The notes under the pieces were generated by a model. That model was not told where the DNA came from. It saw nothing but the letters and a program-made list of their open reading frames with translations, and ran no database searches. Of a stretch of 50,441 nucleotides of DNA, positions 1-50,441 are shown in pieces. How positions within the stretch are numbered: the stretch's first letter is position 1; each line of letters begins with the position of its first letter. Made by a program: the position numbers and the translations under genes. Origin of the DNA: an uncultured Legionellales bacterium (GTDB taxonomy: Bacteria > Pseudomonadota > Gammaproteobacteria > Eutrophobiales > Eutrophobiaceae); contig CAJWRJ010000010.1 in assembly GCA_913046215.1 (NCBI GenBank), positions 1 through 50,441 of the forward strand, in the 5' to 3' direction.

Positions 1-102
1 TTCTTCAAAAGCTGCTTCTTCTTCAGTTGCTTCTTCTTCAGTTGCTTCTTCAAAAGCTGCTTCTTCTTCAGTTGCTTCTTCAAAAGCTGCTTCTTCTTCA
101 GT
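1..102 (-). repeat. In-frame 30-bp (15-bp sub-unit) coding tandem repeats in fimV
   Basis: The unit reads EEATEEEAAF in protein and is 30 bases long. The block aaaagc recurs at 7, 52 and 82, so spacings are 45 and 30; the longer one contains an extra 15-base EEEAT-type sub-unit. All spacings are multiples of three, so the frame is kept. The array runs off the left edge, and its full copy number is not visible. Confidence 0.9.
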
Positions 103-1272
103 TGAAATAACTTTTTCATCTGCTTCATTAGATAATTGCACTTGATATGCGGCTAATTCATCATCCTTCAATGACAACAGTGGCTGAAGTTTTTCAACAA
201 GTGATTCAAGCTCTTTTAATCTAGCTTTGAGTTCAAAATTTTCCTGAGTGAGCGTCTCTATTGTCTCTTCAGCCAAAAGCAAATCGTTTGATTTAGTTGG
301 CTTATTAACACCAGTTTCTTGTGATTCCTCAGTATCATCACTTGGTGCCACAAGTCTTAGTTCCGGATTGTATGAATCCGTGTTTATCGATTCCATAGCT
401 TTATCTTCATCAACATCTACTTCTGCTGCATCAGATGCTATTTCAGATTCTTCAACAACAGGACCTTCCTCCTCAAACCCAGCACCACTCCAAACTGCAT
501 GTTGTGATCTAACTGCTGCTTTAGCTTCTCTTAAATCTATTTCTCTAATTACATTTTCATCCGGAATTTGAAGTACATAACCACCTTTTAGTCCATTTAT
601 ATTCTGATTAATAAAAGCTTGCGGGTTAGCCCTAAATATCGCCATCATCATTTGATCTAAGTTTATTGATCTATCTGGTCTCGTTTTGTACGCAATTTCA
701 GACAAAGTATCTTGCCTGACGGTTGGACCGTAGTCTTTTCCAGTATAATTTGTTCTTGGTGTGTAGGACTTGATTTCCTCATCTTCATTTGGCTGTTTAT
801 ATGTGCTTATTTCAGTTGAATCATCATATTCAATAATTGTTTGCTGTGATTCTGCTCTATTTATTTTCGAACGAAAATCATAAGATGGGGGGTCTAATAA
901 AATAGTATACTCACGCAATATTCGACCATTAATCCAGGAAACCTCGATCAAAAAATTTAAGAATGGCTCTTGTATCGGTAATTGACTAGATACTCGAATA
1001 TAATCAGGTCTGCTGTCGGTTGAGCGTACTAGATCAAACCTTAGCTTGCTAAGAATGAAAGGGCGATCTATGCCAGCTTTTGCAAATGTTTCACCATCGG
1101 CCAAAGTCACTGCAAGGGAATCAAGCTCATCGGGTGAGGCAGATAATAATTCAATCCGTCCCTCTAAGGGTTCATTTAGAGCGGTGCCGACAACAACATC
1201 ACCCAATCCAAATGCATTAACATAAGCGGGACTAAATAAAATTAAAATTAATAGATAAAATATTTTTTTCAT
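1..1272 (-). CDS. fimV: FimV/HubP-family protein, N-terminal part (truncated by window edge)
   Basis: Pole-organising, peptidoglycan-associated inner-membrane protein of the FimV/HubP family, needed in relatives for type IV pilus assembly, twitching or polar localisation. I translated it from the ATG at 1270-1272; 424 codons are open to the left edge and the C-terminus lies outside. A signal peptide of about 20 residues is followed by the conserved FimV N-terminal domain (from GLGDVVVGTALNEPLEG to REYTILLDPP). A LysM-like region follows (around TLSEIAYKTRPDRSINLDQM and ending GGYVLQIPD), then an acidic linker, a short predicted coiled coil (LAEETIETLTQENFELKARL) and Glu/Ala-rich tandem repeats at the edge. 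It follows asd after 43 bases; leuB-asd-fimV is a recurrent gammaproteobacterial order. Identity is strong; the exact role here is inferred from the family. Confidence 0.88.
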   Translation of the reverse strand, partial: MKKIFYLLILILFSPAYVNAFGLGDVVVGTALNEPLEGRIELLSASPDELDSLAVTLADGETFAKAGIDRPFILSKLRFDLVRSTDSRPDYIRVSSQLPIQEPFLNFLIEVSWINGRILREYTILLDPPSYDFRSKINRAESQQTIIEYDDSTEISTYKQPNEDEEIKSYTPRTNYTGKDYGPTVRQDTLSEIAYKTRPDRSINLDQMMMAIFRANPQAFINQNINGLKGGYVLQIPDENVIREIDLREAKAAVRSQHAVWSGAGFEEEGPVVEESEIASDAAEVDVDEDKAMESINTDSYNPELRLVAPSDDTEESQETGVNKPTKSNDLLLAEETIETLTQENFELKARLKELESLVEKLQPLLSLKDDELAAYQVQLSNEADEKVISTEEEAAFEEATEEEAAFEEATEEEATEEEAAFEE

Positions 1273-1315
1273 CTGAAGTTGCTAATTTACCTTATAATTT
1301 TTACCTAACTATATA

Positions 1316-2341
1316 CTATATGTAGTTTTTTACCAGAATATCAGCAATTTGAATTGAGTTTAAAGCTGCGCCTTTACGGACATTATCGGACACCACCCAC
1401 ATATTAAGTCCTCTAGGATGTGATATATCCTCTCTAATTCTTCCCACAAAAACAGGGTTTTCGCCTGCAGCTTCTGTTACAGCAGTTGGGTAGCCCCCAT
1501 CTTTTTGTTCGTCAATAACAGTCACTCCGGGCATTTTTTTTAATAATTCTTTTGCAGATTCAGCTCCTATCTTTTCCTTTGTTTCTATATGTATAGCTTC
1601 CGAATGTCCATAAAATACGGGAACTCTAACAGCAGTTGGATTAACCAGAATTGAATCATCTTCAAAAATCTTTTTCGTTTCCCAAACCATTTTCATTTCT
1701 TCTTTTGTATATTTATTACTCTGAAATTCGTCAATATGAGGAATAACATTGAAAGCAATCTGTTTTGAATAAACAGAGCTTTCAATATCTTTAGCATTCA
1801 TAATATTTATTGATTGATTTGCAAGTTCGTCAATTGCTTCTTTTCCAGTGCCAGATACGGCTTGATAAGTACAGACATTAATCCTCTCTATTCCAACTGC
1901 ATCGTAAATGGGTTTAAGTGCAACCAACATCTGTATAGTTGAACAATTTGGATTAGCAATAATTCCTTTTTTCTTATACCCGCTAATAACATGTGGATTA
2001 ACTTCAGTAACTACCAACGGTACATCATCGTCATAACGGAATTGAGATGTGTTATCTATTACAATACACCCCGCATCAACTGCTCTTGGAGCATGCACTG
2101 CAGAAACTGAAGCTCCAGGGGAAAAAAGGCCTATATCAACTTTGTCAAAATTAAAAGTTTCTAATTCTTGAACAATCAAATCATCACCCTTAAATGATAT
2201 AGTCTTTCCTGATGAGCGACTGCTCGCTAAAACATAGACTTTTTTGAAAGGAAAATTTATCTGCTCTAGTATCGATAACATAGTCTCGCCAACTAAACCT
2301 GTTGCACCAGCAATAGCAATATTGTATTTTTTTTCTGTCAT
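1316..2341 (-). CDS. asd: Aspartate-semialdehyde dehydrogenase
   Basis: NADPH-dependent reduction of aspartyl phosphate to aspartate semialdehyde, the shared step to lysine/diaminopimelate, threonine and methionine (EC 1.2.1.11), cytosolic. The 341-residue protein has a nucleotide-binding motif GATGLVGETM near residue 12 and the active-site cysteine in NPNCSTIQ (Cys133). Length fits the family. It lies 32 bases downstream of leuB and upstream of fimV on the same strand, so the three are probably cotranscribed. dapC and dapD, later steps of the same lysine branch, lie divergently about 1.7 kb away. Start is an ATG. Confidence 0.96.
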   Translation of the reverse strand: MTEKKYNIAIAGATGLVGETMLSILEQINFPFKKVYVLASSRSSGKTISFKGDDLIVQELETFNFDKVDIGLFSPGASVSAVHAPRAVDAGCIVIDNTSQFRYDDDVPLVVTEVNPHVISGYKKKGIIANPNCSTIQMLVALKPIYDAVGIERINVCTYQAVSGTGKEAIDELANQSINIMNAKDIESSVYSKQIAFNVIPHIDEFQSNKYTKEEMKMVWETKKIFEDDSILVNPTAVRVPVFYGHSEAIHIETKEKIGAESAKELLKKMPGVTVIDEQKDGGYPTAVTEAAGENPVFVGRIREDISHPRGLNMWVVSDNVRKGAALNSIQIADILVKNYI

Positions 2342-2373
2342 AATATTTTTATTAATTTATTTTATATGAGTAC

Positions 2374-3462
2374 TTATACTAATAACGACGTCAGAGCTTT
2401 AATTACCTCATCACCTATCTCATTAGTTCCTATAGATTTCATTCCTTTTGAATAAATATCTTTTGTTCTAAAACCATCTGTTAAAACAAGATCAATAGCT
2501 TGCTCTAATTTTTTGGCTAATTTTTCTTCTCCTAGAGAAAATCTTAATAACATCGATAACGATAAAATAGTGGCTAATGGATTTGCAATATTTTTTCCAG
2601 CAATATCAGGAGCAGAACCATGAACAGGTTCGTACATGCCTGTACCATTTTCAGCTAATGAAGCTGAGGGCAACATTCCGATCGACCCAGTCAACATAGA
2701 TGCAAGGTCTGATAAAATATCACCAAACATATTAGTTGTAAGAATAACATCAAATTGTTTTGGCTCTTTCACTAATTGCATAGAGGCGTTATCTATATAC
2801 ATATGTTGTAACTCAACTGCTTCATATTCTTTTGCCATATCATTGACAATTTCACGCCATAACTCTGTTGCCTCAAGAACGTTTGCTTTATCGACAGAAC
2901 ACAATCTTCCCCTACGCTTATTTGCGGTCTCAAAAGCAACTCTGGCAATACGCTTAATTTCATTTTCACTATAAACGAGTGTATTAAATCCCTCCCGTTG
3001 ACCATCATCAAGTTCTCTTATGCCGCGTGGCATGCCAAAGTAAATACCACCAGTTAATTCTCGAACTATCATTATGTCAAGCCCGCTAACTACATCTTTT
3101 TTTAAAGTGGAAGCTTCGACAAGTTGTGGAAACAAATAGGCAGGTCGCAGGTTAGCAAATAAAGCAAGTTCTGAACGAATCGCTAATAGACCTCTTTCTG
3201 GACGAATTGCACGATCAACGTTATCCCATTTTGGACCGCCAACGGAACCCATCAATATCGCTGCTGAATGCCTTGCTTTTTTTAGAGTTTCGTCAGGTAA
3301 AGGAGAGCCGGTTTCATCAATAGCGCACCCACCAATCAACCCATGCTCTAATTTAACTGATAATTTACCCTGTTCGATAAGGAATAATAAGACCTTTTCA
3401 GCTTGAGCCACTATTTCGGGACCAACACCATCGCCCGGTAGTATTAAAATTTTCTTTGTCAT
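2374..3462 (-). CDS. leuB: 3-isopropylmalate dehydrogenase
   Basis: NAD-dependent oxidative decarboxylation of 3-isopropylmalate in leucine biosynthesis (EC 1.1.1.85), cytosolic homodimer. The 362-residue protein begins with the typical strand and GDGVGPEI. It carries GGPKWD, the substrate/metal region ([11 protein letters not shown]) and the C-terminal [14 protein letters not shown] motif that binds NAD. leuC and leuD, which usually precede it, are not in the upstream 277 bases; the next gene on that side is divergent. leuB is therefore first in the visible unit leuB-asd-fimV. Confidence 0.96.
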
Positions 3463-3675
3463 ACCTTAACTTAGTCTTTGAAAAAATTGATAATATTTTT
3501 TAAAAAAGTACGCAAGCATACATCTATATTAAAAAAAGTCACGAAATACCTGTTATTTTCTTGATGTTACACTCATCTTTTTCTTCAGAAATACAAATCT
3601 TGCTCTATGAATATTAAGTATGCAAGAAATACTAAAATTAAAGGTCTTTAATTATGCTAGCAAAGAATCATATCG

Positions 3676-3681
3676 TATAAT
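3676..3681 (+). promoter_or_regulatory. Possible -10 element for the 3740 gene and dapC/dapD
   Basis: A perfect TATAAT lies in the 277-base divergent gap between leuB and the plus-strand unit. A start near 3688 would give a leader of about 50 bases before the ATG at 3740. No good -35 is seen at 16-18 bases upstream (TATGCT at the 17-base position), so this rests on one hexamer in AT-rich DNA. The rest of the gap shows no gene. Confidence 0.25.
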
Positions 3682-3739
3682 TGCTCTTAAATATTGGTTG
3701 CGCTAGTTCTTAATAAAAAATTTCAGGAGACATACAAGC

Positions 3740-4024
3740 ATGGGTCTTATCGAACAAAAAATGCATCAAGTTTATAAAATTCCATTATACAGAGAAACAG
3801 ATCTAAATAGACTAAGATGGTTAGGTGGGTTATGTCTTATTCTTGGAGCTATTCTTCGCTCTGGTGAGATGCCTGAGGTATACGATTTTGCCTCTAGTAT
3901 TATAAGCATGACATGCCTGATGGTTGTTTCATATTTTGAAAAAGATACAGTTTATCTATCTGTATTTTTTATAACATTAGTTATATTAACAGCAGGTTTG
4001 ATTGGAATACTGATCAATACATAA
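3740..4024 (+). CDS. Small integral membrane protein of unknown function
   Basis: I do not recognise this 94-residue protein. A short soluble N-terminus (about 25 residues) is followed by three likely membrane segments near residues 27-39, 49-65 and 72-92, with charged loops between them (EKDT around 67-70). A good ribosome-binding site (AGGAGA, about 9 bases upstream) supports the ATG start. It ends 18 bases before dapC on the same strand and probably shares its transcript. Nothing in the sequence ties it to lysine synthesis. It could be a conserved small membrane protein of the host's order. Confidence 0.7.
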   Translation: MGLIEQKMHQVYKIPLYRETDLNRLRWLGGLCLILGAILRSGEMPEVYDFASSIISMTCLMVVSYFEKDTVYLSVFFITLVILTAGLIGILINT

Positions 4025-4042
4025 ATAATATAGAATTTTTTA

Positions 4043-5242
4043 ATGAACTCAGAATTAGAAAAACTACATGCCTATCCATTTGAAAAACTAGAAAAATTAC
4101 TTAATGGAATAGAGGTCATTACTGAAGAACCACTAATATCTCTAGCTATTGGAGAACCAAAACATCAAACTCCAAAATTTATAATTGATGTTTTAAAATC
4201 GAATTTAGATGGGATTTCAAAATATCCAACTACACGTGGTACAAGTGAACTAAGAGTTACTATTGCAAATTGGCTATGTAATCGTTTTAATTTACCAAAA
4301 GAAACGATTGATGAAAAAAACAATATACTTCCAGTCAATGGAACAAGAGAAGCACTCTTTGCTATTGCGCAAACTATAATTAATAAAAGTGGTGATCCGA
4401 TAGCGATTTTACCAAATCCATTTTATCAAATTTATGAGGGTGCAGTCTTATTAGCAAAGGCACAACCTTACTATTTAAATTGTGTCGAAGAAAATAATTT
4501 TGTACCTGATTTATCATCAATAAAAAAGGAAATATGGAAACGATGTCAAATATTTTATCTATGTACTCCTGGTAATCCAAGCGGAACTATAATCAATTAT
4601 GATTTTGCTGAGCAATTGATGGAGCTTTCTGAAAAATATAATTTTATTATAGCTTCTGATGAATGTTACTCAGAAATATACCAAAATGAAAAAGAACCTC
4701 CAGCGAGTTTACTTGAATATGCAAATAAATTGGGAAATAGTAAATATGAACGTTGTTTAGTGTTCCACAGCCTATCTAAAAGATCTAATCTGCCAGGACT
4801 TAGATCGGGTTTTGTTGCGGGAGATGAAAACTTAATAGAGAAATTCTTTCAATATCGAACATATCATGGTTGCGCAATGCCTTTACATGTTCAAAAAACT
4901 AGTATTGCTGCATGGAGCAATGAGGAACATGTTATTGAAAATCGTAAGCTCTACAGGGCGAAGTTCAAAAAAATTTGCGAGGAACTATCTCCAGTTATGG
5001 AGGTAAACCCTCCTCTAGGTGGTTTCTACTTGTGGCCAAAATTGCCTTATTCTGATATAGACTTTGCAAGAAAGTTATATACAAGAGAGAATGTAAAAGT
5101 TTTACCGGGGTCATTTCTATCACGAGATTTTGACGGTAATAATCCTGGGTATGGGAGAGTTCGCATAGCACTAGTTTCGAATATCAGCGAATGTCTAAAT
5201 GCTGCTAAGCGAATTAAAAGATTCATGAAAGATACTCATTAA
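4043..5242 (+). CDS. dapC: Succinyldiaminopimelate transaminase (DapC)
   Basis: PLP-dependent class I/II aminotransferase converting N-succinyl-2-amino-6-ketopimelate to N-succinyl-LL-diaminopimelate with glutamate (EC 2.6.1.17). The 399-residue protein has the fold-type I signatures: TPGNPSGT, the SDECYSEIY segment with the PLP-contacting Asp, and the PLP lysine in [15 protein letters not shown] (Lys246). The substrate-binding Arg motif GYGRVRIAL lies near the C-terminus. Its position directly upstream of dapD (17-base gap) separates it from the many similar aminotransferases and supports the DapC call. It starts with ATG. Confidence 0.93.
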
Positions 5243-5259
5243 TTTTAGGACGAAGAATA

Positions 5260-6081
5260 ATGAAAGATTTAAAAAGTTTTATCGATGCTCAATTTGACAA
5301 ACGATCAGAAATTAAATCAAGTGATGAAAATCAAGAGCTAAAAAACGTGATAAAAGATATTATTAAAAAATTAGATAATGGTGAACTAAGAATAGCAGAG
5401 AAAATTAATGAAAAATGGACAGTCAATCAATGGCTAAAAAAAGCTGTTCTGCTTTCTTTTATTGCTGATGAAAATTTTGTTATTAAAGGTGAACATACAA
5501 ATTATTTCGATAAGATTCCAAATAAATTCTATGATTATGATAATACTAAATTTGTTAAAACCGGTGCTCGTGTAGTTCCTACCGCCACTGTGAGACGAGG
5601 TAGTTTTATTGGAAAAAACGTGGTGTTAATGCCGAGTTTTGTAAATATCGGCGCTTATGTCGATGACGGTACAATGGTAGATACTTGGGCTACTGTTGGA
5701 TCGTGTGCTCAAATAGGTAAAAATGTTCATTTATCTGGTGGCGTAGGTATTGGTGGTGTACTCGAACCGCTACAGGCTAACCCGACTATTATCGAAGATA
5801 ATTGCTTTATTGGCGCTCGTTCTGAAGTCGTTGAGGGAGTGATAGTTGGCGAAGGCTCAGTCATTTCAATGGGTGTCTATATAGGTCAAAGCACGCGCAT
5901 TTATGACCGCAGTACTGGAAAAATTACTTATGGATCTATTCCGCCTGGTTCAGTTGTAGTATCAGGAAACCTGCCATCGAAAGACGGAAAATATAGCCTC
6001 TACTGTGCAGTTATAGTAAAAACTGTCGATGAAAAAACGCTTGGAAAAGTTGGAATAAACGAAATCTTGCGTGATTTATAG
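5260..6081 (+). CDS. dapD: Tetrahydrodipicolinate N-succinyltransferase
   Basis: Transfers succinyl from succinyl-CoA to tetrahydrodipicolinate (EC 2.3.1.117), the committed step of the succinylase lysine/diaminopimelate route, feeding peptidoglycan. The 273-residue protein has an alpha-helical N-terminal domain (1-100) and a left-handed beta-helix from hexapeptide repeats (about 105-235, e.g. [20 protein letters not shown]). The family segment around [14 protein letters not shown] is present. Length matches the usual 274. An AGGA ribosome-binding site precedes the ATG. It sits between dapC and the ArsC-like gene, a common gammaproteobacterial trio. Confidence 0.96.
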
Positions 6082-6091
6082 TTTTGCCAGA

Positions 6092-6439
6092 ATGTCTTCC
6101 ATAATTTTATATGGTATAAAAAACTGCGATAGTGTAAAAAAATCATGCAAATGGTTGGATAATAATTGTATTAACTATTGCTTTCATGATTTTCATAAAC
6201 ATGGAATAACCAAATCAATAATTAATGAATTTCTCAAAAATATTGAAATTGAGCGACTGATAAACAAACGAAGCACAACCTGGAAAAAACTATCAGAGAA
6301 GGAAAAAAAGTGTTTATTTAAACCTAAAATAATAGAATTGCTGTTAAAAAACCCCACATTAATTAAACGTCCAGTAATTAAAACTAAAAATAAATTCTTA
6401 GTGGGTTTTGATCAAAAAAAATTTGAAGAATTAATATAA
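6092..6439 (+). CDS. ArsC/Spx family protein (YffB-like)
   Basis: Small thioredoxin-fold protein of the ArsC/Spx/MgsR superfamily, resembling YffB, whose cellular role is poorly defined. From the ATG at 6092 it is 115 residues; an in-frame GTG at 6071 would add seven residues and overlap dapD, but MSSIILYGIKNCDS matches the family start better. It has YGIKNCDSVKKSCKWL with the N-terminal redox cysteine, LINKRSTTWKKL, and LIKRPVI near the end. These match the ArsC pattern, but not convincingly a true arsenate reductase. It closes the dapC-dapD group and converges with glmM 14 bases away. Confidence 0.8.
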   Translation: MSSIILYGIKNCDSVKKSCKWLDNNCINYCFHDFHKHGITKSIINEFLKNIEIERLINKRSTTWKKLSEKEKKCLFKPKIIELLLKNPTLIKRPVIKTKNKFLVGFDQKKFEELI

Positions 6440-6453
6440 TTTATTGGGTAATC

Positions 6454-7809
6454 TCAGTGTAACTTTGCTGCAACACTATTAACCTTATTAACTAATTCTT
6501 CAGCAATGATCTCAATTTTTCCTTTATTTTCACCTTCAACCATAACTCTGATAAGAGGCTCAGTACCAGAGGGCCTTACAATTATGCGACCGTTACTGCC
6601 TAAATCTTGTTGAGCGTCATGAACTGCGTTATTAAGCTCATCGTTTTGTGTTATATCAACATTTGTATCAAACTTAATATTTTTTAATAACTGAGGATAT
6701 TTTTTTACACTACTTGTAAGTTCTGAAAGACTTTTTTCTGTTAGCAACACTGTTTCTAGCACTTGTAATGCGGTAATTATTCCATCGCCGGTTGTCGTTA
6801 AATCGAGATTTATTATATGTCCAGATGTTTCACCACCTAGAGTTAGGTTTTTTTCAAGTAACAATTCCATTACGTAACGATCACCAACAGCTGCTCTAAA
6901 AAAATCTAACTCTAATTCATTAATTGCATTTTCCAAACCTAAATTACTCATAACTGTTCCTACAACAGCACCATTTAGTTTTTTAATTCTAGAGCGTGTA
7001 ATTATATAAAGAATGTCATCACCATCCAGTATTTTTCCTTGGTGATCAACTATAATCAATCTATCCCCGTCGCCATCAAATGCAATTCCCATATCAGCTC
7101 GAGACTCTTTGACTAACTTTTTCAAGATATCTGGAGATGTGGCTCCACATTTTTCATTTATATTTAATCCATCCGGAGATACTCCATGTAGTATGACCTC
7201 TGCACCTAACTCTTCAAAAACCTTTGGAGCTATATGATATGTAGCGCCATTAGCACAATCGATAATAATTCTTAATTTATGAAAATTTAAATCGGTGCGA
7301 ATTTTTGATTTACAGAATTCTATATATCTTCTTGGCGCATCCGTAATACGTCTAGCTTTTCCAAGATGTTGTGATGGAACAGGGGTCATTGAATGATTCA
7401 TTTGATGTTCGATTTCTAATTCAACACTATCAGGAAGTTTTGTTCCTTCTGCCGAAAAGAATTTAATGCCATTATCATGAAAAAGATTATGAGATGCACT
7501 TATAACAATCCCAGCTTGTGCGCGTGTGCTTTTGGTAAGAAACGCAATTCCAGGAGTAGGCATTGGACCTAAGAGGCGAACATCAACTCCTGCTGCTGAT
7601 AAACCAGCCTCTAAAGCTGATTCGAACATATATCCTGATATACGAGTATCTTTCCCTACTAAAACAGGTCCACTTCCTTGTTTAGCTAGCACCTTGCCTG
7701 CTGCCCAACCAAGTTTCATTACGAATTCAGCGCTTATTTCGCCATTATCAACGCTACCCCTTATACCATCTGTTCCAAAAAACTGTCTTGTATTTGAAAT
7801 TTTTCTCAT
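6454..7809 (-). CDS. glmM: Phosphoglucosamine mutase
   Basis: Interconverts glucosamine-6-phosphate and glucosamine-1-phosphate for UDP-GlcNAc synthesis (EC 5.4.2.10), feeding peptidoglycan and LPS. The 451-residue protein shows all four alpha-phosphohexomutase motifs: FGTDGIRG at the start, the phosphoserine loop VISASHNLF (Ser106), the metal loop DGDGDR, and the phosphate-binding loop RPSGTEPLIRVM. Its ATG abuts the ftsH stop codon with no spacer, implying translational coupling. In many gammaproteobacteria folP lies between ftsH and glmM; it is absent here. Confidence 0.96.
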   Translation of the reverse strand: MRKISNTRQFFGTDGIRGSVDNGEISAEFVMKLGWAAGKVLAKQGSGPVLVGKDTRISGYMFESALEAGLSAAGVDVRLLGPMPTPGIAFLTKSTRAQAGIVISASHNLFHDNGIKFFSAEGTKLPDSVELEIEHQMNHSMTPVPSQHLGKARRITDAPRRYIEFCKSKIRTDLNFHKLRIIIDCANGATYHIAPKVFEELGAEVILHGVSPDGLNINEKCGATSPDILKKLVKESRADMGIAFDGDGDRLIIVDHQGKILDGDDILYIITRSRIKKLNGAVVGTVMSNLGLENAINELELDFFRAAVGDRYVMELLLEKNLTLGGETSGHIINLDLTTTGDGIITALQVLETVLLTEKSLSELTSSVKKYPQLLKNIKFDTNVDITQNDELNNAVHDAQQDLGSNGRIIVRPSGTEPLIRVMVEGENKGKIEIIAEELVNKVNSVAAKLH

Positions 7810-9744
7810 CTAAGCAGGCTTTGCTGGAGACGCGCTTGATGTTGCAGGCCTCTTCCTGGAAGCTTTTGCTTTTCTTTTTGTTTTCTTTTTTGATGTCGTA
7901 CTCTGATCGTCACCATCATCCCACCCTGATGGCGGTCTTGGCATCTTTCCTTTCATAATATCGTCGATTTGGTCAGAATCAATTGTTTCGTATTTAATCA
8001 AAGCATCTGCCATTAAATGTAACTTCTTTATATTCTTTTTTAAAATTTGTTCAGAGCGTTTATAGTTAATATTAATTATGCTCCTAATCTCCTCATCAAT
8101 TGCATGTGCTGTTTCATCTGAAATAGCTTTGTGTTGAGTTACAGAGCGGCCTAGGAAAACTTCACCATCTTCTTCGCTATATGTTAGTGGTCCAAGTTTT
8201 TCCGACAAACCCCATTTTGTAACCATATTTCGAGCTAATTGTGTTGCACGTTCAATATCGTTGCTAGCTCCAGTTGTTACCTTGTTAGTGTCAAAAATAA
8301 GTTCTTCTGCTATACGGCCTCCAAACAAACTTGAAATCTGACTATTCAATAACTCTTTGCTGTAGCTCAAACGATCTTCTTCCGGCAAAAACATGGTCAC
8401 GCCTAAGGCTCGTCCTCGAGGAATTATTGTTACTTTATAAACGGGATCATGAGATGGTACTAGTCGGCCAACAATTGCGTGACCCGCTTCGTGATATGCA
8501 GTTAATTTCTTTTCTTCTTCGCTCATAACAAGAGAGCGACGTTCTGCTCCCATCATAATTTTATCTTTAGCCCGTTCGAATTCTTCCATATCAACAAGTT
8601 TCTTATTTGCACGTGCGGCAAATAATGCCGCTTCATTAACAAGATTTGATAAATCCGCGCCTGAAAAACCAGGAGTACCGCGAGCTATTATGTTTGCTTT
8701 AACATTGTCACCAAGAGCAACTTTACGCATATGAACTTTAAGGATTTGTTCCCGACCGCGAATATCTGGAAGAGGAACAACAACTTGTCTATCAAAACGA
8801 CCAGGTCTTAATAACGCTGGATCTAATACATCGGGTCTATTTGTAGCAGCAATTACAATTACTCCCTCATTCCCTTCAAACCCATCCATTTCTACTAATA
8901 ATTGATTTAATGTTTGCTCCCGCTCATCGTGACCACCCCCCAAACCAGCACCACGATGTCTTCCAACGGCATCAATTTCATCAATAAAGATAATACATGG
9001 TGAATGTTTCTTTGCCTGTTCAAACATATCGCGCACACGCGATGCGCCTACACCAACAAACATTTCAACAAAATCTGAACCTGAAATTGTGAAGAAAGGA
9101 ACTCTTGCCTCACCAGCAATTGCTTTTGCTAATAAAGTCTTACCAGTACCTGGAGAACCAACCATTAAAACACCAGATGGTATTTTACCGCCTAGTTTTT
9201 GAAATTTTCCTGGATCACGCAAAAACTCAACTAACTCAGAAACCTCCTGTTTAGCTTCTTCAACGCCGGCAACATCATTGAAAGTTATTTTTATTTGATC
9301 TTCACTTAATAAGCGAGCACGGCTTTTTCCAAAGGACAATGCACCACGACCTCCGCCGCCTCCCTGCATCTGGCGCATAAAATATATCCAAATTGCTAAT
9401 AACAGTATAATTGGGAACCAAGAAATAAGAGCATGCGCCCAAAATGAATTCTTATTCGGCTCCATTCCTTTAATCTCAACATTATTTTCAAGCAATGTTC
9501 CAATTAACGCATCATTATTTGTTTCAGGACTATAAGTGGTAAATCTATTTCCGTCTGTAAGTTGCCCGGTGATTGAACTACCTTCGATACTAACTGAGCC
9601 AACACGGCCAGTTTTAACATCAGAAATAAATTGTGAATAGGTTAGATCTCCAGACATCCCTGGATTACTAAAATTTCTGAATATCGTCATCATAACAAGC
9701 GCTATAACAACCCATAATATTAGATTTTTTACCATATCATTCAA
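7810..9744 (-). CDS. ftsH: ATP-dependent zinc metalloprotease FtsH
   Basis: Membrane-anchored AAA+ protease that degrades misassembled membrane proteins and regulators such as LpxC and sigma-32 in relatives. The 644-residue protein has membrane segments near residues 7-23 and 106-123 flanking a periplasmic domain. The AAA domain follows, with Walker A GSPGTGKT (196-203, Ser in place of the more usual second Pro position), Walker [13 protein letters not shown] and the SRH region [20 protein letters not shown]. The zinc protease motif is HEAGH (418-422). The C-terminal tail is rich in Lys, Arg, Ser and Ala. It follows rlmE after 49 bases. Confidence 0.97.
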
Positions 9745-9793
9745 TTTACTAACCCTCTTTTATTAAAGTGGTAATCTCTAGCTCCTAATTTTA

Positions 9794-10414
9794 CTACAAT
9801 CTAAATGAACGCGCTAAAATATAAAATTCCCTCGATTTATCCCGAGATGCGCTTGGTTTCCTGACTAGTACTTTGTCAAACTTCTGCTTCAGTAGTTCTC
9901 TAAATGCTTTTATACCCTCACCTTCAAATAGCTTTATAAGTAAATTACCATCTGCCTTTAATGTTTGAGTGCAAAAAACTAGTACTAGTTCAGCCTGAGC
10001 TAAATTTCTCGACTGATCTGTCGTTTTAATACCCGTTAGATTGGGGGCCATGTCAGAAATTACAAGGTCTGCTCCATTATTTCCTGTATGTCTTAGACAC
10101 TTTTTTAGGACGCTCTTATCTGTAAAATCCCCAGTTATGTGCGTTACATGCTTTATCGATTCCATAGGGAGCAGGTCAATAGCGATAATTTTTCCTTTTG
10201 ATTTAATAATACTACTAAGATATTGCGACCAACTCCCAGGTGATGATCCTAAATCAACCACGCAATAGTTTGACTTTATCAAATCGTCCTTTTGATTAAT
10301 TTCCATGAGTTTATATACAGCTCTAGAGCGAAAATTGAACTCACGTGCCTTCTTTACATAAAAATCTTTATTTTGTGAGTATAGCCACTGTCTATTAGAT
10401 TTATTTTTCGTCAT
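9794..10414 (-). CDS. rlmE: 23S rRNA 2'-O-ribose U2552 methyltransferase
   Basis: SAM-dependent RrmJ/FtsJ methyltransferase that modifies U2552 of 23S rRNA in the A-site region of the 50S subunit. The 206-residue protein has the basic N-terminus, SRAVYKLMEI, the SAM motif VVDLGSSPGSWSQYL, the catalytic Asp region DLVISDMAPNLTG, and a downstream Lys in LIKLFEGEG. Length is usual (about 208). It lies between greA and ftsH, a conserved neighbourhood; yhbY, which often sits beside rlmE, is next to metG here. Confidence 0.95.
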   Translation of the reverse strand: MTKNKSNRQWLYSQNKDFYVKKAREFNFRSRAVYKLMEINQKDDLIKSNYCVVDLGSSPGSWSQYLSSIIKSKGKIIAIDLLPMESIKHVTHITGDFTDKSVLKKCLRHTGNNGADLVISDMAPNLTGIKTTDQSRNLAQAELVLVFCTQTLKADGNLLIKLFEGEGIKAFRELLKQKFDKVLVRKPSASRDKSREFYILARSFRL

Positions 10415-10426
10415 CCGATAAACAAA

Positions 10427-10903
10427 TCATACATATTCTATATTAATAATTTCATACTCAATGAGACCACTGGGCGCGTTTACATCAACAATATCTCCTT
10501 TTTTCTTACCTATAAGTGAACGCGCAATTGGTGATGCAATTGAAATTAATCCTGCTTTTATATCGGCCTCTAATTCCCCGACTATTTGATATGTAACTTC
10601 TTTATCTGTTTCAAGATTTAAAATTTTAACAGTCGCACCAAAAACTACTTTATCCTTCTCATTAATTTCCTTTACATCAATAATCTGAACTTCTGCAAGA
10701 GTCGATTCAATCTTGTTTATGCGCCCTTCCGTAAAACTTTGTTGTTCTCTCGCTGCGTGATATTCAGCGTTTTCACTTAAATCACCATGTGCTCTGGCCT
10801 CAGCAATTGCAGCAGTTATACGAGGTCGTTCAACTGTTTTCAATTCGTGCAACTGTTCACGTAATCTCTCTGCTCCAGTTTTTGTAATTGGGGATTTAGT
10901 CAT
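10427..10903 (-). CDS. greA: Transcription elongation factor GreA
   Basis: Stimulates transcript cleavage by backtracked RNA polymerase through the secondary channel. I chose the ATG at 10903 (158 residues, [14 protein letters not shown]) over the in-frame ATG at 10918. The shorter form has the standard GreA length, and GAGGG sits about 7 bases upstream as ribosome-binding site. The N-terminal coiled coil contains [20 protein letters not shown], with the acidic tip residues; the C-terminal domain has [14 protein letters not shown]. The ATG overlaps the carB stop (TATGACTAA), so translation is probably coupled to carB. Confidence 0.95.
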
Positions 10904-13900
10904 AGGAAATACCCTCATGTAATTCTTGCAAACTAATTACGTTACTTTTTTCCCTTTGCTTTAATGCTTCAACTGTTGCTTGGGCAGCTGCCATTGTTGT
11001 TGTATAAAATACTTTATGTTGCAATGCAGTCCTTCTTATAGAAAAAGAATCTGCTATTGCATCTTTATCTTCTGTTGTATTGACAATCAAATCGATTTCG
11101 TTCTTTTCTAACATATCAACTATGTGCGGTGTTCCCTCTCTTACTTTATTAATCTTCGTACATTTTATACCTGCTTTGTTTAAAATGTTATTGGTTCCTG
11201 ATGTTGCAGATATCTCGAATCCCAAACTTGCTAGCTCTTGAGCTACATTTATTGCTAGTTCTTTATCTATATCTTTAACACTTATAAATGCATGCCCTGA
11301 GCTTGACAGCTTCTCTCCTGCTGCTGACTGCCCTTTAGCAAAGGCTTCGCCAAAAGTTTTGCCAATGCCCATTACTTCTCCTGTTGATTTCATCTCCGGA
11401 CCTAAAAGCGGATCAACACCTGGAAACTTTATAAATGGAAATACTGACTCTTTAACGTGATAATAATTTAATTTTGGCATCTTAGTTATCCCTTGAGATT
11501 TTAAACTATTACCAACCATACAATTCACTGCAATCTTAGCAATCGGGAATCCTGTTGCTTTTGACACAAAAGGTACTGTTCGGGACGCTCTTGGATTGAC
11601 TTCAAGCACAAAAATATCATCCCCTTGAATGGCAAACTGAGTATTCATCAAACCAATAACATTTAAACCCTTAGCAAGAGAAGTTACTTGTTTTGCCAGC
11701 TCCTCTTGTATAGATTCAGTCAAACTAAAAGGTGGAAGCGAACAAGCTGAATCGCCAGAGTGTACGCCTGCCTGTTCAATATGCTCCATGATACCCGCAA
11801 TAAAAACATCATTGCCATCAGAAACAGCATCTACATCAACTTCAGTAGCATCATTTAAAAACCTATCAAGAAGTACAGGTGATGAATTTGATACTTGAAC
11901 TGCTTTTCCCATATAGTCTCTAAGATCATTTTCGTTGTAAACAATTTCCATTGCACGCCCCCCTAATACATAAGAAGGCCTAACAACTAACGGAAATCCA
12001 ATCTTGTTCGCAGAACTAACTGCTTCGTCAATATTTCTTACAGTTTTATTTGGGGGTTGCCTTAATCCGATATCGTTTAATAATTTTTGGAATCTCTCTC
12101 TATCTTCTGCTAGATCGATTGAATCTGGACTAGTCCCAATAATCGGTACACCCTCCTTTTCAAGATCACGGGCAAGCTTTAATGGTGTCTGACCTCCGTA
12201 TTGAACAATCACCCCGAAGGGATTTTCAATATTAATAATTTCTAAAACATTTTCTAATGTTAGTGGTTCGAAATAAAGTCGATCAGATGTGTCATAATCA
12301 GTTGATACTGTTTCTGGATTACAATTAACCATAATGGTTTCATATCCAGCATCGCGCATTGCAAAAGCAGCTTGCACACAACAATAATCAAATTCAATGC
12401 CTTGCCCAATTCTATTTGGACCGCCACCCAAAACCATAATTTTTTTTCTTTTACTAGGCAGCGCTTCACATTCATTGCTGTAGCAAGAGTACATATAAGC
12501 GGTTGTTGATTCGAATTCAGCAGCACACGAATCAACGCGCTTATAAATAGGTCTAATATTCATTTTAATCCTCATACTACGTACTTCTGATTCAGTTTTT
12601 CTAAATAACTCAGCTAATCTAGAATCAGAGAACCCCATCTGTTTTAATTTCAAAAAACGTTCGCGAGTTAATGATCTTAAATCTTCATTTATTATGGTTT
12701 TTTCTGTTTCAACTAAATTATAAATTTGTACTAAAAACCATCGATCTATCTGTGTAATTTTATAAACATCATCTATATTCAAACCATATCTAAATGCGTC
12801 AGCAACATACCAAAGTCGATGAGCTCCTGGTTGAGACAACTCTTTCTTAAGTTTTTCAATAGAATATTCTGATTCAGGTAGCATCTCACTCAAACCATTA
12901 ACATTAGTTTCTAGACCACAAAGTGCTTTTTGTAATGATTCTTGAAAAGTAAGACCAATGGCCATTACCTCACCGACTGACTTCATCTGTGTTGTTAATC
13001 TATCATCTGCTTGAGGAAACTTTTCAAAAGTAAAACGAGGTATTTTAGTTACAATATAATCAATCGTTGGTTCAAATGAAGCTGGTGTAACTCCTCCTGT
13101 TATCTCGTTTTTTAGTTCATCTAAAGTAAAACCAACGGCAAGTTTTGCAGCTACCTTTGCGATTGGGAATCCTGTAGCCTTCGAAGCTAACGCCGATGAA
13201 CGAGAAACCCTAGGGTTCATCTCGATTATAATCAATTCTCCATTTTTAGGATTGACTGCAAACTGAACATTCGACCCTCCTGTGTCTACACCAATTTCGC
13301 GTAATACCTTTATTGAAGCATCACGCATAATTTGATATTCCTTATCTGTTAGAGTTTGTGCCGGCGCAATAGTAATCGAATCTCCAGTATGAATGCCCAT
13401 TGGATCTAAATTCTCAATTGAACACACAATAATACAATTGTCATTCTTATCTCTTACGACCTCCATTTCATATTCTTTCCAGCCCAAAGCTGACTCCTCG
13501 ACCAAAATTTCTGATACCGGTGACGCATCAAGTCCTTTTTCACAAATATCGAAATACTCATTTTCATTGTATGCAATACCTCCTCCCGTTCCACCCAAAG
13601 TAAATGATGGACGAATTATCGCTGGAAACCCTATTGCATCTAATGCATCTTTTGCTTGTTCTATATCATGAACTATTTGAGATTTTGGCATGGATAAGCC
13701 AATACCTAACATCGCTTTTCTGAACAACTCACGATCTTCAGCTTTATCAATTGCATCTTTCGATGCGCCGATCATTTCTACACCATACTTTTCCAACACA
13801 CCATGTTTATCAAGATCAAGAGCGCAGTTCAACGCAGTTTGTCCTCCCATTGTTGGAAGTAAAGCATCAGGTTTCTCACGCTCTATAATTTTCTCAACAG

Positions 13901-14117
13901 TTTTCCAATCAACTGGTTCTACATATGTAGCATCGGCCATATCGGGATCTGTCATGATAGTTGCGGGATTTGAATTAACGAGTATAACTTTATATCCCTC
14001 TTCACGAAGAGCTTTGCACGCTTGTGCTCCGGAGTAATCAAATTCACATGCCTGCCCAATTACAATTGGACCTGCGCCAATAATTAATATGCTATTTATA
14101 TCTGTTCTCTTTGGCAT
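10896..14117 (-). CDS. carB: Carbamoyl-phosphate synthase, large subunit
   Basis: Makes carbamoyl phosphate from bicarbonate, ATP and ammonia channelled from CarA (EC 6.3.5.5), for pyrimidine and arginine synthesis. The 1073-residue protein has the duplicated ATP-grasp layout: an N-terminal half ([17 protein letters not shown], later [10 protein letters not shown]) and a C-terminal half ([16 protein letters not shown], later [12 protein letters not shown]). A C-terminal MGS-like allosteric domain contains [15 protein letters not shown]. Length matches the usual 1073. It begins 8 bases after carA and overlaps greA at its stop. Confidence 0.97.
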
Positions 14118-14125
14118 AAATATAT

Positions 14126-15256
14126 TTAGTTCGTATTTTCTTCCATCAGCTCAATGAAATGATTAAAAAGTGGAAGCAAATCACGAGGTCCGGGGCTTGC
14201 TTCAGGATGCCCCTGAAATCCAAATATAGGAAATCTTTTGTGATGTACTCCCTGCAAAGAGCCATCAAATAGAGAGCGATGGGTTGCTTGCAAATCTTTT
14301 GGTAAAGATTCTTCATCAACAGCAAAACCATGATTTTGACTTGTAATTAAAACTCTCTTGTCAGCAAGAGATAACACTGGGTGATTTGCTCCGTGATGGC
14401 CAAATTTCATTTTCACCGTTTTGGCTCCAAGCGCTAACGATAAAAGTTGGTGGCCTAAACAAATACCAAAAACGGGTATTCCTGTAGTTATGATTTTTTT
14501 TATTGCCGAAATAGCATAATCACATGCATCTGGATCACCGGGCCCATTTGATAAGAAAATACCATCGGGTTTTTCTTTTAAAACTTCCTCAGCTGTATAT
14601 TTTGCTGGTACTACAGTAACCTCACACCCCAAATCAACTAATATTTTAAGTATGTTTCTTTTAATACCATAATCATATGCGACAATACGATGCTTATTTT
14701 TATTTTTGGTAGTTGATTTCCTCTTCAAATGCCAAACCCCCTGAGACCAAATATATGATGTCTGAGTCGTGACCTCTTTTGCTAAATCCATTCCCACCAA
14801 ACCACCAAATGATTTTGCTTTATTTATCGCGTTTTCAATTTTGATATCTGAGCCTACAATAATGTAACCTTTCATTGCCCCATTTTTGCGTATATGTCTT
14901 GTTAGTTGACGCGTATCAATACCTGCAATTGCAACGATCTTATGTTTTTTCAAATATTCGGCTAAATTATTTTCACTCCTCCAATTACTTGCTGTAATAG
15001 ATAAATCTCTTATTATTAGACCACTAACATAAACACGATTTGATTCCTCATCATCATCGTTAATACCTACATTCCCTATGTGGGGATGCGTTAGTGTGAC
15101 AATTTGTTTGTAATACGATGGATCTGTAAGTATTTCCTGATAGCCCGTCATTGCCGTGTTGAAAACAACCTCCCCTGTTGCTTCTCCGCTAATGCCAAAA
15201 GAAACACCATAAAATACAGAGCCATCTTCAAGAGCCAATAAGGCTTTATCTGTCAA
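14126..15256 (-). CDS. carA: Carbamoyl-phosphate synthase, small (glutaminase) subunit
   Basis: Class I glutamine amidotransferase subunit supplying ammonia to CarB. The 376-residue protein has the CarA N-terminal domain ([15 protein letters not shown]) and a GATase domain with the nucleophile in [10 protein letters not shown] and the His/Glu pair in [15 protein letters not shown]. The start must be TTG at 15254-15256, since [12 protein letters not shown] aligns with family starts and no in-frame ATG is near. GAGAGG about ten bases upstream can serve as ribosome-binding site. A six-codon reading frame (ATG at 15273) overlaps this TTG. The acs terminator lies just upstream. Confidence 0.95.
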
Positions 15257-15279
15257 AAAATATAACCTCTCATGGACAT

Positions 15280-15310
15280 AAAAAAGGGAGTTGCTCTGGT
15301 GGCAACTCCC
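15280..15310 (-). terminator. Rho-independent terminator after acs
   Basis: On the minus strand, GGGAGTTGC (15302-15310) pairs perfectly with GCAACTCCC (15286-15294) around a 7-base loop. A T-run follows (complement of 15280-15285). It lies between the acs stop (15361) and the carA start (15256), so it ends the acs transcript and means carAB needs its own promoter downstream of the hairpin, or read-through. Confidence 0.9.
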
Positions 15311-15360
15311 GATATTGTTGATATATTGTAAGCTATCAAGACATTGGGTGTCTAGACGAA

Positions 15361-17298
15361 CTATTTATTTTCTCTATTTTCAATAAGATTATTAACAACT
15401 TTAGGCTCAGCAAGAGTACTTGTATCCCCTAAATCATCTACCTCATTATGCGCAATTTTTCTTAAAATTCGTCGCATAATTTTACCAGATCGAGTTTTTG
15501 GTAACCCTGGTGACCACTGAATTATATCTGGGCAGGCAAATGGGCCTATCTCGGTGCGTACGTGTCGAAGAAGTTCTTGTTTTAATTCGTCGGAGGGCTG
15601 AACACCGTCGTTTAGAGTGACATACACATAGATCCCTTGACCTTTGATATCATGGGGATAACCGACGACAGCTGATTCAGCAACATCACGATGAAGTACT
15701 AGTGCGCTCTCAATTTCCGCTGTACCCATACGATGTCCGGAAACATTAATTACGTCATCAATTCTTCCGGTTATCCAATAATAGCCATCAATATCTTTAC
15801 GTGCCCCATCGCCGCTAAAATACAGACCAGGATATGATGTAAAATAGGTATTCTTAAAACGCTCATGATCTCCAAAAACTGTGCGCATTTGGCCCGGCCA
15901 TGACCGCTTAAAGCATAAAGAACCCTCTCCTGCACCTTTAATTTCATTTCCTTTTTCATCTACTAAACAGGGCTCGATTCCAAAAAATGGTAGCGTTGCC
16001 GAACCTGGTTTTAAATCAGTTGCGCCAGGTAAAGGGGTGATTAGATGGCCTCCGGTTTCAGTTTGCCACCAAGTGTCAATAATAGGACAACGCCCATCAC
16101 CAACAACATGATAATACCATTCCCATGCTTCTGGGTTTATTGGTTCGCCAACAGTGCCTAAAATCCGAAGACTTTTTCTCTTTGTTGATTTGACAAAATC
16201 TTCTCCCTTACACATCAATGCACGGATTGCTGTTGGTGCTGTGTAAAAAATATTTACTTTATGCTTGTCAACAACCTGCCAGAAACGACTTGCATCTGGG
16301 TAAGTTGGCACTCCTTCAAACATTAGTGTTGTCGCTCCATTACAAAGTGGGCCGTAGATTATATATGAGTGCCCAGTAACCCAACCAACATCAGCTGTAC
16401 ACCAATAAATATCATTATCACGATAATCGAATACATACTTATGTGTCATTGCAGTGAATAAGAGATAACCAGCTGTTGAATGTAGAACGCCTTTTGGTTT
16501 TCCGGTTGACCCAGAAGTATATAAAATGAATAAAGGATCCTCTGCGTCCATTTCTTCTGCTGGGCAATTAGACGAAACTTTTTCCATTGCCTCATGATAA
16601 AAAATATCACGATTTTTATTCCAAGCAATTTTTCTACCAGTTCGCTGAATAACAACAGTAGTGTGCACATTTGGACATTCAGTAAGAGCTATATCAACAT
16701 TTTCTTTAAGCGGTATGAAACGCCCGCCACGAATGCCCTCATCTGCTGTAACTATCAGTTTGCAATCAGAGTCCAATATGCGGTCTTTGAGTGACTCTGG
16801 TGAAAAACCACCAAAAACGACAGAGTGTATAGCGCCAATACGAGTACAAGCGAGCATTGCAACTGCTGCTTCGGGAACCATTGGCATATAAATGGATATA
16901 CAATCGCCTTTTTTAATTCCACGTGACTTTAAAACGTTGGAAAACTTACAAACTTCTTCGTGTAATTCACGGTAAGTAATATACTTTTGATCATCAGGAT
17001 TATCACCTTCCCAAATAATTGCAATCTGATCTCCTCTTTTTTCTAAATGTCGATCAATACAATTATAACTAACATTTAATTTAGCATTCTTAAACCAGCT
17101 TATTGTAATATCACTAAAATTCCACTCTTGAATAATATCCCACTTCGAAAACCAAGTTATAAATTCTTCGGCTTGCTCTTCCCAAAATACATCAGAATCA
17201 TTAATTGAGCGCGCATACATTTCTTTATATTTTTTTTCATCAATATGAGCGTTTTTAGAAATTTCACCTGATACCTTATAAACTTTTTCTTTTGCCAC
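15361..17298 (-). CDS. acs: Acetyl-CoA synthetase
   Basis: AMP-forming acetate-CoA ligase (EC 6.2.1.1) that scavenges acetate to acetyl-CoA. The 645-residue protein shows the adenylate-forming signatures [11 protein letters not shown] and the Acs motif [15 protein letters not shown]. The C-terminal [16 protein letters not shown] contains the catalytic lysine that is acetylated in Acs regulation; the acetylase cannot be judged from this window. The start is GTG at 17298 with GAGGATATA upstream. It lies 91 bases after ispG and is followed by a strong terminator. Confidence 0.97.
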
Positions 17299-17389
17299 TA
17301 TATCCTCGTTTCTAATAATTAAGAAAATTATCTAAAGAAATTTGATCTAAAACTTGTATGCTTAAATACTTCGATTCAATCTTATTTTT

Positions 17390-18607
17390 TTATTTTTTTG
17401 AATATTTATTTTCTACATATTTATCAACAATATTTCTAAAATCCTCAACGATTTTGTCACCTTTTAACGTTACTGTTTTTTTTCCATCAATAAAAACAGG
17501 TGCAGAGGGATTCTCGCCTGTTCCGGGCAAACTAATTCCAATATCTGCATGTTTGCTCTCGCCAGGTCCGTTAACAACACAGCCCATAACAGCTAAATTC
17601 ATTTCTTCGACACCAATGTATTTCTCCCTCCATATAGGCATTTGACTACGTACATATGCCTGAATACTGTCGGCTAATTCTTGGAAAACTGTGCTCGTAG
17701 TTCTTCCGCACCCCGGGCATGCTGTTACCAGCGGTGTAAAAGACCGAAGACCCATAGTTTGTAATATTTCCTGAGCAACAATAACTTCATTGCATCTGTC
17801 ACCTCCAGGTTCCGGAGTAAGTGAAATTCTAATTGTGTCGCCAATGCCTTCCTGGAGTAATACTCCAATAGACGCTGTAGAGGCAACTATTCCCTTTGAA
17901 CCCATCCCTGCTTCAGTTAAACCCAAATGTAATGCGTAATCACATCGCTTAGCTATATTCCTATAAACTGAAATTAATTTTTGAACACCGCTTACTTTGC
18001 ATGACAATATTATGTGATCTCTAGATAAGCCTATCTTTTCGGCTTGTTCTGCGCTATTTAATGCTGAAACAATTAGTGCCTCCTGCATAACATCATCAGC
18101 ATCCAATGGATTTGTCTTTTTTGCATTTACATCCATCATTTTTGTTAATAATTCCTGGTCCAAGCTACCCCAATTAACGCCAATTCGAACGGGTTTGTCA
18201 TTGAGAATAGCTTGTTCAATCATTACCGCAAATTGATCATCCCTCTTCTTACCAAAACCAACATTACCAGGATTTATACGATATTTACTTAATGCTTGGG
18301 CACATTCAGGGTAATCTGTTAGTAGTCTATGTCCATTGTAATGAAAATCGCCAACCAGGGGGACATAACAACCTAATGCATCTAATTTTTCACGAATTTT
18401 TGCGACTGCTGCTGCTGCCTCGATTGTATTAACTGTAATTCTAACTAGCTCCGAACCTGCTGCAGCTAGCTGTTGTGTTTGTTGGACTGTCGTTTCCACG
18501 TTAGCCGTATCGGTATTAGTCATAGACTGCACAACAATTGGGTTACTACCACCAATTGTCACGGAACCAATCTTTACGGCAACACTATGTCGTCTTTTTT
18601 GAACCAT
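17390..18607 (-). CDS. ispG: 4-hydroxy-3-methylbut-2-enyl diphosphate synthase
   Basis: Iron-sulfur enzyme of the MEP isoprenoid pathway converting MEcPP to HMBPP (GcpE). The 405-residue protein starts with the TIM-barrel region ([20 protein letters not shown]). The [4Fe-4S] ligands are in ACPGCGRTT (two Cys) and [15 protein letters not shown] (third Cys plus the conserved Glu). Length is slightly above the E. coli form, as in many gammaproteobacteria. In E. coli-like genomes it sits between rodZ and hisS; here it sits beside acs and diverges from fabA. Confidence 0.96.
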
Positions 18608-18656
18608 TCGATAACCTTATACAAAACACACACCTGAAGTCTAATGGGCAAATACT

Positions 18657-18673
18657 AACTGTCAAGAACAGTT
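18657..18673. promoter_or_regulatory. 17-bp inverted repeat in the ispG/fabA divergent region
   Basis: AACTGT (18657-18662) and ACAGTT (18668-18673) form perfect arms around five bases, in the 128-base gap between the divergent ispG and fabA. The size fits a dimeric repressor operator. It does not match the E. coli LexA box (its spacer is too short), nor the FabR or FadR consensus that I know. Its binder is unknown, and a chance palindrome is possible. Confidence 0.35.
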
Positions 18674-18690
18674 GTAATATATAGCGCCCC

Positions 18691-18710
18691 GTTTTTTTTA
18701 GAAAAAAAAC
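18691..18710. repeat. A/T inverted repeat (T8-AG-A8) upstream of fabA
   Basis: A G followed by eight T, then AG, then eight A and a C form a near-perfect 20-base inverted repeat, ending 25 bases before the fabA ATG. Such tracts bend DNA or form weak hairpins; a promoter or UP-element role is only a guess. Confidence 0.4.
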
Positions 18711-18735
18711 TACTGACGTGAGATAATAATAAACT

Positions 18736-19251
18736 ATGGATAAGAAAAAAAGTTACACACAAGAAGAGTTAAATCTTTGTGGCCACGGGGAAATGTTTGG
18801 GTTAAACAATGCTCAACTACCACTAAAACCTATGCTGATGTTTGATCGTATCATCGAAATTTCTAATAATGGGGGGAAAACTGGTAAAGGAGAGATTATT
18901 GCAGAACTTGATATAAATCCGGAACTCTGGTTTTTTGATTGTCATTTTGATGGAGATCCAGTTATGCCTGGCTGCCTTGGTTTAGATGCAATGTGGCAGC
19001 TGATTGGATTCTTTCTTGGTTGGTCGGGTGCTGAGGGAAAGGGACGAGCACTTGGTGCTGGCGCCGTTAAATTTTCTGGTCAAGTAACACCAAAAAATAA
19101 ATTAGTTACTTATCATGTTGATATGAGAAGAGTTGTCTTAAGAAAATTAGTTATGGGAGTAGCAGACGCTAGTATGTCTGTTGATGGTGAAGAAATTTAT
19201 GCAGCAGAAGACCTGCGTGTTGGTCTATTCAAATCGACTGAAAACTTTTAG
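18736..19251 (+). CDS. fabA: 3-hydroxydecanoyl-ACP dehydratase/isomerase
   Basis: Dehydrates 3-hydroxydecanoyl-ACP and isomerises trans-2- to cis-3-decenoyl-ACP, starting anaerobic-type unsaturated fatty acid synthesis (EC 4.2.1.59 and 5.3.3.14). The 171-residue hot-dog protein has the catalytic His70 in [15 protein letters not shown] and Asp84 in GLDAMWQ, matching the known FabA pair. Length is the usual 171-172. It is followed by fabB after 11 bases, the classical pair found in gammaproteobacteria. Two inverted repeats lie upstream; an effect on expression is unproven. Confidence 0.97.
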
Positions 19252-19262
19252 GAATTATAAAA

Positions 19263-20483
19263 TTGAAACGAGTTGTCATTACAGGTATGGGAATTGTTTC
19301 CAGCATAGGTAACAATAAAATTGAAGTTTTAGATTCTCTAAAAAATAGTAAATCTGGTATTCAACATTCACCTGAGTATGCGGAACTAGAATTTCGTTCA
19401 CATGTTCATGGCTCAATAGATATCGACCTAAATGCTTTAATAGACCGTAAACAAAAACGATTTATGGGTGATAGTGCTGCATACTGTTATGTGGCAATGC
19501 AAGAGGCAATTGATGACGCTAATCTCAATGAAGCTAAAATTTCAAATGAAAGAACTGGATTAATTGTTGGTCAAGGAGGTAGTTCTAATGAAAATATGCT
19601 GGACGTTATAGACACCCTTCGTTCACGTGGTGCACGCAAAGTTGGACCAACTATGGTACCCAGAATAATGACTAGTTCGAATAGCGCATGTTTATCTGTT
19701 GCATACAAAATTAAAGGTGTTAATTATTCAATAAGCTCGGCTTGTGCAACAAGTGCTCATTGCATTGGTAACGCATATGAAATTATTCAATCTAACAAAC
19801 AGGATTTAATTTTCGCAGGTGGTGGAGAAGAGATACATTGGACATCAACATTACTTTTCGACAGCATGGGAGCTTTGTCGTCAAAATACAATGATAACCC
19901 TGAACAAGCTTCCCGGCCATACGATTCAGAACGTGATGGCTTTGTTATTTCGGGCGGAGGAAGCATTCTAGTTGTTGAAGAACTCCAACACGCCCTAGCG
20001 CGGAATGCAAAAATTTATGCTGAAATTATTGGTTATGGAGCAACTTCAGATGGATTTGATATGGTTAAACCATCCGGAGAAGGCGCAGTAAGATGCATGC
20101 AACAAGCACTGGGATCTGTTGATGCTCCAATCGATTATATCAATGCGCATGCCACAAGTACTCCTGCTGGAGATATTACGGAATTAGATGCCATCAGAAA
20201 AGTTTTCAAAAAGAAAATTCCAGTTATTAGCGCCACGAAATCACAAACGGGACATGGTTTGGGTGCCGCTGGCTCAAATGAATCGATTTATAGTTTATTA
20301 ATGTTAGAAAATAATTTTATAGCCAAATCAATGAATATATCTAAAATTGATTCGGAAGCGAAAGATATGCCAATTGCTTCAAATAGAATTGATGATGCAG
20401 AATTAAAAACCATTATGTCAAATAGCTTTGGTTTTGGAGGGACTAATGCCTGCATTATATTTCAAAAATATCCATTAAATTGA
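19263..20483 (+). CDS. fabB: Beta-ketoacyl-ACP synthase I
   Basis: Condensing enzyme that elongates cis-3-decenoyl-ACP and other acyl-ACPs (EC 2.3.1.41). The 406-residue thiolase-fold protein has the catalytic triad Cys161 ([11 protein letters not shown]), His296 ([11 protein letters not shown]) and His331 ([12 protein letters not shown]), plus the C-terminal [15 protein letters not shown]. The start is TTG at 19263; [14 protein letters not shown] fits the family start, and AGGA lies nine bases upstream at the fabA stop. No ATG is available nearby. It is probably cotranscribed with fabA. Confidence 0.96.
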
Positions 20484-20510
20484 AATTATCGCTGCACTTA
20501 TAAATTTTCT

Positions 20511-21113
20511 ATGTCTAAATTACTTCGTATGTACAAAGCTTTTATTATTATAATCTTTTCCTTCTATGTAATTAATATTTTTGCTAAATCAGAAAATCAA
20601 AACGAATATAGAACTGACTCCGAATCATTTGCAATACCTGGACATGGTGAATTGATAATTAATGTGCCGAAAATATGGAATTACAGATATAAAACAACAA
20701 ATGATGATAAACCGCCAATAATTACTTTCTATAATCTTGATAAAAACAAAGGAGAAATATACCAATTAAACTTATCTATACTCTGGGAAGATGGTTTTCA
20801 AAGAAATATCTCATCGCCAGAATATATTCGTTCTTTGGTAGAACAAACTGGAAAAGAGGCACTAGTTCATTCAGATCAAACTAAGCTAAAACTAGAAAAA
20901 ATATCGGGAAGATATGGAGTTGGTTACTTTTTTAATCTATCAGATAGCAACGCATCTTCTGGAGAATATCAATTCCTAACTCAAGGAGCATTAGGGGTGG
21001 GGAGATTACTATTAATATTTTCTTTATTTAGTAACGATAACGACTCAATATTACAAGAGGCGCTTATGAAAATAATAATGAGTGCGAAGCATCAGAATAG
21101 AAAAGATGTGTAA
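20511..21113 (+). CDS. Secreted protein of unknown function downstream of fabAB
   Basis: I do not recognise this 200-residue protein. It has a basic start, a hydrophobic stretch (residues 10-24) and a likely signal peptidase I site after IFA (about residue 25), so it is probably periplasmic. The mature part is polar, with GHGELIINVPKIWNYRYK near 40-57 and no cysteines. A hydrophobic stretch near residues 160-172 (GALGVGRLLLIF) may be a core strand. It starts 27 bases after fabB on the same strand and converges with lexA 36 bases after its stop. No lipobox is seen. A link to fatty acid synthesis rests only on position. Confidence 0.7.
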   Translation: MSKLLRMYKAFIIIIFSFYVINIFAKSENQNEYRTDSESFAIPGHGELIINVPKIWNYRYKTTNDDKPPIITFYNLDKNKGEIYQLNLSILWEDGFQRNISSPEYIRSLVEQTGKEALVHSDQTKLKLEKISGRYGVGYFFNLSDSNASSGEYQFLTQGALGVGRLLLIFSLFSNDNDSILQEALMKIIMSAKHQNRKDV

Positions 21114-21149
21114 CTTTATATTCTGGAACCTTTATTGGGTTTTAAAGAA

Positions 21150-21743
21150 TCAATACATTCGAGCTTGACCTACAACTACTCCCTGTATGTTTATGCGATC
21201 AGCAAGATAAACCATTGGGATCATTGATTTATTATCTGGAATTAATTCAATTTGATCCCCTTTCTTTCTGAGTCGTTTTAAAGTCGCTTCGTTATTGTCA
21301 ATAAGCGCAACAACTATATCGCCATTGTTAGCTGACTGAGTCTCTCTAACAATAACTAAATCACCATCTAATATCCCTGCATCTACCATGGAATCACCTT
21401 GAACTTCAAGAACGTACCGCCCCGGCCCCAACAACATTTCAGAAAAATTTATTTCGTATTGTTCTGAAATTGCTTCTATTGGTTTCCCCGCAGCAATACG
21501 ACCTGCCAACGGCAAAACAGTCCACTTTCGATCTTGCTCGCCTGTAAGACGTATACCTCGCCAATTTCTACCGCTCCGTTGGAGATGGCCTTTTTTAATT
21601 AACGACTCAACATAGCGATGTATAGTACCTTTAGACTTAATTTGAAGTAGTTGTCCAATCTCATTTAATGTTGGGCTACGTCCATTCTGAGTTATATACA
21701 TTGTGATGCACTGTAAAATTTTTTCTTCTAAGCCTGTTAACAT
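21150..21743 (-). CDS. lexA: LexA-family SOS repressor
   Basis: Self-cleaving repressor of DNA-damage genes. The 197-residue protein has a winged-helix N-terminal domain (1-67) and an S24 peptidase domain with the scissile Ala85-Gly86 in RIAAGKP, Ser118 in QGDSMVDAGI and Lys156 in EATLKRL. The cleavage machinery is therefore complete. The recognition-helix region (SKGTIHRYVESLIKKGH) differs from the E. coli sequence (SPNAAEEHLKAL), so its operator is probably not the CTGT-N8-ACAG box. A long inverted repeat upstream is a candidate self-operator. A GGAG ribosome-binding site precedes the ATG. Confidence 0.93.
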   Translation of the reverse strand: MLTGLEEKILQCITMYITQNGRSPTLNEIGQLLQIKSKGTIHRYVESLIKKGHLQRSGRNWRGIRLTGEQDRKWTVLPLAGRIAAGKPIEAISEQYEINFSEMLLGPGRYVLEVQGDSMVDAGILDGDLVIVRETQSANNGDIVVALIDNNEATLKRLRKKGDQIELIPDNKSMIPMVYLADRINIQGVVVGQARMY

Positions 21744-21756
21744 TTAAAATTCTCCA

Positions 21757-21797
21757 AAGGTTCTCTTCATGATAATAGAGTACTTTAAGAGAACTTT
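21757..21797. promoter_or_regulatory. Inverted repeat upstream of lexA, candidate operator
   Basis: AAGGTTCTCTT (21757-21767) and AAGAGAACTTT (21787-21797) are 11-base inverted arms with one mismatch, separated by 19 bases, starting 14 bases upstream of the lexA ATG. Arm centres are 30 bases apart, about three helical turns. The left arm touches the ribosome-binding site, so binding or pairing could block expression. That LexA itself binds here is inference from position. Confidence 0.45.
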
Positions 21798-21855
21798 CAA
21801 TAATTTTTTTTGGATTAATGTGACAAGATATAAAAAGCTAATGAGCTTAGAGTAA

Positions 21856-23247
21856 TTAGCTATCAGGCTTATACCATGCCAGTTTTTCGTGCAGTGAAAC
21901 AACTTCCCCAATGATTATCATGCTTGGCGGTTTAACATTATGTTCTTTTGGAACACGAGGTAAGTTTGCAATTGTTGAGAGAAAAACACTTTGTTCTCCT
22001 GTGGTTCCTTGTTGGATAATTGCAGCTGGCATTGATTTTTTCATACCGTGTTTTATCAATTGACGACTTAAAATGTCTAAACTATGAGTACCCATATAAA
22101 CAGCTATGGTCTGCTGAGGTTGCACCAAAGTATTCCAATTCAAATTCATGCTTCCATCTTTTAAATGTCCAGTAACAAACAAACAAGATTGTGCATAATC
22201 ACGGTGAGTTAGAGGTATACCGGCATAAGATGCGCAACCACCCGCAGCAGTAATTCCGGGGACTATTTGGAATGAAATTCCATTTTCGTAGAGTAAATCT
22301 ATTTCTTCGCCACCACGCCCAAACATAAATGGATCTCCTCCTTTCAATCGCAATACACGCTTACCCTTTTTAGCTAGATCTACTAATAATTGGTTAATCT
22401 CAGATTGAGGTAATGCATGCCTATCTCTTTCTTTACCAACATAAATTCTCTCAGCATCCTTACGAACGAAATCAAGAATTTTTGGAGATATTAATCTATC
22501 GTATAGAACAACATCGGATTGCTGCATTAGACGTAAAGCACGAAAAGTTAATAATTCAGGATCTCCGGGACCTCCGCCGACTAAATAAACTTCTCCTATA
22601 TTCTCTGCTAGCGGTTTATTGTTCTTGAGTTTTTTTTCAATCAACTTTAAGGTTTTTTCTTCTTGACCAACATAGAACATTTCAGCAATTGAGCCATTCA
22701 AAATATTTTCCCAGAACTGCCGTCTCTCTTTAGAATTTTTATATTTTTCTTTAACTCGATGACGAAAGCGATTAATCAGCGTTGCTAATTGGCCGTATTT
22801 AGAGGGAATTATTGTCTCTAATTTTGTACTTAACAGTCTGGTAAGAACAGGTGCCGTCCCACTTGTTGAGACAGCAATTACAACGGGGCTTCTATCTATA
22901 ACAGATGGCATTACGAATGTTCCAACTTCAGGATTATCTACAACATTTACAAAAATGTTTTTTGATTTTGCCTGCTCGGCAATTTTATTATTCAACTTCT
23001 TGTCATTAGTCGCTGCGATAACTATTCTTTTACCCTCAAGATGCTTTTCACTATATTTCTCCTCTTGACAATGAATCTTTCCTAATTTATGTGCTTCTTT
23101 TAAAGATGCCTTAATTTTGATTGCAACAACAAATATTTTCGCACCAGCATTTAATAGCTGCTTTATTTTTCTTGTAGCAACCATACCGCCGCCTACTACA
23201 AGACATTTCTCATCTTGGAGTTTTATAAAAATTGGAAGGTTATTCAT
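21856..23247 (-). CDS. cysG: Siroheme synthase (trifunctional CysG)
   Basis: Makes siroheme from uroporphyrinogen III for sulfite and nitrite reductases. The 463-residue protein has an N-terminal precorrin-2 dehydrogenase/ferrochelatase module (1 to about 215; NAD motif VVGGGMVATRKIKQLL, later SRSPVV-type region DRSPVVIAVSTSGTAPVL). The C-terminal SAM uroporphyrinogen methyltransferase module (about 216-463) contains VYLVGGGPGDPELLTFRA, RLKGGDPFMFGRGGEE and GITAAGGCASYAGIPLTHRD. Both halves are complete. It lies 112 bases upstream of lexA on the same strand and 28 bases downstream of dcd. Confidence 0.95.
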   Translation of the reverse strand: MNNLPIFIKLQDEKCLVVGGGMVATRKIKQLLNAGAKIFVVAIKIKASLKEAHKLGKIHCQEEKYSEKHLEGKRIVIAATNDKKLNNKIAEQAKSKNIFVNVVDNPEVGTFVMPSVIDRSPVVIAVSTSGTAPVLTRLLSTKLETIIPSKYGQLATLINRFRHRVKEKYKNSKERRQFWENILNGSIAEMFYVGQEEKTLKLIEKKLKNNKPLAENIGEVYLVGGGPGDPELLTFRALRLMQQSDVVLYDRLISPKILDFVRKDAERIYVGKERDRHALPQSEINQLLVDLAKKGKRVLRLKGGDPFMFGRGGEEIDLLYENGISFQIVPGITAAGGCASYAGIPLTHRDYAQSCLFVTGHLKDGSMNLNWNTLVQPQQTIAVYMGTHSLDILSRQLIKHGMKKSMPAAIIQQGTTGEQSVFLSTIANLPRVPKEHNVKPPSMIIIGEVVSLHEKLAWYKPDS

Positions 23248-23275
23248 TTGACACTATTCAAGTATTAATTCTTAA

Positions 23276-23842
23276 TTACGTTTTTGGAAGAGTTACTCCC
23301 CTTTGACCTTGATATTTTCCAGATCTATCCTTGTATGATGTTTCACACTCCTTGTCCGACTCAAGAAAAATAACTTGTGCTACTCCTTCATTTGCATAAA
23401 TTTTAGCTGGTAAGTTAGTTGTATTTGAAAATTCTAGGGTGACATGCCCTTCCCACTCTGGTTCTAAGGGAGTTACATTCACTATAATTCCACAACGTGC
23501 ATAAGTTGATTTACCCAAACATATGGTAAGAATTTTTCTTGGAATACGAAAATACTCAATTGTTCTGGCTAGAGCAAATGCATTAGGTGGGATTATGCAA
23601 TGATCGCCCTTGGTATCAACAAAACTATCTGGATCAAAATTTTTTGGATCTACTGTAGCTGAATGAACATTAGTAAAAATCTTAAATTCATCAGCGCATC
23701 GAACATCATAACCATAACTTGATGTCCCATAGGATATCAATTTCTCAGTACCATTTTTTTTTATCTGAACTGGTTCAAATGGCTCTATCATCTTGTATTC
23801 TTCAGCCATTTTTCTAATCCACTGGTCACTCTTTATACTCAT
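23276..23842 (-). CDS. dcd: dCTP deaminase
   Basis: Converts dCTP to dUTP (EC 3.5.4.13), the main dUMP source for thymidylate synthase in gammaproteobacteria; thyA is also in this window. The 188-residue trimeric dUTPase-fold protein has [17 protein letters not shown], the nucleotide-binding [24 protein letters not shown] and the C-terminal [12 protein letters not shown]. Length matches the family at 188. It follows apbC after 42 bases, an arrangement (apbC-dcd) seen in several gammaproteobacteria. Confidence 0.95.
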
Positions 23843-23884
23843 GATATTGTCTATTATATTTATATTATGAAATTATGTTGTCAT

Positions 23885-24964
23885 TTAATTATTCTCAATA
23901 ACTATCTTTGGAAACCTACTTGTATAATCTTTAGCTTGCAATGAAATTTTCGCAGCGACAGATCTAGCAATATCACGATAATTGTCTGAAATAACAGAAT
24001 TAGGTTCAATAGCTACAGTCGGTTTACCATTATCAACACCTTCGCGAATTTTCACATCAAGCGGCAATGAACCAAGTAGTTCTACTTCATATTGTTTAGC
24101 CATACTTTCTCCACCACCGCTACCAAAAATATGCTCTTCATTTCCGCATTTACTACAAATATGAGTACTCATATTTTCGATGATGCCTAAGACTGGTACT
24201 TGAACTTTTTCAAACATTTTCAATGCCTTTCTAGCATCCAATAAAGCAATATCTTGTGGAGTCGTGACAATTACTGCGCCACTAACCGGAATCTTTTGAC
24301 ATAAGGTTAGTTGAATATCACCCGTACCTGGTGGAAGATCAATAACAAGATAATCTAGGTCTCTCCAATTAGTATCATTTAATAATTGTTCTAAGGCTCC
24401 AGTAACCATAGGGCCACGCCATATCATTGGTGTTTCTTCGTCAATCAAATAACCGATTGACATAGACTGAATATGATAATTTTCCTTTGGTTCTACTGTC
24501 TTACCATCATGCGAATCAGGTTTTCCCTTCAAACCTAGCATTCTAGGTTGGCTTGGACCATAAATATCAGCATCCAATATACCTACTGAAGCACCTTCTG
24601 CATGCAATGCGAGTGCAAGATTGATCGAGGTTGTTGATTTTCCAACTCCACCTTTTCCCGAAGCAACAGCAATTGTATTTTTAACATTTGGCAGTATCTG
24701 AGTGCCTTTTTGTGCTGCATGTGAAAAAATCTTACTAGAAATATTAATTATACAATCAATATTGCAGGCCTGGGTTATTTCATCTTTAATTTTTTTTGAT
24801 AATTTTTCTTTAATACCATCAAGAGGATAACCAAACTCAATTTCTATCGAAACTTTATTATCTTTAACACTTACATTCTTGACACTCTTTGTACTAATTA
24901 TGTCCTTTTTAATATAAGGGTCAATCACGCCAGACAGTATTTCTTCTATTTTTTCACGATTCAT
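23885..24964 (-). CDS. apbC: Iron-sulfur cluster carrier ATPase ApbC/Mrp
   Basis: P-loop NTPase of the Mrp/Nbp35 family that carries [4Fe-4S] clusters to apo-proteins. The 359-residue protein has an N-terminal MIP18-like (DUF59) domain (1-80), the deviant Walker A SGKGGVGKSTTSINLAL near residue 100, DLPPGTGDIQL, and the cluster-binding CxxC in HICSKCGNEEHIFG. Length is near the E. coli Mrp (369). It is divergent from metG over 124 bases, a very common pairing in gammaproteobacteria. Confidence 0.94.
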   Translation of the reverse strand: MNREKIEEILSGVIDPYIKKDIISTKSVKNVSVKDNKVSIEIEFGYPLDGIKEKLSKKIKDEITQACNIDCIINISSKIFSHAAQKGTQILPNVKNTIAVASGKGGVGKSTTSINLALALHAEGASVGILDADIYGPSQPRMLGLKGKPDSHDGKTVEPKENYHIQSMSIGYLIDEETPMIWRGPMVTGALEQLLNDTNWRDLDYLVIDLPPGTGDIQLTLCQKIPVSGAVIVTTPQDIALLDARKALKMFEKVQVPVLGIIENMSTHICSKCGNEEHIFGSGGGESMAKQYEVELLGSLPLDVKIREGVDNGKPTVAIEPNSVISDNYRDIARSVAAKISLQAKDYTSRFPKIVIENN

Positions 24965-25088
24965 TTTGGTATCTCTATACTTTTACTTAACTCGAATATA
25001 AATACATTCTACAAATTTATTGCTATCTCTTCACGTTATCATTGAATAATGCTACTTTAGCGCCATACTTCTGCAGCCTTGGTAGTCA

Positions 25089-26744
25089 ATGAAAGATAAG
25101 CAACGTCAAATTTTGGTCACTAGTGCCTTACCATACGCAAATGGGCCGATTCATATTGGGCACATGCTTGAATATATCCAAACCGACATCTGGGTTCGTT
25201 TTCAAAAAATGAGAGGAAACCAGTGTTTTTATATATGTGCGGATGATTCTCATGGTACACCGATAATGTTAAAAGCGCAGGAAAAAAATGTGCCCCCAGA
25301 AACCCTAATTGAACAGATGAAAAACGAGCATGAACGTGATTTTCATGATTTCGCAATAGATTTTGACAATTACTACAGCACTCATTCAACAGAAAATCAG
25401 ATGCTTGCAAATATTATTTTTGAAAAATTAAATGAGAGAGGGCACATAAAAAAAAGGGTAATCAAGCAATTATATGATCCTGAAAAAAATATGTTTCTGC
25501 CAGACCGTTTTATCCGTGGAACATGTCCAAAATGTAATGCAACTAATCAATATGGTGACAACTGCGAGGTATGCGGCGCAACTTATTCTCCAACTGATTT
25601 AATTAATCCAATTTCTGCAATAACTGGGAAAGAGCCTATTGAGAAAGAATCTGAACACTACTTTTTCAAACTCTACGACTTTAATGAAATTTTGCATAAA
25701 TGGACGCGTGAGGGGCACCTACAAAATGAAGTAACTAACAAACTTGATGAATGGTTTGAAGCAGGATTACAAGAATGGGATATATCTCGTGATGAACCTT
25801 ATTTTGGCTTTAAAATACCTAATACAGAAAATAAATACTTTTATGTCTGGCTAGATGCTCCAATTGGATATTTAGCAAGCTTCAAAAATTTCTGTGAAAA
25901 GCAAAAAATAGACTTTAATTACTGGTGTAACCCAGATACTAGTACCGAGATGTATCATTTTATCGGAAAAGATATTATTTATTTTCATGCATTATTCTGG
26001 CCCGCAATGTTACAAGGAAGTGATTTTAGAAAACCTTCTGCTATCTATGCTCATGGATTTTTAACAGTCGAAGGACAAAAAATGTCTAAATCACGTGGAA
26101 CATATATAACTGCCCGTTCATATTTGAATCATCTAAATCCTGAGTACCTACGTTACTATTTTGCAGCTAAACTTAGTGCGGGGATTGATGATATTGATCT
26201 TAACTTGGATGATTTTTTAACAAGAGTTAATTCTGATTTAATTGGTAAAGTAATAAATATTGCGAGTAGATGTTCTGGATTTATAAATAAAAATTTTGAT
26301 GGTAAATTATCTAATAATATTCATGATCTAGATATCCAATCGGAAATTGCAAATGCAAGTGACGTGATTGCTGATGCTTATGAAAACCGTGAATATTCAA
26401 AAGCTATGCGAGAAATAATGACACTAGCGGATAAGGCAAATCAATACATTGACCATCATAAGCCTTGGGTAATTGCTAAACAAGAAAATCGTGATGACGA
26501 ACTGCAAAGTATTTGTACTACTGGCATTAATTTGTATAGGCTATTAGCACTATATTTAAAACCAGTGTTACCAACTATCGCAAAAAATACAGAAGAATTT
26601 CTTAACATAGATCCATTAGAGTGGAAAGATTCAAAAAAAATGTTATTAAATCACAAAATAGAAAAATATAGCCCTATAATGACACGCATAGAAAAGAAAA
26701 AAATAGAAGATATGATCACGGAAACGAAAAATAATAATCAATAA
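25089..26744 (+). CDS. metG: Methionyl-tRNA synthetase, short form
   Basis: Class I aminoacyl-tRNA synthetase charging tRNA-Met (EC 6.1.1.10). The 551-residue protein has HIGH (22-25), the zinc knuckle [17 protein letters not shown], the KMSKS loop (331-335) and an anticodon-binding helical domain ending with [15 protein letters not shown]. The usual gammaproteobacterial enzyme is about 675 residues, with a C-terminal tRNA-binding/dimerisation domain that is absent here. The frame ends cleanly and yhbY begins 21 bases later, so there is no sign of a recent frameshift. Confidence 0.95.
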
Positions 26745-26765
26745 AAAAACGTAAAAAAAATAAAA

Positions 26766-27041
26766 ATGGTGTCAATCGATAAATCTAAAGAACGATCATT
26801 ACGCAAAACTGCCCATCATTTGGAACCAGTTGTATGGATAGGTAAGAATGGTATAAGTGAAAACGTGATTAAAGAAATAATACAAGCACTGGAACAGCAT
26901 GAATTAATAAAAATTAAAATGCTAGCAACAGAAAAGAAAAATCAAAATAGAGATATAGAGACTATATGTAGAATGACAAACTCAATACTAATTAATAGCA
27001 TTGGTAATATATTAATAATATATAAGGAAAATAATCAGTAG
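26766..27041 (+). CDS. yhbY: Ribosome assembly RNA-binding protein YhbY
   Basis: Single CRM-domain RNA-binding protein associated with pre-50S particles. The 91-residue protein shows KERSLRKTAHHLEPVVWIGKNGI and the GxxG-type loop followed by ENVIKEIIQALEQHELIKIKM, typical for YhbY. It is slightly shorter than E. coli YhbY (97). It is normally beside rlmE/greA; here it follows metG by 21 bases and converges with the RND gene over 24 bases. Confidence 0.9.
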   Translation: MVSIDKSKERSLRKTAHHLEPVVWIGKNGISENVIKEIIQALEQHELIKIKMLATEKKNQNRDIETICRMTNSILINSIGNILIIYKENNQ

Positions 27042-27065
27042 CTATAATAAGTCCTTTTTACTTAC

Positions 27066-30000
27066 TTATATTATTCTATTAAAAAACCATTTTTTTATAT
27101 CGCCGGCAATAAGATAAAAACATGGTAATACAACTAATATTAACATGGTCGCAAAAACCAGGCCGAACCCTAGACTGACAGCCATTGGTGAAAGAAAGGC
27201 AGTTTGCCCTGTTGCAAAAAAAATCAGTGGAGACACCCCCAAAAATGTTGTAACAGTCGTTAATATAATTGGTCTAGCTCGCACTTTGCCTGCTGTAATA
27301 ACTGCCGTTATCTTATCAATGCCCTTGTTGCGTTGCTTTTTTACAAAATCGATCAATATCAATGAATCATTAACAATAATTCCAGACAATGCGAGTGTGC
27401 CTACCGCAGATAAAAATTGAATATTATAATTAAATATAGCATGACCAATAACTACGCCAATGAACCCAAATGGAATGGCAATCATTACAACAAAAGGTTC
27501 GATTAAAGACTTGAATAATGCTGTTAGCATTAAAAAAATTATTGCTAAGGCAATAATTAGTGCTTTAGTAATATCTTTAAAAGAATCCTCTGCTCTTTTC
27601 TTCTCTCCCAAAAAAAGCAAAGAATATTTTTTATTGCCTTTTAGGTTATTAAAAACCTGATCAATTTGCTTAATAACTTCACTGGGTGTTGTAATTGACG
27701 AATCTACATCAGCAGTAATTTTTGCCATTCGCTGAGTATCTCGGCGACGTACTTGATTTAAACCTTGGCCAATATTGATATTGGCAACATCGCCCAGAAA
27801 AACCTTTCTACCAGAATCGAGTACGATTGGTAGTTCCATAAGACTAGTAGATTGCTGTCTAATTGACTCTGGATATATAACACGAACAGGCAATCTTTTA
27901 TCTCCCCATGTAACATTGGCCACCTCATTACCAAGATAACCGCTACGTACAACATCAGCGAGGTCATTCTGTGTGAGACCTAATCGTCGCCCTCTATCAT
28001 TTAATTTATACTTATACTCTAGTTTACCCGGCTCTTGATCGTGAATTACATCATTTACTCCAGGGATACGTTTTAAATAATTGCTTATCTCGATTGCCTT
28101 TTCTTGCAAAAATATTAGATCGTTGCTAACTACACCCAATTCAATATCATCTCCAGCAGGACCAGCATTTGGTTTTAGAATACTAACTTTATATACGCCT
28201 GTTGTTGTTGAAAATTGATTTCTTATTTCGTCAATAATGCTATCTGCACTTCTTTTTCTTGTCCCTGCTTTACCAAATTCTAAACTAACGACCGGTGTTA
28301 CCCACTTATCTATGAAACTATTAGGAACTGGTTTCTCTAAATCAATAACAAATTGAATTACATTGCTTCCAGATTTACTTCGATTAAAGTCGATCATGCT
28401 TATACCTACATTTGTAATCAATGAAAGTAATTCTTTATCGCTGACAATATTGGTTATCTTTTTTTCTAATGTTTCGGCAAGTTCAAGACTATCATCTAGA
28501 CTATAAGTATTTGGGGTTTCAACATTAACAAAAAATTGACCGATCTCCACCTCTCCAAAAAGCTGGAATGGGAGTCTTGTACTTGCATATGCAATACTCA
28601 ACAACAAAACACAAATACTTAGAGTTGCAACCAAGTATCGATTCAAAACAGACCAATTTAATAATTTACCGTACTTGTTTAGTATCATCTCCCAATTTAT
28701 CCATTTTTTATTATTCTTCCTTTTTAAAAATTGAGCTGCATGCGTTGGCAAAATAACAAAAGCTTCCATTAATGAACCTAAAAGTGCACAGCAAACAACA
28801 ACAGGAATCACTTTTATGAATTCACCCAATACTCCTCCTATAGAAAATATTGGAAGAAAAGCAGCTATTGTAGTTAAAGTCGAAACAATAACTGGCCAAA
28901 AAACTTCTTTCGCTCCTAGAGATGCAGCCTCTATAGGTTTCATGCCATTCTCAATATGGCGATATATATTCTCTGTTACTATGATTGCATCATCAACGAT
29001 CATTCCTAGTACAATTAAAAAAGCAAACAAGGAAACCATATTGATGGTGAAACCAAATAGAAAAAGTAATATAACAGCAAATAAAAAAGAAACAGGAATC
29101 CCAAAAGCAGTTATCAATGCAACACGAAAATTTAGTAATAAATAAAGTGAAAGTAAAACTAATGCTAATCCTATTAATCCAGATGACTTGACCACATTAA
29201 GTCTTGTCTTTACATAAACAGACATATCTGTGTGATAACCAGCATTAATATTACTAGGTAATTCTTTATTTAGATCATCAGATAACGATCTAATTTCGCT
29301 TGATATATCTATTGTTGAAGCATCAGCGGTCTTGGTTACGGTCAAATTAACTGAGGGCTTACCATTAAATCTCGCATATGTTTTTGGTTCTTCGAATTTA
29401 CGTACTACTCTCGCTATATCACCAAGTCTTAATTCTCCGCCATTATCATTTGTTCTTAATACTATCTCGGCAATTTTTTCTGGGTCGGGTTTAACTCCCT
29501 GACCTCTTAATCGAATATCGCCTTCACTAGATTTAATTGAACCTCCTGGTTGATCGATTAAATTATTTTTTAGTGCCGAATTTATCAATGCTAGAGGTAT
29601 ATTAAATGCAGCTAGTTCATGTGGATCAACTTCAACCCAAATTTCCCAATCTTGATCACCCGACATTCCAATACTAGCAACGCCTTTTATTTTTTGAATT
29701 CTCCTGCGCGCTTTTTCTGAATACTCATAAAGCTCCGCTTTTGATAGATCGCCAAAAAGAGTTAAGGTAATAACGGGAAAACGAGTGCGTATTCGCTTTA
29801 ATTCGGGCTCTTCGGCAGCATTTGGTAAATCATTCACGCGATCAAGTAGTGTTCTGGTTTCACGCATGAAATTATTAACGTCTGTTCCAGATTTTAATTT
29901 AATAAAAATATTTGATATGCCCTCTTTACTTATTGAGGATACGAAATCAATATCCTGACTATCCTGGAATTCTTCTTCAATTGGTAAGGTTACTTGCTTC

Positions 30001-30179
30001 TCGACTTCAGCGGGCGAAGCTCCCTCGAATTTAGTATTGACATTGATCATATCTAAATCCACAACCGGAAAAACCTCTTGCGGCAACCCCTGCCAAGAGA
30101 TAACTCCCATTATCAAAATAATGACAAGGCTTAGATTTACTAATAAAGGATTCTTTAGAGAGAAATGTATGGGGATCAT
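27066..30179 (-). CDS. RND family efflux transporter permease
   Basis: Proton-driven inner-membrane pump of the AcrB/HAE-type RND superfamily; substrate unknown. The 1037-residue protein has the duplicated layout of 12 membrane segments and two large periplasmic loops. TM4 carries the proton-relay Asp pair (GMIVDDAII, Asp396-Asp397). TM10 reads LALSGIIVNDSLILIDF, so the Lys of AcrB (Lys940) is replaced by an Asn-Asp arrangement, as in several RND subfamilies distinct from AcrB. It follows its adaptor gene after 30 bases. No outer-membrane TolC gene is adjacent, so a shared TolC elsewhere is likely. Confidence 0.92.
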   Translation of the reverse strand: MIPIHFSLKNPLLVNLSLVIILIMGVISWQGLPQEVFPVVDLDMINVNTKFEGASPAEVEKQVTLPIEEEFQDSQDIDFVSSISKEGISNIFIKLKSGTDVNNFMRETRTLLDRVNDLPNAAEEPELKRIRTRFPVITLTLFGDLSKAELYEYSEKARRRIQKIKGVASIGMSGDQDWEIWVEVDPHELAAFNIPLALINSALKNNLIDQPGGSIKSSEGDIRLRGQGVKPDPEKIAEIVLRTNDNGGELRLGDIARVVRKFEEPKTYARFNGKPSVNLTVTKTADASTIDISSEIRSLSDDLNKELPSNINAGYHTDMSVYVKTRLNVVKSSGLIGLALVLLSLYLLLNFRVALITAFGIPVSFLFAVILLFLFGFTINMVSLFAFLIVLGMIVDDAIIVTENIYRHIENGMKPIEAASLGAKEVFWPVIVSTLTTIAAFLPIFSIGGVLGEFIKVIPVVVCCALLGSLMEAFVILPTHAAQFLKRKNNKKWINWEMILNKYGKLLNWSVLNRYLVATLSICVLLLSIAYASTRLPFQLFGEVEIGQFFVNVETPNTYSLDDSLELAETLEKKITNIVSDKELLSLITNVGISMIDFNRSKSGSNVIQFVIDLEKPVPNSFIDKWVTPVVSLEFGKAGTRKRSADSIIDEIRNQFSTTTGVYKVSILKPNAGPAGDDIELGVVSNDLIFLQEKAIEISNYLKRIPGVNDVIHDQEPGKLEYKYKLNDRGRRLGLTQNDLADVVRSGYLGNEVANVTWGDKRLPVRVIYPESIRQQSTSLMELPIVLDSGRKVFLGDVANINIGQGLNQVRRRDTQRMAKITADVDSSITTPSEVIKQIDQVFNNLKGNKKYSLLFLGEKKRAEDSFKDITKALIIALAIIFLMLTALFKSLIEPFVVMIAIPFGFIGVVIGHAIFNYNIQFLSAVGTLALSGIIVNDSLILIDFVKKQRNKGIDKITAVITAGKVRARPIILTTVTTFLGVSPLIFFATGQTAFLSPMAVSLGFGLVFATMLILVVLPCFYLIAGDIKKWFFNRII

Positions 30180-30209
30180 AAATATTTACATAAAAAATAA
30201 ATCAAACTT

Positions 30210-31346
30210 TTAGTTTGAAATTATCGACTGGCCATCTGTTAGGTTTGATGCATTTCTACTGACAATAGTAGTATTTGGTGTTGAGCCCTCTATAATTTGT
30301 AGATCATTATATCGTTCGACTAATTTAATCTTTTTCTTAAAAACTTTATTTTCAATAACTTCAAAAATGTAGGTGTCTTCATCCTCGTAGAGGATTGAAC
30401 TTATTGGCACCACACTAGCTTTTTCGTAATACTGTCCTGGTATATTCGCAATAGCTAATTGTCCAGAGAATAGTCCATCTGATGCCAGTCTTATTTTTAG
30501 TGTATGCGTATTTGTTTCCTGACTGGGATCTAGAGCGAGTGCTATTACTCTACCTGTTTTGCTGCCGTTTTTTGTTGTAATCGCTATTTCCTGGCCAAGC
30601 TGTAATTTTGAAGCTGCTGCGCCATTAATCTCAAGATTTAAATCTAGTTCATTAAGTTGAATAATTTCTACTGCTGCCTGACCTGGTGATACATAATCAC
30701 CTATTTCGGCATAAACAGCATTGATTGTTCCAGTAAATGGAGAAACAAGTTTTGTGCGTTCTAAATTACGTTGCGCAATGTTTAACCTTGAATTTTCTAC
30801 TTGTAATTCAGATCGGCCCAGACTAATGCTATGATTAAGACGGGTTTCCTCGGCTTGCTGACGATATAAAATCTGTAAAGCCTGATCATAATTTGACTTT
30901 GAAGCAAGTGAATTTTGTCCAAGTTGCTCTAATCTTTTTACTTCATCTTCTTGTAATTTTCGTTCCTTTTTTATTAATTCTAATAAACGTAAATCGCGAT
31001 CAATTGAATTGCGCTTTATTTCTAATAGAGCTTTAGATTCCTCAACAACATCTAAAAAATCACCCGCATCAATAGAAAGTATTTTCATATTAACTTCAAC
31101 TTTCTGACCAGCTTCTACAAACCTTTTATTAATTTGGCCAGAAACTTGAAAATGCAGTCTGGCTTTGCGAGCTGGTTCTAATTTCCCAGTCACCTTTATT
31201 GTGGGTTGAATATCGATTTGTTTGACGGTTTCAACTTCCACTATTGATAGAGATGATGACTGAAGATCCGCATAGGTCTCTGGCTTAGTCCAAAACAAAC
31301 CAATTACTAAAACAGCGGAAATGAGCACAATTAGTAGTATTCTCAT
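30210..31346 (-). CDS. RND efflux periplasmic adaptor (membrane fusion protein)
   Basis: Links the RND pump to an outer-membrane channel. The 378-residue protein has an N-terminal membrane anchor or signal (RILLIVLISAVLVIGLFW, residues 2-19) without a lipobox. A split lipoyl domain is seen (ARLHFQVSGQINKRFVEAGQ and LVSPFTGTINAVYAEIGDYV), interrupted by a long alpha-hairpin coiled coil (about 95-195). Beta-barrel and membrane-proximal domains follow. It is first in a two-gene unit with the permease and diverges from lptD across 150 bases. Confidence 0.9.
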   Translation of the reverse strand: MRILLIVLISAVLVIGLFWTKPETYADLQSSSLSIVEVETVKQIDIQPTIKVTGKLEPARKARLHFQVSGQINKRFVEAGQKVEVNMKILSIDAGDFLDVVEESKALLEIKRNSIDRDLRLLELIKKERKLQEDEVKRLEQLGQNSLASKSNYDQALQILYRQQAEETRLNHSISLGRSELQVENSRLNIAQRNLERTKLVSPFTGTINAVYAEIGDYVSPGQAAVEIIQLNELDLNLEINGAAASKLQLGQEIAITTKNGSKTGRVIALALDPSQETNTHTLKIRLASDGLFSGQLAIANIPGQYYEKASVVPISSILYEDEDTYIFEVIENKVFKKKIKLVERYNDLQIIEGSTPNTTIVSRNASNLTDGQSIISN

Positions 31347-31496
31347 AATGATCTATTGGGTTTTTCGTATAATTTTCTTAATAAATTGTTGTACTTATAG
31401 CTATGACAAAAAAATCACATAAAAATTTGAACATAAATGCATTCTGTGCGATTTTAGCTACAAAGATAATAGGCGGGGAATTATACAGCAATTATT

Positions 31497-33740
31497 ATGA
31501 AGCACTTTAAAAACAAGCTAATAGCGTTATTTAGTCTTCTATCGCTGTCCTGTTGTATATTGGCTGCCGAGCTTGGTGGCGAACATTCCACATTGATATG
31601 CCCTCAATCTCTTAATATTCCAGAAAAAACCTTTATTGAAAGCGATTTAACTGATGATGATATTTATATTAGTGCCGATAATGCGGAACTAATCGAAGAA
31701 GGTGTATCTTCATTGAGCGGCAATGCTGAAATTAGACGAAAAACACAGCAAATTAAGGCAAATACAATAAATTATGACGAGCCCAATGATAGCGCAAGTC
31801 TTGATGGAGATGTTAAGTATTGGGATAAAACGCTATTTCTAAAGAGTAATAAAGGTAACTTAAAACTTGATAATGGTAGCGGCGAATTTGAGAATGCGGA
31901 ATATATCCTAAATAAAAGTCGTGGGATTGGTAATGCGAAAAGGCTATATGTTGACCTAGGCAAGCTAACTGAGTTGGAGAAAGTACAGTATACAACATGT
32001 GATCCAGACGATCAGTTTTGGCAATTATCTGCCGATAAAATTAGTCTAGATCATGAAGATAATTGGGGTAAAGCTCGCAATGTAATGATTAAGATTAAAA
32101 ACGTACCGGTCTTTTATTCTCCTTATATGTCTTTTCCACTTAGCAAAGAGCGTAAAAGTGGTTTTCTTGCTCCAGGTTACGGCGCAACTAACAGGAATGG
32201 TGTTGAATTACGAACTCCATACTATTGGAATATTAGCCCAAATATGGATGCAACTTTGACACCAAGATTCTTAACAGACTCTGGGGTTATGGCCATGGGT
32301 GAGTACCGCTACTTGTTTCCTAATAGCAGTGGTGAAATAAATTTTGAATATCTTGCCAGCGATAGCAATCTGGAAGATAAACATAGAAATTTATTTCATA
32401 TCACTCACCATCAATCATTTGCAGAGACCGGAAACTTCTTTTTTACCTATAATAGAGTTTCGGACAAATTTTATTTTGAAGATTTTGGAAGCCAGCTAAG
32501 CAAAACAAGCACACGGTTTTTAGAACGTCGTGTTGATGTCTCTTATCAAGGTGACAATTGGGACTTAACAACACGAATTCAGGACTATCAAACTGTAGAT
32601 CGAAGTATCGCTGTTTCATCTAGACCATATAAACGCCTACCACAGATTTTGTTTAATTACACATCGCCTAGAAAATTTAATCGAATAAATTATGGACTAA
32701 AATCAAATACCGTTTACTTTGAGCGCGGAGATAACGCAAATTTTACTAATAATGTAAATGGTGCACGTGTTAGCTTAAGACCATATGTGAAATACCCCAT
32801 GCGAACTATGGCGAGCTACATTGAACCTAAGTTAAGTCTTGATTACACACAATACAATCTAGATAACTCGGGAGTTTTTAGCGAAAACCCTAACCGACTT
32901 CTACCCATATTTAGTTTTGATAGCAAAATATTTCTGGAGAGAGATATGATGTTGGCTGGAAATAGTTTTTTACAAACGCTTGAGCCCAGATTATTTTACC
33001 TTTTTGTGCCTAATGAAAATCAGTCTGACTTACCAGTATTTGATACAGGTACATTTGATCTTTCGTTTGACTCATTATTTAGAGAAAACCGTTTTAGTGG
33101 AGATGATCGACTTGGTGATGCGAATCAAGTAGCAATTTCTGTAACCTCTCATCTAATTAGTCAAGAGAGCGGTAAAAATTATGGCGATATTAGTGTTGGG
33201 CAAATTTTCTATCTGCGTGATCGGGATGTAACTCTTCCTGGAAACGGAATTCGGGATGAATCAAGCTCGGCGATAATTGCTGAAATAAATACTAAACTTA
33301 TTAAAAACTGGACAATTGGCGGAGATATTCAGTGGGATCCTAATATAGGAGATGGAACAGAAAAAATAACTGCAAGTGCAACTTATGCTCCAATGCCCGG
33401 AAAAATATTAAATTTGGCTTACCGAGTGAGGAGAGATACAACTGATATTGAACAAAGTGATATTTCATTTAGAATGCCGCTAGACAGGCAATGGAGTGCA
33501 GTTGGAAGATGGAATTATGCTGTGCCAGAAGGACGATCATTAGAGCTTTTTGGTGGAGTTGAGTATGAAAGTTGCTGCTGGGCATTTCGTGCTGTTGCAA
33601 GAAGATTTCTAACGGATGCGAATGGTGAATTTGATACTGGAATATTCTTTCAGCTAGAATTAAAGGGACTCGCGGGAATTGGTAAAAAAACGGTTAATTT
33701 TCTAAAAGAACAAATTCCAGGCTATCGAAGTGGATTTTAA
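31497..33740 (+). CDS. lptD: LPS-assembly outer-membrane protein LptD
   Basis: Beta-barrel that inserts lipopolysaccharide into the outer leaflet together with LptE. The 747-residue protein has a signal peptide (1-24), an OstA/LptA-like N-terminal jellyroll (DDDIYISADNAELIEEG, residues about 52-165) and a C-terminal 26-strand barrel. The disulfide pattern of the family is kept: Cys35, Cys168 and the adjacent pair Cys693-Cys694 (ESCCW). It heads lptD-surA-pdxA-rsmA and overlaps surA by 11 bases. Confidence 0.96.
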   Translation: MKHFKNKLIALFSLLSLSCCILAAELGGEHSTLICPQSLNIPEKTFIESDLTDDDIYISADNAELIEEGVSSLSGNAEIRRKTQQIKANTINYDEPNDSASLDGDVKYWDKTLFLKSNKGNLKLDNGSGEFENAEYILNKSRGIGNAKRLYVDLGKLTELEKVQYTTCDPDDQFWQLSADKISLDHEDNWGKARNVMIKIKNVPVFYSPYMSFPLSKERKSGFLAPGYGATNRNGVELRTPYYWNISPNMDATLTPRFLTDSGVMAMGEYRYLFPNSSGEINFEYLASDSNLEDKHRNLFHITHHQSFAETGNFFFTYNRVSDKFYFEDFGSQLSKTSTRFLERRVDVSYQGDNWDLTTRIQDYQTVDRSIAVSSRPYKRLPQILFNYTSPRKFNRINYGLKSNTVYFERGDNANFTNNVNGARVSLRPYVKYPMRTMASYIEPKLSLDYTQYNLDNSGVFSENPNRLLPIFSFDSKIFLERDMMLAGNSFLQTLEPRLFYLFVPNENQSDLPVFDTGTFDLSFDSLFRENRFSGDDRLGDANQVAISVTSHLISQESGKNYGDISVGQIFYLRDRDVTLPGNGIRDESSSAIIAEINTKLIKNWTIGGDIQWDPNIGDGTEKITASATYAPMPGKILNLAYRVRRDTTDIEQSDISFRMPLDRQWSAVGRWNYAVPEGRSLELFGGVEYESCCWAFRAVARRFLTDANGEFDTGIFFQLELKGLAGIGKKTVNFLKEQIPGYRSGF

Positions 33741-35040
33741 TTTTTTAAAAATTCAACCTCGACATCTATTGTTGGGGTTCATATCACTATGTTTGATTCA
33801 ATCACTTGTGTTTGCTTACACTCCACTTGATCGTATTGTTGCAATAGTGAATGAAGACGTGATCATGGAAAGTGAACTTAACAATCAATTACGAATCTCA
33901 ATAAGTCAACTGAGGCAAGAAGGAAGACAAGAGCCAACTTCCTCTGTTTTTAAACGCCAAGTATTAAACAATTTAATATTAACGCGTATTCAACTACAGC
34001 TTGCTGCAAGAATGGGTATAAAGGTTACTGAAGATAACTTAAATAGAACAATAAGTAATATTGCAGCCGAAAGTCGTGTCTCTATGGAACAATTTAAAGA
34101 GATACTTAAAAATGATGGATACAACTATATGCAATTTCGTGAAAACATACGAAATGAAATTATTTTGACACAGCTACGCAAAAGACAAATAGAAAATCGA
34201 ATTAATATAACAGAAAAAGAAATTGATAATTTTTTATCTAATCAAAATTCGGAAGATTTATTTGAATCTGAAATACGACTTTCACATATATTAATCTCTT
34301 TACCAAATTCGGCAACAGATGAGGAAATCAGTCAAACCAAAAAGATGGCACTGAAAGTTAGAGATGAGCTTTTGGCGGGTGGAGATTTTTCAAAAATTGC
34401 TGCAACTGTATCAGATGGTGGCAATGCTAAATCAGGTGGAGATTTGGGATGGAGAAAAGAAAAAGATATACCGACAATATTCACGGAATATATTCCAAAT
34501 ATGAAACTTGGTGATATCAGCGAATTAATTCAAAGCCCAAGTGGATTTCATATAATAAAAATTGCTGAACTTAAAGATATGGAAAAAAATATAGTGGAGC
34601 AAACACGAGCTAGACATATACTCGTTAAAACAAATCAATATACGACAGATGATTATGCAAGGGAAAAACTGAGGCAACTAAAAATTCGAATCATAAATGG
34701 TGATGATTTTGGTTTGTTAGCAAAAGGTAATTCTGACGATTCAATGAGTGCAATTAATGGCGGCGAACTAGGTTGGAGAACAAAAGGTGAACTAGTTATT
34801 GAGTTTCAGAATACTTTGGATAATTTAACTATTAACGAAATTAGCGAACCTTTCAAAACACAGTTTGGATGGCATATTGCGCAAGTACTTGAAAGACGTG
34901 ATCACGATAATTCGGAAAATTTAAAGCGTGCTAAAGTAAGAAACGTAATTGGTGACCGAAAACTAAATGAGGCCCTACAAAACTGGAACACTCAACTTTT
35001 AGATGAAGCATATGTTGAGTATCGCTTAGATGATGTCTAA
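33730..35040 (+). CDS. surA: Periplasmic chaperone/peptidyl-prolyl isomerase SurA
   Basis: Chaperone that escorts outer-membrane proteins to the BAM complex and assists LptD folding. The 436-residue protein has a signal peptide (LLLGFISLCLIQSLVFA), the SurA N-domain (from TPLDRIVAIVNEDVIMESEL), and two parvulin PPIC domains at about 180-280 (RLSHILISLP ... GFHIIKIAE) and 290-385 (RARHILVKTN ... GWHIAQVLE). The start is GTG at 33730, inside the end of lptD; no ATG is available before the signal peptide. The downstream end overlaps pdxA. Confidence 0.95.
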   Translation: MDFNFLKIQPRHLLLGFISLCLIQSLVFAYTPLDRIVAIVNEDVIMESELNNQLRISISQLRQEGRQEPTSSVFKRQVLNNLILTRIQLQLAARMGIKVTEDNLNRTISNIAAESRVSMEQFKEILKNDGYNYMQFRENIRNEIILTQLRKRQIENRINITEKEIDNFLSNQNSEDLFESEIRLSHILISLPNSATDEEISQTKKMALKVRDELLAGGDFSKIAATVSDGGNAKSGGDLGWRKEKDIPTIFTEYIPNMKLGDISELIQSPSGFHIIKIAELKDMEKNIVEQTRARHILVKTNQYTTDDYAREKLRQLKIRIINGDDFGLLAKGNSDDSMSAINGGELGWRTKGELVIEFQNTLDNLTINEISEPFKTQFGWHIAQVLERRDHDNSENLKRAKVRNVIGDRKLNEALQNWNTQLLDEAYVEYRLDDV

Positions 35041-36037
35041 AAATGCTAGTTCTCGTCTTCTTGTAACATCTGGAGAACCTGCAGGTATTGGCCCAGACCT
35101 CATTATCAAGTTACAACAAATGGATCATAATTATAATCTAACGGTAATTGGTGATCCTGATCTTCTAAAAAAACGTGCCGAATTATTATCAATACCAATA
35201 GATATCGAGATTATCTCTGAAAAAAATACTTCTAATGAAATAATTGATAATAAATCTTTAAAAGTTCTGCCAGTAAAATTAAATACTGATAGCAAGCCAG
35301 GTGTGCTAGATGTAAGAAATGTAGATTACGTTATAAAAATGATAAAAATGTCTTGTCAATATTGTCTGGAAAATAATTTTGATGCACTCATTACAACGCC
35401 AGTACAAAAATCTATTATTAACGATGCCGGAATAAAATTTAGTGGTCATACAGAATATATGGCAAAAGAATATAACGTTGACTTACCCGTTATGTTACTT
35501 GACTGTGAAGGATTTAGAGTCGCACTTGTCACGACACATATGCCTCTAACTGACGTCCCAAAATATATCACTGAAAAAAGAATAGAAAAAGTAATCAAGA
35601 TCGTTATTAATGAGATGAAAAATAAGTTTTCCATTGAATCTCCAAAAATTACTGTTTGTGGTTTAAACCCGCATGCGGGAGAAGATGGATATCTAGGTAG
35701 AGAGGAAAAAGAATACATTAAACCCGTTATCAATAAATTTATTAAAAAAGGCTACGATGTGTCTGGACCTATTCCTGCTGACACTGCGTTTCGAGAAGAA
35801 AAAAGGGGGAAGACGGATGTGTTTATTTCTATGTATCATGATCAAGGATTACCAGTACTCAAAACATTCGGTTTTGGCGAAACTGTTAACATAACACTCG
35901 GATTACCAATTATTAGGACTTCAGTCGACCACGGAACTGCTCTTGAAATTGCTGGTACTGGTAAAGCCGAATGTAGTAGTTTACTTGCTGCTATAAATAT
36001 GGCGAATAAAATGATCAAGAATAATCATAAACAGTAA
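35030..36037 (+). CDS. pdxA: 4-hydroxythreonine-4-phosphate dehydrogenase
   Basis: NAD-dependent enzyme of de novo pyridoxal 5'-phosphate synthesis in the DXP-dependent route (EC 1.1.1.262). The 335-residue protein has SGEPAGIGPDLIIKL near the N-terminus, metal-ligand regions FSGHTEYMA, GLNPHAGEDG and MYHDQGLPVLKTFGF, and the C-terminal TSVDHGTALEIAGTGKA. The start is either of two adjacent ATG codons (35030 or 35033), both overlapping the end of surA. It belongs to the conserved lptD-surA-pdxA-rsmA cluster. Confidence 0.96.
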   Translation: MMSKNASSRLLVTSGEPAGIGPDLIIKLQQMDHNYNLTVIGDPDLLKKRAELLSIPIDIEIISEKNTSNEIIDNKSLKVLPVKLNTDSKPGVLDVRNVDYVIKMIKMSCQYCLENNFDALITTPVQKSIINDAGIKFSGHTEYMAKEYNVDLPVMLLDCEGFRVALVTTHMPLTDVPKYITEKRIEKVIKIVINEMKNKFSIESPKITVCGLNPHAGEDGYLGREEKEYIKPVINKFIKKGYDVSGPIPADTAFREEKRGKTDVFISMYHDQGLPVLKTFGFGETVNITLGLPIIRTSVDHGTALEIAGTGKAECSSLLAAINMANKMIKNNHKQ

Positions 36038-36065
36038 ATCACGAAAAATCTTTAGAAGAAAATAA

Positions 36066-36851
36066 ATGCAATCTGATTCACATTATTTAAAAAAAAGATT
36101 CAGCCAAAACTTTCTAGAAGATAAAAGTGTAATTGAAAAAATTATAAATATAATAAATCCAGAAAAAAATGATCATCTTATTGAGATTGGTCCAGGAAAA
36201 GGCGCACTTACAGTACCAATTATAAAATTTGTAAAAAAAATTGATGTCATTGAAATTGATAAGCAATTGGTAAAATTATTAAAAGACAACATAGATGATA
36301 AAAAGCTTACTATTCATGAATATGACGCTCTTAAATTTGATTATTCAAAATTTAAAAATAGAAACCTGAGATTAATTGGAAATCTACCATACAATATAAG
36401 CACGCCTCTCTTATTTTATCTTCTATCGTACAAGAATATTATAAAGAATATGTTTTTTATGTTACAAAAAGAAGTTGTTGAAAGAATATGTGCACGACCT
36501 GGTACAAAAGAATATGGTCGCTTGTCAGTTATGATTCAACATTGCTGTGAAGTTGAATCAATGCTAGAAATAAAGCCAGATGCTTTTTACCCAAGTCCAA
36601 ATGTTGATTCAGCAATAGTTAAAATAACACCTTTATCTAAAACAAAATATAAATTAATTAATGATGAGAACTTTAAAACAATAGTGAGAGAAGCATTCTC
36701 ACAAAGACGAAAAACTATACGTAATGCATTAAAAATGTTTTTGAATGAGGATGATATAAAAGCAGCGGGTATAGATGCCAACGTTCGTGCGGAAAAATTA
36801 GAAATAAAAGACTTCGTCGAACTATCAAATTTATACCAAGTTAAGAACTAG
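36066..36851 (+). CDS. rsmA: 16S rRNA m6(2)A1518/A1519 dimethyltransferase
   Basis: KsgA/RsmA dimethylates two adjacent adenosines in helix 45 of 16S rRNA, a late 30S checkpoint. The 261-residue protein has KRFSQNFLEDKSVIEKI at the start, the SAM motif LIEIGPGKGALT, the catalytic NLPYNIS motif, and the C-terminal RRKTIRNAL region. Length is usual. It lies 28 bases after pdxA. In E. coli-type genomes apaG and apaH follow directly; here they are about 9 kb further on. Confidence 0.96.
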   Translation: MQSDSHYLKKRFSQNFLEDKSVIEKIINIINPEKNDHLIEIGPGKGALTVPIIKFVKKIDVIEIDKQLVKLLKDNIDDKKLTIHEYDALKFDYSKFKNRNLRLIGNLPYNISTPLLFYLLSYKNIIKNMFFMLQKEVVERICARPGTKEYGRLSVMIQHCCEVESMLEIKPDAFYPSPNVDSAIVKITPLSKTKYKLINDENFKTIVREAFSQRRKTIRNALKMFLNEDDIKAAGIDANVRAEKLEIKDFVELSNLYQVKN

Positions 36852-36975
36852 TCGAACGAAAAATAACTTTTTTGTCTGACTTTTAAATAAAATTATATTA
36901 AAATCTTTTACATGTTTATCTTCATTCTTTGCAGAGACTTATTCATGTTATCATCAGTTGTTTAATTAATATTGA

Positions 36976-37509
36976 TTGTCTATTCTTTTGAAATCAATAC
37001 TACATAGCCTTATATCAAAAATTGATACATTTACGGAATATAGTGGTAAATGTGTTTCCCTGCTGGTAATCATACTTGTATTCATTGTTGGATATGACGT
37101 ATCAATGCGTTATCTTTTTAATAGTGGATCAGTTGCTATTCAAGAACTTGAATGGCATTTATTTTCAATTATTTTCTTATTTGGTTCAGCATACACATTA
37201 AAACATAATGAACATGTTAGACTGGATATTCTGTATAACAGCAAACTAATAAATGAAAGGATGCGCCTTTGGTTTGATGTGTTAGGTACGCTTATATTTC
37301 TTTTGCCATTTTGTGTTCTCATTATCATTAGTGCATGGCCTTTTGTAATGCAAGCATACATACATGCTGAAATATCACCAGATCCTGGAGGTTTACCAGG
37401 TCGTTGGCTGATTAAAGCAGCAATTCCTATTGGTTTCTTTATGCTCTTAATTCAGGGTATTTCTGAGCTCTTAAAGAAGGTTTGTCTTGCACTGGAGAAG
37501 AGTAAATGA
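36976..37509 (+). CDS. TRAP transporter small permease (DctQ)
   Basis: Small membrane subunit of a tripartite ATP-independent periplasmic transporter, typically for C4-dicarboxylates or other organic acids. The 177-residue protein has four likely membrane segments (about 26-46, 56-74, 96-118 and 140-160) with YDVSMRYLFNSGS and AYTLKHNEHVRLDIL, typical of DctQ. The start is uncertain: no ATG precedes the conserved part. TTG at 36976 is used, TTG at 36988 is possible, and no clear ribosome-binding site is seen. The end overlaps dctM by four bases (ATGA). Confidence 0.85.
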   Translation: MSILLKSILHSLISKIDTFTEYSGKCVSLLVIILVFIVGYDVSMRYLFNSGSVAIQELEWHLFSIIFLFGSAYTLKHNEHVRLDILYNSKLINERMRLWFDVLGTLIFLLPFCVLIIISAWPFVMQAYIHAEISPDPGGLPGRWLIKAAIPIGFFMLLIQGISELLKKVCLALEKSK

Positions 37510-38819
37510 CAGCTATTGTTGTATTAATGTTTCTCTCTCTAATGCTTTTATTATTAATGGGATACCCTGTTGCTTTTACATCAGGATTTGTCGCGCTCGT
37601 ATTTGGTCTGATATTTCTGGGCGTTGATTTCTTTACACTTCTGCCTCTTCGTATTTGGGGAATCCTAACAAATTTTACGTTACTTGCGGTCCCATTATTT
37701 ATTTTTATGGGGATTGTATTAGATCGTTCTGGTATAGCAGAAGATTTGCTGGAAACGATGGGAAAATTATGTGGAAAGTTAAATGGAGGATTAGCTTTCT
37801 CTGTTGTAATTGTTGGCGCGATGCTTGCGGCAACGACTGGTGTTGTTGGTGCGACAGTTGTAACAATGGGTATCATTGCCTTACCAACCATGCTTAAACA
37901 TAATTACTCTGCATCTTTAGCATCAGGAACTATTGCGGCTTCCGGTACGTTAGGTCAAATTATCCCTCCAAGTATTATCTTAATACTTCTTGGAGATGTA
38001 ATGGGTGTTCCTGTAGGTCGTTTATTTGTTGGATCAATAATTCCAGGATTGCTATTAGTAAGTCTTTTCATTGCATATATACTTATCTACTCTTGGTATA
38101 AACCAAGTGTCGCGCCTGCATTGAATGTAGAGAATAATAATTTCAATTTTTTACAACTATTGAGTACCGTTTTTCCTCCACTCTTGCTAATACTTGCTGT
38201 TCTTGGCTCTATATTTTTTGGTATTGCAACACCAACAGAATCAGCTTCCGTTGGAGCCATTGGTGCATTAATACTCGCCGGTTGTCATAGAAGACTCAAT
38301 TTAAAAAATCTTAATGAATCAATGCGACACACAACAAAACTTACTAGCATGGTGTTTATGATCTTAATTGGTGCTACCGCTTTTGGTCTTGTATTTAGAG
38401 GGATAGGTGGAGACAGACTAGTTTTGGATGTAATGTCTAATTTACCTGCGGGTGTATGGGGATTCCTATTTGTCAGTATGTTGCTTATTTTCATTCTTGG
38501 ATTTTTTCTAGACTTTTTACAAATATGCTTCATCGTTATACCTATTCTGGCTCCAATCGCAGTTGGATTTCAAATTGACTTACTTTGGTTTGCGATATTA
38601 ATTGCCATTAATCTACAAACGTCTTTTTTAACTCCTCCTTTTGGGTTTTCATTATTTTATTTGAAAGCAGTTGCGCCACCTAGTATCAATATAAAAAATA
38701 TATATTCGGGAATTATTCCTTTTGTGTTAATACAATTAATAACGATATTACTAATTGTGCTTATACCTGATTTAACAACATGGCTACCCGATCTTATGGA
38801 TAGAGCCCACGGCTTATAG
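37506..38819 (+). CDS. TRAP transporter large permease (DctM)
   Basis: Large ion-coupled permease subunit of the TRAP system. The 437-residue protein is highly hydrophobic, with about 12 membrane segments. It shows DctM signatures GYPVAFTSGFVALVFG, VPLFIFMGIVLDRSGIAEDLLE, the GTLGQIIPPSIILILLGD loop and TPTESASVGAIGAL. It overlaps dctQ by ATGA, so translation is coupled. No dctP gene for the solute-binding protein is adjacent: rsmA is upstream and aroE convergent downstream. Substrate cannot be assigned. Confidence 0.93.
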   Translation: MTAIVVLMFLSLMLLLLMGYPVAFTSGFVALVFGLIFLGVDFFTLLPLRIWGILTNFTLLAVPLFIFMGIVLDRSGIAEDLLETMGKLCGKLNGGLAFSVVIVGAMLAATTGVVGATVVTMGIIALPTMLKHNYSASLASGTIAASGTLGQIIPPSIILILLGDVMGVPVGRLFVGSIIPGLLLVSLFIAYILIYSWYKPSVAPALNVENNNFNFLQLLSTVFPPLLLILAVLGSIFFGIATPTESASVGAIGALILAGCHRRLNLKNLNESMRHTTKLTSMVFMILIGATAFGLVFRGIGGDRLVLDVMSNLPAGVWGFLFVSMLLIFILGFFLDFLQICFIVIPILAPIAVGFQIDLLWFAILIAINLQTSFLTPPFGFSLFYLKAVAPPSINIKNIYSGIIPFVLIQLITILLIVLIPDLTTWLPDLMDRAHGL

Positions 38820-38832
38820 TAAAATCACACTT

Positions 38833-39678
38833 TTATAAATTCTTCAGTGCTTCAATTACTTTAGCTGTATTTGGCTTCACGCCGTGCCAAATAAAAAATG
38901 ATTCTGCTGCCTGCTCAACCAACATACCAAGCCCATCAGCAGCTCTTAAGGCTCCATTTTCGATAGCCCATTTTATAAATACAGTTTTATCACTTGAATA
39001 CATTAAGTCATAACAAAACGTATTTTTATTAATTATATTTCTAGAAACAGGAGGAACTTCTGATGATAGACTTAGTGAAGTTCCATTAATAATTACATCA
39101 AAAATATCATTAGGTAAAGTTTCGTAAGAGAATGATTTTATATCAATTTTATTTTTGAATTTTTTTTCTAGTTCTTCCGCACGTGATAACGTGCGATTTA
39201 CAATTACAATATTCTTAATTTCTTCTGGCACTAATCTTTCGATTATTGATTTAACTGTGCCGCCCGCTCCTAATATTAGGATACTTTTATTTTGTAAGTT
39301 AATGCCATAATTTTTCCTCAAATCATTAATAAATCCCTCTCCGTCGGTCGTATCACCAATAATATTAGTTTCGGTATCGAATTTAATAGTATTTACCGAG
39401 CCAGATTCTAGGGCTCGGCTTGTTATTTCTGTACATAACTTATAAGCATTTTCTTTAAACGGCACTGTAATATTTAAACCTTTGCCGCCTTGTGAGCTAA
39501 ATAAATTAACATACGTTGAAAGCTCATCATTAGGAACTTCAATAGCGTTGTATTCTAATGTTATTCCCATTTCTTTAGCGAATAACAAATGTATTTGAGG
39601 AGATTTGCTGTGTTTAACGGGATTACCTAACACGGCATAATTTGCAACTGAAGGATTGTTTATGAGTTCGTTAACCAC
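38833..39678 (-). CDS. aroE: Shikimate dehydrogenase
   Basis: NADPH-dependent reduction of 3-dehydroshikimate to shikimate in aromatic amino acid synthesis (EC 1.1.1.25). The 281-residue protein has the substrate-binding NPVKHSKSPQIH, the catalytic Lys in GLNITVPFKENAY, the dinucleotide-binding ILGAGGTVKSI, and the NADP-selecting NRTLSRAEEL. The C-terminus shows DGLGMLVEQAAESF. The start is GTG at 39678, without an obvious ribosome-binding site. It lies 35 bases after the CAP-rhodanese gene and converges with dctM. Confidence 0.94.
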   Translation of the reverse strand: MVNELINNPSVANYAVLGNPVKHSKSPQIHLLFAKEMGITLEYNAIEVPNDELSTYVNLFSSQGGKGLNITVPFKENAYKLCTEITSRALESGSVNTIKFDTETNIIGDTTDGEGFINDLRKNYGINLQNKSILILGAGGTVKSIIERLVPEEIKNIVIVNRTLSRAEELEKKFKNKIDIKSFSYETLPNDIFDVIINGTSLSLSSEVPPVSRNIINKNTFCYDLMYSSDKTVFIKWAIENGALRAADGLGMLVEQAAESFFIWHGVKPNTAKVIEALKNL

Positions 39679-39713
39679 AACGATTATTAGTTTGCTATTT
39701 TCAACTTAAAACT

Positions 39714-40802
39714 CTAGTCGCCAGTTCGTTCGACTAAACCGCCTTTAAGACAATAAGCATCAATACCTCGCTCACTCAACAAAAAAGCTGCCGCGGAACT
39801 TCGACGACCACTATCGCAATAAACTATGTATTTCTTTTTTGTATCCAGTGTAGCGGCCTTTATTCTTAAAGTAATAAGAGGAATATTGATACTTCCTTTC
39901 ATCCCAGAATCCTTATGCTCTGATTCAAGTCTAACATCAATCCATATTGCTGTTCCTTCATTAACCATTGCATCTGCTTCTTCCCCAGTTAACCAACTCA
40001 ACATAGGCTCTTTTAATAATTCATTGAAGTCATCTTTAGATAAACGCATTAACGAACCGCTTGTTTCCATAACTACATTTGCATTTCGTTTAGCATCAGA
40101 TAACAAGGCCTCCTCTCCAAATGAACCTCCAACTGAGATTGTTGCAAGAGTAAGAGGAGTTCCTGTCTTTGAATTTCGAGTAACCTTGCATTTTCCCTGC
40201 TTAATGATGTAATAATAATCACCATCCTCACCTTGCTTAATTACCTCTGTACCTGCTTTGACTGGCATCTCTTGCATGCGCATAAACATTGTCTGAATAT
40301 TGGCAGGAGGTACTTGTAGAAAAGCTTTAGACTGCAGAATACTCGTCATCCAATCAGCTTCTTCATCATTTTCACTTGATGAATCGGCCGCATGTATGTC
40401 TGATACTTCAATACCGGACAATTGATCCCAAGTTAATAAAATGTCGAGTAAATCACTATCAATTCTAATTAAACTACAATCTGTTTTTGCTTTTGCCGTT
40501 TGCTTTCTTGGTTGCCGATTTGCAATAGCATGTTTTGCTTTTTCAGTGCCTGCTTCAACAACATAACCAGCGGTACCCGTAACCTCGGTATTTTCTGAAG
40601 CGCTTTCAATCGAAGATACTTCCACCTGTCCCTCAACAATGTATATTGCTTTTTTATCATTATCTCCAGCTTTAAAAATAACTTCCCCGGCAGAAACAGT
40701 CTCAACAAAAGTTTTGCCCGCTAGTTCATCAAAATTCTCAGCCTTAAGTGAATTTGCTGGAACAAAGTTTTTTAATACTGTTTTATCAATTGGTTCAGAC
40801 AT
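39714..40802 (-). CDS. Double cyclic-nucleotide-binding domain plus rhodanese protein
   Basis: Predicted soluble sensor or enzyme of unknown role. The 362-residue protein has two CAP_ED-type domains and a C-terminal rhodanese domain. The first (about 25-125) is degenerate, with an insertion after GQVEV. The second (about 155-265) has a good phosphate-binding cassette, GGSFGEEALLSDAKRNANV, with the Arg that contacts the cyclic nucleotide phosphate. The rhodanese domain (about 275-362) keeps the active-site loop YCDSGRRSS (Cys329). No DNA-binding helix-turn-helix is visible, so it is not a CRP-like transcription factor. It lies between the nitrogen locus and aroE, downstream of a strong terminator. 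Confidence 0.82.
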   Translation of the reverse strand: MSEPIDKTVLKNFVPANSLKAENFDELAGKTFVETVSAGEVIFKAGDNDKKAIYIVEGQVEVSSIESASENTEVTGTAGYVVEAGTEKAKHAIANRQPRKQTAKAKTDCSLIRIDSDLLDILLTWDQLSGIEVSDIHAADSSSENDEEADWMTSILQSKAFLQVPPANIQTMFMRMQEMPVKAGTEVIKQGEDGDYYYIIKQGKCKVTRNSKTGTPLTLATISVGGSFGEEALLSDAKRNANVVMETSGSLMRLSKDDFNELLKEPMLSWLTGEEADAMVNEGTAIWIDVRLESEHKDSGMKGSINIPLITLRIKAATLDTKKKYIVYCDSGRRSSAAAFLLSERGIDAYCLKGGLVERTGD

Positions 40803-40874
40803 TTATCCGTATCCTTCAAACTATATTAATACATATTATATTACAGTTAGCATAATTAATGTATTTACCTTAAT

Positions 40875-40907
40875 AAAAAACCTGCTGTGCTTGAAACACA
40901 GCAGGTT
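40875..40907 (-). terminator. Rho-independent terminator after the second amtB
   Basis: AACCTGCTGTG (40879-40889) and CACAGCAGGTT (40897-40907) form a perfect 11-base-pair stem with a 7-base loop. On the minus strand the stem runs into a T-run (complement of 40875-40880). It follows the amtB stop at 40929 and precedes the CAP-rhodanese ATG at 40802, so the two units are transcriptionally separated. Confidence 0.93.
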
Positions 40908-40928
40908 ATTTTCTAAATAAAAAGAATC

Positions 40929-42206
40929 TTAAATATCGTAGCCCCTTTCATTATGTAAAACGATATCGAGACCTTCAGTTTCTTCATCTTCATCAACTCT
41001 CAAACCAACGATTATATCCACTAATTTTAAAATAAAGAAAGTCGCCACAGCACACCAAACTACAGTTGCTATAACTCCAACGGCCTGTGTTCCAAGTTGG
41101 GAGGTAATGGAATAAACTTCTTCTCCTTCATATAAACCACCAAAAGAATTTGAATAAAAAACAGCGGTCAACAGACAGCCTAAAATACCACCAACGCCGT
41201 GAACCGGAAATACATCGAGTGAATCATCAATTTTTAATACTCGTTTGATGTATTGAGTCGCAAAATAACAAACAACACCAGCTGATATACCAATAACAAG
41301 GCCGCCAACTGGTCCAACAAAACCTGACGCTGGTGTTATGGTACCTAATCCAGCCACCATGCCTGTAACAATACCAAGAACAGTTGGTTTGCCAGATTTG
41401 TACCACTCACATACCATCCAAGCTAATGAACCAGCCGCCGCAGAGATATGAGTCACTGCCATTGCCATTCCTGCGTTACTGCCTGCTGAAACCGCACTGC
41501 CGGCATTAAAACCAAACCAGCCAACCCATAACATTGATGCACCCGCAACGGTTATTGCCATATTGTGCGGAGTCATCGGTGTTCCAGGAAAACCGCGACG
41601 ATTACCAAGGACAATTGCGGCAACAATTGCGGCAACACCGGCATTGATATGAACAACAGAGCCACCGGCGAAATCAAGAAAACCTATATCACCAAGCCAA
41701 CCGCCACCCCAAACCCAATGACAGACTGGTGCGTAAACAAGTGTTAGCCATAATGCTGTAAACCAGAGCACAGATGAAAACTTCATTCTTTCAGCAAAAC
41801 CTCCGACTACTAAAGCTGGGGTGATAATGGCGAATGTCATCTGAAACATAAAGAAGAGAATTTCTGGTATTGTGCCATTCTCTGTATCTAAACCTACATC
41901 AGAAAGCATTATATTTCCAAGACCAACGATCTTGTTTAATGTCTCACCCCCGTTACCAAAGGCTAAACCATAGACAAATACCAACCATAATATCGATACC
42001 AAACATGCGATGGCAAAACACTGCATTAACACTGATAGCACATTTTTGGCGCGAACAAGGCCAGAATAAAATAAAGCGAGTCCGGGCAACGTCATAAATA
42101 GCACTAGTGCAGTCGAAGTTAAAATCCACGCGGTATCGCCGCTATCTACCTCGGCAAATACTAAACTTGGAAATAATGAAATTAGTAATATTAAAATCCG
42201 ACTCAT
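40929..42206 (-). CDS. amtB: Ammonium transporter AmtB (copy 1, distal)
   Basis: Inner-membrane ammonium channel, gated by GlnK. The 425-residue protein has a signal-like first segment (1-18, cleaved in homologues) and about 11 membrane helices. The twin pore histidines are His186 (GGSVVHINAG) and His336 (DVFPVHGVGG). The cytosolic C-terminal tail that contacts GlnK is present (GLDIVLHNERGYDI). A very strong ribosome-binding site (AGGGGGAAT) precedes the ATG. It follows its own glnK by 91 bases. It differs from the proximal AmtB in loop lengths and signal, so the duplication is not recent. Confidence 0.95.
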   Translation of the reverse strand: MSRILILLISLFPSLVFAEVDSGDTAWILTSTALVLFMTLPGLALFYSGLVRAKNVLSVLMQCFAIACLVSILWLVFVYGLAFGNGGETLNKIVGLGNIMLSDVGLDTENGTIPEILFFMFQMTFAIITPALVVGGFAERMKFSSVLWFTALWLTLVYAPVCHWVWGGGWLGDIGFLDFAGGSVVHINAGVAAIVAAIVLGNRRGFPGTPMTPHNMAITVAGASMLWVGWFGFNAGSAVSAGSNAGMAMAVTHISAAAGSLAWMVCEWYKSGKPTVLGIVTGMVAGLGTITPASGFVGPVGGLVIGISAGVVCYFATQYIKRVLKIDDSLDVFPVHGVGGILGCLLTAVFYSNSFGGLYEGEEVYSITSQLGTQAVGVIATVVWCAVATFFILKLVDIIVGLRVDEDEETEGLDIVLHNERGYDI

Positions 42207-42297
42207 TTAATTCCCCCTGGTTATCCCTAAAATACTCTCTAGATTTAACAATTATATATTTAAATTTTAAGTTCTTTGATGAAAATCATTCTGGTTG

Positions 42298-42654
<357 letters not shown>

Positions 42655-42685
42655 TTATTATTGCAAGAAATTTTTAGCATATTAA

Positions 42686-42701
42686 CGCAGTACCTCCACC
42701 A
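42686..42701 (-). promoter_or_regulatory. Weak sigma-54 promoter candidate for the distal glnK-amtB
   Basis: On the minus strand the bases read TGGTGGAGGTACTGCG. The invariant GG and GC doublets have the correct spacing (GG-N10-GC), but the flanking bases match the TGGCACG-N4-TTGCW consensus poorly. It would start transcription near 42674, about 38 bases before the glnK ATG. No NtrC-type enhancer is obvious in the remaining gap up to the terminator. It is supported mainly by position and by analogy with the strong site upstream of torF. Confidence 0.35.
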
Positions 42702-42795
42702 AAAGTAGTTAATTTTCAGTTGAAATCAGCCTTTTTTTACTATGAGCATTTAAAGCAGTTTATTCGAATAACCATATAAACTGATAAATTTTGAT

Positions 42796-42823
42796 AAAAA
42801 AAAACGGGTCGTGAGACCCGTTT
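42796..42823 (-). terminator. Rho-independent terminator after the proximal amtB
   Basis: AAACGGGTC (42802-42810) and GACCCGTTT (42815-42823) form a perfect 9-base-pair stem with a 4-base loop; on the minus strand a run of nine T follows (complement of 42796-42804). It lies 33 bases after the amtB stop and before the second glnK, so the duplicated pairs are separate transcription units. Confidence 0.93.
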
Positions 42824-42855
42824 AATCTTTGGGGAGGAAAGTTATTTAAATCTGA

Positions 42856-44193
42856 CTACAAGATGTAACCTCTCTCATTGTGAGAATTAACATCGAGGCC
42901 TCCAACTTCTTCTTCTTCATCTACTCGTAGACCCATGACTGAATCTAGGATCATTAATATGATAGAAGTTAAAACGCCTGTATAAATTATCGTAAATAAA
43001 ACGCTCTTTATTTGGATCCAAACCTGAGCAGACATAGTAACGTCTAGACCAGAACCACCCCATACAGATGATGCACAAACTCCGGTCAAAATAGCGCCAA
43101 TAATACCGCCAACAGCATGCACTCCAAATACATCGAGAGAATCGTCATAACCCATTGCACGCTTTATAGTTGTGGAAGCAAAGAAGCATCCGAAACCAGC
43201 CGCGGCTCCAATTAATAGCGCTCCCTGGGGACCCGCGCTACCTGAAGCTGGTGTTATTGCGACTAGTCCGGCAACTGCGCCTGTAATAATGCCCAGAACA
43301 CTCGGCTTTCCATGACTATTCCATTCGGCAATCATCCAAGCTAATGCAGCGGTTGCGGTTGCAATCTGTGTTACTAACATTGCCATACCTGTAACCCCGT
43401 CTGCTGCCAATTCTGAACCTGCATTAAAACCAAACCAGCCAACCCATAACATTGAGGCACCAATTACTGATAGAGTTAAATTATGAGGAGGCATAGCAGT
43501 TTCAGGATAACCCTTACGTTTGCCAAGCATGATTGCAGCAACGAGTCCTGCGATACCAGCATTAATATGTACAACTGTACCGCCAGCAAAATCAAGAACG
43601 CCCCAATCCCAAAGTAGGCCGCCGTCTCCAGCCCAAACCATATGAACCATTGGGAAATAACAAATGGTTACCCAAAGCGCCATGAAAACCATCATAGTTG
43701 AGAATTTCATTCTTTCAGCAAAAGCCCCAACTATAAGAGCAGGGGTTATGATCGCAAAAGTTAATTGGAATGTAGCAAATACAGATTCAGGAATTGATCC
43801 AGAAATAGAATCAACAGAAATGCCCTGTAAAAAAGTATTGCCAAGACCACCGACAATAGAATTCAAATTAACAACGCCTGCTTCCATTCCCGTTGTATCA
43901 AAGGCCATGCTATAGCCATATACAACCCAAATTACGGTAACCATGCAACATATTGCAAAACACTGCATCAAAACTGAAAGCACGTTTTTACTCCTGACCA
44001 TACCAGCATAAAATAAACTCAAGCCTGGTATAGTCATCATTAAAACTAATACGGTTGCAGTAAGCATCCAAGCGGTATCGCCTGAATTCAATTCATCAGC
44101 TAAAACAAGCGATGGTGCTAACAAGGTAATAAAACCGAGCACAGTGCCTGATAAGCCTTTCTTGTTAAATAAAGCACTTAATAAACGTTTCAC
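42856..44193 (-). CDS. amtB: Ammonium transporter AmtB (copy 2, proximal)
   Basis: Second ammonium channel of the locus. The 445-residue protein has a longer signal-like N-terminus (1-32, ending near VLADEL), about 11 membrane helices, the twin histidines His209 (GGTVVHINAG) and His359 (DVFGVHAVGG), and the GlnK-binding tail GLDVNSHNERGYIL. The start is GTG at 44193 with an excellent AAGGAG ribosome-binding site. It follows glnK by 26 bases, as the third gene of torF-glnK-amtB, and ends before a strong terminator. Confidence 0.95.
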   Translation of the reverse strand: MKRLLSALFNKKGLSGTVLGFITLLAPSLVLADELNSGDTAWMLTATVLVLMMTIPGLSLFYAGMVRSKNVLSVLMQCFAICCMVTVIWVVYGYSMAFDTTGMEAGVVNLNSIVGGLGNTFLQGISVDSISGSIPESVFATFQLTFAIITPALIVGAFAERMKFSTMMVFMALWVTICYFPMVHMVWAGDGGLLWDWGVLDFAGGTVVHINAGIAGLVAAIMLGKRKGYPETAMPPHNLTLSVIGASMLWVGWFGFNAGSELAADGVTGMAMLVTQIATATAALAWMIAEWNSHGKPSVLGIITGAVAGLVAITPASGSAGPQGALLIGAAAGFGCFFASTTIKRAMGYDDSLDVFGVHAVGGIIGAILTGVCASSVWGGSGLDVTMSAQVWIQIKSVLFTIIYTGVLTSIILMILDSVMGLRVDEEEEVGGLDVNSHNERGYIL

Positions 44194-44219
44194 TATTTTA
44201 TCTCCTTAAGAAATTAGAT

Positions 44220-44597
<378 letters not shown>

Positions 44598-44601
44598 CTA
44601 A

Positions 44602-45339
44602 TTAGAAGCTAGTTGATACTGAAAAAACAAATGCATCTGGTGAATCTTCACCTCGCACCCAGAATTCTTTAGTATCACTTACATCAAAGTAGTAACTTGC
44701 GTCGAATGTAAATATGCCTACGTCCTTACTTACACCAACGGAAGCATGGGAATAACTCGTTCCAGCTCTCGCTTCGTCATCGTTATTTTGGTAACCAAAT
44801 TGAAAGGCGAGACTAAAATCACCGGGAAGTGATAAACCTAAATCAAATGTATAGTAAGTTGCGTCTCCAACTTCACCAAAATAATCAGGGGTATAAGCAA
44901 TGCCAAAACCTAGGCTTGGTGCCATTGCCCCTTCAAGGGTGTAACCAACTCCTGCATAAATATCAACAAAATCAAAATCACCGCCTGAATCATCAGAATC
45001 TTTTACGCCAGGGTACCAATAATATAGTGCACCCACGTCCCAACTGACTCCATTTGGTAGATCGCCTCCAACTCCACCATAAAAATCAATTTCTATGTTT
45101 GCTGAGTTACCAAAATCTACATTAGAAGCCCATGTACCTATATAAAAACCTGATTCATGTGACATATCAAATCCACCTTGGATAGCTGCACCATCAGCTG
45201 TTTGGCTTCCGCCTCTATATATATAGTCACTGAAATAACCAACGTTGGCACTAAACTCAATCGGCGAATCTTCTGCAAGAACTGGTGTCGATACCAAAAG
45301 ACCAAGACATGTGAGTAATTTTAAATATAACTTCTTCAT
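44602..45339 (-). CDS. TorF-family putative porin, first gene of the nitrogen operon
   Basis: Predicted outer-membrane beta-barrel of the TorF (TIGR02001-type) family, whose substrate is not established. The 245-residue protein has a signal peptide cleaved after VLA (residue 22). The mature N-terminus (EFSANVGYFSDYIYRGGSQT) is the family hallmark, with alternating hydrophobic strands and acidic turns. The C-terminus is FVFSVSTSF with terminal Phe, as in barrels inserted by BAM. It is first downstream of a strong sigma-54 promoter and is followed by glnK-amtB, which suggests a role in outer-membrane entry of ammonium or another nitrogen source. GAGAGG precedes the ATG. Confidence 0.88.
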   Translation of the reverse strand: MKKLYLKLLTCLGLLVSTPVLAEDSPIEFSANVGYFSDYIYRGGSQTADGAAIQGGFDMSHESGFYIGTWASNVDFGNSANIEIDFYGGVGGDLPNGVSWDVGALYYWYPGVKDSDDSGGDFDFVDIYAGVGYTLEGAMAPSLGFGIAYTPDYFGEVGDATYYTFDLGLSLPGDFSLAFQFGYQNNDDEARAGTSYSHASVGVSKDVGIFTFDASYYFDVSDTKEFWVRGEDSPDAFVFSVSTSF

Positions 45340-45408
45340 TTTTTTTCCTCTCTGTTCAATTGTGTTATCTTCACTAAAGGTTGAATTAACCTATCTAGCT
45401 CTTATTAA

Positions 45409-45424
45409 TGCATCTTGCGTGCCA
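45409..45424 (-). promoter_or_regulatory. Sigma-54 (RpoN) promoter of torF-glnK-amtB
   Basis: On the minus strand the bases read TGGCACGCAAGATGCA. Against the consensus TGGCACG-N4-TTGCW, the -24 block matches seven of seven and the -12 block four of five. The predicted start is near 45398, giving a leader of about 60 bases before the torF ATG. Enhancer-like sites lie upstream at the expected distance. Confidence 0.88.
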
Positions 45425-45510
45425 ACTTTTTTTTATTTATTAAAATCAATTAATTAGAGAATATTTTTGAAAAATGAGAGAAAAAATAAGCTTTTTTGCC
45501 ATAATTTTTT

Positions 45511-45526
45511 GCACAAAAAAAGGTGC
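45511..45526. promoter_or_regulatory. Second, imperfect NtrC-type site
   Basis: GCAC and GGTGC flank seven A, one base longer than the usual spacing in NtrC sites (GCACC-N5-GGTGC). Its centre lies about 120 bases upstream of the predicted sigma-54 start and about 19 bases from the better site. Alone it would be weak evidence; next to the better site it looks like the second half of an enhancer. Confidence 0.5.
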
Positions 45527-45529
45527 TAT

Positions 45530-45544
45530 GCACAAACTTGGTGC
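45530..45544. promoter_or_regulatory. NtrC-type enhancer site
   Basis: GCACAAACTTGGTGC matches the palindromic NtrC consensus GCACC-N5-GGTGC with correct 15-base spacing and one arm mismatch. Its centre lies about 139 bases upstream of the predicted sigma-54 start, close to the distances (about 108 and 140) of the glnA enhancer sites in enteric bacteria. It supports nitrogen-limitation control of torF-glnK-amtB. Confidence 0.72.
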
Positions 45545-45568
45545 GAAAAATGAAATAACGTAAGTGGA

Positions 45569-45597
45569 CTGTCATTATTAAAAATTTAAAATGACAG
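45569..45597. repeat. 8-bp inverted repeat upstream of ubiK
   Basis: CTGTCATT (45569-45576) and AATGACAG (45590-45597) are perfect inverted arms around 13 A/T bases, about 45 bases before the ubiK ATG. Arm centres are 21 bases apart, two helical turns. There is no T-run to make it a terminator. It could be an operator for ubiK-apaG-apaH. The 302-base gap between torF and ubiK otherwise holds the sigma-54 promoter and the enhancer sites and shows no further gene. Confidence 0.35.
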
Positions 45598-45641
45598 ACA
45601 TAACAATCCAAACATAAGATTTATAAAATTGGTCAAAACAT

Positions 45642-45890
45642 ATGTTAAAAGAAAAAATTGAAGCAATAGTCTCAGATATCTCAAAGGTCTTACCAGAAGA
45701 CATCGACTTATTAAAAGAAGATATTGAAAAAAATGTCCGAGCCACATTAAATACTGCATTTACAAAAATGGAGCTTGTAACACGTGAAGAATTTGATATT
45801 CAAGCATCTTTGTTAAGCCGAACACGTGAAAAACTGGAAGCATTACAAAAAAAATTATCAGAAATGGAAAAACAATTAGAAGAAAAATAA
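45642..45890 (+). CDS. ubiK: Ubiquinone biosynthesis accessory factor UbiK
   Basis: Small YqiC/UbiK-family protein that helps UbiJ and the Ubi complex in aerobic ubiquinone synthesis. The 82-residue protein has an amphipathic N-terminal half (DISKVLPEDIDLLKEDIEKNVR), the family segment MELVTREEFDIQASLLSRTREKL, and a C-terminal coiled coil (LEALQKKLSEMEKQLEEK). ubiK beside glnK-amtB is common in gammaproteobacteria such as Pseudomonas. Here it is divergent from torF and only two bases from apaG, so it probably leads ubiK-apaG-apaH. Confidence 0.92.
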   Translation: MLKEKIEAIVSDISKVLPEDIDLLKEDIEKNVRATLNTAFTKMELVTREEFDIQASLLSRTREKLEALQKKLSEMEKQLEEK

Positions 45891-45892
45891 AT

Positions 45893-46273
45893 ATGAAAAA
45901 TAAACAATATGATATCAGTATTGATACGGAGATAAGCTACGTTTCTGAACAGTCGCTCCCCGAAGAAGGTCGATATGTATTTGCATATACGATCACAGTT
46001 ACCAATACTGGACAAACCGCGGCAACATTACTACGTCGTCACTGGTTAATTACTGATGCTAACTGTAAAGTGCAAGAAGTTAGAGGTGAAGGTGTTGTTG
46101 GAGTGCAGCCACATATCATGCCGGGAGAATCTTATGAATACACTAGCGCAGCAATATTAGAGACACCGGTTGGCTGTATGCAAGGATCATATGAGATGAT
46201 TGCTGATGATGGTATAGAATTTGATGCACCAATACCTGTATTTAATCTCGCAGCGCCAAATACTCTCCATTAG
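45893..46273 (+). CDS. apaG: ApaG protein (DUF525 domain)
   Basis: Small immunoglobulin-fold protein of uncertain role, linked in relatives to cobalt/magnesium sensitivity phenotypes. The 126-residue protein has YVFAYTITVTNTGQTAATLLRRHWLITDANC and the GEGVVGVQPHIMPGESYEYTS segment with the Gly-rich turn typical of the family. Length is the usual 125. It lies two bases from both ubiK and apaH, so the three are tightly coupled. Its usual upstream neighbour rsmA is about 9 kb away. Confidence 0.95.
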   Translation: MKNKQYDISIDTEISYVSEQSLPEEGRYVFAYTITVTNTGQTAATLLRRHWLITDANCKVQEVRGEGVVGVQPHIMPGESYEYTSAAILETPVGCMQGSYEMIADDGIEFDAPIPVFNLAAPNTLH

Positions 46274-46275
46274 AA

Positions 46276-47109
46276 ATGAGCACCTATGCAATAGGTGATA
46301 TCCAGGGTTGCTACTCCGAACTTCAAAGTCTACTGAACGAAATAAACTTTGATCAAAGAAAAGATGAGCTTTGGTTAACTGGTGATCTAGTAAACAGAGG
46401 ACCACAATCACTGCAGACACTTCGTTTTATCAAATCTCTTGGAGATAATGCGAAAGTTGTGCTCGGCAATCATGATTTACATTTACTTGCAGCAGCAAAT
46501 AATATTCGTCCATTATCAAAAAAAGATACAATTGATGAAGTTTTAATTGCTGATGATATTGATGAATTGATGAGTTGGCTTAAAACCCGTCCCTTTCTGA
46601 TATCAGATTCAAATTTAAACTTTACTATGATTCATGCAGGTCTTGCACCACAGTGGTCCTTAGAAAAAGCAAAGTCGCTTGCTATGGAGTGTGAATTAAT
46701 TTTACAAAGTGAAAAAATGAATGATTTATTGCTAGAAATGTATGGAGATACACCCAATATTTGGAATGACTCACTAAATGACTTTGCAAGACAAAGATTT
46801 ATTATCAATTGTTTTACTCGCATACGCTTTTGTAAAAACACTGGTGAAATTGAATTGAACACAAAAGTAGCACCTGGAAAACAAAGTAAAAATCTACTAC
46901 CTTGGTACTCTCTACCAAATAGAGAAACTAGAGATACAAAAATAATTTTTGGCCATTGGTCGACAATACATTTAGGGAATGAAAAAAAATTCAAAAAGTA
47001 CAATGTATATCCTCTTGATACGGGCTGCTTGTGGGGTGGGCAATTATCAGCCATGAGATTGGAAGATGAGAAAATTTTTGCTGTTCCATCTCAACAAAAA
47101 ATTATTTGA
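46276..47109 (+). CDS. apaH: Diadenosine tetraphosphatase (symmetrical)
   Basis: Hydrolyses Ap4A to two ADP (EC 3.6.1.41) and removes Np4-type RNA caps in E. coli. The 277-residue calcineurin-fold protein has the metal-binding motifs YAIGDIQGCYSEL (start), WLTGDLVNRGPQSLQTL, VLGNHDLHLLA, the His in FTMIHAGLAPQW, and FGHWSTIHLG. Length is close to the E. coli 280. It is the last gene of ubiK-apaG-apaH and converges with folA over nine bases. Confidence 0.95.
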   Translation: MSTYAIGDIQGCYSELQSLLNEINFDQRKDELWLTGDLVNRGPQSLQTLRFIKSLGDNAKVVLGNHDLHLLAAANNIRPLSKKDTIDEVLIADDIDELMSWLKTRPFLISDSNLNFTMIHAGLAPQWSLEKAKSLAMECELILQSEKMNDLLLEMYGDTPNIWNDSLNDFARQRFIINCFTRIRFCKNTGEIELNTKVAPGKQSKNLLPWYSLPNRETRDTKIIFGHWSTIHLGNEKKFKKYNVYPLDTGCLWGGQLSAMRLEDEKIFAVPSQQKII

Positions 47110-47118
47110 ACATAAACA

Positions 47119-47604
47119 TCATCTTCTTTCTAATATTGTAAAACTATAATCGAATTCGTTTTCTTCATCTGCATTAAAGTTTTTTCTTTTCACTTCTTTC
47201 CACTGATTGCGATTATATTTTGGAAAGAATGTATCTCCATTTAAATCAGCATTTATCTCTGTAATAAAAAGCCTCTCTGCTTTAATTAACGTCTGTGAAT
47301 ACAAGTTTGCTCCGCCCATAACAAATAATTCATCTTCCTTATCGCAATATGAATAAACTTGATCTAAAGTATTTTTTATAGTGCAGCCCTCAGCGATATA
47401 ATCTTTATTGCTTGTAAGCACTATATTTTCACGACCAGGTAATACTCTTCCTATAGATTCATGTGTCTTTCTACCCATCAAAATAGGTCTACCCATTGTT
47501 ATTTTTTTGAAGTTTTTTAAGTCATCTGGAATACGCCATGGTAATGCGCCGTCCGCACCAATTAATTGATTTCGATCCATTGCAACAATTATTGATAAAC
47601 GCAT
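47119..47604 (-). CDS. folA: Dihydrofolate reductase
   Basis: NADPH-dependent reduction of dihydrofolate (EC 1.5.1.3), regenerating tetrahydrofolate used by ThyA. The 161-residue protein has the start MRLSIIVAMDRNQLIGADGALPWRIPDDLKNF-type sequence with the catalytic Asp in WRIPDDL, GRPILMGRKTHESIG, and the VMGGANLYSQTL motif. It lies 32 bases downstream of thyA on the same strand; the lgt-thyA-folA order is common in gammaproteobacteria. Confidence 0.96.
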   Translation of the reverse strand: MRLSIIVAMDRNQLIGADGALPWRIPDDLKNFKKITMGRPILMGRKTHESIGRVLPGRENIVLTSNKDYIAEGCTIKNTLDQVYSYCDKEDELFVMGGANLYSQTLIKAERLFITEINADLNGDTFFPKYNRNQWKEVKRKNFNADEENEFDYSFTILERR

Positions 47605-47636
47605 AATTTTAAACTAAGAAACTCATGACTATTTTA

Positions 47637-48428
47637 TCAAACAGCTATAGGTGCTGATATTTTTGGATGTGTCTGATAATTTATTAATTCAAAATGTTTG
47701 TACTGAAATTTGAAAATATCATCAATTCCAGTATTCAATCGCATCTCAGGTAACGCAAAAGGTTTTCGTGTCAATTGCTCGTCTACTTGTTCTAGATGAT
47801 TAAGATATAAGTGCGCATCGCCAAAAGTATGCACAAACTCGCCTAGACCAAGTTTAGCTACTTTGGCAATCATCATTAACAATAATGCATAAGAAGCGAT
47901 GTTAAAAGGGACACCAAGAAATATATCAGCACTCCGTTGATAAAGTTGACATGATAATTTGCCATTAGCGACGTAAAATTGAAAAAAAGCATGGCAAGGC
48001 GCTAAAGCCATATTATCTATTTCGCCAACATTCCAAGCACTGACAATTAAACGTCTAGATTCTGGATTATCTTTTATTTGGCTTATAACATTTTTAATCT
48101 GATCTATTGTGCCGTCATTTGTCTGCCATGAGCGCCATTGTGCGCCGTAAACAGGTCCTAAATCACCAGAGGCATCTGCCCACTCATTCCAAATTGTGAC
48201 TCCATTATCATTGAGATACTTAATATTGGTATCACCTTTCAGAAACCAAAGTAATTCATAAATTATCGATTTGAGATGTATTTCTTTTGTTGTAACTAAA
48301 GGAAAGCCGTCATTCAGGTCAAATCGCATTTGATATCCAAATACGCTTAGTGTGCCTGTGCCGGTACGATCTTTTTTCTTTATTCCTTCCGACTTAACGT
48401 GACGTAGTAAATCTAGATATTGTTTCAC
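47637..48428 (-). CDS. thyA: Thymidylate synthase
   Basis: Folate-dependent methylation of dUMP to dTMP (EC 2.1.1.45). The 263-residue protein has the dUMP-binding Arg loop [21 protein letters not shown], the catalytic Cys in [13 protein letters not shown], the [20 protein letters not shown] motif and the usual C-terminal PKISAPIAV end. The start is GTG at 48428 with a GAGGGAT ribosome-binding site; [11 protein letters not shown] aligns with the E. coli start. It lies 25 bases after lgt. dcd, which feeds dUMP formation, lies elsewhere in this window. Confidence 0.97.
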
Positions 48429-48453
48429 TGATCCCTCATCATTTTTAAAATAT

Positions 48454-49245
48454 TTAATTAGTTTTCTTTTTATAAGCCATCATCAAGAATAAAAAACCAA
48501 AGATTATCATAGGTATGGAAAGAAGTTGTCCCATTGTTAGCCAATCAAACACTATATATCCAATATGCTGGTCCGGAACTCGAACAAACTCAACGAAAAA
48601 CCTGATCGTACCATAACAAAATAAAAATAAACCTGACACAGCCTTTACAGGTCTTGGAGTTTTAGTAAACCACCAAAGAATTATAAATAAAACAATACCC
48701 TCAAAAAATGCTTCATAAAGCTGTGATGGATGTCTTGGAATATTACCTGCAGATGGATCGGGGAATATCATTGCCCAAGGTAAATTACTTGGTGATCCCC
48801 AAAGCTCTCCATTAATAAAATTTCCAATTCTTCCACAACCAAGTCCAATGGGAATAACTGGTGCAATAAAATCAGTGAGTTTAAAAAATGATGCATTTAT
48901 TTTTTTACTAAATAACCAAGTAGCGAAAATTACACCTATTAATCCGCCATGAAATGACATGCCTCCTTTATGAATATAAAAAATTTCGATTGGTTGTGTT
49001 AAATAGTAATCAAGATTATAAAAAATGATTGAACCGAGGCGACCTCCGATAATAATTCCAAGCATTACAAAAAAAACCAAATCGGCAATTTGATCATTTT
49101 TCAATAATAATTCAGATCGAGATGAACGAAATCGCAATAAAATCCACGCAAATAATATACCAATAACATAACTAACGCCGTACCAATGTATTGATACAAA
49201 ACCTAAATCCAATGCAACTGGATTAATATTAGGATAGGTCATCAT
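48454..49245 (-). CDS. lgt: Prolipoprotein diacylglyceryl transferase
   Basis: Inner-membrane enzyme that attaches diacylglycerol to the lipobox cysteine of prolipoproteins, the first step of lipoprotein maturation. The 263-residue protein has seven predicted membrane segments, the Lgt signature [22 protein letters not shown] and an upstream HGGLIGV motif with the essential His. RHPSQLYEA is also present. The start is the ATG at 49245 or the adjacent one at 49242. It heads lgt-thyA-folA and is divergent from pckG over 386 bases. Confidence 0.95.
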
Positions 49246-49444
49246 GATGAATAAATATTAACACGTAAAAAAAATGAGTAGGTTAGCAAAGATTATATAA
49301 GTTACTGTAAAAACTAGCCTAAAGATTGATTGAAAGCGTGCAAAAATAACAAAAAAAGATAAAAAATAGTCTTTAAATAAAGGAAAAATACTAAAAAAAA
49401 AGGCTCAAAACTTGATTTAGTCACTAAAAACAAGAATGATACAC

Positions 49445-49466
49445 AATCTCAATTGAGATTTTTTTT
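49445..49466 (+). terminator. Perfect 16-bp palindrome followed by T-run, upstream of pckG
   Basis: AATCTCAATTGAGATT (49445-49460) is a perfect palindrome followed directly by T to 49466. As RNA it would be a 6-pair stem with a tight AU loop and a U-tail, a weak plus-strand terminator. It lies inside a divergent gap (49246-49631), so a terminator implies a transcript starting upstream: a small RNA or a pckG leader. It could instead be an operator. The rest of the 386-base gap is very AT-rich, and I see no gene in it. A 6-base inverted repeat (AGACGG 49553-49558, CCGTCT 49581-49586) is also present. Confidence 0.35.
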
Positions 49467-49631
49467 GCACTGCAACATAAGAAACGATACTTTTTATAAA
49501 AAATTATTGGTTATTTAAGTAGTTAGACCAATATCTTTGCAAAAATCAACGTAGACGGCTTCATCGAGAACAGGAAATCACCGTCTGTAAAACCACATAA
49601 ATATAACCTAGAAAAAGAGGTGCCTTAAGTA

Positions 49632-50441
49632 ATGGTTACAGAAAATAAAAAATTGCAGCAATGGGTAGATGACAAGATAAAACTTTGTCAGCCAGATGAC
49701 GTCGTTTGGTGTGATGGCTCAGAGGAAGAGTGGTCAAGAATGTGGGACATTCTAGTTAAAGGCGGAACTGCAAAAAAACTCGACGAAAATAAACGTCCCA
49801 ACAGTTATTACATTCGCTCTGTTCCAGCTGACGTGGCACGAGTTGAAGATCGCACTTTCATCTGCTCTGAGAAGGAAGAAGATGCAGGACCTACAAATAA
49901 TTGGTGCGCACCAACTGAAATGCGAGGAACATTAGATAAATTATTCACTGGCTGCATGAAAGGACGCACTATGTATGTCATACCGTTTAGCATGGGTCCA
50001 ATTGGTTCTGATATTGCAAAAATTGGAGTAGAAATTTCTGACTCTCCTTATGTTGTAACTAATATGCATATCATGGCCCGTGTTGGTAAAAAAGTCTTAG
50101 ATGTTTTAGGTACAGATGGCGAATTTGTTCCTTGTCTGCATTCAGTAGGAGCACCATTGGCTGAAAATGAAAAAGATGTGCCTTGGCCGTGTAACCCTGA
50201 TAATCGATATATTGTTCACTATCCGGAAACTCGAGAAATCTGGTCATTTGGGTCAGGTTATGGAGGTAATGCGCTACTTGGTAAAAAATGTTTAGCATTA
50301 CGAATAGCATCGACAATGGCAAGAGATGAGGGTTGGCTAGCAGAACATATGTTAATTCTTAAATTAACAAACCCTGAAGGAGTTGTTAAGTATGTTGCTG
50401 GTGCATTTCCAAGTGCATGCGGTAAAACAAATTTAGCAATG
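49632..50441 (+). CDS. pckG: GTP-dependent phosphoenolpyruvate carboxykinase, N-terminal part (truncated by window edge)
   Basis: Converts oxaloacetate and GTP to phosphoenolpyruvate, CO2 and GDP (EC 4.1.1.32), the first step of gluconeogenesis from acids such as acetate-derived oxaloacetate. I translated it from the ATG at 49632; 270 codons are open to the right edge, about 45 percent of the usual 600 residues. It shows the GTP-family features: WCDGSEEEW near residue 27, [37 protein letters not shown], and the P-loop [12 protein letters not shown] (259-270) with the reactive-loop Cys and Lys265. This is not the ATP-dependent PckA type. A divergent lgt lies upstream. AGAGGTGCC provides a plausible ribosome-binding site. 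Confidence 0.95.

Follow-up and report, generated by a model that had tools for sequence, protein, structure and literature searches.

What does a protein do that joins two cyclic-nucleotide-binding (CNB) domains to a rhodanese domain, carries no DNA-binding domain and is encoded beside a nitrogen locus? Cyclic AMP in bacteria is known chiefly through DNA-binding proteins of the CRP type. The protein in question lies on a contig of an uncultured Legionellales bacterium, of which we analysed a stretch of 50,441 nucleotides (hereafter, the window); we call it CNBR, for CNB-A, CNB-B and rhodanese. We propose, with moderate confidence, that CNBR is a non-transcriptional effector of a cyclic nucleotide, most likely cAMP, with a sulfurtransferase output. 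If this is true, a widespread and conserved CNB protein would give cAMP a direct effect on sulfur chemistry that does not pass through transcription. The parts of the protein are as follows.

39714..40802, minus strand: CNBR, an ATG-started open reading frame of 362 amino acids
40443..40703, minus strand: CNB-A, degenerate, 39.7 bits to PF00027 on its own
40008..40265, minus strand: CNB-B with a phosphate-binding cassette, 69.1 bits to PF00027 on its own
40080..40121, minus strand: the cassette of CNB-B, FGEEALLSDAKRNA, residues 228-241, with Glu230 in 160 and Arg239 in 161 of 163 homologues
39732..39983, minus strand: rhodanese domain, residues 274-357, 51.3 bits to PF00581, fold match 8a56
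39798..39818, minus strand: rhodanese active-site loop C-D-S-G-R-R-S, residues 329-335, with Cys329 in 161 of 163 homologues

The architecture had been read from the sequence in an earlier note on this DNA, and the domain-profile search that the note suggested bears it out. The whole protein scores 103 bits to cNMP_binding (PF00027) over two stretches, against a Pfam cut-off of 27.5 that each CNB half also passes singly, and the rhodanese score compares with a cut-off of 22.2. One CNB domain is degenerate and one intact, as the note had it: CNB-A has no FGE and so lacks the FGE ... Arg cassette, and CNB-B keeps both FGE and the arginine. The rhodanese loop, CDSGRRSS, is likewise intact, and its six-residue cysteine loop (CDSGRR) is presumably that of a sulfurtransferase-type rhodanese. 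Pfam shows no helix-turn-helix family in CNBR at E ≤ 1, in agreement with the note, and the C-terminus is taken up by the rhodanese domain. CNBR thus shares with CRP-type regulators a CNB domain with the cassette arginine and differs from them in lacking a helix-turn-helix, which the CRP-like regulator of the same genome (L001) does have. Docking-domain and TIR families were also absent from CNBR at E ≤ 1 in Pfam, and among the NCBIfam models listed none reached its cut-off. Matches to Toprim (14.5 bits) and TacA1 (12.8 bits) were dismissed, being under the Pfam cut-off.

We then asked which residues the family keeps, using 163 collected homologue rows, of which 154 are distinct and in which some named and unnamed loci represent one genome. 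Glu230, Arg239 and Cys329 are all three present in 156 of the 163, more than expected by chance. In CNB-A, Pro98-Arg99 stands in place of the FGE glutamate; Pro98 is found in 161 and Arg99 in 153 of the homologues, and a GE motif at the place of FGE in a single one. With Glu230 and Arg239 kept on one side, and FGE missing while Pro98 and Arg99 are kept on the other, CNB-B looks built for a ligand and CNB-A looks like its conserved degenerate partner. From these residues, we consider it probable that CNB-B binds some cyclic nucleotide, and there is similarly good reason to expect the rhodanese domain to be catalytically competent. Among the 72 rows of the window's group (defined below) and the 91 other rows, which include some aroE-linked ones, conservation extends to Asn240 after the cassette arginine (72/72 and 85/91), Glu231 (72/72 and 83/91) and Arg334 in the rhodanese loop (62/72 and 86/91). 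Seven rows are exceptional: Glu230 is lost in L165, L192 and L160, Arg239 in L162 and in one of the two L163 proteins, and Cys329 in L223 and in the second L163 protein. None of the seven has lost a cassette residue together with Cys329, so the pattern of losses gives no sign that the CNB and rhodanese parts are coupled.

An AlphaFold2 model of CNBR (42 sequences; mean pLDDT 80.1, pTM 0.39) shows the single domains well but not how they pack against each other, with low-confidence stretches at residues 67-77 and 129-147; at this pTM, the model lends no support to a gating-type packing of the domains. A Foldseek search ranked the tandem CNB domains of PKG and PKA regulatory structures first. 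In VIA-align 2, CNB-B aligned with the type I regulatory subunit of PKA in complex with the cAMP analogue Rp-8-Br-cAMPS (3plq; Z 17.1, rmsd 1.4 over 111 residues), and the C-terminal part with the rhodanese domain of a CoA-persulfide reductase (8a56; Z 17.3, rmsd 1.5 over 92 residues, 32 percent identity), with several further rows, other rhodanese rows included, tied with these two. The fold shared with 8a56 is there part of a persulfide reductase and has no CNB domain. In the model of CNBR, a short helix (residues 256-263) follows CNB-B and leads almost straight into the rhodanese domain.

These elements suggest a mechanism. CNB-B would use Glu230 and Arg239 to bind a cyclic mononucleotide, most likely cAMP, and CNB-A, as the degenerate partner, would probably hold or relay the conformational change, as in the regulatory tandem CNB domains of PKA and PKG. 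The change would pass along the short helix after CNB-B to the rhodanese domain. Because this helix enters that domain almost directly, a movement of the helix could gate the pocket of Cys329 and so alter access to this residue or its loading with sulfur, a final step that we infer.

The same fold matches allow another interpretation, in which CNBR is an adaptor resembling the PKA regulatory subunit (PKA-R) within a Ser/Thr phosphorylation network: the interaction of CNBR with a kinase or phosphatase would respond to the nucleotide, and the rhodanese domain would be no enzyme but a redox or persulfide sensor or a docking module. PKA-R and PKG share the tandem CNB domains and are what the CNB part matches best in the PDB, both by sequence and by fold. 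CNBR differs from them in its degenerate CNB-A, its rhodanese output, the absence of a kinase and the want of room for docking and inhibitor segments: the CNB-A profile match starts near residue 34, and the ~33 residues ahead of it are too few for a docking domain and an inhibitor segment. Some gene neighbourhoods speak for an adaptor. Outside the window's group, a homology search found a CHASE2-linked kinase at 12 of 73 loci, a PP2C at 15 and an FHA protein at 11, the names resting on Pfam matches of one representative of each cluster; several of the kinase- and cyclase-linked loci are close kin and do not count as independent events. At L110 and L117, the order is an SLT-LysM gene, CNBR, a CHASE2-kinase, PP2C, FHA and a CHASE2-cyclase, plus a short opposite open reading frame, named mostly from Pfam on one member per cluster. 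The window's genome also has three Ser/Thr kinase matches and a cyclase-FHA protein beside a PP2C-like gene. Against this, neither a kinase nor a PP2C occurs in the fetched stretch at any of the 72 loci of the window's group, and the retention of Cys329 in nearly all collected homologues favours catalysis over a docking role. We regard the adaptor as unlikely and prefer an effector with a sulfurtransferase output. More broadly, and quite tentatively, the family could be an overlooked cAMP output arm in many Gammaproteobacteria that leads from a PKA-R-like tandem sensor to persulfide transfer and is connected, in some relatives, with CHASE2 kinases and cyclases as well as PP2C and FHA proteins; if so, cyclic nucleotides, Ser/Thr phosphorylation and sulfane sulfur would converge in one protein family.

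Two further features of the window's genome touch on phosphorylation. Its only class III cyclase match (L259, 3798-5478) belongs to a protein that also has an FHA domain, and the PP2C-like gene comes after it, an arrangement that suggests cross-talk with Ser/Thr phosphorylation. Two of its Ser/Thr kinases (L261, 5083-6888; L262, 3-3962) have C-termini that, by eye, resemble sulfatase-modifying-factor domains.

We next considered the nature of the ligand through the cyclases of the genomes that carry the family, searched at E ≤ 1e-8 like GGDEF. A cyclase (PF00211 or PF01295) was found in 166 of 169 family-bearing genomes versus 86 of 200 without the family, uncorrected for kinship; the three exceptions are G108, G231 and G263. 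Class I cyclases, which make cAMP, are present in 97/169 genomes with the family and 10/200 without, again uncorrected for kinship. Class III cyclases may have more than one product. GGDEF is itself associated with the family (169/169 versus 147/200 genomes), so part of the co-occurrence reflects general signalling richness. When we held genome size and GGDEF, the only two factors controlled, by keeping GGDEF-positive genomes of at least 2 Mb, a cyclase was present in 158 of 161 genomes with the family and 62 of 112 without, kinship being uncorrected here too. This co-occurrence helps the reading of CNBR as a nucleotide-gated sulfurtransferase. At the level of single loci, cyclase genes were counted with a profile made from six domains, of which five came from loci included in the count: of 75 loci where CNBR has no adjacent aroE, 8 have a cyclase gene in the fetched stretch, as against none of 82 aroE-linked loci. 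CHASE2-cyclases lie at L110, L117, L167, L187, L188 and L207 by Pfam and at L186 by the profile only, and a class I cyclase lies at L197. Three of six genomes of the window's genus (92, 66 and 87 percent complete) show neither a class III nor a class I cyclase, and the window's own genome has its single class III match.

The cassette of CNB-B has Glu231 after FGE and Lys238 before the arginine, two positions at which it departs from the canonical motif as given in PMC2246266. These residues would fit an effector of the same design with cGMP, a cyclic pyrimidine nucleotide or, like trypanosome PKA-R, a nucleoside as its ligand in place of cAMP. Structures of trypanosome PKA-R bound to guanosine or complexed with a nucleoside are among the Foldseek matches. 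PADLOC models of the Pycsar system also match the CNB region, at no more than 33 bits, and the range of products attributed to class III cyclases leaves room for such a ligand. The enrichment of class I cyclases in family-bearing genomes points instead to cAMP, and CNBR has none of the TIR or membrane effector parts that accompany the CNB domain in Pycsar defence effectors. We therefore think that a ligand other than cAMP is improbable, and cAMP remains our preferred choice. A defence role for CNBR was rejected as well, since the PADLOC matches are limited to the CNB region (residues 152-271).

Does the neighbourhood, with its ammonium transport genes, point to another role? The features concerned are the following.

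38833..39678, minus strand: aroE, shikimate dehydrogenase, NCBIfam NF001310 at 350.9 bits (cut-off 221)
40879..40907, minus strand: terminator-like hairpin between amt and CNBR, 13 pairs then TTTTATTAAG
40929..42206, minus strand: amt, ammonium transporter, PF00909 at 400.7 bits

We defined the window's group as the window, L038-L107 and L112, 72 loci with at least 53 percent identity. Nine further kept loci (L108-L111 and L113-L117) with 47-50 percent identity were placed outside it beforehand; they have other neighbours, with aroE in none. The usual order in the group, in one direction, is torF, glnK, amt, glnK, amt, CNBR and aroE, followed beyond aroE by the convergent genes dctM and dctQ (some loci), rsmA, pdxA, surA and lptD. 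The location between rsmA and apaG described in the earlier note is correct; since the gene order recurs across these loci, what the note called an inserted block represents an arrangement conserved in the window's group. The neighbourhood survey that it suggested shows the arrangement (glnK-amt)-CNBR-aroE to be conserved in this group and other neighbours to occur outside. The window has two glnK-amt pairs in succession (40929-44558), as do many related loci, with a TorF-type putative porin gene ahead of them. The genes dctQ-dctM of a TRAP transporter, at 36976-38819 between rsmA and aroE in the window, are found at 33 of 81 loci, a set that includes the window and some contigs too short to reach these genes.

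aroE is linked to CNBR more tightly than amt or glnK. It follows CNBR after 35 bp in the window and lies next to it on the same strand at 70 of the 71 group loci with enough sequence, with a median gap of 37.5 bp; our gene caller takes the longest open reading frame, so some starts fall too early and give negative gaps. CNBR and aroE are probably on one transcript, as the note had supposed. In a quick tree of 154 sequences with many long branches, the 75 aroE-linked rows make 4 label changes, against a shuffled mean of 51.9.

An amt or glnK gene within 1 kb upstream of CNBR, seen at 60 of 68 group loci, would be expected if CNBR belonged to ammonium/PII control and acted with GlnK or AmtB. The transcription signals argue otherwise. 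A terminator-like hairpin stands in 24 of 59 amt-CNBR gaps, including that of the window, where the note had seen a terminator, and in 5 of 295 gaps shuffled base by base; once five gaps with a further glnK inside them are set aside, this becomes 21 of 54. Of 36 loci, 30 have NtrC-like sites (≤3 mismatches) and 24 have sigma-54-like sites (≤2 mismatches) upstream of torF; those of the window, at 45529-45545 and 45409-45424 respectively, are likely the promoter of the torF-glnK-amt-glnK-amt genes. In the 300 bp upstream of CNBR, the same sites were at the level of shuffles made from CNBR upstream sequence only (NtrC-like 10/81 versus 32/243; sigma-54-like 11/81 versus 25/243), and the window has neither site there. 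Furthermore, a genome from the window's taxonomic family that lacks CNBR (L246) retains the glnK/amt/aroE locus, and two loci (L089 and L090) have CNBR-aroE with no amt in the fetched stretch. Judging from these signals, amt and CNBR are probably separate transcription units, in line with the note, which had seen no clear link to nitrogen control. We rejected nitrogen control of CNBR on the promoter and terminator evidence despite the conserved neighbourhood, and a part for CNBR in ammonium/PII control seems to us very unlikely. Control of the CNBR gene by CRP was set aside too: a CRP box (≤1 mismatch) is present in none of 81 regions upstream of CNBR, and equally in none of 61 upstream of glnK and none of 36 upstream of torF.

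The combination of a CNB domain with a rhodanese domain is already in print: a rhodanese homology domain is one of those that Kannan et al. (2007; PMC2246266) record as joined to their 'Other_bacterial' CNB proteins, a family that, taken together, is frequent in their ocean data. Their proteins resemble CNBR in this joining of domains; section 6 of that paper names the attached domain only, with nothing there on a tandem CNB arrangement, on gene context or on function. Our literature search found no recognisable functional study of a CNB-rhodanese protein. The earlier note, which could match the role to no characterised protein, needs correction in that the family is widespread, its domain combination was published in 2007 and its neighbourhood is conserved in the window's group. 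Like PspE and GlpE of E. coli, as described in PMC2593051, CNBR has a single rhodanese domain with a cysteine loop; unlike them, it has sensor domains, and it scores 40.2 bits to the NCBIfam PspE model, for which the cut-off is 102. New here is that the key residues are conserved, that aroE and amt are recurrent neighbours, that the gene stands apart from nitrogen control, that the family co-occurs with cyclases and that some relatives are linked to kinases and cyclases. The family that emerges is large, conserved and little studied, and may tie cyclic-nucleotide signalling to sulfur chemistry bypassing DNA.

How far does this family extend? A profile of 16 sequences (E ≤ 1e-30), whose matches are relatives of several kinds beyond orthologs, found it in 169 of 369 genomes sampled over the class, and in 143 of the 314 good ones. 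With CNBR alone as query, 34 of 40 relatives matched at E ≤ 1e-10, counting its own genome, with the match limited to CNB in G027 and G028. CNBR is present in every one of the six genomes searched from the window's genus, its own included, although these measure only 1.0-1.5 Mb. A scan of genome contigs gave 269 relatives; the best 80 of these come from metagenome-assembled genomes titled Gammaproteobacteria, Proteobacteria, Pseudomonadota, Legionellales, Thiotrichaceae, Thiotrichales or Ectothiorhodospiraceae, and from one named strain, Methylohalomonas lacus HMT 1 (L092), whose protein is an ortholog with 62 percent identity. Four more of the 80, from metagenome-assembled genomes titled Klebsiella pneumoniae (L070, L079, L094 and L099), have CNBR and its neighbours as in the uncultured relatives, and these titles may belong to mislabelled bins. 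A phage or plasmid origin was rejected: a pattern scan of viral contigs yielded 21 candidate stretches and no confirmed one, and plasmids gave no match to CNBR at 1e-20.

The CNB domain also occurs in other settings in this genome and family. The window's genome encodes an 802-amino-acid protein (L002, 841-3249) with two CNB matches between an oxidoreductase-like part and ferredoxin-like clusters, parts of which were assigned by eye, and this protein has a likeness to the Bact_Pyrredox family of Kannan. Longer relatives of CNBR carry a coiled coil C-terminal to the rhodanese domain. One of 1718 amino acids (L206, 4218-9374) runs, by eye, from CNB-CNB-rhodanese through a long coiled coil and a membrane segment to a sulfatase-modifying-factor-like end.
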